Source: a virus. Taken from it: 64,000 nt of DNA. Of the stretch, positions 1-64,000 are shown one piece after another. The position numbers were made by a program, and so were the translations under genes. Positions within the stretch are counted from its first letter, which is position 1, and every line of letters begins with the position of its first letter. The notes under the pieces are model-generated. The model was not told the DNA's origin. It did not search any database and worked only from the letters and a program-made list of their open reading frames with translations. Location: IMG/VR virus record IMGVR_UViG_3300043466_001519, positions 49,986 through 113,985 of that record; one strand, written 5' to 3'.

Positions 1-2
1 AA

Positions 3-77
3 GTTTGTGCATTAACAACTACTACCACAACTACAATTCCGCTAACTACTACTACTACTACTACTAATATAACATAA
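3..77 (+). CDS. C-terminal end of a Thr-tract protein (partial)
   Basis: The only stop-free frame entering from the left edge ends with TAA at 75-77. It encodes two runs of seven Thr separated by Ile-Pro-Leu, then Asn-Ile-Thr and the stop. The gene start lies outside the window. The sequence matches the ends of the proteins at 886-1170 and 43185-43394, which also finish on a Thr run, so this is probably another small fibre or virion-surface protein of the same family. Nothing else of its function can be seen. Confidence 0.6.
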   Translation, partial: VCALTTTTTTTIPLTTTTTTTNIT

Positions 78-87
78 ACATTAAGTA

Positions 88-855
88 ATGGCAAATTGCT
101 CTCAAATAAATAATACAACTATAAAAGGAACGAGTGCTGTCAAATATGATAGCACTCCACTTCCTTGTACAGATGTAAGTACATGTGATGGGTTAAATGA
201 TATTCTTAGTAAGTTTGATGCTGTTATATGTGATGTTAAAACTAGTGTTGATTCTATTACAGAAGATGTGATAAATCTTACAGAAGACATAATGATTATA
301 ACAGAAGATGTAATCAATATAAATAATCAATTAGAGATATGTTGTCCTACCACAACTACAACAACAACATTACCTCCAACAACTACCACTACCACTACGT
401 TACCTGTAACTACAACTACAACTAGTAGCAGTAGTTCAACTACTACCACTACTTCTTCTTCTACAAGTACATCAACTAGTACGACTAGTAGCACATCTAC
501 AAGTACATCTACTAGTACATCAACAACCACTAGTACAACTACTACATTGACTCCAACAACCACTACCACTACAACTACTAGTGGTCTAATGCAAGGTTCA
601 ATATCAAGTACATCTCATCCAACAGATGCTTGTAGTTCAACTTTAGATACTGGATGTTGGATTTCTAATACTGGAGGTTTTCCTGGTAGTGAAGTAATTA
701 CAGTAAGTAGTGTTGTTTATACAAATCCTGGAGGAACAATTCCATTTGCAGGTGATGGTGACTTTTATCATGTAGAAATTGATTTTAGTCCAGTTTCTAC
801 AAATTGTCAAATTAATTCAACTGGAAACGTTGTTTCTGCAATAGACCTATGTTAG
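88..855 (+). CDS. Thr/Ser-tract fibre-like protein, 255 aa
   Basis: Probable virion surface or fibre protein. Residues 1-50 form a Cys-containing head and residues 51-85 look helical (repeated TEDV/TEDI). Residues 88-164 are almost entirely Thr and Ser, a mucin-like linker. Residues 165-255 form a Cys-bearing C-terminal module ending in Cys. That last module resembles the C-terminal region of the muzzle fragment at 4762-10086: DAC near its start, a VVY/IVY strand, a DG.FY motif and a closing strand ending in Cys. The head resembles the protein at 38218-38607. ATG at 88 follows the previous stop by 10 bases. There is no signal peptide. The exact role is unknown; fibre assignment rests on composition and neighbours. 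Confidence 0.7.
   Translation: MANCSQINNTTIKGTSAVKYDSTPLPCTDVSTCDGLNDILSKFDAVICDVKTSVDSITEDVINLTEDIMIITEDVININNQLEICCPTTTTTTTLPPTTTTTTTLPVTTTTTSSSSSTTTTTSSSTSTSTSTTSSTSTSTSTSTSTTTSTTTTLTPTTTTTTTTSGLMQGSISSTSHPTDACSSTLDTGCWISNTGGFPGSEVITVSSVVYTNPGGTIPFAGDGDFYHVEIDFSPVSTNCQINSTGNVVSAIDLC
349..579 (+). repeat. ACN trinucleotide tract coding poly-Thr/Ser
   Basis: About 230 bases made almost only of ACA/ACT/ACC and AGT/TCT codons, encoding residues 88-164 of the fibre-like protein. It is low complexity and in frame, so slippage or recombination would change length by whole codons. Shorter relatives lie at 27-65, 1105-1158, 9322-9390, 9823-9843, 10060-10083, 43332-43382 and 43555-43575. Confidence 0.85.
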
Positions 856-885
856 TTTAAATAATAATTTAAAAATCAATAACTT

Positions 886-1170
886 ATGACAGTATTAATA
901 ACATTAACAACCGCTGGAACTGATTCAGGACCATTTGATTTATATTCAAACTTAGATGGCTATTCATCAGCTTTTGAATCAGGAGTCTCTAAAGCATCCT
1001 TGCTTGCAGGATATGCTTCTGCTCTTGTTCCTGATTATACAACAACCGTTAGAATAAAATCAAATGGGACGTGTGTGAATTATGTAGATATTGTATTAGA
1101 AAATACAACTACTACTACTACAACAGTTGCACCAAGTACTACAACTACTACCACCACTATAGTACCTTAA
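886..1170 (+). CDS. Small protein with GPF domain and terminal Thr tracts, 94 aa
   Basis: Residues 1-72 form a compact, probably beta-rich domain and residues 74-91 are two Thr7 runs joined by VAPS. The protein ends IVP right after the tract. The domain is clearly related to residues 2-70 of the protein at 10086-10952: both have a G..(S/T)GPF..Y motif near residue 15-20, VS+..L..G in the middle, and VR..SNG.C near the end. That second copy sits on a muzzle fragment, so this is probably a tail-associated module. It is last in its transcription unit; a hairpin and a terminator follow within 75 bases. Molecular function unknown. Confidence 0.7.
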   Translation: MTVLITLTTAGTDSGPFDLYSNLDGYSSAFESGVSKASLLAGYASALVPDYTTTVRIKSNGTCVNYVDIVLENTTTTTTTVAPSTTTTTTTIVP

Positions 1171-1182
1171 CAAAAATATAAA

Positions 1183-1210
1183 AACTTTGTTTTGTTGGTT
1201 TTACAAAGTT
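1183..1210 (+). other. RNA hairpin just before the terminator
   Basis: AACTTTGT (1183-1190) and ACAAAGTT (1203-1210) are perfect 8-base complements around a 12-base loop. It lies one base before the main terminator stem, so it may protect the transcript end or assist termination. Confidence 0.5.
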
Positions 1211-1211
1211 T

Positions 1212-1246
1212 CTCCTCGAGGTTATCCTCGGGGAGTTTTTGTTTTT
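1212..1246 (+). terminator. Rho-independent terminator
   Basis: A 10-bp stem (1212-1221 with 1226-1235, one G-U pair) closes a TTAT loop and is followed by TTTTTGTTTTT. It ends the small fibre unit and separates it from the tail operon starting at 1351. Confidence 0.9.
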
Positions 1247-1288
1247 AACTAATTTGATTATAAATAATTACAGCTCTAATTAAAATTA

Positions 1289-1321
1289 TTTGGAATATAT
1301 AAAAACTATTAATTATCTTTA
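1289..1321 (+). promoter_or_regulatory. Candidate Bacteroidetes-type promoter
   Basis: TTTG at 1289-1292, a 21-base spacer, and TATCTTTA at 1314-1321 fit the Bacteroidetes primary sigma pattern (TTTG, 19-21 bases, TAnnTTTG) except for the last base. It lies between a terminator and the ATG at 1351, the right place to start the tail operon. An identical -7-like box precedes recA. Confidence 0.45.
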
Positions 1322-1350
1322 CAATATTTTTTTAACTAATATGAATATAT

Positions 1351-2565
1351 ATGTCTGAAAATCAAAGCTTATTAGGTCAATTGGAAGAACTACTTAGACA
1401 AAAAAAGAGTAAAAAATTCTATGCTGAAAGACTTGGAATAAGCGAGTTTGAAGTTAATGAGCTTTTAAAAGAGCTTAGGGAAAAAGACAATGAAGATGTA
1501 ATAAAAACTATTGCAGAAGAACGCAAAGTAAATGTTGAGAGAGGTACAATAGAGAGTACAATTGTATCTGACTTTGATCCTAAAGATGATCTTGAGTTAG
1601 CTAAGCTACACAAGATAAACTTAGACAAATATGTAATAACAAACTATTGGTCTAAGATGTTACCAAGTGGTAAATTTACTTCCTCAGTGTTTTCAAAAAG
1701 AAAACAAGCAGAAGATTACTCTCCTGAAGACTTTGCTAAGTTTTTAGAAAACTACAAACCAACTAACATAGAAGTTAAAAAACCAAATCCATTAGCTAAT
1801 AAAGATCATGTAGATGTAGAAATCTCAATAGCAGATTATCATTTAGCTAAGAGAACAGTAGATGGTGATAATGACCCAACAACTAGAGCTTTAAGATATG
1901 TTATAATGGCTCAGTCTTTGATTGAGAAAGTTAAAGCAAACTACAACATAAACACTGTTGTTCTACCTATATCAAACGATTTCTTCCACACTGATAACTA
2001 TCAACATCAAACTACAAACGGTACTCCACAAGACACTATAATGGATTATGCAGAAGAATATGAATTAGGTTTTGGAGTTCTTGTAGATACAATCAATATG
2101 TTGAGACAACATGCTAACAATGTCACTGTTGTTCTTGTACAAGGAAATCATGACAGAACTAAATCTTATTATCTAGCACATGCATTAGATGTGTTCTTTA
2201 GAGATGCATTAGATGTAGAGTTTATAAGAGAACATTCTGTTATAAAAGGAATCACATTAGGAAATACATTTATTGGATGGCACCATGGTAATTGTAAGAT
2301 AGAAGATCTTCCATTATTATTTGCAACACATTCTAAATATAGTCATCAATTTGGTGATGCTGTTTACAGAGAAGTTCATACAGGCGATAAACATCACTAT
2401 ATGGCTAAAGAAGTGAAGGGAGTAAGAATACAACAAATGCCTAGCTTATCTGGAACAGATAGATGGCACTTAGATAATAACTACGTACATTCAGTGCGTG
2501 CAGCTCTTGCTTTAGTCTATGATCGTAATCTAGGTAAAATAGCAGAGTTTGAAACTCGAATATAA
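1351..2565 (+). CDS. Calcineurin-like metallophosphoesterase with N-terminal HTH, 404 aa
   Basis: Predicted two-metal phosphoesterase (nuclease, phosphodiesterase or phosphatase). The metal motifs appear in family order: D162-x-H164 (ADYHL), D210 in SNDFF, GNHD at 265-268, a histidine pair around 311-312, and H343...H348-H349 in HTGDKHHY. Residues about 14-38 read as a helix-turn-helix (AERLGISEFEVNELL), suggesting a DNA-binding tip. It is the first gene after a terminator and candidate promoter, and directly upstream of the tail ring genes (2 bases to the next ATG). Phage relatives are often labelled SbcD-like, but the substrate cannot be read from sequence. All metal ligands look intact, so it should be active. 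Confidence 0.8.
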   Translation: MSENQSLLGQLEELLRQKKSKKFYAERLGISEFEVNELLKELREKDNEDVIKTIAEERKVNVERGTIESTIVSDFDPKDDLELAKLHKINLDKYVITNYWSKMLPSGKFTSSVFSKRKQAEDYSPEDFAKFLENYKPTNIEVKKPNPLANKDHVDVEISIADYHLAKRTVDGDNDPTTRALRYVIMAQSLIEKVKANYNINTVVLPISNDFFHTDNYQHQTTNGTPQDTIMDYAEEYELGFGVLVDTINMLRQHANNVTVVLVQGNHDRTKSYYLAHALDVFFRDALDVEFIREHSVIKGITLGNTFIGWHHGNCKIEDLPLLFATHSKYSHQFGDAVYREVHTGDKHHYMAKEVKGVRIQQMPSLSGTDRWHLDNNYVHSVRAALALVYDRNLGKIAEFETRI

Positions 2566-2567
2566 AT

Positions 2568-3296
2568 ATGGCAACATTAAGAAAATTAGTATCAGATGTT
2601 AGAAGTGTCCACAAGATACTTTCTACAGATAGTCTTATTACAGATAGAGCAATTGCTTCTGAAATAAGAAACAATGCTTTGTTACTTATAAAAAGAGAAA
2701 CCAATCTTAGAAAACTTTGGGCAACTGATACATTGTTCACTACTATTCCTTGTTTAGAGATGATAGAAGTGCCTATCTCTGAATGTTGTAATTATGTAGA
2801 TGAATGCACTATTGCTAGAACAAAATTTAAACTCCCACGTATATCAGAAGGTAATTACCAATATGTAATACAAGGAGTTTATTCTATTAATGCATTAGGT
2901 GGTCAAGGAAAGAAGTTAAAAGAAATTACTATTAATAGATATATCAATCTTTTAAGACTTCCTATAATCAAGAAAGAAGAGTATTATTGGATTACTAATG
3001 GATATCTATATGTAAACAATCCAATGATTAAATCAATTAGGTTTGTAGCATTATTTGAAGAAGATGTAGAAAATGAAATCATGTATCCAGAATGTGGATG
3101 TGGATCTCCAGAGTATACATTAGATGAGATATGTAAGAATCCATTAGATAAAGAGTTTCCTCTTCCTGGATACTTAGAGCAACAAACATTACAACTTACA
3201 TCTCAAAAACTTTTATCTACATACTTCAATCTTAAAACAGATATGAGTGCAGAAGGAATAGATGGACAAGCACCTAACTCAAAACCAAATAGTTAA
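2568..3296 (+). CDS. Tail ring/connector protein candidate, 242 aa
   Basis: No catalytic motif. The N-terminal half is helical and basic, and the middle carries two Cys pairs (CCNYVDEC, CGCG) that could hold a metal or form a structural knuckle. The C-terminus is hydrophilic (SAEGIDGQ and onward). It is packed between the phosphoesterase and an IHF-like gene, and its stop overlaps the next ATG (TAATG). In crAss-like phages this position, just upstream of the muzzle gene, holds the tail ring proteins that link portal to muzzle. That role is inferred from position, with modest support from size. Confidence 0.55.
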   Translation: MATLRKLVSDVRSVHKILSTDSLITDRAIASEIRNNALLLIKRETNLRKLWATDTLFTTIPCLEMIEVPISECCNYVDECTIARTKFKLPRISEGNYQYVIQGVYSINALGGQGKKLKEITINRYINLLRLPIIKKEEYYWITNGYLYVNNPMIKSIRFVALFEEDVENEIMYPECGCGSPEYTLDEICKNPLDKEFPLPGYLEQQTLQLTSQKLLSTYFNLKTDMSAEGIDGQAPNSKPNS

Positions 3297-3775
3297 TGAG
3301 AACGAAGATTGATTGGAGAAGCTCTAGTAAAGAAAACTATAATCAGTTTTGTAAAAAACACCCTTCTATAAAACTTACATATGATGAGTGGAGAAATATT
3401 CTCTATACATTCAATGAGTTATTTAAAGAATACATTTTAGAAACAGGTGATAAAGCAAAACTACCTTATGGGTTTGGAGAGTTCTCAATCAATAAAAAGA
3501 AAAGAAGAAAACTAAAAAATAATATAGATGGCAAAGAGTTTGTAAACCTACCTATTGACTGGCAAAAAACTAAAGAGAAAGGTAAGGTTATATACAACTT
3601 CAATTATCACACAGAAGGATTTTTCTTTGGATGGATGTGGTTTAAATCAACAGCACGTTTTAAACATTCTGATCTATGGTATTTCAAACCTTCTAGACTT
3701 ACATCAAGACTTTTATCGCATTACTTAAAAACCAACGACAAGTATCAACACATTTATCGTGAATGGAAAAAATAA
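3296..3775 (+). CDS. IHF/HU-like tail protein, 159 aa
   Basis: Residues about 40-75 resemble the HU/IHF core: a helix ending in LETGDKAKLP, then YGFGEFSI followed by a basic stretch (NKKKRRK). Compare the family pattern of helix, G-x-x-V-x-L-x-GFG-x-F. Crassvirales genomes carry proteins annotated as IHF subunits in the tail operon, and this gene sits in that place. The rest is Trp/Tyr/Lys-rich. Whether it binds DNA or acts as a structural ring subunit with an IHF-like fold cannot be decided here. Start ATG overlaps the preceding stop (TAATG); the next gene starts 6 bases after its end. Confidence 0.6.
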   Translation: MRTKIDWRSSSKENYNQFCKKHPSIKLTYDEWRNILYTFNELFKEYILETGDKAKLPYGFGEFSINKKKRRKLKNNIDGKEFVNLPIDWQKTKEKGKVIYNFNYHTEGFFFGWMWFKSTARFKHSDLWYFKPSRLTSRLLSHYLKTNDKYQHIYREWKK

Positions 3776-3781
3776 TAAACT

Positions 3782-4756
3782 ATGTCATACTACTATAAAT
3801 ATAATTTCGTATCACCAGAACCTGTTTATGCCACTGTTAAAGAAGAACTTAAAAGTTATTTCGATACTGGTGCAATAGATGATCTTTTATTTCCTACTTA
3901 TTTAGATAAAGCTCTAAAGAAGTTAGGAAGAACTACATTTGTAATAAGTGAAGAAATCTTGTTTATAGAAGATTTTCAAGCTAGACTTCCTGATAACTTT
4001 TATGCTGTAAGAGAAGCTTGGATGTGTACAGAAGTTTCTGGATATCCATATCAATCAGCTAATTCATTTTATTCACAAGCTGCTAGTGCAACCACTATTC
4101 AAGTGGCTCCATTAACTATTGGAGGAACTCCTTGTAACAGACCAGGTTGTCAAGATCCTGCATGTAATGGTACATGTATGCCAGAATTAGTACAAGCTGT
4201 ATACAAAACAAACAACACTGTTGCTAGAGGATTTACTCATCAGTATTTACTTAAACCTGGTAATATATCTGCAAAACAAAACTGTGGAGTGGAATATACA
4301 AACAATTGGGACTTCTATGCTGAAGCTCCTCCTATTCATGAATTCACTCCTGGTGCTGCTAGTTACGATAGTTTTGATATTAGAGACAATAAGTTTGTAA
4401 CTAATTTTAGAAATGGTGTTGTACATTTATTATTCTATGCTACAGAATATGATGAAATAGGTAATCAAATGATTCCAGACAATTATCGTATTAGAGAATA
4501 TGTAGAAGCATTCATTAAATTTAAAATGTTTGAAACTCTTACTAATCAAACTAATGATGAAACTTTCAATCAGTTGCAACAAAAAATGATGTATCATAAA
4601 CAAGCTTATGAAGAATCTTACATCATGGCTGAGATTGAAATGAAGAAACAAACTCCTTGGGAGAAACAAAGAAGAATTAAAAACGATCTTAAAAGATTTA
4701 ATATGTATGAGCTTCCTAACCGTACTAATAGATATGGTAGAAGACGTAACAATTAA
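3782..4756 (+). CDS. crAss-like tail ring/stabilisation protein, 324 aa
   Basis: Starts MSYYYKYNFVSPEPVY and contains a helical N-terminal domain (about 15-75), a Cys-rich insert (residues about 118-140, with CNRPGCQDPAC and CNGTC, suggesting a zinc or disulfide knuckle), and a helical C-terminus ending in a very basic tail (NRTNRYGRRRNN). It lies directly upstream of the muzzle gene with 5 bases between them. By synteny with crAss-like phages it is one of the ring proteins of the short tail. No enzymatic motif is visible. Confidence 0.6.
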   Translation: MSYYYKYNFVSPEPVYATVKEELKSYFDTGAIDDLLFPTYLDKALKKLGRTTFVISEEILFIEDFQARLPDNFYAVREAWMCTEVSGYPYQSANSFYSQAASATTIQVAPLTIGGTPCNRPGCQDPACNGTCMPELVQAVYKTNNTVARGFTHQYLLKPGNISAKQNCGVEYTNNWDFYAEAPPIHEFTPGAASYDSFDIRDNKFVTNFRNGVVHLLFYATEYDEIGNQMIPDNYRIREYVEAFIKFKMFETLTNQTNDETFNQLQQKMMYHKQAYEESYIMAEIEMKKQTPWEKQRRIKNDLKRFNMYELPNRTNRYGRRRNN

Positions 4757-4761
4757 TAACC

Positions 4762-7700
4762 ATGGCTGAAGAACAACAACAAGGAAACATTAAGCAGGAG
4801 TATAATAATGCCACTGTAGGACTGAACATGGATCAATCTGTTAATCAGATTAAACCAGGTACTCTTACATATGCATTGAATGCTGCTGTTGAAAACTTTG
4901 ATGCTAATTCTGTAAACTACCAGAATGAGCCAGGGAATGAATTATGTATTAGTTTCCCTAACGGATATTCCTTAATTGGAAGTCATTTTATACAGGAAAG
5001 AAACAAGTTTATTTTCTTTTTAGCTAACTCTTCTACAGGAGAAAGTGAAATAGGACAGATGATTAATAATGATTGTATTTACAGAACAATTGTAAATGCT
5101 AATTGTTTAAACTTTAACATTGACCATCCTATACCTAAAGTTGTTCATAGAATAACAAACTGCTCTACAGAGATTTATTGGACAGATGGATTTAATCCTA
5201 GAAGATATATGGACATTGATAATGTGCCTTATGTAACAGAGATTATTCCTAATTCTTGTAGTGTACTTACATTAGATGAATTAGATTGTAATAAATTAAA
5301 AATACAACCTAATTTTAATATTCCTCAATTAGAAATTATAGATGTAATTTCAGGAGGAGATTTAATTGCAGGTACTTATCAATTTGGTATACAATATACA
5401 GATGCACAAGGTAGTCCATACACTTCTTTCTATTCTATAACAAATCCTACACCTATTGCAGATCCAGACTTCACTACAGTGAATTTTAACTATCCTGTAG
5501 GAAAGTCAATAGTTATTGATATAACTAATTTAGATACAACAGGAAAGTATCAATATTATAACTTAGCTGTAATAAAAACAATTAATGGTATTTCATCAGT
5601 TGAACTTGTTGGAACATACTTCATAGATAATTTTACACAACAAATAACTTATACAGGACAAAGTAAAACTGATATAAGACTTTCTATAAATGATATATTT
5701 GAAAAGTTTCCATACTATGATGTAGCAGGAGATTTAACTGCAGTGCAAGATGTTTTAGTTTGGGATAAACTATCTACAATAGATAGAGTGAATTATCAAA
5801 AAATAGCTAATCAAATAACTCTTCAGTGGGAAAGTTGGAGAATACCTTCTACAGAAAGTTATGCAGATGAAGTGAATGCAACAAACTTACGTGGGTACTT
5901 GCGTGATGAAGTGTATGCACTTGAGATTGTATTCTTATTAAGAAATGGAAAACAAACAGATGGTTTTCATATTCCAGGTAGAAAACAAACAAACAATGAG
6001 ATAGTAAGTCAACCAGATGTTCCAAACACCAATCCTGATTTTATAGGAGAAGGAACTTCTGCTCCTTATTGGAAAATATATAATACAGCTTCTGTAATAG
6101 GAACATCTCCACAATTCTCTGATGAGCCTAGTTATAAAGGACCATATCAATTTGGTCAATTTGCTTATTGGGAATCTACAGAAACTTATCCTTGTAATGT
6201 AGAAGTTTGGGGAGACTTAGCTAATCAACAAATTAGACATCATAAGTTTCCTGATATATTAATTAGTCCTTCATTTGAATCTTCTGTTCCTGTAATTGTT
6301 TCAGATAGATATCAAGTGGAAATGCAACAATCTAGTGCAATTTATCCTATTGGTATAAAAATTAACAACGAACAGGTTATAGAATTAATTAGAGAGTCTA
6401 ATTTAACAAATGAAGAGAAAGATGATATTGTAGGATATAAAATTGTTCGTGGTGATAGAAGTACAAATAGATCTATTGTTGCTAAAGGTATTCTTCGTAA
6501 CGTAGGAAGCTATGTTAAAGAAGAAGAAACATATTACTATCCAAACTATCCATATAATGATCTTAGTGAAGATGCATTTTTAAATGCTAATAATAATGCA
6601 TATTTTGAATCATGTGAATCTTTTGATATCATTGTTCGTAGTTTTAATAATGAAGATGAATTAGGTCCATATACAGCAGTTAGATATACTGATTGTAATA
6701 CAAACAAAGAAATAATAAAAAAAATATATGAACTTCATCTTGAAAACAATCCTTTAAAAATTTGTTCAATTATAAAACCTACATTCTTAGGAGAAGGTGT
6801 ATTTAATAAAGTGGAACAAGTAAGATGGGATTCTGGTCCTGTAGCTTATGGATATGCTTCTTATCAAATTACACCAGGAATTCCAGGATATGTTCCAGAT
6901 GATAAAAAATGTGTAGCTTATTCTAGATATGCAAATTATGACATTTGGACTGTTGGAGCTGAAAATGGTAGAGCTGGTATAACTGTATATTTTGATGATG
7001 CTGTAGAAGGACCTATAGAAAGTCCTTGGATAGGTTCTGGTCATAATCTTAAAATATATGTAAGAGTTGGAACTTTTCCTACATTAGGTAGAGGAAAAAG
7101 AAAAAACTTTTCAAAAGATTCTGAAGTAAGAGATCCAGGTTGTAAAGAAGAAGAACCTCTAGCTCCATTATCAGAATCTCTTACAAACAGACAAATATTT
7201 AATTCTCCAGAAACATCTTTTGGACAACCGTTCTTAGGTGATGTATTAAAGCTTGAGAATGTAATGTATGGTGGTGGTAGAGCTCACTTTGTTGAAGTGA
7301 GAGACAATGCTAAGTATAGATTATTAAGTAAAGAAGCTCAACAAGTTGCATTACAAAGTTCTTCAAACATTGCTGGAGGAGATATTGTTGCATTGTTTGC
7401 AGCTTATCAGGCTTATTTAGAAATATACATTAATGGTATAACTAGAAAAAACTATGCATACTCATTTAATTCTATAGCTAGTTACAGTTATCATTCTCCT
7501 GTATACAATAATTTAGGAATCAAACAAAGAAATCTTGATATAAAAAGATATTTAATTCCTGGATTACAAAACGTTGGTGATGATAACAATATTAATAATT
7601 ACAATAGAGAAACTTCTGTCTATTTAAAAACAGATGATAGTCTTCCTTTTCCTAGTAAAACAGATTCATTAGTTTACTTAGGGAATTCTTTAATTGAAGA

Positions 7701-10086
7701 TAATTCTAGATTTACAATTGGGGGAACTAACGCTTGTGCCACTCCACAGAGAGAACAAGACATTAATGTTGTTTCATATTATGGATCAATTAAAAATATT
7801 GTTCCTGGACAATGGGGTCAAATATATTCATATGAGAAAGTGGATACAGGGTTTCAAGTGATATTTTCACAATTTACTCCTACAGAATCCACTATATTTG
7901 GAGGAGATACATTCATTGGTAAATTTGCATTTAAAACAAAACTTCCTTTCTTTTTACAAAATAGAGTGAATGCTCCTGATGATTCAGATGTGTTTTATGA
8001 TGCAATTGGAAACATTGCTTATCCAAAATACTGGCATTCTGCAAGAAGCGTATTACGTAATGCAACAGCTGCGAACCAGCAATTAGTAAACTTTATTTCA
8101 TATAAAGCTCATAATTTTGATTGCCCTAATGATACAACACAATACACAAGTATTAATTCACCTAGTGAGTTAACTTATTATGATGGATATTTTTATATGT
8201 TTGCATATGGTGTTCCTAACTTCTATTGTGAGAGTTCTTATAATTTAGATCTTAGACAAGCATTCAATAATAGAGAAGGTGATTTCTGGCCACATGTATC
8301 TACAAGTATTCCTGATGCATGGGTGCAACAATCATTTGTTCCTATTGAGCAAGATAATACATATTATTATAATGTAACTTTCTCAAAACAAAATAAAGAA
8401 AATTCATTTACGAATCTTCCTATTGATTGGAATTCAATCTGTTCTACGTATTATCCTTTTAGAACTATTTATTCTGAAAAGCAATTTACAGATGCAGATA
8501 ATAAAGTGAATAACTGGTTAATATACAGAGCTCTTTCTTTTTATGATTTTCCACAAAACTATGGAAATCTTATATCATTAGATGGTATTCAAAACAGAGC
8601 AATCCTTGCTAGGTTTGAAAACAAATCATTAATGTATAATAACTTATTAACTATTGATACAAGTAATCCACAAGCAGCATATGTAGGTAACCCTAACATG
8701 TTTAGTGCACCTCCTATTGATTTTGCTGAAACAGATCTTGGATATGTAGGAACACAGAATAAGTTTTTATTAAAGATTCCTCAAGGACAAATAACCATTG
8801 ATGCTAAACGTGGACAAATATTTCTTATACAAGGAACAGAAGCTGTAGATATGACAGCATTTGGTTCTGGTGTAAATAGATTTATGACAGACAATTTACC
8901 ATTTAAAATATTAAAATATTTTCCAAATGTAGACACTGATAACAATTTTAATGGAATAGGTTTACATGGAGTGTTTGATGCTAAATTTGATAGAGTGATA
9001 ATTACAAAATTAGATTATGTGCCTTTAGATGAAGATATTAAATATGACGAAGTTAATAAAGAATTTTATGTTGAAAACATAATTAATGATGTTGTTTTTA
9101 GAGATGTAGTTTATTTAGATGATGCTGAATTTTTCTGTAACAGATCATTTACAATATCATTTAATTTTAATACAAAATCTTGGGTTTCTTTCCATAGCTA
9201 TGTTCCTAATTTTTATATAGCAGAAAATAACTTCTTTTATACAGGACTTAATGGATGTTGTGATTCTGTAAATGGAGAAGCTACATTTACTGCTTTAGTA
9301 GGAGAGATAGATAGAACTAAACCAACAACAACCTCCACTACAAGTGCTGCACCTATACCTTTACCTACTACAACAACAACTAGTACATTAGCATTAGATT
9401 GTGAATTAGAAGGAACAATTATTGAAACATATTGTAACCTTGAAGGAGATGCTATAATAACTGTTCCTCCTACAACTACCACTACAATATGTCAAAGAGG
9501 TAATCTTTCCAGTGATAATTTATTTATAACAGGATATTCTGAAAGTTGTGATACAAATATATTAGATACAACAGGAAGTTTTGAAGATGCTTGTTTAGGA
9601 ATAGAGTATTTGAATACAAATGAAGATTGGTCTTACATAAATATAGAAACAATATCTGTAGCATATAATGAATTAGAAATAGGACAAATTGTTTATCTTG
9701 ATGCATATTCTACAGATTGTACATTAGTTCCTGATGGTTTTTATTTTACAGAAGAAAGTGCGTTTGATACCACTGTTTATCAAGTAGAATCAGGAGTGAT
9801 TGTAGGAATTTATAATTGTGGTACAACAACTACTACTACAACATTTGTTCCTGATACATATTGTTATAACGTAACTATTTATGGTAGCGTAGTTTTAATC
9901 TGGACAGATGGATCAAATGTCACTCATTATGATGAATATTCAGATACATTTGTAACGTTATGTGCACAATACGAATCTATATCATTTGAAACAGATTCTG
10001 ATGGATATATATTTATTCAAGCTTGTGGAGATCCTTGTACAGAAGTTATAGATTGTCCAACCACAACAACAACCACTACTATATAA
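4762..10086 (+). CDS. Tail muzzle-type protein, N-terminal part, 1774 aa, with Thr-linked modules
   Basis: Large tail protein of the crAss-like muzzle type. The N-terminus (LNMDQSVNQIKPGTLTYALN near residue 20) is the recognisable opening of that family. Most of the chain is beta-rich with many Tyr/Asn/Thr. From about residue 1520 on it changes to Cys-bearing modules joined by Thr runs (9322-9390, 9469-9487, 9823-9843) and ends in Thr7-Ile at 10060-10083. The usual muzzle C-terminus is missing and is found in the next gene, which starts inside this stop codon (TAATG at 10084-10088). The protein should form the tail outlet through which cargo proteins and DNA leave. The Thr-linked modules may be exposed and bind receptor or glycan. 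Confidence 0.75.
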   Translation: MAEEQQQGNIKQEYNNATVGLNMDQSVNQIKPGTLTYALNAAVENFDANSVNYQNEPGNELCISFPNGYSLIGSHFIQERNKFIFFLANSSTGESEIGQMINNDCIYRTIVNANCLNFNIDHPIPKVVHRITNCSTEIYWTDGFNPRRYMDIDNVPYVTEIIPNSCSVLTLDELDCNKLKIQPNFNIPQLEIIDVISGGDLIAGTYQFGIQYTDAQGSPYTSFYSITNPTPIADPDFTTVNFNYPVGKSIVIDITNLDTTGKYQYYNLAVIKTINGISSVELVGTYFIDNFTQQITYTGQSKTDIRLSINDIFEKFPYYDVAGDLTAVQDVLVWDKLSTIDRVNYQKIANQITLQWESWRIPSTESYADEVNATNLRGYLRDEVYALEIVFLLRNGKQTDGFHIPGRKQTNNEIVSQPDVPNTNPDFIGEGTSAPYWKIYNTASVIGTSPQFSDEPSYKGPYQFGQFAYWESTETYPCNVEVWGDLANQQIRHHKFPDILISPSFESSVPVIVSDRYQVEMQQSSAIYPIGIKINNEQVIELIRESNLTNEEKDDIVGYKIVRGDRSTNRSIVAKGILRNVGSYVKEEETYYYPNYPYNDLSEDAFLNANNNAYFESCESFDIIVRSFNNEDELGPYTAVRYTDCNTNKEIIKKIYELHLENNPLKICSIIKPTFLGEGVFNKVEQVRWDSGPVAYGYASYQITPGIPGYVPDDKKCVAYSRYANYDIWTVGAENGRAGITVYFDDAVEGPIESPWIGSGHNLKIYVRVGTFPTLGRGKRKNFSKDSEVRDPGCKEEEPLAPLSESLTNRQIFNSPETSFGQPFLGDVLKLENVMYGGGRAHFVEVRDNAKYRLLSKEAQQVALQSSSNIAGGDIVALFAAYQAYLEIYINGITRKNYAYSFNSIASYSYHSPVYNNLGIKQRNLDIKRYLIPGLQNVGDDNNINNYNRETSVYLKTDDSLPFPSKTDSLVYLGNSLIEDNSRFTIGGTNACATPQREQDINVVSYYGSIKNIVPGQWGQIYSYEKVDTGFQVIFSQFTPTESTIFGGDTFIGKFAFKTKLPFFLQNRVNAPDDSDVFYDAIGNIAYPKYWHSARSVLRNATAANQQLVNFISYKAHNFDCPNDTTQYTSINSPSELTYYDGYFYMFAYGVPNFYCESSYNLDLRQAFNNREGDFWPHVSTSIPDAWVQQSFVPIEQDNTYYYNVTFSKQNKENSFTNLPIDWNSICSTYYPFRTIYSEKQFTDADNKVNNWLIYRALSFYDFPQNYGNLISLDGIQNRAILARFENKSLMYNNLLTIDTSNPQAAYVGNPNMFSAPPIDFAETDLGYVGTQNKFLLKIPQGQITIDAKRGQIFLIQGTEAVDMTAFGSGVNRFMTDNLPFKILKYFPNVDTDNNFNGIGLHGVFDAKFDRVIITKLDYVPLDEDIKYDEVNKEFYVENIINDVVFRDVVYLDDAEFFCNRSFTISFNFNTKSWVSFHSYVPNFYIAENNFFYTGLNGCCDSVNGEATFTALVGEIDRTKPTTTSTTSAAPIPLPTTTTTSTLALDCELEGTIIETYCNLEGDAIITVPPTTTTTICQRGNLSSDNLFITGYSESCDTNILDTTGSFEDACLGIEYLNTNEDWSYINIETISVAYNELEIGQIVYLDAYSTDCTLVPDGFYFTEESAFDTTVYQVESGVIVGIYNCGTTTTTTTFVPDTYCYNVTIYGSVVLIWTDGSNVTHYDEYSDTFVTLCAQYESISFETDSDGYIFIQACGDPCTEVIDCPTTTTTTTI
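9322..10083 (+). repeat. Series of Thr-tract linkers in the muzzle tail
   Basis: Four ACN-codon runs at 9322-9390, 9469-9487, 9823-9843 and 10060-10083 divide the end of the muzzle fragment into Cys-bearing modules. The last run ends three bases before the stop. Confidence 0.75.
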
Positions 10087-10952
10087 TGAAAAGAGAAATT
10101 ACAATAAAGATAACACAGACAGGTCCTAATACAGGACCTTTCAGTGTTTACGATAATTATAATAATCTACTAGATGAAAATGTAAGTAGAAAACAGTTAA
10201 TTAAAGGTAGGACATATCTAGTAGATAATGAAGTAACAAATGTAAGACTAGTATCAAATGGAGAATGTGGGTTTGAAAAAACCTTTCCATTAAGAGAAAT
10301 TCCTTATTTAGAATATTCTAAGAGTGGATATAAACAAACTAAAACTGCTTGTTTGTGGAAACATTTAACCAACACGCAAATCTATAATTATTTTTATGGA
10401 AATATAAAACCATACGTAATAGAATATCCATTTGCTTATCAATTCCAAGATGAGATATTACAGAACGTTAAAGACTATACAAAAGCGTATGAATACATAA
10501 GAAATCCATATGAAGCATATGATAGTAATTTAAAAATTGAAACAAACGACAAATGGTTTAATAAAGCTATTCTATATAATGGACAACAGAGTTCTGGAAT
10601 ATTAAATCTTGTTGCAAAACCACTTCATAACTTACAAGCATATGGACAATATCCAATATACAATACAGACAGTAAAACAATCACTTATACAAAGAGTGAT
10701 AACTTCTATCAGTATAATACATTCTGGGCTTTAGAGAAGAGTTCTCAGGTTCCATTGTTTAGATCATCATGTGAGTCTATGTCAATAGATAAAGAAGTGA
10801 ATCAAGAGAACATGGACTACGGATTGAGAAGCTTTAAGAAAGCAACATTAAGAGCAAAAGAATTGAAAGTGAGACACATTCTTGATAACTCATCAACAGT
10901 ACATTTAGTGTCTCAATTTATATTAACACCTGCACAAATATCTTATAAATAA
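10086..10952 (+). CDS. Detached muzzle C-terminus with GPF module, 288 aa
   Basis: Residues 2-70 are a second copy of the GPF module of the protein at 886-1170 (TGPNTGPFSVY, VSRKQLIKG, VRLVSNGEC). Residues about 80-288 match what I recall as the C-terminal region of crAss-like muzzle proteins (FNKAILYNGQQSSGILNL, YTKSDNFYQYNTFW, LTPAQISYK at the end). The ATG at 10086 shares bases with the upstream stop, so re-initiation would give both parts together. The frame stays open upstream to 10023, so a -1 shift in the Thr tract would fuse the two proteins. I chose ATG 10086 because the upstream extension is only an out-of-frame reading of the Thr tract. Confidence 0.75.
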   Translation: MKREITIKITQTGPNTGPFSVYDNYNNLLDENVSRKQLIKGRTYLVDNEVTNVRLVSNGECGFEKTFPLREIPYLEYSKSGYKQTKTACLWKHLTNTQIYNYFYGNIKPYVIEYPFAYQFQDEILQNVKDYTKAYEYIRNPYEAYDSNLKIETNDKWFNKAILYNGQQSSGILNLVAKPLHNLQAYGQYPIYNTDSKTITYTKSDNFYQYNTFWALEKSSQVPLFRSSCESMSIDKEVNQENMDYGLRSFKKATLRAKELKVRHILDNSSTVHLVSQFILTPAQISYK

Positions 10953-12784
10953 TGAATAATGGTAAAGTAAAATGTACATGCGGATGGAGCTGGAACAAAT
11001 CTGATTCTAGTAAGAAAGACATGTATGTATGTCATGAGTGTGGTAGAGATAATTCTAACAACATGAAAAATGGTGGTTGGTTAGATAGCTATGCTGATGG
11101 TGGATCTATGCAAGAACACCAAGAGAACTATAATGATAATTCTGTTTCTTTACCAGAAGGATATGTAGGTGAAGGATATAATACCAAAGGTAGAGATTAT
11201 TCTCCTGCATGGGGAGGGCAGTTTCAAATGGGTGGATCTGTATATCCAGTTAATTATGTTCCTCAAGCACAAATGGGTGGTTCTATTCCAGGAGCTGTAG
11301 GTTTCTCATATGCACGTACAAACAATCCTGCTCCAAGCAATGGTCCTTATGCAAAGAAAACAATGGCTAGTGCACAGAATGGAACTGTTAAAGAATCTAC
11401 TTCTGTAAATAGAGATAGAAGAATTCCTTCAGTAAAAGATGTTATTAAAAAAGTTCCAGGTACAAAAGCTTACAAAGATGTATATGGAAACTTATTAGAA
11501 AAAGATGATGATGGAGTTTATAAACCTCGACAAAAAGAAAAAGAAGAAGTTAGAAAACATGTTCCTCAATCTAAATTATCTAAAGCAAAAGAAATAGCAC
11601 TTAATCCAATGACTGCTGCAGGATATAAAGTGAGAAACGAAGATATTCCTGACAATTTTAGTTCAGGAGAAAGAAACAATCTTGATACAGCTGTTGATTT
11701 TATTAATCCTGTATATTATGCTGAGTCTGCAAAAAATCTTGCAGAAAGTCAAGGACAAGTGTTTAGTGATTTGTCTGAAGGTAACTTTGGAGATGCTGCT
11801 TTAAATCAAACAATGGCAGGTGTAGAAGCTCTTAATTTTATTCCTATAGCAAAAGGAGCAAAACCATTTGTTCAAAAAGGAATGAAACAATTAGGAAATA
11901 TTAAAACAAGTATATCTCCTGAGTTAAGACAAGGATTAAGAGCTAATGGATTTTCAGAAATTTTTAAATCTAAACCTAAATCAGAAATAAATTGGGGAAA
12001 TTGGAATAAAGAAATTCCTGATAATCCTCAATTAATGAAAGAATATGATGCGATAGAACAAACAACTAAAGCTAATGGCAGTTGGATGAAGAATCCTGAT
12101 GGTTCTGCTTTTCAAGGAACGCCTGAACAATTTGTACAACAGAATAGTGAGAATTTTAAAAAAGCTTTTGGTAATACAAAAGTAAGAGATGTAGATGGAA
12201 ATATACAAATAGCAAACCACAGTACAAATGCAGAGTTTGATGAATTTGATTTAAGTAAATTTGGGACATCTACAGATGATGGTTTTTATGGAAAAGGAGT
12301 GTACTTTCATCCTAAGACCAACAACGTAGCACTATACGGAGATAAAAATATCAATGCTTACTTAAACATTGAAAACCCAATGCCAAAGGATATAGTACCT
12401 TATTTTGGAAGAGAAGGAAAAGGATCTTTTTGGAATGAAGACTATACAAAACAGACGGTGGTAGATGATGTAAGCTCCCTATGGAAAAATAAACACGATG
12501 GGGTAATAACAGACCACCTTGAAAAATACGGAGATTTTAACTCAACAGAATATGTAACAAACCCTAAAAATATAAAATCAGCAATAGGTAATAATGGAAT
12601 GTTTGATATGACTAATCCTAATATATATAAATCTGTATTACCAATAGGTTTAGGATTAGGAGCAGCTTCTCAAATAGAACAAAAGAAACAAGGAGGAATA
12701 ATTAAAGATGATAGAGGACAATGGGCAAAAAATAAAAAAAATTTACTACCTTTACAATCTAACTGGTTAAATAAATTTGAATAA
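10952..12784 (+). CDS. Cargo protein with N-terminal zinc ribbon and C-terminal ADP-ribosyltransferase-like domain, 610 aa
   Basis: Residues 8-30 form a zinc ribbon (C8, C10, C27, C30). Residues about 40-140 contain the MGG/YADGG-rich, low-complexity segment typical of crAss-like cargo proteins (SLPEGYVGEGY, SPAWGGQF). Residues about 415-555 look like an ADP-ribosyltransferase of the polyvalent-protein (ART-PolyVal) type: H423 in NHSTNAEF, Y451 in GFYGKGVYF, and E533 in TEYVTNPKNIKSAIGNNG, an H-Y-E triad in order. The protein should be packed in the virion and injected, where it could modify a host protein as T4 Alt does. Base composition over the ART part is somewhat higher (85 G+C of 240 at 12301-12540, versus 16 of 60 at 11881-11940). 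Start overlaps the previous stop (TAATG). Confidence 0.75.
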   Translation: MNNGKVKCTCGWSWNKSDSSKKDMYVCHECGRDNSNNMKNGGWLDSYADGGSMQEHQENYNDNSVSLPEGYVGEGYNTKGRDYSPAWGGQFQMGGSVYPVNYVPQAQMGGSIPGAVGFSYARTNNPAPSNGPYAKKTMASAQNGTVKESTSVNRDRRIPSVKDVIKKVPGTKAYKDVYGNLLEKDDDGVYKPRQKEKEEVRKHVPQSKLSKAKEIALNPMTAAGYKVRNEDIPDNFSSGERNNLDTAVDFINPVYYAESAKNLAESQGQVFSDLSEGNFGDAALNQTMAGVEALNFIPIAKGAKPFVQKGMKQLGNIKTSISPELRQGLRANGFSEIFKSKPKSEINWGNWNKEIPDNPQLMKEYDAIEQTTKANGSWMKNPDGSAFQGTPEQFVQQNSENFKKAFGNTKVRDVDGNIQIANHSTNAEFDEFDLSKFGTSTDDGFYGKGVYFHPKTNNVALYGDKNINAYLNIENPMPKDIVPYFGREGKGSFWNEDYTKQTVVDDVSSLWKNKHDGVITDHLEKYGDFNSTEYVTNPKNIKSAIGNNGMFDMTNPNIYKSVLPIGLGLGAASQIEQKKQGGIIKDDRGQWAKNKKNLLPLQSNWLNKFE

Positions 12785-12785
12785 A

Positions 12786-13472
12786 ATGGTAACACAAGAT
12801 TATAAATATCAAACTATAGAAGGTGTAGTAAACAAAAGATGTTCAAGATGTAGAGTTTTTAAACCTATTACTTTTGAGTATTATGCTAAAGGACAAGATA
12901 GTAAATATGGAATTAAATCACATTGTTTAGAATGTAACGACAAGCCTAAATTTAACTTTCCTAACTTTAATGAAAAAGGGTTATTATTTTGTAGAAAATG
13001 TGAAATATATAAAACTGAAGAGGAGTTTCATACACAAAAAGAAAACAAGCATAGAAATGGTAAAACTAGTCATTGTAAACAATGTAATAATGATTATAAA
13101 ACTAATTTTAGAAAATCTACAAAAGGTGAAGACTTAGAGAGACATTTAAGTAAAATACTTTCTACATGTAAACTTAGAAGCAAAAAATTAAAATTATCAA
13201 GTTTTGAATTTGAATTAGATGTAAATTTTTTAAAACAATTATTTAAAACACAAAATAAAAAGTGTAAATTATCTGGACTAGAAATGACATATATTATTAA
13301 CAATGGTAAATCCATATATAATATTTCTGTAGATAGAATTAAAAGTAATAAAGGATATACAAAAGACAATGTACAGTTAGTTTGTAATCAAATTAATACA
13401 ATGAAAAATTCTTTAGAAGAAGAGGATTTTTTATTTTTTTGCAAAACAATAGTTAATAATTATGAAAGGTAA
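12786..13472 (+). CDS. HNH homing endonuclease with zinc knuckles, 228 aa
   Basis: Two N-terminal CxxC...HCxxC knuckles (first pair at C19/C22, second CRKCEIYK...HCKQCNN) precede an HNH-type core: KCKLSGLEM, then SVDRIKSNKGYTKDNVQLVC and NQINTMKNSL. It is probably a free-standing homing endonuclease that cuts an allele lacking it. It lies between two cargo genes and overlaps the downstream one by 11 bases. The TTG-initiated extension at 12777 would overlap the upstream gene; ATG 12786 leaves one base after its stop. A TAAATTTG box (12772-12779) just upstream could be a -7 element, but no good -33 partner is visible. Confidence 0.8.
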   Translation: MVTQDYKYQTIEGVVNKRCSRCRVFKPITFEYYAKGQDSKYGIKSHCLECNDKPKFNFPNFNEKGLLFCRKCEIYKTEEEFHTQKENKHRNGKTSHCKQCNNDYKTNFRKSTKGEDLERHLSKILSTCKLRSKKLKLSSFEFELDVNFLKQLFKTQNKKCKLSGLEMTYIINNGKSIYNISVDRIKSNKGYTKDNVQLVCNQINTMKNSLEEEDFLFFCKTIVNNYER

Positions 13473-16400
13473 AGTTAGTAATACAGGGTATAAAAAAAAT
13501 TCTAAAGATAAGAATAATGATTACAACATTATTCCTACTAACAGAATTACTATGAAAAATGTTGATTTTCCAGTTTTAGGAATATCTGATAAGAATGATG
13601 TAAGAGTAATGTATCCAGGAGAAGAACATTTATTTGATGGAAACTCTGTTTTAGAATATCGTATGGCAAAAAATGGAATTAATCAACAAGATCAAAAAGT
13701 TGATGAACAATTAAAACAATTAACTGATTTTTCTAATAATCAAATGAATATTGGAGGAAATATAAAAAAATCATATAATATGAAATCAGAATTTCTTAAA
13801 ATAGCAGGAGTAAAAAGTGACTCTGCTTTTTACAAAAAATATCCAACTGAAGCAGCATTCTTCAAAGCTCATCCAGAAGCTAAGAAAATGATAAAGAAAG
13901 CACAACAAGGAGCAATGATGTCAGGTATGAGTTCTTATTTGCAAGGAATGCAAGGAATGAATAATCTTCCTAACATGCAGAACATGATGCAAGGACAAAC
14001 ACAATCTGTTGGTGTAAATGCTGGAATGTTTAATGGTCCACAAGTTGACAATAGTGTATCTACAATTAATGCTTCTACATTAGCAGATGATAAGTCTGGA
14101 TACGCTTCTCCTGGAGGGCCTAACACTAATGTTGGAAAAATGAATAACATTGGAGATCAAGTTAGCAAGTTCGCTGGACCAGCTGGAGAACTTATTTCTG
14201 GTTATCAAAACTTAAGAGCAGGTAGAAGAGCTAAAAAAGAAGCACAGAAATGGGCAAATGTTACAGATGTTCAAGCAAGAGCAGCTGAATCTACAGATGT
14301 TGATGACTTAAGACAATACACTGAGAATGCAAGAAAGAAAGCAAATGCAATGATGCCTGAAATGACAGGTGAAGAATTCTTTCCTGTATATGGTGTAGGA
14401 ACAAATGTTCTTGCTAGAAATGGTGTTAGGTTACAAGAAGGAGGAATGGTTGGTGGTAACCCAACAGAGATACAAAATACATATGAAGGAGGAAATGATA
14501 TTTATTCAGATCTTGAATATGAACCATTGTATAATGTAAACCAAGTTAAATCATATAGAATGGGAGGATACCTTCCTAAAGCACAAGGTGGAGCAGAAAT
14601 GTTTGATCCATCTAGTATGATGTCTTCAATGGGTGGAGCTAGTGGAGGAGGAACTCCATGGGGAGCAATTGGAGGAATGGGTTCTAGTCTTGCTGGTAAT
14701 ATGACAGGAAATGATGGTGGTGGACAAATTGGTGGTGCTATTGGTGGTGCTGCTGGTATGGCTATTGGTGGTCCAGCAGGACAAGCAATTGGTCAAACTG
14801 TAGGTACACTTGCTGGTGGATTACTTGATACAAATGATAGAGATCAAAGAAAAGCTGAAGCAAAAACTAAAAATAATATGAATAGAATCATGGCTTCTCA
14901 ATTCAAAGATTCTGTTCATTCACAATATGGATCTTATATGAGAAATGGTGGATACATGAATCCTGAATACAATCCACAAGTGATCACAATGTTTGGAGAT
15001 GTTAATGATCAAGACTTTGCTGATTTTGCACATAAAGATGAATTCAGAGCTGGTGGACATTTAAAAGCTTATAGAGAACCTAGTGAAAGAGCTATGCAAA
15101 CTTATGCTATGGGTGGTGAACTTCAAACGCATTGGGGTGGATATGCTGAACCTATGTCTGAAAATCCATACCTACCTGGTAGTGGAGAAACTGTAATGTT
15201 CAGAGGAAAATCTCACGATGAGTCTGATGGAAAAGGTAACACTGGTATTGGTATTACATATGGTGATAATCCTGTAGAAGTGGAAAGAGGAGAACCTGCT
15301 GTAAAACTAAAAGATGGATCTTCAGGAGAAGAAAGTCTTGTTGTATATGGTAATTTAAAAATACCTAATCAATACATAGATTTATTAGGAGATCCTAAAG
15401 CTAAAGGTAAGAAATTTAAAAACTATATAGCTGATCTTTCTAAAACAGAAGCTAAGCAAAATAAACTTATTGAGAAATCAACCAATGAGTTGAATAGTCT
15501 TGATGTAAAAAATTCTTTTGATAGATTAAAACTTTCTGCATTAGAAGCAAACATTAAAGGAGGTAACATGAAACTTAAAGACATTGCTAATAAGAAAATA
15601 AAAGCTGCTGATTTACAGAATGCTATTAATGATACAGCAGAAGAATATGGACTTGTTGCAGATGATCTTGCAAGAGGTAAAGCAACAGTAGATAAAAAAG
15701 CTATGAAAGAATATGCTAAGTTTGGAAAGTCTATTCCAAAAGCACAATATGGTTTAGAAGTTTGGGAAGGTAATAAAACTGGCTTAGGTAAAAAGACCGC
15801 ATCTGAGTTTACATTAGATCAATGGAATGAAGTAGCTAAAAAATATGGATTCAAAGGACAAGGTAATTTAGAATTTCAAAAATTCTTAATGACTCATCCC
15901 GAAACTTCTAAAATAATTAAAGCTAGACACAATATGTTATATGGAAAAAATCCAGAAACAGATCCTGAATTATATGATTCTAAATTAGGAAGAGGATATG
16001 CTGCTGCTGAATTATTAGACATGCCTTCAGTTCGTACTGAACCAGAAAAAAGAAAAAATACACCAGCTAAAGAGGAAGTAGATGAATCATTTGAAACAGT
16101 TCCTTATAAAAGAAGTGCATTGCTAGATATATTTGGACAAGTGCTTCCATACATTAGACCAACAGATCAAGAAGAATTAGATCCACAACAATTAATGGGA
16201 GAGATGTATGCTATGTCAAGTAATCAATTAGAACCTGTACAAGCAACACCATACACTCCACAATTAAGAGTTCCTTATGATATATCATTACAAGATCAGT
16301 TGAATGAAATAACTGCTGATCAAAGAAGTGCTCAAAGAATGATGGGATATAATCCTGCTGCTCAGGCTAATCTTGCTGCACAAACATATGGTGCTAAATC

Positions 16401-16974
16401 AAAAGTGTTAGCTGATCAGTTTAGAATGAATCAAGCTATGAAAGATCAAGTGTATTCTGGAAATATTGCAACATTAAATGATGCAGAGTTAAAGAATTTA
16501 GAAATCTATGATCAACAATATCAAAGACAAGAACAAGCTAAGAGTAATACTAAAGCTACAGCACAGGCTGCTCTTAATTCTGTTGCTGATAAATATGCTA
16601 AAAACAAATTAGAGAATAGAACATTAGGTGTTATGGAAAATATGTATAATTATAGATATGATAAATCTGGAAGAGCTGTAAACATGAATGCTCCTTTCCA
16701 ACCAAATATTCCTTATATATATGGAAATGATGGTAAGCCTACTCATAAGATAATTTATGCTAAAGATAAAAAAACAATATTAGGATATGAACCTGTTGGT
16801 AAAACAACTAAAATTCCATCAAGTGCAACTTCTCCTATAGCTCCAGAAGAAAATGTTGATTCAGAAAGTTATTCTCCAATAGATGAAGATGATATAATGT
16901 ATCAAGAAAGAAATGGTGGAAAAACAAAAAAGAAAAAATATTCACAAAGTTCAATTGTAAGAGCTTTTAAATAA
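13462..16974 (+). CDS. crAss-like cargo/ejection protein, 1170 aa
   Basis: The N-terminus (NIIPTNRITMKNVDFPVLGI around residues 22-41, then VMYPGEEHLFDGNSV) is typical of a conserved crAss-like virion protein. Residues about 150-200 are Met/Gln/Gly-rich. Residues about 395-455 are a Gly/Ala-rich hydrophobic stretch (GGAIGGAAGMAIGGPAGQAI) that looks able to insert into a membrane. The C-terminal third is helical and Gln-rich and ends in a Lys-rich tail (KTKKKKYSQSS). It is most likely packed in the capsid or tail and ejected ahead of the DNA, perhaps helping form a channel. No catalytic motif seen. Confidence 0.7.
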   Translation: MKGKVSNTGYKKNSKDKNNDYNIIPTNRITMKNVDFPVLGISDKNDVRVMYPGEEHLFDGNSVLEYRMAKNGINQQDQKVDEQLKQLTDFSNNQMNIGGNIKKSYNMKSEFLKIAGVKSDSAFYKKYPTEAAFFKAHPEAKKMIKKAQQGAMMSGMSSYLQGMQGMNNLPNMQNMMQGQTQSVGVNAGMFNGPQVDNSVSTINASTLADDKSGYASPGGPNTNVGKMNNIGDQVSKFAGPAGELISGYQNLRAGRRAKKEAQKWANVTDVQARAAESTDVDDLRQYTENARKKANAMMPEMTGEEFFPVYGVGTNVLARNGVRLQEGGMVGGNPTEIQNTYEGGNDIYSDLEYEPLYNVNQVKSYRMGGYLPKAQGGAEMFDPSSMMSSMGGASGGGTPWGAIGGMGSSLAGNMTGNDGGGQIGGAIGGAAGMAIGGPAGQAIGQTVGTLAGGLLDTNDRDQRKAEAKTKNNMNRIMASQFKDSVHSQYGSYMRNGGYMNPEYNPQVITMFGDVNDQDFADFAHKDEFRAGGHLKAYREPSERAMQTYAMGGELQTHWGGYAEPMSENPYLPGSGETVMFRGKSHDESDGKGNTGIGITYGDNPVEVERGEPAVKLKDGSSGEESLVVYGNLKIPNQYIDLLGDPKAKGKKFKNYIADLSKTEAKQNKLIEKSTNELNSLDVKNSFDRLKLSALEANIKGGNMKLKDIANKKIKAADLQNAINDTAEEYGLVADDLARGKATVDKKAMKEYAKFGKSIPKAQYGLEVWEGNKTGLGKKTASEFTLDQWNEVAKKYGFKGQGNLEFQKFLMTHPETSKIIKARHNMLYGKNPETDPELYDSKLGRGYAAAELLDMPSVRTEPEKRKNTPAKEEVDESFETVPYKRSALLDIFGQVLPYIRPTDQEELDPQQLMGEMYAMSSNQLEPVQATPYTPQLRVPYDISLQDQLNEITADQRSAQRMMGYNPAAQANLAAQTYGAKSKVLADQFRMNQAMKDQVYSGNIATLNDAELKNLEIYDQQYQRQEQAKSNTKATAQAALNSVADKYAKNKLENRTLGVMENMYNYRYDKSGRAVNMNAPFQPNIPYIYGNDGKPTHKIIYAKDKKTILGYEPVGKTTKIPSSATSPIAPEENVDSESYSPIDEDDIMYQERNGGKTKKKKYSQSSIVRAFK

Positions 16975-17015
16975 CAAATTTAATTATAAATACTTATGTG
17001 ACGTGGAATATTTAT

Positions 17016-17047
17016 ATTGTATTATATAATTATTTCTGTTACATTTG
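17016..17047 (+). promoter_or_regulatory. Bacteroidetes-type promoter before the cargo/RNAP genes
   Basis: ATTG at 17016-17019, a 20-base spacer and TACATTTG at 17040-17047 fit the Bacteroidetes consensus with one mismatch in the -33 box. It lies in the only sizeable gap (16975-17063) inside the cargo/polymerase block. The start site would fall about 10 bases before ATG 17064, giving a very short leader. Confidence 0.6.
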
Positions 17048-17063
17048 CTAATCAATAAATATT

Positions 17064-19883
17064 ATGGCAAGTTTTACTGACTCGATACCTCAATTTAACC
17101 CTTACGTGCAACAATTACCTGTAGAGGCAATGGTTCAAGTAGGTATGTACAAACAAAAGCAATATGATGAGGGAATACAAAAAATACAAACTAGCATTGA
17201 TAATATTGCTGGACTTGAAGTTAGTAGAGATGTAGATAAAGCTTATTTACAATCTAAACTTAATCAACTTGGTAGCGATCTTAGAACAGTTGCTGCTGGA
17301 GATTTTTCAAATTTCCAGTTAGTTAACTCTGTCAATGGAATGACTAATCAAATTGTTAGAGATCCAAATGTACAAAATGCTGTTAGTTCTTCTGCTAAAC
17401 GTAAAAAAGAAATGCAATTGATGGAAGAAGCTCGTAAAAAAGGTGAACTTAATCCATCAAATGAATATGTTTTCAAAGTTAAAGATAGTGCTTGGATGGA
17501 TAGTACAGAGTTAGGTCAATTTTATAATGCTCAATACACTCCATATTTTGATACAGAAAAGCATATAAGAGAGTCATTTAAAGGTTTAGAAAAGGATGGT
17601 GTAAGTGTTGATCAGATATTTCAAACTGATGCTAATGGTAAGATTATGATGAGTAATGGACAGCCTGTACTATCTCCTTATATGAAAAGACTTAAAAAAG
17701 AAGGAATGTTTCCAGAAAAAGTGAAAGCTACAATTGAACAAGCTTTCTCTGATGGAAGAGTAAGCCAACAACTTTCTATAGATGGACAATATACATACAG
17801 AGGATATCAACAGGAAACATTAGGACAAAAAGTTTTAGAAGATAAAGATAAAATAATGACTCAATACGAAAATGAGCTTCTTGATTTAAATCTTAAAAAA
17901 TCTTTTGGTGCAAATGTGAATGATCAAATAGATGAAATGGTTGAAAAAATGAAAGGGATAGATAAATCATATAATGATTTATATAATTCTGCATTTGACA
18001 ATCCAGATGCAGTTAGAGGAATGATTTATAAAGATGATGTTAAAAGAAGATGGACCTCTATGTATAGCAACATAGTACAAACAGAAGAAGTTGTTGATAG
18101 TCCTGCTTATAAAATGAGATTTGATGAAGAAAAAGAATTACAAAGAAGAAGAGAGAAAGCTTTTGATCAACAATTAGAAGTTAAGAAATTTGAAAGAGAG
18201 GATTACTGGAAAGATAAAAATTATAAATTAGATGTTCAAAAAGCACTAAATGAATCTAATAAAGGAAAACCAGGAAAAACAGGAGGAGTAACTGGAACAG
18301 GATATGGAGATCCTACAAGTGGAATAGAAAATCCATATGCAACAGATAAAGATAACCAAGCTATTATATTAGCAGAAAATAAATATAACACTGCTGCAGA
18401 TAGTTATAATTATAATAGAGATGAATTCATTTGGAAAACAATTTATAACACTGGTAAAAATGCTGATGAGAATAATGCTAGAGCTCAAAAAATTGTTGAA
18501 GAAGGAAGAGCAAATGGAAAAGATATAACAATTCAACAAGCTAGATCTATAATGATAGATAGAGCTGCTAAAAGAGATAAACAAAATCCTTACGAATTCA
18601 GAAGAAAATGGTTTAATGAAGCAGAGAAACGAGTAAATGATCCAAAGAATACATTGAATTCAGATAAATCAGTGATGAACTTGTACACTTCTACAATGAA
18701 AACAAAAAAACTTTGGGAAAGTGAAAAGTCATTAAAAGACGAAAGAGATAAAGTTGAATTAAATACATTAGATAGAATAGGAGCATCAGAAGAGTTTAAA
18801 AATTTAAAAGATGAAACTATTGATTATAGAGGACAGAAAGTTAAAATTACTAAACAAGATCAAATTGATATTGCTGCTTATATTGCAGGAAAAGAAAGTG
18901 TTTTGTATGGATTAGATTCTTCAGATGTTGAAATACAATCTGCAAATTTAGCAAAAAGAAGACTTGATAAAAAAGGATTGGGAGATATTGCTGAGAGATA
19001 CTTACAAATTAATAGAATGTATAGCACATCAAGTGGTCCTATAGATTTTGGAGTGGGATTAGTTAGTGAGACAGCAAGTGGAATTGTAGATTTATTTAAA
19101 GGAGGAGGAACTGATGATTATGGATTAGATAAAAAAATTAAAACATTAGTAAAATCTGTAAAAGAAAAAGAATACACAAAAGCTTATGCATCTAAAGCGT
19201 CTGTAGCTAGAGCTCAATATAACATTGCTCCAAATAAAACATTCAATCTTATGAGTGATGATAAAGGTACTAATGATTTACTAAGATCTGATTTAGGTAC
19301 AATTGCTTCTACATTTCAAACAGGAGGTAAGAATCAGAATCTAGCTTCAGATGATGAGTTTAAATCATTTATTGCAGACATTAAAGATGAAGATGCTACA
19401 TTTACAATAACCTCAGAAGTAGATGAAGCAGGTAATCCTGTAACAGCAGTTGTGTCTATCGATAAAGATGGTAAACCTTCAGGTAGAATGGTTTTAAATC
19501 CTGATCAATCTACTAAGTTAGGTTATGATGTAAACATGATGTTTGAAACAAATGAGGTTACAGCAATGAAATCTATAATGAACAGTAGAGGAGGAAAAAC
19601 ATGTTTTGGTGAACCATATGACATTGATACTTATTCAGTAGGAGATAATGCATATTATGATTTACATGCAGGAGATTTTCCAAACGTTAAAAATAAAAAT
19701 ATTACAGTTAAAGGAAACGTGTTAGAACAAGATGGTTTATATTTTGGTTACATTTATGTAAACAATGGTAACTCTGAACCAAAAGTTAAATCTCTTCCAC
19801 CTTCTGATAACTTATCAACATTAAACACTGCAATGCAAACTGTAGTGAACGATCAATTTATACAGTCTATTTTAAAAGAATAA
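17064..19883 (+). CDS. crAss-like cargo protein, 939 aa
   Basis: The N-terminus (FTDSIPQFNPYVQQLPVEAM, then VGMYKQKQYDEGIQKIQTSI) is characteristic of a crAss-like virion protein found immediately upstream of the RNA polymerase genes. The chain is strongly helical with long charged stretches, for example around residues 350-400 (EEKELQRRREKAF), consistent with coiled coils. The last 200 residues are more beta-rich. No enzyme motif. It has its own promoter candidate, and the polymerase gene follows after 2 bases, so the two are probably made together and co-packaged. Confidence 0.65.
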   Translation: MASFTDSIPQFNPYVQQLPVEAMVQVGMYKQKQYDEGIQKIQTSIDNIAGLEVSRDVDKAYLQSKLNQLGSDLRTVAAGDFSNFQLVNSVNGMTNQIVRDPNVQNAVSSSAKRKKEMQLMEEARKKGELNPSNEYVFKVKDSAWMDSTELGQFYNAQYTPYFDTEKHIRESFKGLEKDGVSVDQIFQTDANGKIMMSNGQPVLSPYMKRLKKEGMFPEKVKATIEQAFSDGRVSQQLSIDGQYTYRGYQQETLGQKVLEDKDKIMTQYENELLDLNLKKSFGANVNDQIDEMVEKMKGIDKSYNDLYNSAFDNPDAVRGMIYKDDVKRRWTSMYSNIVQTEEVVDSPAYKMRFDEEKELQRRREKAFDQQLEVKKFEREDYWKDKNYKLDVQKALNESNKGKPGKTGGVTGTGYGDPTSGIENPYATDKDNQAIILAENKYNTAADSYNYNRDEFIWKTIYNTGKNADENNARAQKIVEEGRANGKDITIQQARSIMIDRAAKRDKQNPYEFRRKWFNEAEKRVNDPKNTLNSDKSVMNLYTSTMKTKKLWESEKSLKDERDKVELNTLDRIGASEEFKNLKDETIDYRGQKVKITKQDQIDIAAYIAGKESVLYGLDSSDVEIQSANLAKRRLDKKGLGDIAERYLQINRMYSTSSGPIDFGVGLVSETASGIVDLFKGGGTDDYGLDKKIKTLVKSVKEKEYTKAYASKASVARAQYNIAPNKTFNLMSDDKGTNDLLRSDLGTIASTFQTGGKNQNLASDDEFKSFIADIKDEDATFTITSEVDEAGNPVTAVVSIDKDGKPSGRMVLNPDQSTKLGYDVNMMFETNEVTAMKSIMNSRGGKTCFGEPYDIDTYSVGDNAYYDLHAGDFPNVKNKNITVKGNVLEQDGLYFGYIYVNNGNSEPKVKSLPPSDNLSTLNTAMQTVVNDQFIQSILKE

Positions 19884-19885
19884 TA

Positions 19886-22800
19886 ATGGCAAAAGAATCA
19901 TTCAATTTTCAAGGAGAAGAAATAATTGCATCTAATTTAGGAGGAGTTAAACCTCAACTTCCTGTATATAATACACCTCTTCCAAATTTTACAAATATAG
20001 ATGGTGAAATAGGTAAAAGAAGTGTAGATGATATTTTTTCAAATGCTCTTTTACAAAATGCTGATAGTAGAATAGAAAGTATTCCATTAAGTTCTATTAG
20101 TACAGATAAAAGATATCCATATGTTTTTAGAGGATCTAATCCTGAAGAGATGTATGCACAACAACAACAATGGACAGAGAAAGCATTTAATGATACATTA
20201 AAGTTTACTAACTTAGTTGGTACAACTATTGCTGGAGGTTTTGGTATGATGTATGGTGTAGGTAAATGGGCTTTACCTGGAGGAAAGTTTTCTGATATTT
20301 GGGAAAATGAAGCAATGCAAGGTTTAGATGAATGGAATACTAAATTGGATAATGAGATTCTTCCTAATTATTATAAACAATCTGAAACAGATTCTGAATG
20401 GTATGATAAAGATAACTGGTTAACTGCAAATTTCTTATTTGATAAATTATTCAAAAACTCAGCATATGCATTTGGAGCAATGTTATCTGGTAATATTGCA
20501 AATGGTCTAATAGGAACTGCAGGAGCAGGTATTGGTGAATGGGCTACAGCACAAGCATTAGCTTCTGATGCTGCAAATGCTTCTAGAGCATTTAAAATGT
20601 TTACACCTATGCTTAGAAGTACAGCAAGAGCTTTCTCTGCTGGTAAAAATATTGAAGCTGCTCAAGTATTAACTTCTGAGTTATCATCTATTGCAGATGC
20701 ATCTGTCAAATCATCAAAACTTTTTGACATTGCTAAACAAGCAAATAAATTTGCTGGAGTAAATGATTTTGGTAGAAAAACTGCAATCGCTGCTTATTCT
20801 TCTGCAGGTGAAGCATCGTTTGAAGCATTGAATACTTCTAAACATTTTAGAGAAAAACTTATAAATGATTACTTCTATGAAAATGGAGTGATGCCTATTG
20901 GAGAAGAACTTGAAAAAATAAACAATGTTTCAAGAGAAGTGGGAGCAACTTCTTTCTTAGGTAATATGGCTCTATTAACTGTTACAGAATTTAATCAGTT
21001 AAAATACTTAATGGGATCTAGCTATAGAGAAAGTAAACGTATGGCTAATTCATTAATTGGAGAAACTGATGATATAATATTAAAAGATAAAAAGTATGCA
21101 TTAGATACACCTGATACTAAACGAGGAAAGATTTATCAATCAACATTAAAAACTGCAAAAAATATAGTAACAGGAAAAGCAACTTATGCTTTTGATACAA
21201 AAGAAGCTCTTCAAGAGATGAGTCAATATGCTCTTGAAATAGGTGTACAAAATTATTACGACAAAGCATATAAAGGACAAGAAGCTGAAAATATTGTAGA
21301 TAAATATTTAGACATTGCAGGATATGGTTTATTTGGAAGAGATGCGGAAGGAGAAGGAGTAGGAGCACTTGTTTCTAAAGAAGGAATTGAGTCAGGTGTA
21401 ATTGGAGGTATTACAGGAGGTTTAATGCAAGCTCGTGGACAATATTCTCAAGCAAAAGAAAGAAAAACAAACACTGAAAAACTTATAGAACAATTGAACT
21501 CAGGTGCTAGTTTTAAAGATGCATTTGTTGATAAACTTCAATCTGTTAACAGAGGTGTTCAATTACAGAAAGAACAAGAAGCTGCAATTATAAATGGAGA
21601 TAAGCTTGAGTATTATGATTCAAAAACTGACACTCTTCATAACTACTTAGCAACAAGAGTTAAGTTTGGTAAGTTTGATATGATCATGGAAGATTTAGAA
21701 GAACTTAAGCAAATGGCTTCTTCTGAAGAAGGATTAGAATCATTAAAAACACAGGGGTATGGAAATATTAATGATAATATACAATCATTTAATAAAACAT
21801 TAACTCAAATTCAAGATTCTGCTAAAGCTATGTCTGAATTATACTCATATGTAAATCTTACATATGGAGGACAAACTATTACAGATGATTCAGGAAAAGA
21901 ATATAAAAAATATTCTAATGATGTATTAGATAAAATGGTTTATGCTGCAACTAAAATTGCAGATTATGATAAACGTATACCATTAGTTTCTGAAAGTCTT
22001 TTAAAACAAAATATATTAATAAATGATGTTATATCTGAAGTTATATCAAATCCTAAGTCAGATAGATTAACTGAAGAAATTAAAAACATAGATGGATTAG
22101 ATCCAAATGTTTATACAAAAGACAAAAAAGATCAACTTAAAAACGACTTATTAGAAACAGTTGAACTTGCATTAAGAAGAAAGAAATTTATTTCTGATTA
22201 CAATGATATAATTACTTCTCCAGAAAATTATAAAGAAGTAGAAAAAACAAAATTAGATGAAAATGGTAACATTGTTCCTAAAGAAACTATTACAGTTAAA
22301 GTTAAAGATGGTAAAACAGGACAAGTAGTAGATAAGAAAATTGAAATAGGTACTGAGTATTTATTAGGAAAAGTTGTTAAGTACGACAAAGATGGTAATG
22401 AAGTTATTCAAGATCCTGTATTAACTATTCTTGCTGATAATGGAGATGGTACATATAAAATTAAAGATAACAAAGGAATAAGAGATGTGTCTGCACAAGT
22501 TCTTGAAGATTATCAACTATCTAAATTATCAGACATTAAATCTGATAAAAAGAAAAACTATGTTTATGTAAACAGAAATAATACTTTTTCAAATAAATTA
22601 ATAAAAGATGCTAATGGTAATCCTGTTATAGGAAGACTTGAATACACAGCAAACAAAGATAGACTTATATTTGTTTATAAAAATGAGAAAGGAAAAGTTA
22701 TAAGAAGAGAGGTTTATAATAATATGTTTAAAGCTAAAGAAGGCTTTAAAGAAGCTATTATTACAAAAGTAGGAGAATACACAGCTGAAGAACAACAAGC

Positions 22801-25800
22801 TGCAGAAGAGTTTGTAAATGCTCCAACCACTATATCTCAAAGATTACAAACACGTAATAACATTATGTTAGATCTTTATGATAAAAGTGTTAAACGTTTA
22901 GATGAGATAACTAAAAAACTAAGTACCAGTAAAGAAAGAACTGCTAAAGCTATTGAAGCATTAGAAAATCAACTTGCAGCAGAAAGTCTTACTAAAGCAG
23001 GAAAGCCTAGAAAGAATCAAACTCCTGCAATGAAAAAGATAATCAATGAATTATCTTCTTTACAGGAATTAATAACTAAAGAAAATGAGCAATTACTGAG
23101 TGAGAAAGAAGAATTAGAATCTAACATTCCATTCTTTAAAGAGTTTTTAGATAACCTTGATTCTCTTCCTGAATCAGGTAGAGAGATGATCAACCTATTG
23201 AAGTCTGATATTAACACTCTTGAAGATTTAATTGATATAACTAACAAAGCTATCAAGGATAACGATAGTCTTTTAAAACAAATAGAAGATGCTTTAATGA
23301 AAGCTCTTAGTATATTTAATGATTATATCAAAAGACTTAAACAAGAAAATCCAGGTGTTCCATTATTTATAGATGATTTACAAGCTAATTTAGAAAAAGT
23401 TCTTGGAGAAGAAGGTGCACAATATTATATTGATAACAAACAAGGTATCACTTCGCAAGTGGTAGAACTAGAGTCAGACATAAATGATTTTTCAGCTGAG
23501 TTAAAAATACCAGCATTAAATAAAAAAGCAGAGGAGCTTGTTAAAGATATAACAGATTTAAAAGAAGGACTGGATAAACTTGTTAGTGAACAAATAGCTA
23601 AACAAGAAATACTAAGTGCTTTCCAACAGTTTGCTATAGATACAGAACGTCAAAAACAAGAAGCTGCACAAATGCAACGTAATGTTACATTAGGACAAGA
23701 ACTTCTTGGTACATTAACAGGTAGTGTGCAAAACTTCTTTGGTACAAGACCATATGAGCAAGAAGCTAAGAAAGATAAACTTGCTGTAGTAGGAAGTACT
23801 AAACCATTTACAGAAGATACTGCAGAAAGACCTCTTCCAGGATATGCTGCAAGGGTTAATCACTTTGGAGCTAGAGTGTCTGATATGGATAATGTAGATG
23901 ATCTTAGAGGTGTTATTGTAACAGCTAATACAGAAGATCAAATACTTTCTGGATTAACAGAAGCTTTTATATCTGAAGATATTCCAGGAAACACTCCTGC
24001 AGATATTAAAAGAAAAGAAGACATCAGAAAAGAAGTCATATTCTTAGTTGTAACAGAGAATGGACAATTAGTAGATAAGGATGGAAAACTTATTCCTGGA
24101 AAATCTGCTGAAGAAACACAAGAAGAATATAACAAGAGACTTTATAACAATGCTATATTTCAAGTGTTTCCTTCTGCTAGTCTTACATCTAAAGGACAAG
24201 ATGGTAAAGTTGGTTCTATGTTTAGAGATACTGTCCCTCAATATGAGAGAGATTCTCTTAAAGAACAATATAAAGCATGGAGAGAAACACAATTAGCTAA
24301 TACAACATTAGATAAGAAAGGACAAAAGTTCAAAACATCTTTTGGTAATTTAGAGTTTGTTAAATATAAAAATGCAGATGGAACTATATCTAATGATACT
24401 TCTGCAAGAACTTCTGCACAAGATGCAGGATTATTGGATAAAGGTATTCTTAATAGAGATGCTGTAATCACTGTTGCTACAACTAATGATGATAAATCTG
24501 AAGGAAGTGTTTCTTTTAAATCTCCTAAAGGTAGAGTGTTTTTACGTATACCAGGACAAGGACTTGTTAGACTTTATAATAAAAAGTTTAACAAAGATGA
24601 ATCAGAAACAATTTTTGATGCTATGTTAAACTTAGCTAAAAATGCTTCTGCGAATGGTTCATTGTATGGTAATGAAAAAGAAGAAGTTAATAAGAATATA
24701 TTAAACTGGTTAAAGAGTGTTGTCTATTGGGGTATTGCTAAATACCCTGATGGTACAAGAAAACCTGCTGGATATAATAATATTTGGTTTGAGGATGTTT
24801 TAGAGAATGGAAAACCAGTTAAAAAATTATTTATGTCTGGTCTTCAAAAAGAATCTCAAGCTTATTTTGACTTCACACCACAAGGTTTAATTAATAGTAA
24901 ACAAGATATTCTTGGATTACTAGGACAAATGTATGCTAACACAGATGCTAAGAAAGTAAACATAGATACATATAATGCTCCTTATGATGAAATATTAAGA
25001 TTTGATAATTTAGGTAATCCTGTTACAAGAACATGGCCTAATTATCAAACATATTTATTGTCTGGAAATATTGTAGATAAAGATGGAAATGTTATAGGTA
25101 AAAGAACTGGAAAAGAAATTCCTCTTACTACACAAGTGAGACCTCTTACATCTGCAGAAGATACAAATAGAAAAGGTGTATATTTTACATTGAATAGTTC
25201 AGTGGAGTACACTGTACCTGCTGCTCCTGTAGTTGCTCCTGTAGTGGTTACACCAACTCCTACACCTGCTCCAGTAGTAACTCCACAGCAACAACCTACA
25301 ACTCCTGGTCAATATGATTTAAATGGAACAACAGAAAATAGTATTACTATAGGTGGTAAACCAGATGGTAAAGGTGGAGTAACTCCAATTTACAATATAA
25401 ACTTCACATTTGATATTAGTAAAATATCTGAGTATTTAAAAGGACTAACAGACTTCACTAGTTTATATGAAAATGGTGCATTGACAAAAGAGTTTTTAAA
25501 TATTCTTAAAGATAATAAAGTTGTAACATATATTGATACAACAGATAACACTAATGGTATTTCAGCTTTTGTAAAAGCAGTAGGTGAAAATACAGCAGAA
25601 GCAGTTTCTTTAAATAAAATATTTGAAGCTGTTGCTCCACAAATTGTATCAGAAATGATTCCTGTTCAACCAGCAATAGCTGATGAAGCTCCTGTAGTTG
25701 AATCTCCAGTTGTACAACCAGAAGGTCCTGTTTCTGATATAGAAAATAATGAAGAAGTAATCACTCCTGAAGAAGTGGTACCAACAACTGAACTTCCTGA

Positions 25801-28800
25801 AGGATTTATTAATCTAGATGATATAGAAGATGTAGATGTTGATAGAAGTGAAATGAGAGTTGCTCAAGCTATTGACAAACTAGATCAATTCAAAACAGAG
25901 GACTGGACAAAATTAGAAGAAGCTTTTGCTAAAATGCTTCCTAATATTCCTTTCTATAGAGTGAAGAATATGATAAAAGGTACCAATGGTAGACAAGCCT
26001 GGGGTATGCTTCATGATGCTGCTATATATGTATACGAGAATGCAGAAGAAGGAACAGCTTATCACGAGGTATTTGAAGCTGTATGGAAAATGTTTGCTGG
26101 ACCAGCTCAAAAACAAGCTATCATTAATGAGTTCAAAGCAAGAAAAGGAACATTTGTAGATAGAGAGTCTGGTAAAACTATAGAATATAAAAATGCTACA
26201 GCTTATCAAATTAAAGAACAATTAGCTGAAGAGTTTAGAGAAGCAGTTCTTAATGATAAATTAGGAGTTCCAAGAGAATCAAAAACTTTAATAGGTAGAT
26301 TGTTCTCTCAATTGATTGATGCTATTAAAGCTTTCTTTACAGGAGAGAATGCTCAACGTAATACAAAAGAGTTATTCAATAGAATTGGTAATGGATATTA
26401 CGCTCAGTTTAATCCATATGAAACACAATTATCTTATGCTAAAAAAGGAATTATAGATATTGAAAATGCTCAAGCTAATGCTGATTCTGAAATGAGATCA
26501 ACAACAATCCCTGAGATTGAAATGCATGACATTATCCAGCATATGACATTCTTAACATTAACAAGATTATCTCTTAATAATGAGAGTGTATTTACTATTA
26601 ATGATCAAAAAGAATCAGAGTTATATCCAGCTCTTAAACTTGGTATATTAAAACTTCTTGCAGGACAAAAGAAATTAAATAACATATTAGTTACTGAAGG
26701 TAAGACAACTTTAGAAAAAGCAACTAGACTAAATAATAACATTGATACATTATCATACAACATTCAAATGGAATGGGCTGAGATTACTAAAAATCATAAA
26801 GCACATTTAAAAACATTTGATGTTCAATTTGATGAGAGTGATGATAGTATTTTGAATAGTGAAGAAAACACTGGTAGAGGAGAACCTGATGGATCTAATA
26901 AAATTGATTCATATAGAAAAGCTAATGCTGCATTAAAACTTGTATTAAGCACACTTCCTGTTACACAAGTGGTTAATGGTAGAATAGATTGGTTTCCTTC
27001 TTCTATAGGAGGAGTTACACTTATTCCTGCAGATCAAATACACATTGATTTAAAGAGTAATTTACATAGCTCTATGGATATAGAAGATATGTTATTAGGT
27101 CTTAAAACAATGGCAGAAAACAATCCTAACTACAATGCTTTATTTAGAAGACTAACAGGTAATTCAGCTGATGTAGGATTGGACATAAACACTATACAAG
27201 AACATGACTTCCAATTAGCTGCAGCATTGTGGAAATCCATCAGTATGCAAAATCCTGATGTAATCACTGTATTTTTACAAGAGGATGGTGATGTAGTTGT
27301 AAGTAATTCTACACTTAGTAGTGCAGCTAAACAAGCTAAAAAAGAAATGATTAATGATATAATATCTACACTGAAAGCAGATCAATCTAAGTATTTTAGA
27401 TATGTACCAGCTACAGGTAAATATTATGCTAAAGATAATTTAAAAGCATTACAGTTTGATGGTGCTAATCTAAAACAATATGTTGATTTTCTTAATTCAA
27501 TTGGAATACAATTTAATGAAAGAGATGTAGCAGATTTAAAATCAGATCAAATTTCTGCATTTAAAAAATCAGTGGGGTATATTAGAGAAGAACTTTCTAA
27601 GGTGGGAGATACAAAAATAGTGAGAGATGCTAACAATAATGATGTTGAAGAAGATGGTGGTATAACAACCATTAATACTAAAACATTAAACATTGATGGA
27701 GATTTACTTAGACTAGCTATTGTAAAAGCTGTTATTGAAAATACAGAATTTCAATCTACATATTTTAATATTAATGGAGAACGTACACAATCATTTATTG
27801 GTACCAACCTTATTAGTGCATTACACAACACTCTATCTAGATTAAAAAATATAGAAGAGTTACAAAATGATCCTAGATATAAAAGATTTGCTTATTTAGC
27901 AGCAAACAATGATGCATTTGTACAAGGAAGTCAAGTATTAAAAAAGATGTTTGATATAGTTGGACCAGATAGTACAGGTAAACGTAGAAGTGGTGCTGAA
28001 GAGTTATTAAAACCTGTAATTGTAGATGGTATAGTAGATGAAGAAACTGGTAAGAAGAAAGAAGCTTCTAAAGTTACATATAGACAAAGACTTATACAAG
28101 AAGTAAATCTTAACTTATCTGGTATATTCATGAACCTTGTTCCTGGAGATGCTTCATTAGAACATGCTATTAGAATGTATAATAAAGAAAATCCATTTGT
28201 TTCAGAAAATGAATTATCTAATAAGAACTACTTAGATATATTCAAAGACTATTTTATTTCTGAAGTGGAATTAGCAAAAGAAAATAGAAATACAGCAAAA
28301 GATAATGGAAAAGATCTTCGTTTCTTTAAAGCTATCTTAGGAGATGATGTACATAAAAAGATTGCTTCTAAAATTAATAAAAGCACTGATGCTGAGCAAT
28401 TGTATAAAGATAATGAGCAAGCTATAAACTCTGCAGTGGAAGCATTTATTAAACAAGAGACAGCAGATACAGAAGAATTGTTAAGAGCATATGATATTAT
28501 AACAATAGAAGATAGTATAGTTAAAGTAGACAAAGTAAACTTATTTAAAAAAGGAGAAGCAGTTACACAAGCTGGTTTAAATACAAAATTAAAAGCATTA
28601 AGTATTAATTATATAATAGCTAATATTGAAATGCATAAATTAATTTATTCAGATCCTTATCAATATAATGATGAGCTTAAACGTATTAAAAACTTTACAT
28701 CTCCTGGACAACCATTGGTTCCTAGTTCACAAGCAATAGATGCTAGACTTAATGAAATCTATAATAAAGGATTTAAACCTGGTGACATTGGATATACAGA

Positions 28801-31800
28801 TATGACTCAAGATTATTTTAAATCTGTAACGGTTGCTGACGTATTAAGTACAAATGAAAATATAGGATATGATGTTCCTTATGAAGAAACAGATGGAGCA
28901 GGATTGATTACACTTAAAGCATACAGAGTATTTGCTTTAAGAGCTGGTACATGGACTGCTAATAATGAAAAACAATATAGATTTGATGTAGCATTTGAAG
29001 AACTTGTTAAATCAGGTGCTGATGAAACTGCTATTAAAAAATTCTTAAAAGGTAATCCAGGAATTAAAGATACATATACACCTGTTAAACCTATTGTTAG
29101 AGGTAATAAAGAGAATGGTAGAACTTATAATGATATTGTATTACACAAGTTTGCACTTGCACCGCTATCATTTAGAATACTTTATGAATTAAATCCTGAG
29201 TCTAATGCTATCAAGTTGTATAATAAGATGCAAAAAGAGAATATAGATTATGCTGTATTTGCTTCAGGAGGTAAAGTGGGTAATGAAAAAATATCTCCTT
29301 TGTATAAAGCAAATGGTGAGTTTGATAATACACCATTTGAAGATGCTGCAGAATTAAAAGGTAATCTAAAAGATAATGTTAAAAGAGCTGTAAGTAAAAT
29401 ACCTTTTACTATTGTAGCTGTACAATCAGAAGTTCCTTCTAAAGATGCTCCAATTGTTACACAAGGATCTCAGATTACTAAACTTGCCACAATGGATTAT
29501 TTAGAATCTGGAGTTCCTGTAGATTTTATGCCTGGAAAAGAATTTGAAGAAAGATTCATTGCTTGGTTAGGACTTGAGGATAAATCAAGCTATAACGATG
29601 GTAATAATATTTATAATGAAATTATAAATAATCAAAAACTTTTAGAAGCTAGAATCGAAGATGCTGTAGAATCTTTATACAAAAAACTTGGTATTGAAGA
29701 AACTATAAACGAAGAAGGAGATAGAGAGTGGAGAATAGAAGATAGAGATAAATTAGTTAACACTCTTACAGAAGAAATTGGTAAAAGAGAAATCAATTAT
29801 AACATTACAGATGCATTTGAAGGATTTGTGAAAGGTGATGTTATATTAGAAGCTACTCCTGTATATCAACAAGTAAGAAACATTCTTTATTCTATTGCTG
29901 ATAAAACTATTGTACGTCCTAAAATATCAGGAGGTATGAAGGTGCAAGTATCTTCTGCATTGTTAGAATCTGTAAGAGCAGAAGGAAAACCTGTATTAGA
30001 TAGTAAAGGTAATCCAACATTTAATAAAGATGGTAGTCCTAAACTTGTTTATTCTTCAGAAGAATTAGCATTCTATAAAAATGAAGATGGTAAGAGAGTA
30101 TGTGAGATAATGCTTGGTAGATGGTTTAAATCTAATAAATCAGATGCTGAGTTAATGGACTATTTTAATAATGATCCAGAAGGCAAGAAAGAATTTGAAG
30201 CTCTTATGGGTGTAGCATTTCGTATTCCTACTCAGAAACAAAACTCTATTGATGTATTTAAGATAAAACAATTCTTACCTAAAGACTTTGGTGACTCAGT
30301 AATTATTCCTTCAGCTCTTGTTAAGAAAGCAGGATCGGATTTTGATATTGATAAGTTATCAATCTATTTGAAAAACTTATATACAGATGGTCAAGGAAAA
30401 TTAAGAGTGGTTCCTTTCTTTGGATATGGAGAACAAGCAAAAGATAAATTTAAAGAATTATATGATAAAAAGTTATTTGGTAAAATAGATACAACAACAT
30501 CTAAAATTTTTAATCAAGATGCATTAAGAGAGTTATTTAGAGATGTTTCTTTTGGTAAAGCTTCATCTACAGCAATGGAAAAATGGGTTCCTATTTTCAA
30601 AGAAATGTTTGAAGAAGCAATGATAGATGATTCATTAGCTACAAATATTGTAGAAGAAATATTCCAAGATAGATTTGAGAGTTTAGGTAAAAAACTAGAT
30701 GTATTAACTAATGAAGATTTACAAAAAACATTATCTAAAATATTTGTACAAGACATGTATAAAAAATCTTTAGAGAATGCTTATATACAATCATTAGAAA
30801 ACCTTATATCTAATTCATTGAACTACGAAAACTTAGTTAAACCTAATGATGCAACACCATTAAAAAATCTTTCTGAGAAGATTCAAGAAGAGATGGGTTA
30901 TGATAAAGCAGACTTTGGAAATGTAGGTAATATGTTAAGTAGAGGATTTATGTCTAACTTGAGACAATCTTTTGTTGGTGGTAAACAAGCATTAGGTATT
31001 GCTGCTCAAGGTCAAACAGGACATGCTCAAAGACAACGTAGTGTTACATATGTAGATGTAGATAGATTACAAGGTGACTTGATTGATGATGTAGATAAAA
31101 CTATTCTTGGTAATGATCCAGATTCTAATTTGTTTGCTACAGATACAGACATTAACTTTCAAGAATATAATTCTGCCACTATAAATGGTGTAAAAAGACC
31201 AATGCTTTCTTGGATTAAAAATAAAGCAGGAGAATATATATCAGACATTAATGGAATGTTTATTGATGGATATGTGGATATCTCTAAAGGTGACTGGATT
31301 ATCAAACTTGGTGCAACTACTAATACAGCTTCTACATGGTTATTTTTAATTGATCTTGGTGTGCCTATTGAAACTGTAGGATATTTTATGAACCAGCCTA
31401 TCATTAAAGACTATTTACGTGCTATTGAGAATAAAGGTTATTCATGGTTGTACATAGAAGATATGATCGCAGATAAATTAAATGATTATAGTCCTAGTAA
31501 AGAGTTTTTAAAATCAGGTACATCTGTGAAAGGAATTCCTTCAGAAACAGATTTATTCAAAATGCTTAAATATAATAATGCAGTTCCTAAAGCAAACATG
31601 ACTGATCTTCAAAAGCTACAACAACAATATATGTTGAAAGAGTTCTTGAAATATTCTAAAATGGCTTCTCACATGTTTAATGTATCACAGGCTTCTAACT
31701 ATGACACAGCTACAATTAATGATCCATATTTAGTATTTAAGAAAATGGTTCAATTAGAGAAAGCAAGAAAAACCATTATATCTTCTGTAGATGATATAAT

Positions 31801-33109
31801 TTCAGGATCTTTTGTTAAAGAATTAAAAGATAAGATATTTGACTATAGAGATGCATTCTCTGAGGTGTTAATGTCAGATAGAGGTAATGTTAGACAAGTA
31901 ATGCAAAATGTTTTAGAGCCATATACAGATATGTCTGATAGAGATTTTGTTAAGCTTTCACAAAAAGCTGTAAATGATCTTTTTGATTGGGCTGTACAAA
32001 CAAAAACAAACGTTAATACAAAGATAGCTACAATATTATTAGGATCAGAAACAGAGAAATCTGCTGCTGAACAAATTATTGATTATAGAGACTCTATATT
32101 AGGCAATCCTGTAAAAGGAATAGCTCCTAAACCAGAACATAAATTATTCAATAACATCATTCTTAATTCGTTATCTATAGATCAAAACGATAAACAAGGA
32201 GGTAAAAAAGGTGCTCCTGTTAATCTTATATTAGACAATAGAGAAAACAAAGTGGCTGACCAAAACTTAACAATATATGGATTCAATGAGTTAAGAGAAA
32301 CATTGAAAGAAGAGAATAATTTAAAACTTTATGGTAAATTAACTAGACTTGCATTGTTGCAATCTGGTCTTACTAATTCTCCTATATCATTCACTAACTT
32401 ACTTCCTTATAATGATTTTAAAGGATTGTATCAAGATACCTTGTCTATATTAGAAAAACTTCCTAACTTAGCAAAATTTCAAGAACTAAATGTTTTTGAG
32501 AGAAACAATTGGAATAATAGTGATGTAGTTACATATAAAAGAGCTACGTTATATTTTGGAGAAGATTACGTATCTAATTTAGATATAGATACATTAATCA
32601 AACCATTAAAAACTGCTGTAAAAAATAATGTTATTCCTAAATTAGTTGGACTTAGTCCAATGTCAGAAGCTGGTAGATCAGATTTCATTGTTTATTCTTA
32701 TGAAGATGTTATTTCTTCAGAGCAAAGAATACTAAGAAGAAAAACTGGTAATACAGAACATCAACATAAAATGCTAATGCAGAAAGTGTATACAATAGAT
32801 GAGAATAATAAAAGAGTTCCTCTTCTTCATATCACTGAAAAGAATGGTGTTGTTTATACTAAACATGTATATAAAGCAATCAATGCATGGGGTGATTCAT
32901 TTAGAGCACAAGAGTTTTATACAACAAATCAACAATCAGTCCTTGACAATGGATTTGATAAAGTGAATGAAGTGGAAGATGATGTTATTGTAGATATATA
33001 TAATGGTGGTGCTGTTACTTCTGTACCAACTATAAGTGAAAAACCTAGTACAAATGATGTTGTAAATGCACTTAATAAAGATAACATAATAGATAAAAAT
33101 TGTAAATAA
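19886..33109 (+). CDS. Giant virion RNA polymerase, 4407 aa
   Basis: Single-chain DNA-directed RNA polymerase of the crAss-like type, packaged in the virion and thought to transcribe early genes after entry. The catalytic motif is D3485-F-D3487-I-D3489 within GSDFDIDKLSIYL, the Mg-binding loop of the beta-prime-like double-psi barrel. About 135 residues earlier, RPKISGGMKVQVSS (near residue 3350) is a candidate for the partner barrel with its lysines. Residues about 1000-1290 are coiled-coil rich. Pro/Val/Thr linkers at about 1776-1808 and 1930-1970 divide the N-terminal part from the polymerase part. A zincin-like H2060-E2061 pair (TAYHEVFEAVW) lies between. At 4407 aa it is about twice the length I recall for the polymerase of phage phi14:2. 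TAATG links it to the next gene. Confidence 0.85.
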   Translation: MAKESFNFQGEEIIASNLGGVKPQLPVYNTPLPNFTNIDGEIGKRSVDDIFSNALLQNADSRIESIPLSSISTDKRYPYVFRGSNPEEMYAQQQQWTEKAFNDTLKFTNLVGTTIAGGFGMMYGVGKWALPGGKFSDIWENEAMQGLDEWNTKLDNEILPNYYKQSETDSEWYDKDNWLTANFLFDKLFKNSAYAFGAMLSGNIANGLIGTAGAGIGEWATAQALASDAANASRAFKMFTPMLRSTARAFSAGKNIEAAQVLTSELSSIADASVKSSKLFDIAKQANKFAGVNDFGRKTAIAAYSSAGEASFEALNTSKHFREKLINDYFYENGVMPIGEELEKINNVSREVGATSFLGNMALLTVTEFNQLKYLMGSSYRESKRMANSLIGETDDIILKDKKYALDTPDTKRGKIYQSTLKTAKNIVTGKATYAFDTKEALQEMSQYALEIGVQNYYDKAYKGQEAENIVDKYLDIAGYGLFGRDAEGEGVGALVSKEGIESGVIGGITGGLMQARGQYSQAKERKTNTEKLIEQLNSGASFKDAFVDKLQSVNRGVQLQKEQEAAIINGDKLEYYDSKTDTLHNYLATRVKFGKFDMIMEDLEELKQMASSEEGLESLKTQGYGNINDNIQSFNKTLTQIQDSAKAMSELYSYVNLTYGGQTITDDSGKEYKKYSNDVLDKMVYAATKIADYDKRIPLVSESLLKQNILINDVISEVISNPKSDRLTEEIKNIDGLDPNVYTKDKKDQLKNDLLETVELALRRKKFISDYNDIITSPENYKEVEKTKLDENGNIVPKETITVKVKDGKTGQVVDKKIEIGTEYLLGKVVKYDKDGNEVIQDPVLTILADNGDGTYKIKDNKGIRDVSAQVLEDYQLSKLSDIKSDKKKNYVYVNRNNTFSNKLIKDANGNPVIGRLEYTANKDRLIFVYKNEKGKVIRREVYNNMFKAKEGFKEAIITKVGEYTAEEQQAAEEFVNAPTTISQRLQTRNNIMLDLYDKSVKRLDEITKKLSTSKERTAKAIEALENQLAAESLTKAGKPRKNQTPAMKKIINELSSLQELITKENEQLLSEKEELESNIPFFKEFLDNLDSLPESGREMINLLKSDINTLEDLIDITNKAIKDNDSLLKQIEDALMKALSIFNDYIKRLKQENPGVPLFIDDLQANLEKVLGEEGAQYYIDNKQGITSQVVELESDINDFSAELKIPALNKKAEELVKDITDLKEGLDKLVSEQIAKQEILSAFQQFAIDTERQKQEAAQMQRNVTLGQELLGTLTGSVQNFFGTRPYEQEAKKDKLAVVGSTKPFTEDTAERPLPGYAARVNHFGARVSDMDNVDDLRGVIVTANTEDQILSGLTEAFISEDIPGNTPADIKRKEDIRKEVIFLVVTENGQLVDKDGKLIPGKSAEETQEEYNKRLYNNAIFQVFPSASLTSKGQDGKVGSMFRDTVPQYERDSLKEQYKAWRETQLANTTLDKKGQKFKTSFGNLEFVKYKNADGTISNDTSARTSAQDAGLLDKGILNRDAVITVATTNDDKSEGSVSFKSPKGRVFLRIPGQGLVRLYNKKFNKDESETIFDAMLNLAKNASANGSLYGNEKEEVNKNILNWLKSVVYWGIAKYPDGTRKPAGYNNIWFEDVLENGKPVKKLFMSGLQKESQAYFDFTPQGLINSKQDILGLLGQMYANTDAKKVNIDTYNAPYDEILRFDNLGNPVTRTWPNYQTYLLSGNIVDKDGNVIGKRTGKEIPLTTQVRPLTSAEDTNRKGVYFTLNSSVEYTVPAAPVVAPVVVTPTPTPAPVVTPQQQPTTPGQYDLNGTTENSITIGGKPDGKGGVTPIYNINFTFDISKISEYLKGLTDFTSLYENGALTKEFLNILKDNKVVTYIDTTDNTNGISAFVKAVGENTAEAVSLNKIFEAVAPQIVSEMIPVQPAIADEAPVVESPVVQPEGPVSDIENNEEVITPEEVVPTTELPEGFINLDDIEDVDVDRSEMRVAQAIDKLDQFKTEDWTKLEEAFAKMLPNIPFYRVKNMIKGTNGRQAWGMLHDAAIYVYENAEEGTAYHEVFEAVWKMFAGPAQKQAIINEFKARKGTFVDRESGKTIEYKNATAYQIKEQLAEEFREAVLNDKLGVPRESKTLIGRLFSQLIDAIKAFFTGENAQRNTKELFNRIGNGYYAQFNPYETQLSYAKKGIIDIENAQANADSEMRSTTIPEIEMHDIIQHMTFLTLTRLSLNNESVFTINDQKESELYPALKLGILKLLAGQKKLNNILVTEGKTTLEKATRLNNNIDTLSYNIQMEWAEITKNHKAHLKTFDVQFDESDDSILNSEENTGRGEPDGSNKIDSYRKANAALKLVLSTLPVTQVVNGRIDWFPSSIGGVTLIPADQIHIDLKSNLHSSMDIEDMLLGLKTMAENNPNYNALFRRLTGNSADVGLDINTIQEHDFQLAAALWKSISMQNPDVITVFLQEDGDVVVSNSTLSSAAKQAKKEMINDIISTLKADQSKYFRYVPATGKYYAKDNLKALQFDGANLKQYVDFLNSIGIQFNERDVADLKSDQISAFKKSVGYIREELSKVGDTKIVRDANNNDVEEDGGITTINTKTLNIDGDLLRLAIVKAVIENTEFQSTYFNINGERTQSFIGTNLISALHNTLSRLKNIEELQNDPRYKRFAYLAANNDAFVQGSQVLKKMFDIVGPDSTGKRRSGAEELLKPVIVDGIVDEETGKKKEASKVTYRQRLIQEVNLNLSGIFMNLVPGDASLEHAIRMYNKENPFVSENELSNKNYLDIFKDYFISEVELAKENRNTAKDNGKDLRFFKAILGDDVHKKIASKINKSTDAEQLYKDNEQAINSAVEAFIKQETADTEELLRAYDIITIEDSIVKVDKVNLFKKGEAVTQAGLNTKLKALSINYIIANIEMHKLIYSDPYQYNDELKRIKNFTSPGQPLVPSSQAIDARLNEIYNKGFKPGDIGYTDMTQDYFKSVTVADVLSTNENIGYDVPYEETDGAGLITLKAYRVFALRAGTWTANNEKQYRFDVAFEELVKSGADETAIKKFLKGNPGIKDTYTPVKPIVRGNKENGRTYNDIVLHKFALAPLSFRILYELNPESNAIKLYNKMQKENIDYAVFASGGKVGNEKISPLYKANGEFDNTPFEDAAELKGNLKDNVKRAVSKIPFTIVAVQSEVPSKDAPIVTQGSQITKLATMDYLESGVPVDFMPGKEFEERFIAWLGLEDKSSYNDGNNIYNEIINNQKLLEARIEDAVESLYKKLGIEETINEEGDREWRIEDRDKLVNTLTEEIGKREINYNITDAFEGFVKGDVILEATPVYQQVRNILYSIADKTIVRPKISGGMKVQVSSALLESVRAEGKPVLDSKGNPTFNKDGSPKLVYSSEELAFYKNEDGKRVCEIMLGRWFKSNKSDAELMDYFNNDPEGKKEFEALMGVAFRIPTQKQNSIDVFKIKQFLPKDFGDSVIIPSALVKKAGSDFDIDKLSIYLKNLYTDGQGKLRVVPFFGYGEQAKDKFKELYDKKLFGKIDTTTSKIFNQDALRELFRDVSFGKASSTAMEKWVPIFKEMFEEAMIDDSLATNIVEEIFQDRFESLGKKLDVLTNEDLQKTLSKIFVQDMYKKSLENAYIQSLENLISNSLNYENLVKPNDATPLKNLSEKIQEEMGYDKADFGNVGNMLSRGFMSNLRQSFVGGKQALGIAAQGQTGHAQRQRSVTYVDVDRLQGDLIDDVDKTILGNDPDSNLFATDTDINFQEYNSATINGVKRPMLSWIKNKAGEYISDINGMFIDGYVDISKGDWIIKLGATTNTASTWLFLIDLGVPIETVGYFMNQPIIKDYLRAIENKGYSWLYIEDMIADKLNDYSPSKEFLKSGTSVKGIPSETDLFKMLKYNNAVPKANMTDLQKLQQQYMLKEFLKYSKMASHMFNVSQASNYDTATINDPYLVFKKMVQLEKARKTIISSVDDIISGSFVKELKDKIFDYRDAFSEVLMSDRGNVRQVMQNVLEPYTDMSDRDFVKLSQKAVNDLFDWAVQTKTNVNTKIATILLGSETEKSAAEQIIDYRDSILGNPVKGIAPKPEHKLFNNIILNSLSIDQNDKQGGKKGAPVNLILDNRENKVADQNLTIYGFNELRETLKEENNLKLYGKLTRLALLQSGLTNSPISFTNLLPYNDFKGLYQDTLSILEKLPNLAKFQELNVFERNNWNNSDVVTYKRATLYFGEDYVSNLDIDTLIKPLKTAVKNNVIPKLVGLSPMSEAGRSDFIVYSYEDVISSEQRILRRKTGNTEHQHKMLMQKVYTIDENNKRVPLLHITEKNGVVYTKHVYKAINAWGDSFRAQEFYTTNQQSVLDNGFDKVNEVEDDVIVDIYNGGAVTSVPTISEKPSTNDVVNALNKDNIIDKNCK

Positions 33110-36100
33110 TGAGTTGTATAATAACATATAATAATCAACAAATGACTCAAGAGGAATTTGTTGAAAAACATATTCCTAAACAAGGAGAGATTATAGAATA
33201 TGACGGAGTTGAATATATGGTTCATGATTCTAATCGTGTAGGTTCTCAGTTTTTAAATCAAGAAGCTCTCTCAGAAGAATCTTATAACACACAGTATGAA
33301 GCAATAGGTACTGCTGATCAAATTCCATTTTATAATTTAGATCCTGTAGGTAAAGGAACTGTAGAATTAGGATTTGATCCAATTTTTAATATACCTCTTA
33401 CTGCTCTTTTACAAGATGGTTTTACTAAAACAGGTAAAACTTTTGACTATGAACAATATAAAAATGTATTTGGTCAAGGTTCTGCAGAACAAGACTTAAT
33501 GTTTCAATCAGAAGATATGCCTGCATCTAAAGCTTCAGAAGAGACTGTAGCTATAATGAGACAAGCTGCAGAACAAATGGGTATTGATATTCAAGACTTA
33601 TTAGACTATGCTAAATCTAATCCTGAAATAGATGTAAAAAATGTAAATGGTCTTGCTGATATTATAAAAGGAGCAGTGGCTATTGCACAAGGTAAAGAAG
33701 GTGTAGCATTGGTTGAAGAAATAGTTCACATTACAACAGCTATATTAGAACAAACTGATCCAAAGTTTATAACAGAACTTATTAGTAAGATAGATAGATT
33801 TAAAATCTACAAACAAGTGCTAGCAGTTTATAGTAAGAAGAAAGAATATCAACTAGCTAATGGTAAACCTAACATTAGAAAGATAAAGAAAGAAGCTGTA
33901 GATAAACTTATATCTGAAGTGGTAATTTATCAATCTGAGGGCTCTACAGAGTATCCAGAACTAATGGAAGAGGAAACTAGAAACATGATTCAGAAGTTAT
34001 GGGAAATGATTCTTGATAAGCTTAGAGGTGTGTATAGAAAATCTAACATTGATATATTCCAAACAGCAGGAACAATAGTTAAATCTGGTAAAGCTGGTAC
34101 AGTTGCTGATATAAAAACTGATGGAATTTATTTTCAAGTAGATGATAGTGTAACAAATAAAATTACTGACTTTTGGAATAAGGCTAAAGAGTATTCTAAA
34201 GATATGATATTGCATCCTGAAATAAAAGATGCTCAAGGTAATATAACTCAAAAAAGACATTATACATTTAAAGGAGAAAAAGTAGCTACCACTATTACAG
34301 AAAAAATTAAGAAGAATAAAAAATTTCCAGAAAGATCAGAAGCAGATAAAGCTGTAGATGATCAAAAGAAAGATTGGGGAGATGCAGGTCACTTGTTTCA
34401 ACAACAGGATCTGGAAACTAATTTCATTGATAAAACTACAGGATTTGCTTATGCACAACCATTAAATAATAGAATAGATTCTAAACTTCCTTTTGATTTA
34501 CAGAAAAAGTTACATAATTTTAATAAAGAGTTAATTGCAAGTTATCCTCCTGGAACAAGATTTCTTATAGAAGAAAAAGTGATCAATCTTAAAGAAAAAG
34601 GTATGATTGGTTCCACTGTGGATTTTAAAGCCATTTATCCTGCACAAAAGAAAGATGGAAGTTGGGACATGAAAATTGATAATCTTGACTGGAAATTTAC
34701 CACTGTAGATAAAACCAGATATGATGATATATCAAGAGATAAAATAAAAGACTGGGTTCCTCAAATGGGACAGTTTGTTGCTATTGATTATACATATGGA
34801 GCTAACCAAAATCAAATAGGTAAAGCTCGTATGATTCCTTTTATAATGAATTATAATTATAGAATAGCAGGAGATAAAAAATCTGGATTAGTTCCAGAAT
34901 CTATAGAAATAGGTAAATTAGATTCTCTTAAGGAAACTAATCTTTATTTACTTCCTGTTCCAATCTTATCTGAAACTACAGGTAATGAGCAAGTAGATAA
35001 ATTAATTAATTCATTACAATCTCAATGGGATAAGTTATATAGTAAACCTGTAACATTTGAAGGAAAAGATAAAAGAATTGCTGACCTATCTGAATTAAGT
35101 AAAGCTATTCGTTTCTTACATTTAAAACTTGATTTTGAACCATTAGTTAATGTTGGTAAAACATTTTTAAACAATGCTGCTGATGTATTAAAAGACTTTA
35201 AAAATATAAAATTTGCAGAGCTAAATGATGTAGAATTGAATAAAAAATTGGAAGACTTGATTGCTTATGAAGAAGGAGCAAAAAAATATTCAGATTTAGA
35301 TGAAGCATTTCTTTCATACTATCCTAGAAAAGAATTAAATTCAGAAGGACAAAAGATAGTTAATGATCTTACTAATATAGGAAGAGCTACAGAGAACATG
35401 ATTAAAGAGATAAAAGATCTTCAGAAACAATTTGTTGTAGAAATAGCTTTAAGAGAAAAGTTTACAACAGAAGATACACAATTATCTGTATTAGATGCAG
35501 AAGCTACTATCTCTGGCATAGAGAAATCTTTTGCAGAAGGAAGTAAACTATCTTCTAAATTGATAAACTTAGCTACTAATTTTATAATGGTAGCTAAAAA
35601 AGTTGTTGATGGAAAAATTAGAAAACAAATTAAACAATTTGGAGAGTTAATTGTTCCATTAGAACAAGAAGCAAAAGCTAAAGGAGTAAAAGCTTTTGAT
35701 ATGATAGCTACAAAATCTGACAAAGGACTTTCTCTTATCAAAAAAATTAATCCAGAATTTTGGAAGAAGGTTAATAAAGCTAAAGAGGATAAGAACAAAC
35801 AATTCTTTTTAGATAACTTAAATCTAGATGAGTATAATGCTTTGGCCAAAACAGCTATAGAACAAAGAATAAGTGATGCTAGTAAAAGACAATATGCTTC
35901 AGATCCAGAAACTAATGAGAGATATAAAGAATATGCTATAGAAGCTGTAAAAAATGCATTAGATATAACTAGTGACTCTTTTAATGGATATAATGATAGA
36001 ACGTTTGGTTATTTATTTAACAAATCTTTTAAAGAAGAGAAAAACTACTCAAAGGAATACTTAGAAATGTCTAAAAGTAAAGCAGCTTTAGATGTTTGGA

Positions 36101-38148
36101 ACTTTTTTACTAATTTAAATAAAAGAGCAGAATCAATGGGTTACATTGGTGAACACCAAGATTCATTCTTTCCGTTAATGGAAGCTACTATATTAGAAAA
36201 GTTTTATCAAACTAGTAATATAGGATTTCAAACAAAAGATTTCTTTCAAGATTTTTACAAGATAAAAGTTAATGAAGAGCAACAGTTTTCTAAACTTGAT
36301 CCTGAAACAGGAAAAGTCAAAAAGATTATTCCTAAATTTTTTACAAGAACAGATAAGGCAGTTGAACAACTTTCTACAGATCTTAATAAAGTGGGAAGTC
36401 TTTGGATTAAATCATTAGAAGAATATGAGAGTAAAAAGAACTTAGAAAGTGTATTAACTACATTACATTCTGTAGAGAAAGCCAAAGGAAGTCTTATTGT
36501 GGAAAATGGTAAAGTGGTGTTTGAAAATAGAATAGCTAAAACTAATGATTCTGAAAACAAAAATGCAGATTTATTACAAGTAATAATTGATGATGAGTTG
36601 TATGGATTAAGAGAAAATCAAAGTTCATTAGGAAACATTGCTATTTCTGCACTGTCTTCTAAATTAGGTAAAACAGAAGAAGGAGTTGAGAAATTTGAGG
36701 TGGGTACAAAGAAAGTGATTGCTACAGCAGATACATGGGTACAATCATTAGCTGTAGGACTTAAACCAGCAATTGGTATAGCTAACTGGTTTGGTAACCA
36801 ATTCTTAGCTTTTATACAAGCAGGTGGATTTTATAATTTTTGGACTGATTTTGAAAAAAATAATGTAAGAGTTTGTACAGGTCAAATGTCTACTATAGAA
36901 AGAGGACTTTTAGATCTTATACATCCTTTAAATGAAGATGTAACAGAAGAAGAAAGAAGAAGTCTTGCTTGGAAACAAGGATTTACTAAATATCTTTCTA
37001 CATGGTCTTTTACAGATGTGATGCAAATTACTAACTCTTTTCCTGAAAGAAAGTTACAATATGCTAATGCATTAAGCTTTATTGATAACTCAATTGTAAT
37101 TGATGGTGAGATTCGTAACATAAGAAAATATTTAAAAGAACAAGATAGAAAAACTAAATACAATCTATCTGTTAGTGAAAGAAAATCATTAGAATCTACA
37201 TTTGAAAATAGAGTGACTGAATTAAAAAAAGCTCCAAATGCTTTAAAGAATATAGCAAAGATAGAAAATGGAGAGGTAGTTATACCAGGTGTAAGTGATT
37301 TAAACATTGCTAAATTTAGTTTACAAGTATCAGAATATGGTAGAACATTGAATGGACAAATGAGTCTTACTAATAAAGCTGATTATAGAAGAGATACAAT
37401 GTTCAGTTCATTTATGATGTTCAAAAACTGGATACCTAAATTAGTTACTGCTAGAGGTATGGATATTAAGAAAAATGTTGAACTTGATACATGGGAATAT
37501 GGTAGAACAAGAGCATTTTTTAAAACAGTTGCGTTCTTAGGTAAGTCAAATATAACATCTATGATTGATATCATTAATGGTACTGAAAAAGGACTTAAGA
37601 TATTAGATGAGTTATTAGAAGCTAAGAAGATAGAACATTACAAAAAAACTGGACAAGAGTTAGAAATAACACAAGAAGAGTTTTATGATCTTATGAGAGA
37701 ACAATTAGTTAATCAATCAAAAGAGTTTGCTTTATTGTTTGGAACATTAGCCTTAGTACTTGCTGCAGCAGCAGCAGAACCACCAGAAGATGCAACAGAT
37801 GCTGAAAAAAATGCATATAAATGGTATAGTAAATTGATAAATAAAATTTCTGATGAGGTGTCATTTTATTACAATCCTATATCATTTGAGTCTATAACTA
37901 AAGGAAGTTTACTTCCATCTGTAGGACTCTTATCTAAAGGATTAAAAATTGTACAGCAATTATCTTTAGAAGGATATGGTATGGCTACAGATGATGAAGA
38001 AATGATGAAGAAAGCACATGCATTAAAATACGCATTCAATATTGTTCCAGGACTATCTCAATTACAAAATGAAGTACTTCCTTATTTGTATCCAGAATTA
38101 GCAAAAGAACAAGGTATACGAGTTACTGGTGAATCTAGAAGACAGTAA
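33109..38148 (+). CDS. Second giant polymerase-block protein with PD-(D/E)XK nuclease signature, 1679 aa
   Basis: It follows the polymerase with a TAATG overlap and is probably co-packaged and ejected. Visible parts: an N-terminal domain; EEIVH at 203-207, which resembles a reversed zinc-peptidase helix; a RecB-like nuclease signature with D505 (GSTVDFKA) and D527-x-K529 (DNLDWKFTT), preceded by E/Q-rich elements (WGDAGHLFQQQ); and long helical stretches from about 700 to 1250. A hydrophobic Ala-rich segment near residue 1545 (ALLFGTLALVLAAAAAE) could be a membrane segment. The C-terminus is basic. The nuclease could degrade host DNA or process incoming DNA. Family placement comes from synteny with crAss-like phages. 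Confidence 0.65.
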   Translation: MSCIITYNNQQMTQEEFVEKHIPKQGEIIEYDGVEYMVHDSNRVGSQFLNQEALSEESYNTQYEAIGTADQIPFYNLDPVGKGTVELGFDPIFNIPLTALLQDGFTKTGKTFDYEQYKNVFGQGSAEQDLMFQSEDMPASKASEETVAIMRQAAEQMGIDIQDLLDYAKSNPEIDVKNVNGLADIIKGAVAIAQGKEGVALVEEIVHITTAILEQTDPKFITELISKIDRFKIYKQVLAVYSKKKEYQLANGKPNIRKIKKEAVDKLISEVVIYQSEGSTEYPELMEEETRNMIQKLWEMILDKLRGVYRKSNIDIFQTAGTIVKSGKAGTVADIKTDGIYFQVDDSVTNKITDFWNKAKEYSKDMILHPEIKDAQGNITQKRHYTFKGEKVATTITEKIKKNKKFPERSEADKAVDDQKKDWGDAGHLFQQQDLETNFIDKTTGFAYAQPLNNRIDSKLPFDLQKKLHNFNKELIASYPPGTRFLIEEKVINLKEKGMIGSTVDFKAIYPAQKKDGSWDMKIDNLDWKFTTVDKTRYDDISRDKIKDWVPQMGQFVAIDYTYGANQNQIGKARMIPFIMNYNYRIAGDKKSGLVPESIEIGKLDSLKETNLYLLPVPILSETTGNEQVDKLINSLQSQWDKLYSKPVTFEGKDKRIADLSELSKAIRFLHLKLDFEPLVNVGKTFLNNAADVLKDFKNIKFAELNDVELNKKLEDLIAYEEGAKKYSDLDEAFLSYYPRKELNSEGQKIVNDLTNIGRATENMIKEIKDLQKQFVVEIALREKFTTEDTQLSVLDAEATISGIEKSFAEGSKLSSKLINLATNFIMVAKKVVDGKIRKQIKQFGELIVPLEQEAKAKGVKAFDMIATKSDKGLSLIKKINPEFWKKVNKAKEDKNKQFFLDNLNLDEYNALAKTAIEQRISDASKRQYASDPETNERYKEYAIEAVKNALDITSDSFNGYNDRTFGYLFNKSFKEEKNYSKEYLEMSKSKAALDVWNFFTNLNKRAESMGYIGEHQDSFFPLMEATILEKFYQTSNIGFQTKDFFQDFYKIKVNEEQQFSKLDPETGKVKKIIPKFFTRTDKAVEQLSTDLNKVGSLWIKSLEEYESKKNLESVLTTLHSVEKAKGSLIVENGKVVFENRIAKTNDSENKNADLLQVIIDDELYGLRENQSSLGNIAISALSSKLGKTEEGVEKFEVGTKKVIATADTWVQSLAVGLKPAIGIANWFGNQFLAFIQAGGFYNFWTDFEKNNVRVCTGQMSTIERGLLDLIHPLNEDVTEEERRSLAWKQGFTKYLSTWSFTDVMQITNSFPERKLQYANALSFIDNSIVIDGEIRNIRKYLKEQDRKTKYNLSVSERKSLESTFENRVTELKKAPNALKNIAKIENGEVVIPGVSDLNIAKFSLQVSEYGRTLNGQMSLTNKADYRRDTMFSSFMMFKNWIPKLVTARGMDIKKNVELDTWEYGRTRAFFKTVAFLGKSNITSMIDIINGTEKGLKILDELLEAKKIEHYKKTGQELEITQEEFYDLMREQLVNQSKEFALLFGTLALVLAAAAAEPPEDATDAEKNAYKWYSKLINKISDEVSFYYNPISFESITKGSLLPSVGLLSKGLKIVQQLSLEGYGMATDDEEMMKKAHALKYAFNIVPGLSQLQNEVLPYLYPELAKEQGIRVTGESRRQ

Positions 38149-38181
38149 CGCTATATTATAGCAAATATCTAACATACACCC

Positions 38182-38212
38182 TTTTATAATACATAATTAA
38201 TATATAAATTTG
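38182..38212 (+). promoter_or_regulatory. Weak Bacteroidetes-type promoter candidate
   Basis: TAAATTTG at 38205-38212 matches the -7 consensus, but the -33 region (TTTT at 38182-38185, spacer 19) is weak. The predicted start would fall at or next to ATG 38218, giving an almost leaderless message. Confidence 0.35.
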
Positions 38213-38217
38213 CTCAC

Positions 38218-38607
38218 ATGAGAACAGCTGCAATTTGCCCAACGTGTGCCACATATGAAAATGCTAAATGCATTATATACAATGGCTCTTATTTAACTAA
38301 TATACAAGCCAATCCTTTAGAAAGTCTTGAGTCTATATTAGCTAAAATAAATAATAACTTGGTACCAAAAACTGGTACCACTGCTCCTACTACTTCTGCT
38401 ACATATATAGGACAGCTTTATTTGAATACAACTAATTCTATATTATACTTTGCTAAGTCAGTAGGTGCTGGATCAAATGATTGGAGTATTGTATTAACAA
38501 CACCTAAAATCACTCCTCAATATTCTGATAATGCTTCTGCTATATTTGCAGGATTGAGTGTTGGTCAAATATATCGTACAGGAGATCTTTTAAAGATTGT
38601 TCACTAA
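38218..38607 (+). CDS. Small fibre-type virion protein, 129 aa
   Basis: No known enzyme motif. Residues 1-60 have two Cys near the start (CPTCATYENAKC) and a stretch, LESLESILAKINNNL, like the heads of Bacteroidetes phage fibre proteins; the same layout occurs at residues 18-50 of the protein at 88-855. Residues 60-129 look beta-rich (GTTAPTTSATYIGQLYLNTT), as in short fibre tips. It stands alone between the polymerase block and the lysis cassette, bounded by its own promoter candidate and a hairpin terminator. Confidence 0.6.
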   Translation: MRTAAICPTCATYENAKCIIYNGSYLTNIQANPLESLESILAKINNNLVPKTGTTAPTTSATYIGQLYLNTTNSILYFAKSVGAGSNDWSIVLTTPKITPQYSDNASAIFAGLSVGQIYRTGDLLKIVH

Positions 38608-38637
38608 GAACAAGCTCTACGTAAATATATTTACCTT

Positions 38638-38680
38638 ATGCTATATTATATCAGAAATATAATATTAGCATTTCTTTATA
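38638..38680 (+). terminator. Long A/T hairpin, probable terminator
   Basis: 14 bases at 38638-38651 pair with 38657-38671 (one bulged T) around a CAGAA loop and are followed by TTTCTTTATA. It ends the 38218 unit just before the lysis promoter, whose -33 element begins at its last base. Confidence 0.6.
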
Positions 38681-38702
38681 TGGAATAAACAATTTATATT
38701 TG
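38671..38702 (+). promoter_or_regulatory. Promoter of the lysis cassette
   Basis: TTTC at 38671-38674, a 20-base spacer and TATATTTG at 38695-38702 fit the Bacteroidetes consensus except for one -33 base. Transcription would begin near 38709, leaving a leader of about 90 bases before the first lysis gene, unusually long for this genome. Confidence 0.55.
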
Positions 38703-38730
38703 TTCTTTAATTATATATGTAACCAACAAA

Positions 38731-38752
38731 CCCACTCAACTTCGAGCTTGGG
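38731..38752 (+). other. Leader hairpin upstream of the lysis genes
   Basis: CCCACTC (38731-38737) can pair with GAG (38744-38746) and TGGG (38749-38752), with a 2-base bulge and a 6-base loop. It is a G+C-rich island in an A/T-rich leader, so it may be a control or processing structure. Only a short U-rich run follows, so it is not an obvious terminator. Confidence 0.35.
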
Positions 38753-38797
38753 CATTTTGCGTTTAAATAAGTAATATATATAAAAATCTTTACCAGT

Positions 38798-39115
38798 ATG
38801 GCCCAATCATTTGAACAACAAGTAGAAAAAGAATTGAAGAGCATGGATCAACGCCTATATGATCTTGAGGAAAAAATGACCTCTATAGATACAAAATTAA
38901 GTCAAGTAGTAGATGCTATCTTGGGAAATGCTTTAACTAAGACTGGCGGTTTTGTTAAAGACATTGAAGATCTAAAACTAAAAATAAAAGATTTAGAAAC
39001 TAAACTTCAGAAACAAGAGGAGTTTAAGAAGAGATTCACATGGACAATTGGTATCATTGTTGCTGTTGGAGCTACGTTGCAATATCTAGCAAACATATAT
39101 AGTAAAATCAAATAA
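38798..39115 (+). CDS. Coiled-coil protein with C-terminal membrane segment (holin-associated candidate), 105 aa
   Basis: Residues 1-80 are a heptad-rich coiled coil (MDQRLYDLEEKMTSIDTKL, IEDLKLKIKDLETKL) and residues about 83-101 a single transmembrane helix (WTIGIIVAVGATLQYLANI). The layout resembles XhlA-type holin partners. It is first in a run with a second small membrane protein, a membrane-anchored envelope protein and a peptidoglycan peptidase, so a role in lysis is likely. The next gene starts 1 base after its stop. Confidence 0.6.
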   Translation: MAQSFEQQVEKELKSMDQRLYDLEEKMTSIDTKLSQVVDAILGNALTKTGGFVKDIEDLKLKIKDLETKLQKQEEFKKRFTWTIGIIVAVGATLQYLANIYSKIK

Positions 39116-39116
39116 T

Positions 39117-39329
39117 ATGAGCAGAAATGAAAAAATAGATCTTTACTTAAAGAAATGGATAAGTAGAAAGTTAACAGTTTTTGTTGTTGCTTCTGTTGCA
39201 TTATTCTTTAGTAGAGTTGATTCAGATAACTGGACAATAGTAGCTACAATGTACATAGCTGTAGAAGGCGCTACAAACATAGCAGAACGTTTAATGAAAA
39301 CTAAATCAAATGTTACTGAACAAAATTAA
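39117..39329 (+). CDS. Holin-like small membrane protein, 70 aa
   Basis: Two hydrophobic segments, about residues 18-32 (KLTVFVVASVALFF) and 38-54 (WTIVATMYIAVEGA), separated by a short polar turn, with basic residues at both ends. Size, topology and position between the coiled-coil protein and the spanin-like gene fit a holin that opens the inner membrane for the M15 endolysin. It overlaps the next gene by 20 bases. Confidence 0.6.
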   Translation: MSRNEKIDLYLKKWISRKLTVFVVASVALFFSRVDSDNWTIVATMYIAVEGATNIAERLMKTKSNVTEQN

Positions 39330-39921
39330 ACTAAGCTATTTAGTTATAATCGTATTAGTTGTTATAATCATTTTACAAAGAAGCTGTAGTGAAAAACATG
39401 TAAACGATGTTTCTGTTAAAACAGACACCATTTGGAAACATACTCACGATACTGTATATAAAGATGTCAAGATAGTTGAAAAGATTTTTATTAAACCTGA
39501 AAACGTAAATTATTATCCAGGAGAAACAATAGACACTTGTAAGGCTAGATTTCAAAATCTTTTAAAAGAACATTTGGTAAGAACTGTTTATTCTGATACA
39601 TTGAAATTAGATAGTCTTGGTACCATAGTGGTTAGAGACACTGTTTGGATAAACAAACTTTACGGTAAAAGATCTTATACTAAAAATTATAAGATTCCTC
39701 AAGTTACAAAAACAATCACTATTACTAAACAAGAAGAACCTAAAAGACAATTGTATGTAGGTCTTAATGCTTTTGCTAATAGAAATGATATAACAGCATT
39801 CAGTCCTGGATTTATATATAAGACAAAAAAAGATCAAATATATCAAGCATCTGTTGGTGTTAGTTTTGATGGAACTGTCACTTATGGATTTGGTACGTAT
39901 TGGAAAATTAAAATCAAATAA
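39310..39921 (+). CDS. Membrane-anchored envelope protein, spanin candidate, 203 aa
   Basis: Residues 8-22 form an inner-membrane anchor, followed by Cys26 (no convincing lipobox), a long periplasmic stretch rich in charged and Val/Thr residues (VKTDTIWKHTHDTVYKDVK), and a C-terminal beta-rich part (QLYVGLNAFANRNDITAF, YGFGTYWKIKIK) with an outer-membrane-like alternation. This could span the periplasm as a one-piece spanin in the last step of lysis. The assignment rests on topology and position between holin-like and endolysin genes; no family motif is recognised. Confidence 0.5.
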   Translation: MLLNKIKLSYLVIIVLVVIIILQRSCSEKHVNDVSVKTDTIWKHTHDTVYKDVKIVEKIFIKPENVNYYPGETIDTCKARFQNLLKEHLVRTVYSDTLKLDSLGTIVVRDTVWINKLYGKRSYTKNYKIPQVTKTITITKQEEPKRQLYVGLNAFANRNDITAFSPGFIYKTKKDQIYQASVGVSFDGTVTYGFGTYWKIKIK

Positions 39922-39923
39922 TA

Positions 39924-40352
39924 ATGGTAACAAGTGCTCAGTGTTTAAAAAAGTGGGGTGACCCAACTGTTACAACCAACGAGTTAAAATATATGACTGT
40001 ATGGGATGTACCTGCTCATTTAGAGATAGGTGTGATACCAAAGAAGTTATATTGTAACAAAGAGATGATTGGTCCATTAATGCAAGCGTTCTCTAATATA
40101 ATAGATAGAGGACTTATAAATGAACTAAAGACATGGGATGGATGTTTCAATGTAAGAAAGAAAAGAGGTCTTAATTCATTATCTTTACACTCGTGGGGAA
40201 TAGCTATTGATATAAACGCAGCATGGAATGGATTAGGTAAAACACCTACAATGTCTGCTAAATTAGTAAAGTGCTTCACTGATGCAGGATTTGAATGGGG
40301 AGGCACATGGACACGTAAAGATGGAATGCATTTTCAATTAAATAGAATATAA
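39924..40352 (+). CDS. M15-family peptidoglycan peptidase (endolysin), 142 aa
   Basis: Zinc peptidase that cleaves the peptide part of peptidoglycan (D-Ala-D-Ala carboxypeptidase or L-Ala-D-Glu endopeptidase type). Zinc ligands are in family order: H89 and D96 in SLHSWGIAIDIN, and H136 in KDGMHFQ. The GFEWGGTW motif before the last His is typical of phage M15 enzymes. There is no signal peptide, so it needs the holin-like proteins upstream. The full-length domain is present. Its stop overlaps the ATG of the small gene downstream. Confidence 0.85.
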   Translation: MVTSAQCLKKWGDPTVTTNELKYMTVWDVPAHLEIGVIPKKLYCNKEMIGPLMQAFSNIIDRGLINELKTWDGCFNVRKKRGLNSLSLHSWGIAIDINAAWNGLGKTPTMSAKLVKCFTDAGFEWGGTWTRKDGMHFQLNRI

Positions 40353-40489
40353 TGGCAAAACAAACCAATACAGTAGAGAAAACATTTAAACCTAAGAAAA
40401 GTAGACCAGGTGTACATGCTAAATCTCAAACATCTTCTCTAAAAAGTTCTAAGAATTATAAGAAACTTTATAGAGGACAAGGTAGATAA
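40352..40489 (+). CDS. Small basic conserved phage protein, 45 aa
   Basis: ATG at 40352 shares a base with the endolysin stop (TAATG). The protein is rich in Lys, Ser and Arg, with a KSRPGVHAKSQTSSLKSS core and a YRGQGR end. Short proteins with this RPGVHAK...YKK.Y+GQG+ layout recur in phages of marine and freshwater bacteria; their function is unknown. It is last before a terminator. Confidence 0.65.
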   Translation: MAKQTNTVEKTFKPKKSRPGVHAKSQTSSLKSSKNYKKLYRGQGR

Positions 40490-40495
40490 TCAAAC

Positions 40496-40524
40496 TAGTT
40501 AGACTTGTTCTAACTATTTTTGTT
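40496..40524 (+). terminator. Rho-independent terminator after the lysis cassette
   Basis: TAGTTAGA (40496-40503) and TCTAACTA (40509-40516) form a perfect 8-bp stem around CTTGT, followed by TTTTTGTTATTTT. It closes the lysis unit. Confidence 0.8.
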
Positions 40525-40567
40525 ATTTTAGTTTAATAAAAAACACTTAAACATAGTGAAAAATACT

Positions 40568-40575
40568 TATTTTTG
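40568..40575 (+). promoter_or_regulatory. Possible -7 element before the fibre genes
   Basis: TATTTTTG fits TAnnTTTG, but no clear TTTG lies 19-21 bases upstream. The location, between a terminator and the fibre gene at 40599, makes a promoter here plausible. Confidence 0.3.
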
Positions 40576-40598
40576 TATAACAATAAAAAATTTAACTT

Positions 40599-41123
40599 AT
40601 GGCAATACCATCTAGACAGATAGGTTGGGGAACAGACTCTAATTTATTATGGCAAATATCAAAACAATTAGAATATTTAACAAAGGTTACTGGAACTGCA
40701 TCAGATGTAACGGTAATTAATGATGGATCACATCCAGTTCCTGTAACTGTAGAAAATACAGTTAATATTGTAGATATAAACACTACAAAACCTTTCAAAC
40801 ATATTTCATTAGCTTCAACTAATGCCACTGTAATAAATCCACAACAAGCAAAATTATATGTTGTTTCAGCTATTGGACTTACAAGTACAGTTAGATATTT
40901 GAAATTTTATGATAGTGCTGTTGCTCCAACAGTAGGAACAGATGTTCCAGTGTTTACTATTCCAGTTCCAGCAAATACTCAAGGAGCAGGTATTGTAATA
41001 CCTTTTAACATTCCTATTGATTTTAGTGATGGTTTATCATTTGCTATTACAAGTGGTAGTGCAGATAGTGATACAGGTGCTGTAGGAGCAGGAGATGTGA
41101 TTGTTAATTTAACTTACGCATAA
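40599..41123 (+). CDS. Tail fibre-type protein, 174 aa
   Basis: Residues 1-30 (IPSRQIGWGTDSNLLWQISK, then QLEYLTKVT) form a recurrent N-terminal motif of short fibre proteins in phages of Bacteroidetes, probably a helical trimerisation or attachment element. Residues 35-174 are a predicted beta-sandwich ending in a closing strand (DVIVNLTYA). It starts a fibre operon; the next gene starts 1 base after its stop. Receptor or glycan binding is inferred, not shown. Confidence 0.6.
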   Translation: MAIPSRQIGWGTDSNLLWQISKQLEYLTKVTGTASDVTVINDGSHPVPVTVENTVNIVDINTTKPFKHISLASTNATVINPQQAKLYVVSAIGLTSTVRYLKFYDSAVAPTVGTDVPVFTIPVPANTQGAGIVIPFNIPIDFSDGLSFAITSGSADSDTGAVGAGDVIVNLTYA

Positions 41124-41124
41124 T

Positions 41125-41901
41125 ATGTTAACATTATTAGGAGCAGGACAAGGACAAAATGGAGTAGCATTTGATACAGATTATCAAGCTGTATTGAATA
41201 GAGCTACTGTGCTTGGATATACATTACCTTCTGCTTCTCAAAGAATAAAACAAAATGCTTTAGTTTTATCTTTAAAAGCAGGTGATATATGGACTAAACT
41301 TGATGTACTATATATTTTTGCAAATGATGGAGGTAGCAATTTTGGAACGTTAAATTGGAAAGCACCTACATTAAACCAAGCAACTTTAATTAATTCTCCA
41401 ACTTTTACAGCTAATCAAGGATTACAAGGTAATGGAACAAGTAGTTATATTGATACCAATTTTAATGCGGTTACTCAAGGAGTTAATTATGTTCAGAATG
41501 ATGCAAGTAGATATTTATATTTATATACCGCAAGTGGAACTGGAGCTTTAGATGGTAAATCAGTCGCTTCTATTAATAATATGACAAGAGCTTCAACTGG
41601 CAATCAAAGAATTAATCAAGGCACAACTTCATTGACTGGTGGTGCGTTTGATTTTACAGCTATTCAAGGAATGAAATCAATACATCGTACAAGTTCAACA
41701 AATGTTGAATTGTTTAATGGTACAACGCAAGGAAGTAGAACAGCAAATTCTGCAAGTATGAATAGTAATAATCAATTTGTTTTACGTTCTGGTTCAGTAT
41801 ATGGTGGTCATAGAGTATCTATGTATGCAAATGGTGCTTCTTTGGTAGCTGAAAATACAGCTTTTGTAAATGCGTTTAACACTTATATAACTTCTTTATA
41901 A
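41125..41901 (+). CDS. Receptor-binding or fibre protein, lectin-like, 258 aa
   Basis: Residues 1-60 resemble a common phage fibre opening (GVAFDTDYQAVLNRATVLGY, then RIKQNALVLSLKAGDIWTKL). Residues 80-258 are beta-rich with Asn/Ser/Thr loops (LQGNGTSSYIDTNFNA), similar to concanavalin-like tail tips. It is sandwiched between a fibre gene 1 base upstream and a tiny gene 1 base downstream, so all three are probably co-translated. Codon usage is somewhat less A/T-biased than its neighbours. Confidence 0.6.
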   Translation: MLTLLGAGQGQNGVAFDTDYQAVLNRATVLGYTLPSASQRIKQNALVLSLKAGDIWTKLDVLYIFANDGGSNFGTLNWKAPTLNQATLINSPTFTANQGLQGNGTSSYIDTNFNAVTQGVNYVQNDASRYLYLYTASGTGALDGKSVASINNMTRASTGNQRINQGTTSLTGGAFDFTAIQGMKSIHRTSSTNVELFNGTTQGSRTANSASMNSNNQFVLRSGSVYGGHRVSMYANGASLVAENTAFVNAFNTYITSL

Positions 41902-41902
41902 T

Positions 41903-42106
41903 ATGTTAGTACTACACCCAAATACAGAACAATATACCGCTTTGAATGGGTATAAAAACAACGCTTCTGAATTACTATTTGTAAAAGATGGTAGCAATAG
42001 GTGGATAGTTGGTCTTGAAGTTTTAAACGATCCAAACTTTTTAGAAATTTACGACCAACTTAATGAGTTAGAAAGGATTGAATATACACCTTTCCCAGAA
42101 AACTAA
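41903..42106 (+). CDS. Small protein following the fibre gene, 67 aa
   Basis: Mixed alpha/beta protein without a motif I recognise (ASELLFVKDGSNRWIVGLEV in the middle). Its start lies 1 base after the stop of the fibre protein, which suggests a partner or assembly chaperone for the fibre. That job is inferred from position only. Confidence 0.55.
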   Translation: MLVLHPNTEQYTALNGYKNNASELLFVKDGSNRWIVGLEVLNDPNFLEIYDQLNELERIEYTPFPEN

Positions 42107-42145
42107 TAACCACATAACAATAAAATATAATAAACCAACTACATT

Positions 42146-43162
42146 ATGAAAGATTTAAAATTTGTTCAATGTTGTCCAAGTGACATCTATTACACATGGC
42201 AAGTAAACTTATGGATGGAAAGTCTAAAAGAGATAGGACATTCTGACAAAGCAATCAATCTTATATTCACTCCTAAAGGAAGAGAGAATAGAGATAAGTG
42301 GAAACAAATTGAAGAGTTGTATCCAGAAGCTGAATTTCATTTCTATGAAGATGAAGACAACTTAAATAGATTAATAGGAATATACATTCCTGTACTTAGA
42401 CCATATGTTCTTTGGAAACATTTTAAGAAACATCCAGAACTAAGTGAGAAAGCAATCTTCTATTGTGATTCTGACATTCTATTTATGAAAGACTTTAATG
42501 TAGATCAGTTTTTAGAAGATGATATAAACTATCTATCAGACACAAATAGCTACATCAACGCTAAATATTTTGATAGTAAGATACATCAAGTGTTACCAGA
42601 GAAACTAGAAGAGTATAAAGGTAGAGATGTTCTTGCAGAAATAGCAAGTGTTATTGGAATTAGTAGAGAGATAGCTGAAGCTAATAATGATCATTCAGGA
42701 GGAGCACAATATTTATTAAAGAATGTAGATGCTGATTTCTGGAGTAAGGTGATGAATGATTGTATTCTTATAAGAACCTATTTACAAAAGATAAATAGAG
42801 AATTCTTTAAAGATGAAAACTCAGGGTTTCAAAGTTGGTGTGCAGATATGTGGGCTGTCTTATGGAACATCTGGTTAAGAGATCAAGAGACAAAAGTGGT
42901 GAGAGAATTAGATTTTGCATGGGCAACAGATCCTATTGTAAAATTAGAGTCTCACACAATCTTTCATAACGCAGGAATAGTTTCTGAAACAGGAAATGGA
43001 TACCCAGCTTTCTATAAAGGTAAATACCACATGGGAACTGATCCAACAAAAGATCCATATTTAGAAACTGTATTGAATGATGAGAATTCTAAAAAGTTTT
43101 GTACGTGGTTTTATGCCACTAAGCTAAACGAAATAAAAGAAAAATATAACCTAAACTATTAA
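42146..43162 (+). CDS. GT-A type glycosyltransferase candidate, 338 aa
   Basis: Residues about 108-117 (AIFYCDSDILFM) contain the D-x-D motif that binds metal and nucleotide sugar in GT-A enzymes. SGGAQYLLKNVD (about 190-200) resembles the acceptor-loop GGxQ region of that fold, and WCADMWAVLW with a later HNAGI fit the C-terminal part. No membrane segment, so it should act in the cytoplasm. It sits directly upstream of two Thr-tract proteins, which suggests virion glycosylation; a role in DNA or cell-surface modification is also possible. Donor and acceptor cannot be read. Confidence 0.65.
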   Translation: MKDLKFVQCCPSDIYYTWQVNLWMESLKEIGHSDKAINLIFTPKGRENRDKWKQIEELYPEAEFHFYEDEDNLNRLIGIYIPVLRPYVLWKHFKKHPELSEKAIFYCDSDILFMKDFNVDQFLEDDINYLSDTNSYINAKYFDSKIHQVLPEKLEEYKGRDVLAEIASVIGISREIAEANNDHSGGAQYLLKNVDADFWSKVMNDCILIRTYLQKINREFFKDENSGFQSWCADMWAVLWNIWLRDQETKVVRELDFAWATDPIVKLESHTIFHNAGIVSETGNGYPAFYKGKYHMGTDPTKDPYLETVLNDENSKKFCTWFYATKLNEIKEKYNLNY

Positions 43163-43184
43163 CCATAAATTAAAAAAAGAAAAA

Positions 43185-43394
43185 ATGGGAAGCATTAATT
43201 CAAGACCTTTAAAGGCTTATGTTAGATTCGATGGATCTGGCAGAATAGTTGCAGGAAGCTTAATCCTTAGAAAAAATAAGCCAAAAGTAGGAAAATGGAA
43301 AGAGATTCCAGCATATGAGTGTTGTAATTATACTACTACCACTACTACCACTATAGCTCCTACAACAACAACTACTACAACTAGTATTGTTTAA
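43185..43394 (+). CDS. Short FDGSGR-domain protein ending in Thr tracts, 69 aa
   Basis: Residues 8-49 form a small domain (LKAYVRFDGSGR, GSLIL, KPKVGKWKEI, YECCNYT) followed by two Thr7 runs joined by IAP and the ending SIV. The same domain begins the next gene (43405-44937), where it is followed by a short Thr run and then a large C-terminal body. The short protein is therefore either a stand-alone accessory fibre piece or an exchangeable or truncated copy of that fibre's base. It ends 10 bases before the next ATG. Confidence 0.65.
   Translation: MGSINSRPLKAYVRFDGSGRIVAGSLILRKNKPKVGKWKEIPAYECCNYTTTTTTTIAPTTTTTTTSIV
43332..43382 (+). repeat. ACN tract coding terminal poly-Thr
   Basis: Two Thr7-coding runs separated by IAP codons at the end of the 69-aa protein. 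The sequence just before it (CATATGAGTGTTGTAATTAT and on) recurs almost unchanged before the Thr run of the next gene at 43555. Confidence 0.75.
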
Positions 43395-43404
43395 ATTTTA
43401 TAAT

Positions 43405-44937
43405 ATGGCAACTAATAAAAGAAATTTAAAAGCTTTTGTAAGATTTGATGGTTCAGGTAGAGTTATACCTGGATCATTAATTTTACAACGCCATAAACCT
43501 AAAGTTGGAAATTGGAAAGAGATTCAAACATATGAGTGTTGTAATTATACACCTACAACCACCACTACAACAACTCCAAGATTTTTTCCTAGAGAATATT
43601 GTGTATGGTCTACAAATTTTTTAGAAACATCAGAATATAATTTAGCTACAAATAACATTTATAATGTTTCTATAGATAATGATTTTACAGGAGTTGTAGG
43701 TATGACATCTACATCTACAAAATTATGGAAACGTGATTTAGCTACCAAGTATATTAGAGAATGGTTTATAAATTCTTATCCTGCTTCTCTTACATATAAT
43801 AGAGAAATAAGATATAGTATTTTTGATAATGTTATACTTAACAATGTTATAGTAGCAATAGATAATAATACTATTGTTAGTACAAGAAATATTTCGAATG
43901 AGACTTATCCAAATGGAATTCCTGGAGCAGTGTCTTTGGTAAAATATGATATATCTACAAGTTATGCAGGATATGGAACTAATGTATTTTCTATAATTGC
44001 AACACATAATGCATCATCGATAATATATACTACAGATAATAAATTTATAATTGTTGCATCTAGATTGATTGATGATGTTCCTACATTTTATTTAACTCAA
44101 TACTCTTATCCAGATGGATTAAAAGAAGTAGATATTAGTTTAGAATCAATATCATTTAATCCTTCAGCAACTGAGTTAAATATTAATGTAATTACATATA
44201 ATAATGAAATTTATCTCATAAGAAACAATGATAGTTCTTTATTCAAAATAGAAACTACTTATCCATATAATATAACAGAGGTTACCTCTGATTTAGGTTG
44301 GGAAGAAATTAGAGTGTTTCATTCCTCAACTGGAGAATGTAATAATGTTAGTTTCACACCTAGACTTCCTCAATGTGGTACAACTATTCCACAACAAGGA
44401 GAAACATTTACTTATTTTGGAGTGACAGGAACTGTTACAACACTTAGTGGAGGTATAGCAAACTTCTCATATCTTGCCCAAGGATATTTTGCAGAGTGTT
44501 CAGGATTGTGGCAACCTCCATATAGTTGGATTGCAATTAGCCCAGCACCTTCTACAATTGTATTAACATTTGATAGTCCTATAAATGATGTAGCTATTGT
44601 ACTTAGTATATTAAATCTTGGAGATAATTTTACTATTACAACAAATACAGAAATTCCTTCTATAACTATGTCAAATAGTTGTTATGCAAGTGTTTCTGGT
44701 AATCAAATAATAAGTGAACCAAGTATTTCATCTAATGGAGGAAGCGGACAATTTGTAATTACTTCTATTACCCCTTATACAGTTTTAACTATACAAGCTA
44801 CAAGTGGTGGAAATGGTGGTCCTATTGGATTAAGTTGTGATCCTAATGCTCCAACTACTACCTCAACAACAAGTAGTACAACAACATTGGCTCCAACAGG
44901 ATTTAATACAATTTATACACATTTTGAAAGTTTATAA
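43405..44937 (+). CDS. Thr-linked fibre protein with FDGSGR base, 510 aa
   Basis: Residues 1-49 repeat the domain of the preceding 69-aa protein. Residues 51-57 are a Thr run. Residues 60-300 show a repeated strand pattern (STKLWKRDLATKYIREWFI, SLVKYDIS) suggestive of a beta-propeller-like body. Residues 320-480 are another beta-rich domain, and the end has a second Thr/Ser linker (APTTTSTTSSTTTLAP) before a short tip. It is probably a tail or head fibre with a receptor-facing body. ATG 43405 was chosen over an upstream TTG because it aligns exactly with the paralogue's start. Confidence 0.7.
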   Translation: MATNKRNLKAFVRFDGSGRVIPGSLILQRHKPKVGNWKEIQTYECCNYTPTTTTTTTPRFFPREYCVWSTNFLETSEYNLATNNIYNVSIDNDFTGVVGMTSTSTKLWKRDLATKYIREWFINSYPASLTYNREIRYSIFDNVILNNVIVAIDNNTIVSTRNISNETYPNGIPGAVSLVKYDISTSYAGYGTNVFSIIATHNASSIIYTTDNKFIIVASRLIDDVPTFYLTQYSYPDGLKEVDISLESISFNPSATELNINVITYNNEIYLIRNNDSSLFKIETTYPYNITEVTSDLGWEEIRVFHSSTGECNNVSFTPRLPQCGTTIPQQGETFTYFGVTGTVTTLSGGIANFSYLAQGYFAECSGLWQPPYSWIAISPAPSTIVLTFDSPINDVAIVLSILNLGDNFTITTNTEIPSITMSNSCYASVSGNQIISEPSISSNGGSGQFVITSITPYTVLTIQATSGGNGGPIGLSCDPNAPTTTSTTSSTTTLAPTGFNTIYTHFESL

Positions 44938-44939
44938 TT

Positions 44940-46193
44940 ATGAATATTGAAGATATAAAATTAAAGGTACAAGAGTTAGCAATATCCACTCCTAACATCA
45001 ATAGTATATCATATGGATATAAATTTGTTGGAGGTGAACAAACTGATGAACTTTGTATAATGTATGGTGTTGAACAGAAAAAACCTCTTTCTGAATTATC
45101 TGATGACGAAATTTTACCTAGTGAAATAGCAATAGGAGAAAATGTATTAAAAACAGATGTATTTGAAGTGGGTGTAGCAGAACAATTAGCTTGTAATGCA
45201 TATTGTGGACAAATTGCTGGGCCTAATTCAGCAGTTAATAGAGCCTTTACAAGACCATTGAAAGGTGGTTTATCAATTACATCAACTAATAATATTTCCA
45301 CTGTAGGTACACTTGGATTTATAGGTGTACATTCAGAAACACAAACATTAGTAGGTGTTACTAATAATCACGTAATTATCCAAGATGCTTTTTATACATC
45401 AGAAAGAAATTTATATGACGTTATTGGTAATGAATATTCTCCTATAGATTATGTATACCAAAATGGTGAGAGTGGAACAATTCCTACAAATCCTGCATAT
45501 ACAATTGGACAATCTTTAAGATATGTTCCTATTTCAAAAAATAACATTAATTACGTAGATGGTGCAATATTTTCTTTAGAAGCTGATGATGTAAATATTG
45601 AAACATCGTATCAACAAGTTGGAGCTAGTGATTATACACTTCCTCTTCCATTTGCTACTACAGAAGAAATTGATAATCTGTTATCTACAAACCCAATGTT
45701 ATATAGTTCTGGAAGAACTACAGGACCTAAAGGTGGAAGTTCTTGTCCAATGAGAGTTTTTGCTTTATTTTCAGCAACAATATTAGCATATAACTTACAA
45801 GGAGTTCCTACAATTTGTCAGTTTCTTGATCAAATAACATTTGTAAAACCTGAAAATGATCCAAGTTTAACAACTATTTGTTCTAATCCTATTTATTCAG
45901 GAGATTCAGGGTCTGCATTAATTGCTGATTTTGATGGAACTAGAAAAATAATAGGACTTGTATATGCATCAGGAAGTGTAGGAGGTATTATTTACTATGG
46001 GTATGCAAATAGGATTGATAGAGTGGCATCAGAATTAGGAATAGAAGCTTGGAATGGTACAGCTAAAGGATATGTAGATCCAACATCTATTACATACAAA
46101 ACTACATATAATGGTAGTTCAAATAAAACAATAACTTGTGAAGATAAAACATATTGGCAAGTGGGGTTAACTACATTAGATAATCCTTGTTAA
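44940..46193 (+). CDS. Chymotrypsin-like serine protease, 417 aa
   Basis: The catalytic triad appears in chymotrypsin order: H144 in VTNNHVI, D207 in YVDGAIF, S323 in YSGDSGSALIADFDG. Residues 1-80 form an N-terminal domain (EDIKLKVQELAISTPNINSI) like those of bacterial trypsin-like proteins with a nascent-chain or pro-region, and CNAYCGQIAGP (about 83-93) precedes the protease fold. No signal peptide, so it should act in the cytoplasm or on the virion. It starts 2 bases after the Thr-linked fibre gene, suggesting it processes a fibre or is carried with it. I know no common phage equivalent of this type in fibre loci. Confidence 0.75.
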   Translation: MNIEDIKLKVQELAISTPNINSISYGYKFVGGEQTDELCIMYGVEQKKPLSELSDDEILPSEIAIGENVLKTDVFEVGVAEQLACNAYCGQIAGPNSAVNRAFTRPLKGGLSITSTNNISTVGTLGFIGVHSETQTLVGVTNNHVIIQDAFYTSERNLYDVIGNEYSPIDYVYQNGESGTIPTNPAYTIGQSLRYVPISKNNINYVDGAIFSLEADDVNIETSYQQVGASDYTLPLPFATTEEIDNLLSTNPMLYSSGRTTGPKGGSSCPMRVFALFSATILAYNLQGVPTICQFLDQITFVKPENDPSLTTICSNPIYSGDSGSALIADFDGTRKIIGLVYASGSVGGIIYYGYANRIDRVASELGIEAWNGTAKGYVDPTSITYKTTYNGSSNKTITCEDKTYWQVGLTTLDNPC

Positions 46194-46218
46194 AACTAAC
46201 TTAAATATAAATTATAAA

Positions 46219-46632
46219 ATGGCATTATCATTATTTCCAGATGAAATAAAAAATAAAATGGCTAGTAGCGAGCTCTCATTAGAGAGCATTGCTGCTAAGC
46301 TTACTTATTTTCATGAACAATTACATCTGCTACATTGGCAAACAACTAGCTATGCAGAACATCAAGCTACAGGAGCATTGTACGATTATGTACATGATTT
46401 TAAAGATGGACTAATTGAAAAGATTATGGGGTATACAGGTAAAAGACCTGGCCCATATAAGATAGAACCTCTTATAAATTGCAAACCTGAACAATGTGTA
46501 TCAGATCTTATGAAGTTTGCATCAAGTTTAAAGATGTATGGTGAGAAGAATGGTTTCCATGATGTATGTAATCTAGCAGATGCACTATCAGGAGAAGCGG
46601 CTAAAACTAAATATCTATTAACATTGTCGTAA
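46219..46632 (+). CDS. Ferritin/Dps-like helical protein, 137 aa
   Basis: Four-helix protein with the pattern HEQLHLLHWQTTSYAEHQAT followed by YDYVHDFKDGLIEKI, similar to Dps/ferritin helices with His/Asp/Glu candidates for a metal site. It resembles the phage family I know as DUF5856. Function in the phage is unknown; iron binding or DNA protection is possible, but ligand completeness cannot be judged. Its stop overlaps the next ATG (TAATG). Confidence 0.6.
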   Translation: MALSLFPDEIKNKMASSELSLESIAAKLTYFHEQLHLLHWQTTSYAEHQATGALYDYVHDFKDGLIEKIMGYTGKRPGPYKIEPLINCKPEQCVSDLMKFASSLKMYGEKNGFHDVCNLADALSGEAAKTKYLLTLS

Positions 46633-46925
46633 TGGAGATAAACAGAAAACATTTTCCTAAAGTGATGCAAGATAACGATGAGGTTTTTCTTGCACACTTA
46701 GAAGGTGTAATATCTTCTGTAGATGAACTATGTAGTCTTGAAATAACAAAACTATCAGAGTCTTACAGATTCAGAATAGCAACAAGTCATCCAATGTATA
46801 ACAATATGCTTATAGAAGAAATTCTTAAGTTCTGTAACATGTTCAAAATAAGAGTGGACATGAGTAAATCAATTAAAACATCATCAGTGCTTTCTTTTAC
46901 TATAAGTATGGATTTAGACAAATAA
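46632..46925 (+). CDS. Hypothetical protein coupled to the ferritin-like gene, 97 aa
   Basis: Start ATG overlaps the stop of the ferritin-like gene. The protein is mixed alpha/beta and acidic in the middle (SSVDELCSLEITKLSESYRF); no family recognised. The close coupling suggests it acts with its upstream neighbour. It is last before the endonuclease promoter. Confidence 0.55.
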   Translation: MEINRKHFPKVMQDNDEVFLAHLEGVISSVDELCSLEITKLSESYRFRIATSHPMYNNMLIEEILKFCNMFKIRVDMSKSIKTSSVLSFTISMDLDK

Positions 46926-46929
46926 TTTA

Positions 46930-46961
46930 TTTGTTTTGTTTTATAATATTTAGTATATTTG
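46930..46961 (+). promoter_or_regulatory. Consensus Bacteroidetes promoter of a homing endonuclease
   Basis: TTTG at 46930-46933, exactly 20 bases, and TATATTTG at 46954-46961: a full match to the Bacteroidetes consensus. The start site would be about 46968, giving a leader of some 17 bases before ATG 46985. The -7 box lies inside an inverted repeat. Confidence 0.75.
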
Positions 46962-46981
46962 TTCTTATAAAACAAATATAC
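46953..46981. repeat. Inverted repeat over the promoter, operator candidate
   Basis: GTATATTTGTT (46953-46963) and AACAAATATAC (46971-46981) are perfect 11-base inverted copies around a 7-base spacer. The left arm contains the -7 box and the right arm ends 3 bases before the start codon, so a bound dimer would block transcription; as RNA, only the right arm would be fully transcribed. Confidence 0.6.
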
Positions 46982-46984
46982 GTC

Positions 46985-47764
46985 ATGGAAGAAATTTGGA
47001 AACGGGTAGAAGGATTTGATAATTACTTTATCTCTAATTTAGGAAATGTTAAAAGTGTTAAATCAAACAAAGAAAAAATATTAAAACCTAATAATTATAA
47101 AAATTATCCTTCAGTAGTACTGTATAAAGATAAAGTTTCATATTGTAAGAAAATAAACAGTCTTGTTTGTCAAGCATTTTTAAACTACACACCTAATGCA
47201 CAACCAAAAAAAGTAATTTATCATAAGGATAATAATCCTATGAATCTCAATAGTGATAATTTAGAAGTAATATCTCAGAAAGAAAATAGAGATAGAATAT
47301 ATATAAAAAAGTATAATTGTGTAGTTGATATTGATTCTTATGAATATAGAAGAATAGCATATATTTTAAAAAGAGAAAAAATAACAAGGGAAGAGTTTTT
47401 TAAAAATAAAGATAAATATGATATTTCTAAAACTAGGAAAAAGCATCTTCATTTAGATTTATATAGTTCAGAATACTATAAAACAATTTGGTTAAAAAAG
47501 AAATATAAAATAACCTTAGAGGAATATAATGAAATGTTAAAGAAACAAAAAGGAGTTTGTGCAATTTGTGAAAATCCTGAGACAGCTATTAATAAAAAAA
47601 CAGGTCAAATTATTGATTTGGCTGTAGACCATAATCATTTAACAGGAGAAAACAGAGGACTTTTATGCAATTCTTGTAATAGAGGTTTAGGTTATTTTAA
47701 AGATAATGTTAAATATTTGAATAATGCTAAAAAATATATAAATAATAACAATAATCAAGCGTGA
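46985..47764 (+). CDS. NUMOD4 plus endonuclease VII-type homing endonuclease, 259 aa
   Basis: N-terminal NUMOD4 domain (EEIWKRVEGFDNYFISNLGN), a following HNH-like stretch with VIYHKDNNPMNLNSDNLEV, and a C-terminal zinc endonuclease of the recombination endonuclease VII type: CAICENPE, AVDHNHLTGENRGLLC, CNSCNRGLGYF. It is a free-standing selfish nuclease. ATG 46985 is chosen because the longer TTG-initiated frame from 46931 would run through the promoter. It has its own consensus promoter and operator-like repeat. Two HNH-type parts in one protein are somewhat unusual. Confidence 0.8.
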   Translation: MEEIWKRVEGFDNYFISNLGNVKSVKSNKEKILKPNNYKNYPSVVLYKDKVSYCKKINSLVCQAFLNYTPNAQPKKVIYHKDNNPMNLNSDNLEVISQKENRDRIYIKKYNCVVDIDSYEYRRIAYILKREKITREEFFKNKDKYDISKTRKKHLHLDLYSSEYYKTIWLKKKYKITLEEYNEMLKKQKGVCAICENPETAINKKTGQIIDLAVDHNHLTGENRGLLCNSCNRGLGYFKDNVKYLNNAKKYINNNNNQA

Positions 47765-47792
47765 TTACGTTTGAAATAAACTTAGAATAATT

Positions 47793-48479
47793 ATGCCTAC
47801 ATTTATTAAACCCACGCTTTGGGAAAAAAGAACAAATCCTGCACAAGGATATAGAGGAGAATTAAATCTTGATGAATTTGTAAATTCAAGAGTTGTTCCA
47901 GGTCCTCCTGGTCCTCAAGGACCTCCTGGAGATATTAATTCAACAGGTGGTAATATAGACACTCTTGGAGGTGTTGCAATGAGAACATTGTATTCAAAAA
48001 ACGATCCCATTGAATATAAAATAGAAGATGTATCTGTAGATTTATTAAAATCTAGTAAAGATTTTTTTGGTTCTAAAGAATTTCCGTTAGAATTTTTTGA
48101 AGATAGTGTAAATTATGATTCTAAAACTATACATTTTAGAATAACAGGTAAATGGGAAGATGAAGATGCTACTCCAGATGTAAGTATTTCAATTTTGTTT
48201 GGAGATGATATATTGTTTACAACAAATTTTACAGGAGCACAAGCAAATAATCATCCTGCAGAAATAATGGGTGAGATTATGTTTACAAAAGGAGATGCGT
48301 ATCCTTGTTGTTCTATGGGTTGGTGTGAAAACAATGGTACAATGAGAAGATGGGCTTTAAGCGAACCTACAGCAAGAGATGTGACAGCATTTCAAGGAGG
48401 AGAGTTAAAAGTGGTTATGAATTCAACTACTACTAATTCATTCACTTCTTACTTAGCATATGTTCAAGTGTGGAATTAA
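47793..48479 (+). CDS. Collagen-like fibre protein, 228 aa
   Basis: Residues about 34-48 carry Gly-X-Y repeats (PGPPGPQGPPGD), a collagen-like triple helix that trimerises phage fibres. The N-terminus (PTFIKPTLWEKRTNPAQGYR) may be the attachment part. Residues 55-228 form a beta-rich tip with Cys pairs (CCSMGWCENN). Short head or tail fibre is the likely role. It lies between two homing endonuclease genes. Confidence 0.65.
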   Translation: MPTFIKPTLWEKRTNPAQGYRGELNLDEFVNSRVVPGPPGPQGPPGDINSTGGNIDTLGGVAMRTLYSKNDPIEYKIEDVSVDLLKSSKDFFGSKEFPLEFFEDSVNYDSKTIHFRITGKWEDEDATPDVSISILFGDDILFTTNFTGAQANNHPAEIMGEIMFTKGDAYPCCSMGWCENNGTMRRWALSEPTARDVTAFQGGELKVVMNSTTTNSFTSYLAYVQVWN

Positions 48480-48485
48480 AATACA

Positions 48486-48517
48486 TTTGGATCTCTAATA
48501 TATTTAGTATATATTTG
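48486..48517 (+). promoter_or_regulatory. Consensus Bacteroidetes promoter of a second homing endonuclease
   Basis: TTTG at 48486-48489, 20 bases, TATATTTG at 48510-48517: a full match, with the same spacing and -7 box as the promoter at 46930. The message would start about 20 bases before ATG 48546. No long inverted repeat overlaps it. Confidence 0.75.
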
Positions 48518-48545
48518 TGACATAAATCAATAAACAATTTACATT

Positions 48546-49100
48546 ATGGCACAGTATGATCCTTCAAAAGAAATATGGAAGCCTATAGATGGTTTTGATA
48601 AATATTTTATATCTAATAAAGGTAGAGTCAAAAGTTTTAAATCAGGTAAAGAAAATATCTTAAATCCTAAAAAATTTAGATATAAAAAAGTAACATTAAG
48701 AAAAGATAATAAAGCTTATACTAAAAGTATTCATAGATTAGTTGCTTTACATTTTTTAAACAATAATGATGTAACTAAATCTGATAAGGTTGTAGATCAT
48801 AAATTTGGTAATACAGAAGATAATGACTTACAAAATTTACAAGTAATATCTCAAAGAGCAAATACATTAAAAGGTGATATATCAAATAAATCTGGATATG
48901 TAGGTGTTAGTTGGAGAGAAAATAGAAAATGTTGGAGAGTTAGAATTTTATATGATAAAAAAAGAGTAACTTTGGGATCTTTTAAAAATAAAGAAGATGC
49001 TATAAAATTACATAAACAATTTTTTAAAGATATAGAAACAGATAACTTCAATCTAGAAGAATATATTACAAATAGAAATATAAGAAATTCAATAAATTAA
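48546..49100 (+). CDS. NUMOD4-HNH-AP2 homing endonuclease, 184 aa
   Basis: Three parts in order: NUMOD4 (residues about 10-55, KEIWKPIDGFDKYFISNKGR), an HNH core (KVVDHKFGNTEDNDLQNLQV), and an AP2-type DNA-binding domain (about 117-170, SGYVGVSWRENRKCWRVRIL and LGSFKNKEDAI). This is a standard free-standing homing endonuclease layout. Its NUMOD4 part is clearly related to that of the protein at 46985-47764. It has its own consensus promoter. Confidence 0.85.
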   Translation: MAQYDPSKEIWKPIDGFDKYFISNKGRVKSFKSGKENILNPKKFRYKKVTLRKDNKAYTKSIHRLVALHFLNNNDVTKSDKVVDHKFGNTEDNDLQNLQVISQRANTLKGDISNKSGYVGVSWRENRKCWRVRILYDKKRVTLGSFKNKEDAIKLHKQFFKDIETDNFNLEEYITNRNIRNSIN

Positions 49101-49126
49101 TAATAACTTTTAAAACCAAAAACAAA

Positions 49127-49378
49127 ATGGCAACTTACAATCCTAGTTCACGTTACACATGGACTCCTGAAGACACGTTCACATTAACAGGACAACAGTT
49201 TGGATTATTTTTAAACACAGTTAGAGCTTATTTATCATCAGAAGAAGCTGCAAGGTTTCAATTAATGATGCAAGCTAATCAGGCAATTGAAGAATTAATG
49301 ATTAAAGGTGTAGAAGCTGATATTATTAAGGAAGTAGAAGAACCACAAGTTCCTACAATGGAAGTTGTGAAAGAATAA
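49127..49378 (+). CDS. Small conserved phage protein, 83 aa
   Basis: Helical protein starting MATYNPSSRYTWTPEDTF, with a central helix (QQFGLFLNTVRAYLSSEEAA) and an acidic end rich in Glu and Val. I recognise it as a type seen in phages of aquatic Bacteroidetes but know no function. It may be a virion or tail assembly component, from position only. Confidence 0.55.
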   Translation: MATYNPSSRYTWTPEDTFTLTGQQFGLFLNTVRAYLSSEEAARFQLMMQANQAIEELMIKGVEADIIKEVEEPQVPTMEVVKE

Positions 49379-49433
49379 CAATACACCTGTTGGGTGACGA
49401 AGAACAGGTTTTCGATAACAAAAGCACTTCTCT

Positions 49434-49643
49434 ATGAGAATATATGAACCAAAGAATAGAATAGATGTTATAACACCAAAGGGAGAGGGTGTGATTTTTC
49501 TTGTGACAGATTATGGTCATGAGACAGACACCATCTATACAATTATAATTAATCAAACTGGTGAGATGTGGCAATACACTCACAAAGATATTATTGTTAA
49601 ACCCAATATAACATTTAAACGCTATGGCAATGAAAAAAAGTAA
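49434..49643 (+). CDS. Small beta-rich protein, 69 aa
   Basis: Short SH3-like strand pattern (RIDVITPKGEGVIFLVTDYG, TIIINQTGEMWQY). No family recognised. It overlaps the next gene by 20 bases. The 55-base gap upstream contains ACCTGTT/AACAGGT (49385-49409), a weak hairpin. Confidence 0.5.
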   Translation: MRIYEPKNRIDVITPKGEGVIFLVTDYGHETDTIYTIIINQTGEMWQYTHKDIIVKPNITFKRYGNEKK

Positions 49644-49830
49644 GGCTGGAAGTCTAACAGCACTTAATTCCTCTACTAAAAGAGACAAAGGTATAGATCC
49701 TAAAGGAGCATACACCACTGTACAAAAGAAAGCATTAGCTGGTGCTAAAGGAAAAGCTTCTCTTACCAAAGATAAACAACTTGGTGCTACAAAGATGGCT
49801 AAGAAAGGAATATCTGTTAAAAAGAAATAA
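49624..49830 (+). CDS. Lys/Ala-rich basic protein, 68 aa
   Basis: Almost a quarter Lys, with Ala/Gly/Ser/Thr making most of the rest (ALAGAKGKASLTKDKQLGAT) and no hydrophobic core. It is the first of six adjacent small basic proteins (49624-51542) that share lysine-rich ends. Binding to nucleic acid inside the virion or cell is a reasonable guess from charge, no more. Confidence 0.55.
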   Translation: MAMKKSKAGSLTALNSSTKRDKGIDPKGAYTTVQKKALAGAKGKASLTKDKQLGATKMAKKGISVKKK

Positions 49831-49833
49831 GTC

Positions 49834-50196
49834 ATGGAAGCATCTTTTAATAAAGGAAAAAAAGTAACAAGACTTCAAGAAAAAGAAAACCGTCTTGTAA
49901 AAAAAGGTAACAAAGCTGTAGACGAAGGTAGGGACAAAAAAGCTAATAGAATTTTTGGGAGAGCTGCTAGAGTTGAAGATCGTAAAATTAAAATATCTGA
50001 AAAGATGAAATCGGGTGGTTCTATAGCTAAAGATGGTAAATGGATGCAGAAAGCTGCAGCTTCTATTAAGAAGCGTGGTACAAAAGGTGTTTGTACAGGA
50101 GCTAAATTTGGTGGACCAACATGCAAACCTGGATCTAAGCGTTATGCTTTGGCAAAAACATTCAAAAAGATTGCTAAATCTAATAAGAAGAAATAA
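49834..50196 (+). CDS. Lys-rich small protein with Cys pair, 120 aa
   Basis: The N-terminal half is helical and highly charged (KVTRLQEKENRLVKKGNKAV). A C-terminal block, KGVCTGAKFGGPTCKPGSKR, is a short motif I recognise from small phage proteins of this kind, followed by ALAKTFKKIAK. No enzyme motif. Part of the basic protein array; starts 3 bases after its neighbour. Confidence 0.6.
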   Translation: MEASFNKGKKVTRLQEKENRLVKKGNKAVDEGRDKKANRIFGRAARVEDRKIKISEKMKSGGSIAKDGKWMQKAAASIKKRGTKGVCTGAKFGGPTCKPGSKRYALAKTFKKIAKSNKKK

Positions 50197-50198
50197 CC

Positions 50199-50570
50199 AT
50201 GGGAAAGATCACTAAAGTTCCAAACGGTCCTCTTATTAAAAAGAAAGGACAGTTTAAAGGCTCTACATTAAAGTCTGGTGGCAAGGTGAAGAAAGCTATG
50301 GTAGGAGCAATCATGTCATTGGCTGGAGGTAAAGATAATCCTATCTACAAGAAAACAACTGAGATGCGTGGTAAACTTGGTAGTGCTGCTCTTGGAATTC
50401 CTGGTATGAAACCAATAGTAAAGAATGGTAAGATGCTTAAACGTGCTGATGGTTCATATTCTAAACGTGGATTATGGGATAACATCAGAGCTAATAAAGG
50501 GAGTGGAAAGAAGCCTACTAAACAGATGCTTCAACAAGAGAAGAAGATTAAAGCTAAAACTAAGAAATAA
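50199..50570 (+). CDS. Lys-rich small protein, 123 aa
   Basis: Very basic, Gly-rich protein (VPNGPLIKKKGQFKGSTLK; a helical stretch near KKAMVGAIMSLAGGK) with a Lys-rich tail. Unknown function. Its stop overlaps the next ATG (TAATG), so the two are translationally coupled. Confidence 0.55.
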   Translation: MGKITKVPNGPLIKKKGQFKGSTLKSGGKVKKAMVGAIMSLAGGKDNPIYKKTTEMRGKLGSAALGIPGMKPIVKNGKMLKRADGSYSKRGLWDNIRANKGSGKKPTKQMLQQEKKIKAKTKK

Positions 50571-50839
50571 TGGCAACACCTGCATGGCAAAGAAAAGAAG
50601 GAAAGAATCCTTCTGGTGGTCTTAATAAGAAAGGTGTAGCATCTTATAGAAAAGCTAACCCTGGTAGCAAACTTAAAACTGCTGTAACTACTAAACCTTC
50701 TAAGTTAAAACCTGGAAGTAAAGCAGCTAATAGAAGAAAATCTTTTTGTGCTAGAATGGGTGGCGTAAAAGGTCCTATGAAGAAACCCAATGGTAAACCT
50801 ACAAGAAAAGCTCTTGCTCTTCGTAAATGGAATTGTTAA
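50570..50839 (+). CDS. Small conserved phage protein of DUF6321 type, 89 aa
   Basis: The layout AWQRKEGKNPSGGLNKKG, then RRKSFCARMGGVKGPMKKPN, then GKPTRKALALRKWNC at the very end matches a small protein family widespread in phages that I know as DUF6321. Function unknown. The two Cys and basic Arg/Lys pattern are its conserved signs. Confidence 0.65.
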   Translation: MATPAWQRKEGKNPSGGLNKKGVASYRKANPGSKLKTAVTTKPSKLKPGSKAANRRKSFCARMGGVKGPMKKPNGKPTRKALALRKWNC

Positions 50840-50857
50840 CAATCAAAAAATATAATC

Positions 50858-51379
50858 ATGATACAACCAAAACCTAAAAAAAGTACAGCACCTAAAAAAC
50901 CTGTACAAAAGAAAAAATCTAATTCTCCTGTAGACATGTATAAAAACATGGTTGATCCTGCAACAGGTAAAAAAGGAACAATGGGTGGTGAAGGTACTCG
51001 CCCTCCTTTTACTTTAGAAGAAAGAAAAAAAATGCCTAAGGTAGGAAGCATGGGTTCTGCTAAGAATGGTAAAACTATGATGAAAGCTAAAAATGGTAAA
51101 TCATTTCCTGATTTAAATAAAGATGGAAAGGTTACTAGAGCAGACATCCTTAAAGGACGTGGTGTTATAGCTAAGAAAGGGGCTTCTGTTAAGAAGGCAC
51201 AAAATGGTGATACATTAAAACTAAAAGGACTTAGCAAAGAAAGAATGAAGGAAATGACAAAAATTCCTAAAAATACTTCTGTTAAAAAAATTATGGAAAA
51301 AGATAGAGCAAAGGATATTCCTAAAAAATTCATGAAAGCTGGTGGTAAAATGACAAAATGTAAATATGGCTGCAAGTAA
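50858..51379 (+). CDS. Lys-rich protein with EF-hand-like loop, 173 aa
   Basis: Residues about 86-97 (DLNKDGKVTRAD) form a near-perfect EF-hand/dockerin calcium loop, with Asp/Asn at positions 1, 3 and 5, Gly at 6 and Asp at 12. The following ILKGRGVIAKKG is seen with such loops in small phage proteins. The rest is low-complexity and basic (AKNGKTMMKAKNGK). Calcium binding is inferred from the loop; the role is unknown. It overlaps the next gene by 14 bases. Confidence 0.6.
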   Translation: MIQPKPKKSTAPKKPVQKKKSNSPVDMYKNMVDPATGKKGTMGGEGTRPPFTLEERKKMPKVGSMGSAKNGKTMMKAKNGKSFPDLNKDGKVTRADILKGRGVIAKKGASVKKAQNGDTLKLKGLSKERMKEMTKIPKNTSVKKIMEKDRAKDIPKKFMKAGGKMTKCKYGCK

Positions 51380-51542
51380 ATCAATGACTTCTGGTAAAGC
51401 TAAGAAATCTGGTAAGCCTAGAATGGCTCCAAAGGTAGCTCCTCCTAAACCCATCAATGGAAATTTTATGAGAGAAGCTGACATTATTCAAAAAAGAAAG
51501 AGCCCTATGGCTCCAATGAAAAAGAAAAGTTTATCAAAATAA
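51366..51542 (+). CDS. Small basic protein at the end of the late block, 58 aa
   Basis: ATG at 51366 lies inside the end of the preceding gene, in another frame. The protein is Lys/Pro/Met-rich (KSGKPRMAPKVAPPKPING) and ends KKKSLSK. It has the composition of the other members of the basic array and ends 30 bases before the terminator, so it is likely real despite its size. Confidence 0.5.
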   Translation: MAASKSMTSGKAKKSGKPRMAPKVAPPKPINGNFMREADIIQKRKSPMAPMKKKSLSK

Positions 51543-51572
51543 CACGCACCCATTTAGTCTTGTATTAAATGT

Positions 51573-51603
51573 AAAAGCCCTCTTAGTTGAGGGCTTTTTT
51601 TTT
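51573..51603. terminator. Bidirectional terminator between convergent blocks
   Basis: AAAAGCCCTC (51573-51582), loop TTAGTT, and GAGGGCTTTT (51589-51598) form a 10-bp stem, with nine T on the plus strand and a TTTT run on the minus strand. It ends the plus late block and the minus block, which meet here. Confidence 0.9.
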
Positions 51604-51605
51604 CT

Positions 51606-52145
51606 TTATCTAAGAGTGTTATACACTGATAGCACTTTATTAATATATGATTTGTTTCTTGCTTTCTGATAGCACTTGTGTGCAAACACACCATCCGCAT
51701 CATATCTATTTAGTACCCATCGTGTATCTCCTATACAATTTACAGATGTTACAAAATTGTGACTATCTATGTTTCCTACAGATATATTAGTTCCTTCTAG
51801 TCTAATTGTTCCATCTTTGTTAGCTTGTTTAAAAGAAATAAAGTCTTCATTAGATTCATTCTTTATATTTTCCCATAGATCAGGATGCATCACTGTATCA
51901 TCATCGTTGAAATATATATGTCCATGTGTAACTAAATCAAGAGCAAAGTTTCTTTGAGCATTACCTGATGTACTATTAGCATCTTTGATAGCATACCATT
52001 CACAATTATCAGGAATGTTTTCTGGCATATTTAAAAGATCAAATACCACTATCCATCTATATTGATCTCTAGGGATATTTATACTCTTAGAAATAACATG
52101 TAGATTTTCTGGTCTACAAGACGGTGTTATAATATTTAAGAACAT
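51606..52145 (-). CDS. GT-A-like glycosyltransferase candidate, 179 aa
   Basis: Starts FLNIITPSCRPENLHVISKS, a family-2-like opening, and contains YFNDDDTVMHPDLW (about 97-110), the acidic metal/nucleotide-sugar site. ANSTSGNAQRNFALD just before it fits the donor-binding loop of GT2 enzymes. At 179 residues it is a minimal catalytic domain. It overlaps the methyltransferase gene by 10 bases and is the last gene before the terminator. Target unknown: DNA base, virion protein or cell-surface glycan. Confidence 0.65.
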   Translation of the reverse strand: MFLNIITPSCRPENLHVISKSINIPRDQYRWIVVFDLLNMPENIPDNCEWYAIKDANSTSGNAQRNFALDLVTHGHIYFNDDDTVMHPDLWENIKNESNEDFISFKQANKDGTIRLEGTNISVGNIDSHNFVTSVNCIGDTRWVLNRYDADGVFAHKCYQKARNKSYINKVLSVYNTLR

Positions 52146-52792
52146 GGCTTATTGTTTCTATGTAATAAAAGTAGTTTATCATTATTCCATCCAGGAGAAT
52201 GTTTTAAATCATGATTAGCAACTATAAATGTAGCAGAAGAAAAATAATCTGATAAATGATCTATTGCTTTTGAATAATCTTCTTCGTTAGCATCAATAAA
52301 TATATCTTCTACAATTAAGAATCCTCCAGGTTTCAAATGTTTATATGCTACATTGATAAACTTAATCTGATCCTCAAACACATGTGTACTATCGTCAATT
52401 AGTATATCAAAATCACTTCCTGAATAAAGCAATCCTTCTTCAATAGACAATGGATTAGTAACATCCATTTTGAAATATGAACAATTAGGTATACTATCAC
52501 GAATAGCTTTATCTAATCTACTATCAAGCCATTCAAATCCATACAGTTTACCATTAGGAAAGAAATCTCTCCAAGAAAACATTGAATTGTTATCTAATAT
52601 ACCTACTTCTCCTACACGAATATTATTATATCTAATGTTAGAGAATAATAAACTGTATATAGCAGTGTAAGCATGTTTGTGTAAATCTTTATCAGTGTTG
52701 TATGGAGATTTGTCTGTTGGATATTTCACACCAAGCATACATAATTCTGTAATAGAATTAGTTGAGTCTATTGATATATTATTTATTTGCAT
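52136..52792 (-). CDS. SAM-dependent methyltransferase candidate, 218 aa
   Basis: Rossmann-type methyltransferase layout: VGEVGILDNNS (SAM loop region), LYGFEWL (acidic end of strand 2), FDILIDDSTHVFEDQ (motif around strand 4), and LKPGGFLIVEDIF (post-motif strand typical of class I enzymes). It lies between two glycosyltransferase genes and overlaps both, so it probably methylates the same sugar or product. It resembles the macrocin-O-methyltransferase-like group in style, a weak guess. Confidence 0.65.
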   Translation of the reverse strand: MQINNISIDSTNSITELCMLGVKYPTDKSPYNTDKDLHKHAYTAIYSLLFSNIRYNNIRVGEVGILDNNSMFSWRDFFPNGKLYGFEWLDSRLDKAIRDSIPNCSYFKMDVTNPLSIEEGLLYSGSDFDILIDDSTHVFEDQIKFINVAYKHLKPGGFLIVEDIFIDANEEDYSKAIDHLSDYFSSATFIVANHDLKHSPGWNNDKLLLLHRNNKPCS

Positions 52793-53534
52793 TGATGTAG
52801 TCTTTTAGCATTTGTGCATAGTTTTTATTCCATTGAGGAGTGAGATGAACATCTCCTGTAGGGATCTGTCCTTTTCTTCTTAATTGTTCTACATATTGAC
52901 TATGTCTTTGTATGACGTTAGGTCTATCTGCAGTGTCTGTTCCCATACCTGATTGATGATATCCTCTACCGCCCCACATATAAAACCAAGAACATTCTTC
53001 ATTAGGAGGATCAGCTAATACCACTTTATCTCTTCCTAAGTTATGTATAGCTACAACTAACGTCATATCTCCACCAGCGTTCTCTATTGGACTCTTACCA
53101 ATTTCTTCCCAAGCTTTCTTGCTATATACAATACCTGAGTTACCAAGAGCCATCAATTGTGTTATGTTAGGTTCATTATAGAAGACACCATTTTGCCAAT
53201 GTAACAGATTAGTGTTTGGTTTCCAAAACTTAGCTATGTTAGATAGATGATTGCTTAATGCTACATCATCATCATCCCATACAGCAATAAGTTCTCCAGA
53301 ACATCTCTCTATAGCATAGTTTTCTTTCTCTCCAATAGTAGAGAATGTTTCATCCATATTATAAATTTTTATTTCTGGATGATCGTATACCAATTTTTGT
53401 AGAGGGTAGTCATTAACTATAATAAGTTCTTTCTTACCTGGATACTCTTGTAGGAGGAAACTTTGAATAGCTTCCTCCAGAGTATCTACTCTTCCATAGG
53501 TTATACATTTGCAACTAATGAAAGGATATTCCAT
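52779..53534 (-). CDS. Family 2-type glycosyltransferase, 251 aa
   Basis: PFISCKCITYGRVDTLEEAI and LLQEYPGKKELIIVNDYP are the standard GT2 N-terminus, ENYAIERCSGELIAVWDDDD holds the D-x-D site, and GGDMTLVVAIHN follows. No membrane segment. ATG 53534 is preferred because it leaves 1 base after the upstream stop; the longer TTG form would overlap that gene. First of a three-gene glycan unit (GT2, methyltransferase, GT) with overlapping ends. Confidence 0.75.
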   Translation of the reverse strand: MEYPFISCKCITYGRVDTLEEAIQSFLLQEYPGKKELIIVNDYPLQKLVYDHPEIKIYNMDETFSTIGEKENYAIERCSGELIAVWDDDDVALSNHLSNIAKFWKPNTNLLHWQNGVFYNEPNITQLMALGNSGIVYSKKAWEEIGKSPIENAGGDMTLVVAIHNLGRDKVVLADPPNEECSWFYMWGGRGYHQSGMGTDTADRPNVIQRHSQYVEQLRRKGQIPTGDVHLTPQWNKNYAQMLKDYINANK

Positions 53535-53535
53535 A

Positions 53536-53826
53536 TTACCAAATATGTACAATGTCAAATATAGAAACTAACATAACATCTTCATTCTCTGACAAAGGAA
53601 TGATTAATGTTTTATCTCTTAATGCTGTAGGATCTACTAACACTTCACAACCAATAACAAGATCTGGATCTGTAATAGCTGTTCCTACACTGTGCACTTT
53701 CAATCTACTCATTTTCTTAAGTAGTTCTTTCTGCAACGCTTCTTTTGTATTCTCATCTACAATAAGCTTACTCTCTTCTTTCTTTGGCATCTCTAAATAG
53801 ATGCGATTTCCTAATAACTTTGCCAT
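53536..53826 (-). CDS. GroES-like co-chaperonin candidate, 96 aa
   Basis: About the size of GroES with similar features: an opening near GNRIYLEMP, HSVGTAITDPDLVIGCEVLV in the place of the GroES VGxG...DxVL strands, and an end with ENEDVMLVSIFDIVHIW resembling the closing EEYLIL...DILA strands. It may act with host GroEL to fold virion proteins, like T4 gp31. Similarity is only at pattern level, so this is tentative. Confidence 0.5.
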   Translation of the reverse strand: MAKLLGNRIYLEMPKKEESKLIVDENTKEALQKELLKKMSRLKVHSVGTAITDPDLVIGCEVLVDPTALRDKTLIIPLSENEDVMLVSIFDIVHIW

Positions 53827-53828
53827 TT

Positions 53829-54107
53829 TTATCCTTTGTATTCAGTTAGTTTAATAAATTTTTGTGCATCTTCAGCGTTTAGTTCAATCTCTGATTGTAC
53901 AGTTTCACGAACTTTTTTGAATCCTTTCATTCTGTTAGTCTTAAGATCAATGTCTGGTTGCTCTGTAACTCTCTCATTGAAGTCATCTAAGATGATGATT
54001 AATCCTCCTGCATCATTAGCTAATGTTCTAATGATTTTGTTAACGTTTAAAGAGGCTAAATACTCTTTGTCGCCAATCTTGGCTGTGTAAAAAAATTGGT
54101 TTCTCAT
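53829..54107 (-). CDS. Conserved hypothetical phage protein, 92 aa
   Basis: Pattern FYTAKIGDKEYLASLNVNKI, LIIILDDFNERV, QPDIDLKTNRMKGFKK, ETVQSEIELNAEDAQKF, which I recognise as a small phage protein without known function. It is acidic overall, with a beta-rich middle. Position beside GroES-like and thioredoxin genes suggests early metabolism or protein-quality functions. Confidence 0.6.
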   Translation of the reverse strand: MRNQFFYTAKIGDKEYLASLNVNKIIRTLANDAGGLIIILDDFNERVTEQPDIDLKTNRMKGFKKVRETVQSEIELNAEDAQKFIKLTEYKG

Positions 54108-54122
54108 ATTACTTGTTTTTAA

Positions 54123-54386
54123 TTATTCGTCTTTGCCTGAGAAGTTAATCTCATCTAAAATTCCATTATATGTATGTAACGGAATAGATCCAGAAATTCT
54201 ATGAACTTCTTTTCCATCTTTCTTAAATACTAATGTAGGAACATTTCTTACATTATGTTGTCTAGCTATTTCCATATCTTTATCAATATCGATATTGGTA
54301 ATACCTTCAACTCCTTTTAGTGTTTCAGATAACACTCTACATGGGCCACACCATGTTGCACTAAATTTTAATACTTCTATGCTCAT
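54123..54386 (-). CDS. Thioredoxin-like protein, 87 aa
   Basis: WCGPC at 12-16 is the redox-active site and VRNVPTLVF contains the cis-proline. At 87 residues it is short, closer to phage or glutaredoxin-like thioredoxins, with the N-terminal strand trimmed. It could supply electrons for nucleotide reduction or keep proteins reduced; no ribonucleotide reductase is in this window. Cytoplasmic. Confidence 0.85.
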   Translation of the reverse strand: MSIEVLKFSATWCGPCRVLSETLKGVEGITNIDIDKDMEIARQHNVRNVPTLVFKKDGKEVHRISGSIPLHTYNGILDEINFSGKDE

Positions 54387-54387
54387 G

Positions 54388-55035
54388 TTAATTATATTCT
54401 AGGTCTAATATTTTACCCACAAGATCACTTCTGTGGTTTGCTTTAAGTTTAATCCATTCTATACCTTCTATCTTCTTAGAAAGCTCAATCGCATAAGAAA
54501 GTCCTGTATAGGATTCTTTAATATCCTTTTGCTCATTGTCACCATTAATGATGATTTTACCTGTTTTACCAAGTCTTGTTAGAATAGCTAACATTTCTCC
54601 TTTAGTTAGATTTTGTGCTTCTTCTACAACAAGAACATCATCAATTGTCTTTCCTCTAATAAACTGTACAGGATATGCTAAGATTTTTTTGTTCTTAACA
54701 AGTTCACCAATCTTCACTTTATCATAGCACTTCTCAAGGTTTTCTTGAAAAGCTTCTAAGTAAGGATTGAATTTGTCTTCTAGATCTCCTGGTAAAAATC
54801 CTAATGATCCACCCACTTCAATTGTAGCTCTAGTGACATAAACATGATTACATTGTTTTTTCATCAAGAAGTCTAAAGCTGATTGAGCACATATTAATGA
54901 CTTACCACTTCCAGCTCTACCAGTTACAATGACTATCTGATTGTTAATAATCAATTCTTTAGCAAGCTTTTGTTCTTCGTTAAGAGTGATATTATATTTA
55001 ATCTCACCCTTTCTTTCCCTGTTAGGTTCTTTCAT
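54388..55035 (-). CDS. phoH: PhoH-like ATPase, 215 aa
   Basis: Walker A at 39-46 (GRAGSGKS), Walker B-like VVEEAQNLTKGEM, a sensor-like IIINGDNEQKD, and an arginine-finger region near KANHRSDLVGKIL. This is the PhoH family, an RNA-associated ATPase/helicase-like group common in phages. N-terminal segment about 18-28 (LNEEQKLAKEL) is the family's lead-in. Overlaps the HNH gene upstream by 14 bases. Confidence 0.8.
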   Translation of the reverse strand: MKEPNRERKGEIKYNITLNEEQKLAKELIINNQIVIVTGRAGSGKSLICAQSALDFLMKKQCNHVYVTRATIEVGGSLGFLPGDLEDKFNPYLEAFQENLEKCYDKVKIGELVKNKKILAYPVQFIRGKTIDDVLVVEEAQNLTKGEMLAILTRLGKTGKIIINGDNEQKDIKESYTGLSYAIELSKKIEGIEWIKLKANHRSDLVGKILDLEYN

Positions 55036-55498
55036 ATTTGGTTAGTAAATAATTACGTCTTTTATTTACCTCTTCATATCTGTACATGTCGTTCTCAACA
55101 TTAGAATGCTCCTCTAGGGTCAAAAGTATGATATTTTCTTCATCTAGACAAGCTTCTGGATATTTTTCTTTAGGTAGAATGTGATGAAAGAACACACTTA
55201 ATGGTTCTTTTCCCAAAAATTTTCCACTAACAGCACTCTTTTTGTCACTTTTTTTCCAGTAAGAAATAAAAAACTCAAACATTTCAGCTGTTTTTAGTTT
55301 TTTTTCTATTTGTTTTGATAGTTTAGAAGAGGTTCTTTGCATGACATGTCCGTTATTATGAACATTTTTATCCTTATTGTATGAAATACTAGACATTCTA
55401 GTATTTAAGCCCTTACCAGATGATGGCAAGGGCTTTCTAGATTTATGAGCAAAACAATATTCACTGTCTGCATTTTTTCCACATACTTTACATTTCAT
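55022..55498 (-). CDS. HNH-type protein with N-terminal zinc finger, 158 aa
   Basis: C3, C6, C15 and H18 form a small zinc site. H105-H106 in FHHILPKEK, N122 and H131 (LLTLEEHSNVE) give an HNH-like core. Unlike the homing endonucleases, it is tightly packed in the replication operon (start shares the stop of the MazG-like gene), so it may serve recombination or packaging rather than homing. Substrate unknown. Confidence 0.65.
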   Translation of the reverse strand: MKCKVCGKNADSEYCFAHKSRKPLPSSGKGLNTRMSSISYNKDKNVHNNGHVMQRTSSKLSKQIEKKLKTAEMFEFFISYWKKSDKKSAVSGKFLGKEPLSVFFHHILPKEKYPEACLDEENIILLTLEEHSNVENDMYRYEEVNKRRNYLLTKYERT

Positions 55499-55890
55499 TA
55501 TGTGTGTGATTGATTTTTCATAACAAAATCAATATGATCAGTAACAGTTCTTACTCCTCCAGAAATAGGAGGAATCATTTCTTTTGCATCATCTTTAACA
55601 AACTGACCTCCCACCATCTTACCTGTACGCTTAGAGATTACATTGTATGCACTCTCTAAACATTCTGTAAGTTTCAATCCTTGCATTTCTGCTTGGATGA
55701 TGATGGTTACTAATATGTCACCTAATGCATCAATCACTTCTGCTCTATTATCTGTATCGATTGCATCAATAAGTTCTTGCACTTCTTCTTCTGTTTTATC
55801 AGCTTGTGCTCTTGGTGTTCCATTCTCTAGAATACCTTTCTGTGCTGCCCATGCTATAACAAGAGCTTCTAATTCACCGTAACTTCTCAT
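55498..55890 (-). CDS. MazG-like nucleotide pyrophosphohydrolase, 130 aa
   Basis: All-alpha NTP-PPase signature: EEEVQELIDAI (ExxE), then EVIDALGDILVTI (ExxD), with a C-terminal basic segment (KRTGKMVGGQFVKDD). The enzyme would hydrolyse dNTPs or alarmone-like nucleotides to monophosphates. Located between ThyX and an HNH protein, so it fits nucleotide-pool control. It overlaps the ThyX gene by 4 bases. Confidence 0.8.
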   Translation of the reverse strand: MRSYGELEALVIAWAAQKGILENGTPRAQADKTEEEVQELIDAIDTDNRAEVIDALGDILVTIIIQAEMQGLKLTECLESAYNVISKRTGKMVGGQFVKDDAKEMIPPISGGVRTVTDHIDFVMKNQSHT

Positions 55891-56543
55891 AATTTAAACG
55901 CTTTAATGGTTTGTTCGAAGGGATTTCCTTCTATTGTTTTTACTAATTCTAACATTTGTTGTGCTAATTCTCTCACTTCCACTTGGGCATGTTCAGAATT
56001 TCTTAATCCTTGAAAATGTGCAAAGCTTCTAAAGTTGAATGATATATCCATTGTTATCTGGCTATTCATTGTTTTAAAGAATCTAGCTGATTCCTTAGCT
56101 CTCTTTCTTCCTAATATAGGAGAAAGATCTTCTAAACATTGATGATATAACTTATTCATTACAGCAGATTGTGTAGCTAATGTATCTGCCCAATGAGTTA
56201 AAATTCCATGTTCAGTAGAACTCTCATGTCCTAATAACCAATCTTCAGGAATATAAGTTTTGTCTTCTTTTAGTTCTTTGTATCTAGCACTCTCTCCATT
56301 TATACTTACACCAATACGATGCTTTAATAAATGAATGTGCGTAGCTTGGTCTACATTAACTAAGAAGTGCAATTGACTTTTCTCAAAAGGCGTATGATGT
56401 CCTTCTGAAGCTAACATACTTAATAGAGCAGGAATCCTTTGTTCTTTCTCTGGTGTAATTTCTCTAGATGTAGAAGTCCACGCAGAACTTGCGTGAATTC
56501 TATCATCTCCATAATATCCAATGAGTTCACATGTGTTGTTCAT
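55887..56543 (-). CDS. thyX: Flavin-dependent thymidylate synthase ThyX, 218 aa
   Basis: Makes dTMP from dUMP with FAD and methylene-tetrahydrofolate. The ThyX motif appears as KHRIGVSINGESARY (the family's RHR...S.N..S.R, first Arg replaced by Lys), preceded by EGHHTPFEKSQLHF, the typical FAD/dUMP-binding His/Glu strand. Length is normal. It sits beside dNMP kinase and MazG-like genes, so the phage can make its own dTTP. Confidence 0.85.
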   Translation of the reverse strand: MNNTCELIGYYGDDRIHASSAWTSTSREITPEKEQRIPALLSMLASEGHHTPFEKSQLHFLVNVDQATHIHLLKHRIGVSINGESARYKELKEDKTYIPEDWLLGHESSTEHGILTHWADTLATQSAVMNKLYHQCLEDLSPILGRKRAKESARFFKTMNSQITMDISFNFRSFAHFQGLRNSEHAQVEVRELAQQMLELVKTIEGNPFEQTIKAFKL

Positions 56544-56544
56544 T

Positions 56545-56793
56545 TTATTTTAAAATTAATGTTGATACTAATAATCCAAACATACTTCCAAATGCTGCAC
56601 CTAGTGCATACATTATTCTGTCAGTCAGTGTTCCAAAAGCCACCTTCTTTACATTCCAGCTCCAGATCAAAGAGATCATGAAAGCACACACAAACACTCC
56701 TAAGAAAAACTCTTTACTTAAGAAGTATGTATTAATTGCTACAAAGAACACTTGTACGAATCCTGTTGTAAATAATTTTATTTCATCTCTCAT
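56545..56793 (-). CDS. Small membrane protein, 82 aa
   Basis: About three hydrophobic segments (residues about 9-22, 28-45, 60-80; YALGAAFGSMFGLLVSTLIL last) with a Trp-Asn/Lys-Lys turn in the middle. I recognise this as a small membrane protein found in many phages next to nucleotide genes; function unknown. A second holin is possible, but the lysis genes are elsewhere. Confidence 0.6.
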   Translation of the reverse strand: MRDEIKLFTTGFVQVFFVAINTYFLSKEFFLGVFVCAFMISLIWSWNVKKVAFGTLTDRIMYALGAAFGSMFGLLVSTLILK

Positions 56794-57569
56794 TAGAATC
56801 TTCCTAATTGGTCAGGATGTAAATCCTTAACGTTATCACTTTGCCAAAATTCTTTGGTATCTACATCCATAATAGTTAACTGACCATTCCAGCCAGCACC
56901 TGTATCCAGATTCCATAGATTTCCAAATTGCTTTGGTTCTCCATTCATTGCTGTATGGCCTATGTAGATTTCTTTAAATTGCTCAAGAGCTTTAAACTTA
57001 CCTGGTCGGTTTTTATCACCAAAAGCTGAACGTGCTCCTGATAATACACTTCTATCCCAATGACATTCTCTAGCTATACTTCCTGCATTAACAGATGCAT
57101 TTGCTTGTAACTCAAACATTGTTCTATCAGAAACATTTCCAACACTAAGTTCAATAGGTGTTAATGTGTAATCCCATCCAGCATGTATGAACAATCTATT
57201 CTCATCATCTATATACCAGTCAACTTGATTTTTCCAAAATGCTTTATGGGAGTCTTCAGTCATTTTACCTGTACGTACATAAGCATCTAATGTAGCTTGA
57301 CCACCTTGTTGTGTCCAAATAAGTGGTGTAGCACCCATTTCAAACCAATCATAACACCAAACATCATGATTACCACGTATGGCAACCAGATTCTTTATAG
57401 ACAACAATGTGTCTACACATTCAGGAACTTCATTCCATCCATCAGCTATATCTCCTAGAGAAATAAGTAGGTCTGACTCTTTGTCAAACCCACTTTTTTC
57501 TAACACTTGGAGAAGAGCTTTATTGGATCCATGGATGTCTCCACAGACCATTGTTCTTTGTTTCTTCAT
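56793..57569 (-). CDS. PPP-family metallophosphatase, 258 aa
   Basis: Serine/threonine-phosphatase-type motifs in order: GDIHG (10-14), SLGDIADGW, AIRGNHDVW, LFIHAGWD and a late YIGHTAMN. This is the lambda-phosphatase or diadenosine-tetraphosphatase group; the specific substrate cannot be told. All metal ligands are present. Start ATG overlaps the stop of the dNMP kinase gene by 4 bases. It differs in subfamily from the phosphoesterase at 1351. Confidence 0.8.
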   Translation of the reverse strand: MKKQRTMVCGDIHGSNKALLQVLEKSGFDKESDLLISLGDIADGWNEVPECVDTLLSIKNLVAIRGNHDVWCYDWFEMGATPLIWTQQGGQATLDAYVRTGKMTEDSHKAFWKNQVDWYIDDENRLFIHAGWDYTLTPIELSVGNVSDRTMFELQANASVNAGSIARECHWDRSVLSGARSAFGDKNRPGKFKALEQFKEIYIGHTAMNGEPKQFGNLWNLDTGAGWNGQLTIMDVDTKEFWQSDNVKDLHPDQLGRF

Positions 57570-58327
57570 ATTATTTGTTCTTTAATTAATATTTCTTTTA
57601 CTTTTTCTATAAGATCTTCTATAGTTCCATCATTGATAATTTCATAATCAAACTCCGCATCATCAAGAGCTGTTTCACTTGGATGCAATGATTCATTATT
57701 GTTATCAGTTTCATCCCATGTCCATAGTTTGAATGTTTCAAACCAGGTAAACCCTTCATTGGCAGCTAGTTCTTCCCAAACACCATCTGATAAATCAACA
57801 TACCCCATATCTTTAAGGATTGCTTTAACTTTCTCATCTGAATATTTAGTATTATTGTTTCTAACAACTCTGATAGTGATTCCTCCTTTTTCTTTTACAA
57901 CTTCCATCTCATTAGGAAATCGCATATCTGTAATAATCCAATCAGGATAATGAAGAGTCCTATTCCCGTAATTGACACCATCTTTAGTGTAAGCGTGATT
58001 ATATTTTTCATAGTATTTATAGTCAGCAAACAAAGCATTCACCCATACATTTGTATGTAATCCATCACGCATTGCTTCTGTACCAAGTTTTTGAAGAAAC
58101 TCTCTGTATGTCATTTCCCATTCAAGACTCATGGGTTGTTTCTTAAACTCTTGGTCTTCAAAGTTTTCTACAGGAGTGCCACAAAGTATTGATCCAATCA
58201 ATTTTAATTTACCAGCAAACTTTTTGATTTCAAACACTTGACCTTTATTTGTTAAACAAAGACCTTGTATAATTTCTCCAATAGTGTCCTTTCCAGAACC
58301 TATCTTACCGTTAATACCTATTATCAT
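57566..58327 (-). CDS. Deoxynucleoside monophosphate kinase-like protein, 253 aa
   Basis: P-loop at 4-15 (GINGKIGSGKDT) and WIITDMRFPNEMEVV, the strand with the phage dNMP kinase DxRFPNE motif. WEMTYREFLQKLGTEAMRDG resembles the family's LID/substrate region. It would phosphorylate dNMPs made by ThyX or recycled from host DNA. It is longer than average, with a variable middle. Follows recA by 2 bases. Confidence 0.75.
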   Translation of the reverse strand: MIIGINGKIGSGKDTIGEIIQGLCLTNKGQVFEIKKFAGKLKLIGSILCGTPVENFEDQEFKKQPMSLEWEMTYREFLQKLGTEAMRDGLHTNVWVNALFADYKYYEKYNHAYTKDGVNYGNRTLHYPDWIITDMRFPNEMEVVKEKGGITIRVVRNNNTKYSDEKVKAILKDMGYVDLSDGVWEELAANEGFTWFETFKLWTWDETDNNNESLHPSETALDDAEFDYEIINDGTIEDLIEKVKEILIKEQII

Positions 58328-58329
58328 AT

Positions 58330-59403
58330 TTAATCAAATAAATTAGTTGATGTTGGAACTTGTGGAACAACATCTTCTTCCACTTCTATTTCCTCTACAG
58401 GAAGATCAGTTTCATTAATCTTAGCTACAATCTTCTCTTTTAATTCATCATAGAATTCTGGATTGTCAAGGATTAATTGTTTAAATTCTTCTAAATCATA
58501 TTTAGTTCCATCAACAGTCATTGTCTTACCATACTTACGTCCTAATTCAAACTCATTAAGAAGACTCATCATCTCATCAAGTTTGTCTATACCCACTCCA
58601 TACACTATTTCAAACTCTGATTTTCTATATGGTGGAGACATCTTGTTCTTGATAGCTTTTAACTTAGTAATGTTACCATAGTTTACATCACCATCTTTAG
58701 CTAAAGTTCTAGACACTTCTATACGAACATCTGCATAGAATTTAAGAGCATGACCACCCTGAGTTGTTGTAGGATTACCAAACATAACACCAATCTTCTC
58801 TCTATATTGGGATATTACAATGACACATGTATTATGTTGTGATAGAGCACCCTTAAGTTTTGGATAGGCATTACTGTTCAATAAAGCTTTTCTACCTATT
58901 GTAGAATCACCTACATCACCATCTAACATCTTCTTAGGAATTAATGATGAATCACTATCTATTATTACAAGATCAATCTCTCCAGTGTTAATCATTTCCA
59001 TAGCAATGTTAAATCCTTCCTCACCACATGATGGTTGAGAAATTAGCATCTTAGTTGTATCCACTCCTAACTGTTTGAAATAATTCTTATCAACAGCATG
59101 TTCACCATCGATATACAACACAGTACCTCCTGCTTTTTGACATTCTGCTGCAGCATGTCCACAAATAGTTGATTTACCTGTGCCTTCCCAGCCCATCAAT
59201 TCATAAAGTTTACCTTTTACAAATCCTCCTACACCAAGAGTGATGTGATCAAAACCAATACTACCTGTACTAATTACATCATAATCTCCTCCTGTTTTAG
59301 AGTCTAATGCTAATATTGAACCAACACCATAGGTCTTGTTCAACTTGTCCATTGCTTCTTGAAACTTGTTATTAGTTTCTTTTGCTTTTACTGTTTTTGC
59401 CAT
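58330..59403 (-). CDS. recA: RecA-type recombinase, 357 aa
   Basis: Walker A GWEGTGKST at 71-79, LYIDGEHAVD, Walker B-like VIIDSDSSLIPKKM, the loop around NTCVIVISQYREKIGVMFG, and TTTQGGHALKFYADVRIEV typical of RecA. The acidic C-terminus is conserved in style (PVEEIEVEEDVVPQ). It catalyses strand exchange for phage recombination and repair. A terminator lies upstream and a -7-like box (59425-59432) precedes it, so it starts its own transcript. Confidence 0.9.
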   Translation of the reverse strand: MAKTVKAKETNNKFQEAMDKLNKTYGVGSILALDSKTGGDYDVISTGSIGFDHITLGVGGFVKGKLYELMGWEGTGKSTICGHAAAECQKAGGTVLYIDGEHAVDKNYFKQLGVDTTKMLISQPSCGEEGFNIAMEMINTGEIDLVIIDSDSSLIPKKMLDGDVGDSTIGRKALLNSNAYPKLKGALSQHNTCVIVISQYREKIGVMFGNPTTTQGGHALKFYADVRIEVSRTLAKDGDVNYGNITKLKAIKNKMSPPYRKSEFEIVYGVGIDKLDEMMSLLNEFELGRKYGKTMTVDGTKYDLEEFKQLILDNPEFYDELKEKIVAKINETDLPVEEIEVEEDVVPQVPTSTNLFD

Positions 59404-59424
59404 TATTTAATTGTTTTTAATATT

Positions 59425-59432
59425 TAAAGATA
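59425..59432 (-). promoter_or_regulatory. Possible -7 element of the recA unit
   Basis: On the minus strand this reads TATCTTTA, the same as the -7-like box at 1314. The -33 region is weak (TTAG 20 bases upstream). The position between a terminator and recA supports a promoter. Confidence 0.35.
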
Positions 59433-59468
59433 ACGATTTTTCTGCTTATTTCCTAACCTATTGAGGAT

Positions 59469-59494
59469 AAAAAAGCCCCGAATTTCTTCAGGGC
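59469..59494 (-). terminator. Rho-independent terminator before recA
   Basis: On the minus strand, GCCCTGAA (59494-59487) pairs with TTCGGGGC (59482-59475; one G-U) around GAAA, followed by six T. It ends the small-gene operon running from the right edge to 59525. Confidence 0.85.
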
Positions 59495-59524
59495 CTTCTC
59501 AACAATTAAAAACAGTATCAGAAA

Positions 59525-59689
59525 TTATTTTTTTAACTCAGTATTATTTTTTGATCTTTCTGTATAAGGACAATGTCTACACTGCCCACCACAGCAAAAT
59601 CCTTTTTGCTTTAAGTATTTTTCTGTGAATATGATTCTACCTTCTTCTAGATAGTAATCTACATGTTCTATAAAATCTTTCTTTGCCAT
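59525..59689 (-). CDS. DUF5522-like Cys-rich small protein, 54 aa
   Basis: Residues about 11-45 read YYLEEGRIIFTEKYLKQKGF followed by CCGGQCRHCPY, the signature of the small DUF5522 family found widely in Bacteroidetes. The four Cys and His probably bind zinc or an Fe-S cluster. The N-terminus (MAKKDFIEHVD) is short and the C-terminus basic. It is the last gene before the terminator. A host-like gene in a phage suggests capture; function unknown. Confidence 0.65.
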   Translation of the reverse strand: MAKKDFIEHVDYYLEEGRIIFTEKYLKQKGFCCGGQCRHCPYTERSKNNTELKK

Positions 59690-59720
59690 AACTTGTAAAT
59701 TTCATATCGCAATCTACAAC

Positions 59721-59900
59721 TTATTTTTCATTAATCCTAGAAGGAACAGTTATTTCTCCTTCTCTGAATAATTTTACTACAGCTGCTAATTGAAGATCAA
59801 ATAAATCTGAGATGTATTCAGCTGTTACTGCTGGATACTTTTCTTTGTATTCATATATTAGTAACTTAGTCTTTATCGATAGCTTTCTTATATTTGTCAT
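59721..59900 (-). CDS. Small helix-turn-helix-like protein, 59 aa
   Basis: Starts at ATG 59900, overlapping the end of the upstream gene by 35 bases in another frame. The sequence reads as three short helices (KTKLLIYEYKEKYPAVTAEY, then ISDLFDLQLAAVVKLFREGE), which resembles a small HTH or DNA-binding domain. The fold guess is weak, but the reading frame is clear. Confidence 0.5.
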   Translation of the reverse strand: MTNIRKLSIKTKLLIYEYKEKYPAVTAEYISDLFDLQLAAVVKLFREGEITVPSRINEK

Positions 59901-60126
59901 TGTTGGATTGTTTTATTAGCTGTGATTCATCTGCAAAAGTGTATCTGTATTTAACATCTTTATACTCATCCATGATGTATGGATTTTCCATTTTTCTAAA
60001 GAAGTTTTTATCATCTTTTGTTTCTACAGCAATAATAAAATGTGCATCATTATATCCACAAACATATCCTTTATATTTTGGATATACAACTAACATGTTT
60101 TTAAACTGGTTGAATAGCTTTTCCAT
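59866..60126 (-). CDS. Hypothetical protein, 86 aa
   Basis: Mixed alpha/beta with many aromatic and charged residues (YPKYKGYVCGYNDAHFIIAV). No family recognised. It overlaps both neighbours, upstream by 26 bases and downstream by 35, typical of the packed early gene run here. Confidence 0.5.
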   Translation of the reverse strand: MEKLFNQFKNMLVVYPKYKGYVCGYNDAHFIIAVETKDDKNFFRKMENPYIMDEYKDVKYRYTFADESQLIKQSNNDKYKKAIDKD

Positions 60127-60439
60127 CTTTATCTAAATTTAAACTTTTTAATCTATTCTCCACTTCAAACTCCACTTTAAGAATGAAGTTAATTTTCTCT
60201 TCAAGTTCTTGATTAATTATTCTACCAACAAATGGCATAAGATCATCAAGGTTTGTGTACACTCTGGCCAAACCAAATTTAGTTTTAATTTGTTGATATT
60301 TGAATCCAGGAATCTGTGTAAGATCATTGAATATTTGATCTACATAAGCAATTACAGAAGGCTCATTGATAGCCATTCCATAATGATCTTCGTCTATGTA
60401 TTGTTTATACTTCTCATTAAATTCATTACTCGTTCTCAT
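60101..60439 (-). CDS. Hypothetical protein, 112 aa
   Basis: Acidic N-terminus and helical C-terminus (LEEKINFILKVEFEVENRLK). A middle segment (FGLARVYTNLDDLMPFVGRI) looks like a beta strand followed by a helix. No known family. It overlaps genes on both sides. Confidence 0.5.
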   Translation of the reverse strand: MRTSNEFNEKYKQYIDEDHYGMAINEPSVIAYVDQIFNDLTQIPGFKYQQIKTKFGLARVYTNLDDLMPFVGRIINQELEEKINFILKVEFEVENRLKSLNLDKDGKAIQPV

Positions 60440-60818
60440 CAGTGTTTTCTTTATGGGTTAATTGTTGTTCTAATATTTCAAATGCTGTTTCTATAGCGAA
60501 TATTTCTGATTCTTTTCTTGTTTTATAAAAAGATTGGTCATCTGCTTCTTCTACAGCCCAAGTAAATCCAAAGTTGTCATGATATTTGATTATTATAATA
60601 ACATTATTCTCATCAAACACATCAAATAAACTACGAGGACTTGAATCTATGAATATACAAAGTTTGTCATTTGGAATTCCTTGTTCTAACATGTAGTTTT
60701 TGAAGTCTTCAGGAACTGTATCATCTCCTTTTACAGACTCTACCATTTTGTTAATAAACCATTCTCTAACCACTTCTGTAGATAGAGGGTATTTTTCTAA
60801 TAATTTTAGTGCTTCCAT
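60426..60818 (-). CDS. Hypothetical protein, 130 aa
   Basis: Acidic alpha/beta protein (VVREWFINKMVESVKGDDTV near the N-terminus, FTWAVEEADDQSFYKTRKE near the end). No motif recognised. Position in the early small-gene operon is the only clue. Confidence 0.5.
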   Translation of the reverse strand: MEALKLLEKYPLSTEVVREWFINKMVESVKGDDTVPEDFKNYMLEQGIPNDKLCIFIDSSPRSLFDVFDENNVIIIIKYHDNFGFTWAVEEADDQSFYKTRKESEIFAIETAFEILEQQLTHKENTDENE

Positions 60819-60819
60819 A

Positions 60820-61020
60820 TTACTTTTTTAAATTTTCTTTTAATTCTATTTCTGCCATCTTCCACCAATCTCTTTCAAAATCAAGTTCATTGAGTGGCTC
60901 AAGCTCTTTACAAGCATTATATCTAATGTCATACATTAGACTTACTAAGTTACAGAATTCAGTAGCTTTTTCTAAACCCACTTCTTCTACAATAATTTCT
61001 AAGATTTCTCTGTTACACAT
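60820..61020 (-). CDS. Hypothetical small helical protein, 66 aa
   Basis: Short, acidic and helical (ILEIIVEEVGLEKATEFCNL, ELDFERDWWKMAEIELKENL). No family recognised. Starts inside the end of the upstream gene (22-base overlap). Confidence 0.5.
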   Translation of the reverse strand: MCNREILEIIVEEVGLEKATEFCNLVSLMYDIRYNACKELEPLNELDFERDWWKMAEIELKENLKK

Positions 61021-61565
61021 AATTCTTTTATTTTATCAAGTTCTAAAATTTCTTTTGATTCATCCCAACCATCCCACACTTCATAATCATCTTCAAATTC
61101 AATACCTAGTTTAGTTTCCCAGAAACTGATTAAGTCTTCAGCTTTATTAAAGATTCTATATTGTAAAGATATTTCATCTTTACTTAATCCATTTCTAGTA
61201 ATTTTAACTACCTTTGGAAATAATTTCTGAAAGTTTGCAGATGTCTTGGAATATTTACCACCTTGAACTAAAGTGAAATCATTTTTATATTTATCATCAA
61301 GTTGGTAAACAACCACTACATATCCATCTTCATAATCATAATCTTCTATGACAGCTTTTGTTCTTTCATATTCATTGTCTAAGAACTCTCTAAACTTATC
61401 TAAGTTTTCAGGTTTAAATAATAAATAAACACATCCTTTATACTGGTCTTCTTTTCTTGCATCTTTTATATATGCATTAATGAAACCATTTCCTCTAAGA
61501 GCATCTTTAGGCACTTTAAGAGTGGGCACCATAAATATGCTAGTTATATTCTTTTTAATCTCCAT
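60999..61565 (-). CDS. Hypothetical protein, 188 aa
   Basis: Alpha/beta protein opening KKNITSIFMVPTLKVPKDAL with an acidic C-terminus containing WDGWDESKEIL. No motif I recognise. It follows the RecB-like nuclease gene by 3 bases, so it could be its partner; this is inference from position only. Confidence 0.5.
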   Translation of the reverse strand: MEIKKNITSIFMVPTLKVPKDALRGNGFINAYIKDARKEDQYKGCVYLLFKPENLDKFREFLDNEYERTKAVIEDYDYEDGYVVVVYQLDDKYKNDFTLVQGGKYSKTSANFQKLFPKVVKITRNGLSKDEISLQYRIFNKAEDLISFWETKLGIEFEDDYEVWDGWDESKEILELDKIKELCVTEKS

Positions 61566-61568
61566 ATT

Positions 61569-62621
61569 CTATCCTTTAATATTTACTACTCCGTTAGACA
61601 AATAATTTTTGTAGCTTATATCCCATGTGTTTGTTTCTCTACACCATTTCAATGCTGCTATCAACTCTCCCACTCCTGGATAAGTTCTTCCTTTGTGTAC
61701 AAATCCTTTGTATGCATCCATCATATCATCCATGTCAAGAGTGTAAACTAATGGTCTGTAATAGTTTGTGCTATCACATACAATAAACTTCAGGTATTCC
61801 ACTCTATATCCATAACATTCACTTTCTGGATCACTTACTATATGCAACATTGCATAATAATATAAATATGCTTGGATGTATGCTCTTCTATACAAGTAAT
61901 ATTCTTCATAGAAGTTTTCTACACTCCATGTGCATTTAAGATCGTATGGCATAACCACTTTCTCTTTATGATCAATTATCACTTTATCAAGCATAGATTT
62001 GAACAAATGTCCATCTACATCATATCCTTCCACTTGCATTTGATCAATAATTTGATATCTAGAGCTATTTGTAAGATTTACAATAGGTGCTGTAGTGCTA
62101 TTGATTCTAAGTTGTTCTACAATCTTCTCTGCAATAGATATCTCCATAGTGTTTACAACAGTTAGGTTTTTACTTCTAACCTGTCTTATTTCATTATAAT
62201 ATATCTCTGCATCACTTCCTATAAACTTAGTTACTACAGCTTCATATTTAATCTTAAATCCTGAATCTTTATATGCATCTTGTAATATATCTGTAAACAC
62301 TCTAGTAATTACACCAAATTCATCTGTAGCATCTCTTGTATGTCTATATAATGCTTCTACAAAATCTAACATAAGTCCTGTAGGTGTAGAAGCACAAGAT
62401 GACATATAAAACTTATCATCAAATAAATGAGGTTCCATAAGTAGGGTTTCAACTATTCTACCCATATTAGCTGCTGAGCTATCTTTGTCTTCTACCTTCT
62501 CTCCAAGAAAATATTTTTTGTAATACTTCTTTCTATCTGTAGAGAAATCTTTTAGGCTACTGGATGAATCCATCACCACTGCTCTGTATTGAGCTTCTGT
62601 TTTTGCTGTTCCTTTTATCAT
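61569..62621 (-). CDS. RecB-like PD-(D/E)XK nuclease, 350 aa
   Basis: Nuclease core: MGRIVETLLM near residue 53 (the family's GxxxHxxL-like helix), acidic E198, D212 (SMLDKVIID), D227-x-K229 (PYDLKCTWS), and RRAYIQAYLYYYA (245-257), the QxxxY-type helix of RecB/Cas4/exonuclease relatives. It probably degrades or resects DNA in recombination with RecA or acts on host DNA. It is cytoplasmic and nearly complete in length. Confidence 0.75.
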   Translation of the reverse strand: MIKGTAKTEAQYRAVVMDSSSSLKDFSTDRKKYYKKYFLGEKVEDKDSSAANMGRIVETLLMEPHLFDDKFYMSSCASTPTGLMLDFVEALYRHTRDATDEFGVITRVFTDILQDAYKDSGFKIKYEAVVTKFIGSDAEIYYNEIRQVRSKNLTVVNTMEISIAEKIVEQLRINSTTAPIVNLTNSSRYQIIDQMQVEGYDVDGHLFKSMLDKVIIDHKEKVVMPYDLKCTWSVENFYEEYYLYRRAYIQAYLYYYAMLHIVSDPESECYGYRVEYLKFIVCDSTNYYRPLVYTLDMDDMMDAYKGFVHKGRTYPGVGELIAALKWCRETNTWDISYKNYLSNGVVNIKG

Positions 62622-62623
62622 AA

Positions 62624-62797
62624 TTAATGTATTTGTAATTTTAAATCATCTACTACCATCCATTGACAATCACTTACTTTAGAAATACTTCCTTCTTCTT
62701 CAAGCTCATACATATATTCTTCTGCATCTCCAAAATCTGGAGAATAATTAAAAATTTCTACTGTTCCTGTTTGGAAATCTAATACTATTATTTTCAT
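62624..62797 (-). CDS. Small acidic hypothetical protein, 57 aa
   Basis: ATG at 62797 overlaps the TGA of the 33-aa gene upstream. The protein is acidic (FGDAEEYMYELEEEGSISKV) with beta strands at each end. No family recognised. It ends 2 bases before the nuclease start. Confidence 0.55.
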   Translation of the reverse strand: MKIIVLDFQTGTVEIFNYSPDFGDAEEYMYELEEEGSISKVSDCQWMVVDDLKLQIH

Positions 62798-62895
62798 AAT
62801 GTCTGTTTAAATGCTTCTATAATTTGAGGATATAATGCTCTCACCTCCCTTGGTACTCTTGAGAAAAACCATCTCACTTCTAATTGTTCTTTCAT
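62794..62895 (-). CDS. Short paralogue of the 77-aa protein, 33 aa
   Basis: EVRWFFSRVPREVRALYPQI and the following EAFKQTL match residues about 48-76 of the protein at 63667-63900 (EVRWFFQKVPKQVRDLYPII, ESFMQTL). The first ~45 residues of the longer protein are absent and replaced by MKEQL. It is either a functional minimal version or the remnant of a gene cut by the RHH/GIY-YIG insertion immediately upstream, whose stop overlaps its ATG. Confidence 0.55.
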   Translation of the reverse strand: MKEQLEVRWFFSRVPREVRALYPQIIEAFKQTL

Positions 62896-63479
62896 AATTT
62901 TGTTTTATATTTTGTTCCTTTTTTAGCTTCAGATATTTTTCTTCTAGTTTCTTCAGAAAAAACTCTTCCTTTTAAAGCTTTTGACATTTTATCAATTTCT
63001 TCTTGTGAATGCTTTTTACCTTTATTTGCTAGAGATATTTTATCTTTAGTTTCTTGAGAATGTTTTAATCCTTTGTTCCAAGCAATTCTTCCTATATGAG
63101 CTTTTGAAATTTTATCTTTTGTTTCAGAAGATAAAACTTTTCCAATCTGCCATTCAGACATCAACTTTTTAGTTTCATCAGAATGTTTTCCTCCTTTTCC
63201 TGGTTCTCTAGTATTTAAAACATCAATTCCTAAATTTTTATATTGATTCCAATATAAAATTTCATGATCATCTAAAGTCTTTTGATCAATTTGTTCTAAG
63301 AACTCATGTATAATTTCAAATACATGAGATTCAATACCATGTTTACTAATAGAGTTAAATAGTTTTATTTGTTTAGCACCTAAAGATTTCTTATATTGTT
63401 TAAATCTTCTTTCGATGTTCCAACTTTGTCCAATATAAACTCTACCAGTAGGACTTGTTATTTTATAAATTCCTATCAT
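62892..63479 (-). CDS. GIY-YIG homing endonuclease with NUMOD3 repeats, 195 aa
   Basis: GIY-YIG nuclease domain at about residues 3-90: GIYKITSPTGRVYIGQSWNI with R25, and E73 (DHEILYWNQY) as the likely metal ligand. Then NUMOD3-like DNA-binding repeats (SDETKKLMSEWQIGK, SSETKDKISKAHIGR, SQETKDKISLANKGK, SEETRRKISEAKKG). This is a free-standing homing endonuclease. Its ATG overlaps the stop of the RHH gene and its TGA overlaps the ATG of the 33-aa gene, so it is translated in a chain with them. Confidence 0.85.
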   Translation of the reverse strand: MIGIYKITSPTGRVYIGQSWNIERRFKQYKKSLGAKQIKLFNSISKHGIESHVFEIIHEFLEQIDQKTLDDHEILYWNQYKNLGIDVLNTREPGKGGKHSDETKKLMSEWQIGKVLSSETKDKISKAHIGRIAWNKGLKHSQETKDKISLANKGKKHSQEEIDKMSKALKGRVFSEETRRKISEAKKGTKYKTKL

Positions 63480-63610
63480 TACATTAAGTCTTGAATAATA
63501 ATCAATCTAATATATGCTGATAGACTAAGTCCTAGCGATTCAGCTTTTCTAACTAATTTTTCTTTTACTTCTCCATTTATACGAAGTAAGATAGTTTCTT
63601 CATTTTTCAT
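63479..63610 (-). CDS. Ribbon-helix-helix repressor candidate, 43 aa
   Basis: ETILLRINGEV is the strand, and KEKLVRKAESLGLSLSAYIR the two helices of a ribbon-helix-helix DNA-binding fold; the length is minimal but complete. ATG 63610 lies directly downstream of a consensus promoter, and the TAATG link places it in one unit with the GIY-YIG gene. It probably binds as a dimer to the inverted repeat at 63608-63636 and represses its own promoter. Confidence 0.7.
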   Translation of the reverse strand: MKNEETILLRINGEVKEKLVRKAESLGLSLSAYIRLIIIQDLM

Positions 63611-63636
63611 TTGTATATGTTTTTGTTATACAAATG
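63608..63636. repeat. Inverted repeat over RHH promoter, operator candidate
   Basis: CATTTGTAT (63608-63616) and ATACAAATG (63628-63636) are perfect 9-base inverted copies 11 bases apart. One arm overlaps the -7 box and the other the start codon of the RHH gene. Confidence 0.6.
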
Positions 63637-63662
63637 TAATACAAGTATTTTAATCTACCAAA
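63631..63662 (-). promoter_or_regulatory. Consensus Bacteroidetes promoter of the RHH/GIY-YIG unit
   Basis: On the minus strand: TTTG (63662-63659), exactly 20 bases, TACATTTG (63638-63631). Full consensus match. The RNA would start about 14 bases before the ATG at 63610. Confidence 0.75.
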
Positions 63663-63666
63663 TTTT

Positions 63667-63900
63667 TTATCGTAAAGTTTGCATAAAACTTTCTATTATT
63701 ATTGGATATAGATCTCTAACTTGTTTAGGAACTTTTTGAAAAAACCAGCGTACCTCGCAAGAATATGCTTCACCTTTGTCATCTAATCCTTGAGGATGTA
63801 TTAACCAGAAATAGTGATATTTACCTTCATGTTCTATGTGGCCTTCATGCCACACCTCATTGAATGAGGGAGTTTTGTTTATTGTTATTGCGTTTTTCAT
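63667..63900 (-). CDS. Hypothetical protein with WFF..VP module, 77 aa
   Basis: N-terminal part (INKTPSFNEVWHEGHIEHEG, then KYHYFWLIHPQG) is beta-rich; residues about 48-77 form the CEVRWFFQKVPKQVRDLYPI module also found in the 33-aa protein at 62794. No known family. Starts by ATGA overlap with the partial gene upstream. Confidence 0.55.
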   Translation of the reverse strand: MKNAITINKTPSFNEVWHEGHIEHEGKYHYFWLIHPQGLDDKGEAYSCEVRWFFQKVPKQVRDLYPIIIESFMQTLR

Positions 63901-63998
63901 AAGTTAAGTTTTTTTAAATCTTCATCAATTCTTTTTAAAAATGATTCTTCACCATCATCTCCTGATAGTAACCAATCCATTCTCTGTATATAAACTTG
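63897..63998 (-). CDS. C-terminal end of an unknown early protein (partial)
   Basis: The minus-strand frame open to the right edge ends in TGA at 63899-63897, overlapping the next ATG. The visible 33 residues are acidic and helical (GDDGEESFLKRIDEDLKKLN). The start is outside the window. Confidence 0.55.
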   Translation of the reverse strand, partial: QVYIQRMDWLLSGDDGEESFLKRIDEDLKKLNL

Positions 63999-64000
63999 AG

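What the first reader, a model, noticed from the sequence alone, without database searches (positions are those of the whole stretch)
62892..63662. Self-regulated RHH plus GIY-YIG cassette
A 43-aa ribbon-helix-helix protein and a GIY-YIG endonuclease are coupled by TAATG, driven by a full-consensus promoter with a 9-bp inverted repeat over the -7 box and start codon. This is the layout of a toxin-antitoxin-like autoregulated operon, applied to a homing nuclease. A homing nuclease with its own dedicated repressor is not something I know as a described arrangement.
Basis: partly seen in the sequence, partly recalled or inferred. Interest (0 to 1): 0.75.

Follow-up and report, generated by a model that had tools for sequence, protein, structure and literature searches.

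The report
Homing nuclease cassette with own repressor
A mobile DNA-cutting gene in a bacterial virus travels with its own promoter and a tiny DNA-binding protein that probably switches it off, and the same pairing recurs with several kinds of cutting enzyme in other viruses, pointing to a little-noticed way in which selfish genes restrain themselves.

Summary
At 62892-63662 (minus strand) a Bacteroidota-type promoter (TTTG-N20-TACATTTG) drives a 43-aa ribbon-helix-helix (RHH) gene overlapping (TAATG) a 195-aa GIY-YIG/NUMOD3 nuclease gene; the inverted repeat has 10-bp arms (CATTTGTATA-N9-TATACAAATG), not 9. The pair is not unique: 12 viral contigs carry the RHH gene, the same 12 carry the operator motif, and all have a nuclease next, of three makes at two insertion sites. 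It is a homing element: in the window it lies inside a 77-aa gene whose 3' end was replaced, with the displaced native end downstream; at the other site the same module splits a gene's 5' end. Cassette DNA is 95-98% identical where phage flanks are 81-83%. Other small RHH-like genes precede several kinds of nuclease in other, partly huge, phages. Best reading: a dedicated Arc/CopG-like autorepressor of a mobile nuclease cassette. Binding and repression are inferred, not shown. Main rival for the repeat: an RNA hairpin blocking translation of read-through transcripts (I-TevI style). One relative has a broken RHH gene beside an intact nuclease, arguing against an essential antitoxin.

The parts
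63659..63662 (-). -33 box TTTG, first element of the module (TTTGGTAG)
   Evidence: invariant in all RHH-bearing relatives aligned; coordinates
63631..63638 (-). -7 box TACATTTG (consensus TAnnTTTG)
   Evidence: consensus in PMC7366714
63639..63644 (-). upstream half-site TTGTAT, 11 bp from the next TTGTAT (63628-63633); direct repeat in the promoter spacer
   Evidence: invariant in this module's lineages; 11 bp is the best-scoring lag; 10 of 384 control starts reach this score
63608..63636 (-). inverted repeat CATTTGTATA-N9-TATACAAATG, proposed operator over the -7 box and start codon
   Evidence: same motif in exactly the 12 RHH-bearing viral contigs; one place without mismatch in the 114-kb record
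63479..63610 (-). RHH gene, 43 aa (proposed autorepressor)
   Evidence: Pfam NikA-like 3.8e-6; pairwise dN/dS mostly 0.05-0.25, highest 0.45; Foldseek NikA, Arc, CopG at probability about 0.9 (E-values about 1)
62892..63479 (-). GIY-YIG homing endonuclease with four NUMOD3 motifs, 195 aa; start overlaps the RHH stop (TAATG)
   Evidence: NCBIfam grpIintron_endo above cut-off
63667..63900 (-). chimeric 77-aa target gene; its 3' part (about 63667-63771) is the replacement carried by the cassette
   Evidence: 117/129 identical to empty-site L086 in the first 129 nt, then 67/102
62794..62895 (-). displaced native 3' end of the target gene, now a 33-aa ORF
   Evidence: 86/92 identical to the uninterrupted gene of L086; intact homologues end in the same peptide

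Best explanation
A mobile, self-limiting homing cassette. It carries its own Bacteroidota-type promoter, an Arc/CopG-like RHH repressor of 43 aa, a GIY-YIG nuclease translationally coupled to it, and a recoded copy of the end of the gene it invades. After entry the free promoter fires and repressor and nuclease are made together; the nuclease cuts cassette-free alleles in the 77-aa gene, repair copies the cassette in, and the replacement 3' end keeps the gene readable and probably uncuttable. As RHH dimers accumulate they bind TTGTAT half-sites over the -7 box and start codon and shut the promoter, limiting off-target cutting. Shown by sequence: anatomy, recurrence, mobility, gene-end replacement, exchange of nucleases behind a constant RHH module, conservation of the promoter-operator. 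Inferred: RHH binding, repression, timing, and the cutting site.
For: (1) RHH and promoter are constant while the nuclease varies: RHH proteins 91-93% identical sit before a GIY-YIG/NUMOD3 nuclease (window), a GIY-YIG/NUMOD1 chimera (L164) and a GIY-YIG only 27-28% identical (L165, L167). (2) Empty sites, displaced ends and a deletion scar show insertion and loss. (3) Horizontal movement: window against L003, cassette 95-98% and flanks 81-83%; against L165, RHH 93% and flanks 74-77%. (4) RHH under purifying selection, dN/dS mostly 0.05-0.25. (5) The 64-bp promoter region is better conserved than the RHH gene across lineages (83% against 70%, window and L004), including the spacer half-site. 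(6) Other small RHH-like proteins precede GIY-YIG, LEM-3-type GIY-YIG, EndoI-like and probable HNH nucleases in other phages, with 11-bp repeats before their start codons in most cases, rare in controls (10/384).
Against: No binding or expression data. L003 keeps an intact nuclease with a stop codon inside the RHH gene. The repeat could act as RNA, and two RHH-less nuclease genes have similar repeats. In five contigs an RHH-like gene of the third group stands without a nuclease. The RHH assignment of the second and third groups is weak by profile (Arc at E 0.68, ranked below an unrelated protein; no significant Pfam RHH match), and the AlphaFold monomer of the second was one long helix. The 11-bp lag was chosen after seeing the data.
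Confidence: 0.7

Rival explanations
1. The inverted repeat works as RNA, as for I-TevI of T4: transcripts reading in from upstream genes fold a hairpin over the start codon and are not translated, while transcripts from the cassette's own promoter start inside the spacer and lack the 5' arm. The RHH protein then has another or a minor role.
For: The read-through RNA folds at -9.5 kcal/mol (z -3.85) with the AUG in the stem; an RNA starting in the spacer does not. The genes around it are co-directional. RHH-less nuclease genes at window 46985 and in L011 have similar repeats that fold. The scheme is known in T4 (PMC2988022). The change in L165 (CATTTG to CGTTTG) would keep a G-U pair.
Against: Does not explain the conserved RHH gene, the conserved half-site outside the hairpin, or the direct repeats before the third RHH-like group. 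It may act in addition to repression.
Confidence: 0.3
2. RHH and nuclease form a toxin-antitoxin pair: the RHH protein neutralises a toxic nuclease by binding it.
For: Gene order, overlap and autoregulation-like promoter; weak matches to RelB, HicB and CopG antitoxin families.
Against: 43-44 aa is just the RHH fold, whereas antitoxins usually have a second domain (PMC4803016); near-identical RHH beside unrelated nucleases; intact nuclease with broken RHH gene in L003.
Confidence: 0.06
3. The RHH protein is a targeting or accessory subunit of the nuclease, as NikA is for the NikB relaxase.
For: Closest profiles are NikA-like, MobA and MbpA mobilization proteins.
Against: The same RHH accompanies cassettes at two different insertion sites, while the nuclease's own DNA-binding tail changes; the conserved repeats lie in the cassette's own promoter.
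Confidence: 0.08
4. The RHH gene is an ordinary phage regulator that nucleases happened to land beside.
For: In L243, L244, L245, L250 and L251 an RHH-like gene of the third group stands without a nuclease.
Against: In the window's group the RHH was found in no record without the nuclease, moves with it and shares its insertion boundaries; in the other groups it precedes nucleases at several genome locations, twice in one contig.
Confidence: 0.1

Closest known systems
I-TevI of phage T4 (GIY-YIG homing endonuclease that represses its own promoter)
   Same: GIY-YIG nuclease with an operator over its own promoter; the hairpin-on-read-through logic also fits here
   Different: In T4 the nuclease itself is the repressor and lies in a group I intron; here a separate RHH gene is the proposed repressor and no intron was found
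Small Arc-like repressors of CRISPR-associated transposons (PMC9938897)
   Same: Predicted RHH proteins of 53-72 aa dedicated to a mobile element
   Different: Placed in reverse orientation upstream of cas12k, not before a homing nuclease
C proteins of restriction-modification systems and the omega repressor (PMC3874152)
   Same: Small autoregulator of a nuclease or toxin operon, sometimes translationally coupled; omega is RHH and binds repeats cooperatively
   Different: C proteins are HTH activator-repressors; omega controls a toxin-antitoxin pair, not a homing nuclease
Mitochondrial mobile ORFs of Allomyces and Glomus (PMC3630166)
   Same: Homing nuclease with a replacement 3' gene end upstream and the displaced native end downstream
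   Different: No promoter or repressor gene is mentioned in the passages read; fungal mitochondria
Arc and CopG repressors
   Same: Minimal RHH proteins of 45-53 aa; fold matches to 1myl and 1ea4
   Different: DNA binding and repression are proven for those and untested here

Membership tests
Free-standing GIY-YIG homing endonuclease | GIY-YIG catalytic domain with NUMOD-type DNA-binding motifs | tested here: met
   PF01541 30.8 bits, PF07460 82 bits, both above cut-off
Free-standing GIY-YIG homing endonuclease | insertion in alleles that also occur without it | tested here: met
   empty sites L086, L088, L106 and others
Free-standing GIY-YIG homing endonuclease | cleaves the cassette-free allele | not testable with these tools
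   needs protein
Group I intron endonuclease | lies in a group I intron | tested here: not met
   no group I intron match in Rfam at the locus or in the window
Arc/CopG-type RHH autorepressor | short protein with the RHH fold | tested here: met
   43-44 aa; NikA-like above cut-off; Foldseek NikA, Arc, CopG. The strand is not modelled in the monomer
Arc/CopG-type RHH autorepressor | binds repeats at its own promoter and represses | not testable with these tools
   repeats present and conserved; binding untested
Type II toxin-antitoxin system | antitoxin has a toxin-binding region and a fixed partner | tested here: not met
   no extra domain in 43 aa; partners unrelated
mORF-type gene-hybrid homing element (Allomyces atp6 type) | replacement gene end plus displaced native end around a homing nuclease | tested here: met
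   definition PMC3630166
I-TevI-type nuclease autorepression | the nuclease itself binds the operator, which resembles its homing site | not tested
   the operator stays constant across unrelated nucleases, which argues against it

The most novel reading that the evidence does not exclude
Repressor-armed homing elements are a general class: small RHH autorepressors have been joined, more than once, to homing nucleases of several catalytic types in unrelated phages. The repressor may also give the resident phage immunity, by silencing a second copy of the element arriving in co-infection, and may outlive the nuclease as a solo gene.
Probability: 0.3. Interest if true: 0.8.

Novelty: new variant of a known kind. 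Interest (0 to 1): 0.62.

Why it matters
How free-standing homing nucleases avoid harming their host is largely open: the T4 review consulted describes the nuclease as its own repressor, RNA hairpins, or no promoter of its own (PMC2988022). A separate, portable repressor module that stays constant while nucleases are swapped behind it would be a new solution, directly testable with a gel shift and a reporter. The cassette also shows in a phage the trick of replacing the end of the invaded gene, known from fungal mitochondria, at both a 3' and a 5' gene end.

Tried and rejected
Nothing at DNA level among annotated phages, and no RHH relative there. RHH search in bacterial and archaeal genomes: pattern hits only, none confirmed. 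Flavobacterium phage FL-1 has a related nuclease (38.5%) with no annotated gene in the 237 b before it. Group I intron rejected. Defence system: PADLOC names the nuclease only as homing endonuclease and the RHH not at all. AlphaFold of the second RHH-like group gave a single helix, so no fold search was run on it. Rarity of the inverted repeat alone was rejected as an argument. No paper describing an RHH repressor paired with a homing nuclease came up in the open library; subscription papers are mostly not covered.

Full report
What is there. The window is part of a 113,985-base virus record, probably a Bacteroidota phage: the best named relative of its RecA is from a Chryseobacterium phage, 44% identical, and its promoters have the TAnnTTTG box. 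On the minus strand, 62892-63662 holds a complete small operon. The promoter is TTTG (63659-63662), a 20-bp spacer, TACATTTG (63631-63638) and 20 bp to the ATG. The first gene, 43 codons, is RHH by Pfam (NikA-like, above cut-off). The second, 195 codons, starts inside the first gene's stop (TAATG) and is a GIY-YIG nuclease with four NUMOD3 motifs. The inverted repeat is CATTTGTATA-N9-TATACAAATG; its right arm ends with the start codon.

Is it more than chance? A 10-bp inverted repeat as such is not rare in this AT-rich window (7 observed, shuffles 2 to 14). Its position is unusual: of 180 starts preceded by TAnnTTTG in all loci fetched by then, only five have arms of 10 bp or more, and all belong to homing-nuclease genes or operons (three are this module). 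The promoter block survives across lineages: 83% identical between the window and L004 where the RHH gene is 70%. A scan of viral contigs for the operator motif returned 12 contigs, the same 12 that an RHH protein search returned, and all 12 have a nuclease gene next; since operator and gene are adjacent this shows co-occurrence, not independent support. In the 114-kb record the operator occurs at one place without mismatch.

It is a mobile element. Uninterrupted relatives of the upstream 77-aa gene end in ...VRWFFSRVPREVRALYPQIIEAFKQTL and run straight into the next gene. In the window that gene is 91% identical to L086 for 129 nt (117/129), then 66% (67/102); the native end (86/92) lies after the nuclease as a 33-aa ORF. 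So the cassette entered the gene and brought its own 3' end, as mobile ORFs do in Allomyces and Glomus mitochondria (PMC3630166). L004 has remains of the native end fused to its nuclease ORF, and L145 carries the replaced end plus the first bases of the module (AAATTTGGTA) and then the native end: a scar of loss. At a second site the arrangement is mirrored: in L164, L165 and L167 the native first codons of the next gene (a distant exonuclease VIII relative) lie before the module, and the gene after the nuclease has a recoded start. Cassette DNA is 95-98% identical between the window and L003 while neighbouring genes are 81-83%; against L165 the RHH gene is 93% and the neighbours 74-77%.

The RHH is the constant part. 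Behind 91-93% identical RHH proteins stand three nucleases: GIY-YIG/NUMOD3 (window, and L003 with its broken RHH gene), a GIY-YIG with a NUMOD1 tail (L164), and a GIY-YIG only 27-28% identical to the window's (L165, L167). Site of insertion follows the nuclease tail, not the RHH. That argues against the RHH as targeting subunit and against a nuclease-specific antitoxin, and for a regulator of the shared promoter. dN/dS of the RHH gene is mostly 0.05-0.25, highest 0.45. A fold search with the predicted monomer finds NikA, Arc and CopG (probabilities about 0.9, E-values about 1); helices 13-25 and 30-42 are modelled, the strand is not, as may be expected of an obligate dimer.

Recurrence. Only one of the other nuclease loci of the first search (80 loci) showed such a gene on inspection, L039. 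Following it gave a second group of small proteins in 9 viral contigs (up to 349 kb), each immediately upstream of a GIY-YIG nuclease, at several genome spots. A relative in a 735-kb phage (LR756501) precedes a probable HNH nuclease (my reading of the sequence, not a Pfam match), and the third group it belongs to precedes GIY-YIG, LEM-3-type GIY-YIG and an EndoI-like nuclease, twice within one contig; five members have no nuclease. These proteins resemble Arc only weakly (E 0.68), so their RHH status is likely, not established. In most of these promoters repeats with an 11-bp lag precede the start codon; 10 of 384 control starts reach the same score. The lag was picked after inspection.

Mechanism and rivals. 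I favour autorepression (0.7). The strongest rival concerns the repeat: in read-through RNA it folds over the AUG (-9.5 kcal/mol), and RNA from the cassette's own promoter would probably lack the 5' arm, the scheme known for I-TevI (PMC2988022). Two RHH-less nuclease genes have such repeats. Both may operate, so the confidences of the two are not exclusive. Toxin-antitoxin is unlikely: no second domain, changing partners, and L003 with a stop codon in the RHH gene beside an intact nuclease.

Novelty. Small Arc-like repressors are reported in CRISPR-associated transposons (PMC9938897) and small autoregulators in restriction-modification and omega systems (PMC3874152). I found no description of one for a homing nuclease. 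Hence: new variant of a known kind.

Limits. The 12 contigs are about seven lineages; several are near-identical to the window. No binding, expression or cleavage was tested. L003's stop could be a sequencing error.

Noticed in passing
window 46953-46981: Perfect inverted repeat (11-bp arms, 7-bp spacer) over the TATATTTG box just before an Endonuclease VII/NUMOD4 gene starting at 46985; folds at -10.8 kcal/mol as RNA; no RHH gene seen there.
   Followed up: partly
L011 2965-3005: A GIY-YIG nuclease gene without an RHH gene has a 28-bp perfect palindrome over its -7 box up to the start codon.
   Followed up: partly
L145 3200-3262: Deletion scar: replaced 3' end of the target gene plus the first bases of the module, then the displaced native end; the element was gained and lost.
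   Followed up: yes
L003 2870-3001: RHH gene has an in-frame TAA at codon 25 while the nuclease behind it is intact and 96% identical to the window's.
   Followed up: yes
L243, L244, L245, L250, L251: Solo RHH-like genes upstream of a TnsA-like nuclease gene, at or near the place where L242 has RHH plus a probable HNH nuclease.
   Followed up: partly
L246 3001-3850 and L249 3001-3973 (one contig): Two RHH-nuclease pairs in one phage with different nucleases (EndoI-like with NUMOD3; LEM-3-type GIY-YIG).
   Followed up: partly
L003 1793-2422 and L006 1918-2505: A second probable GIY-YIG-like gene (no Pfam match for the L003 copy) lies a few genes upstream of the cassette in two relatives.
   Followed up: no
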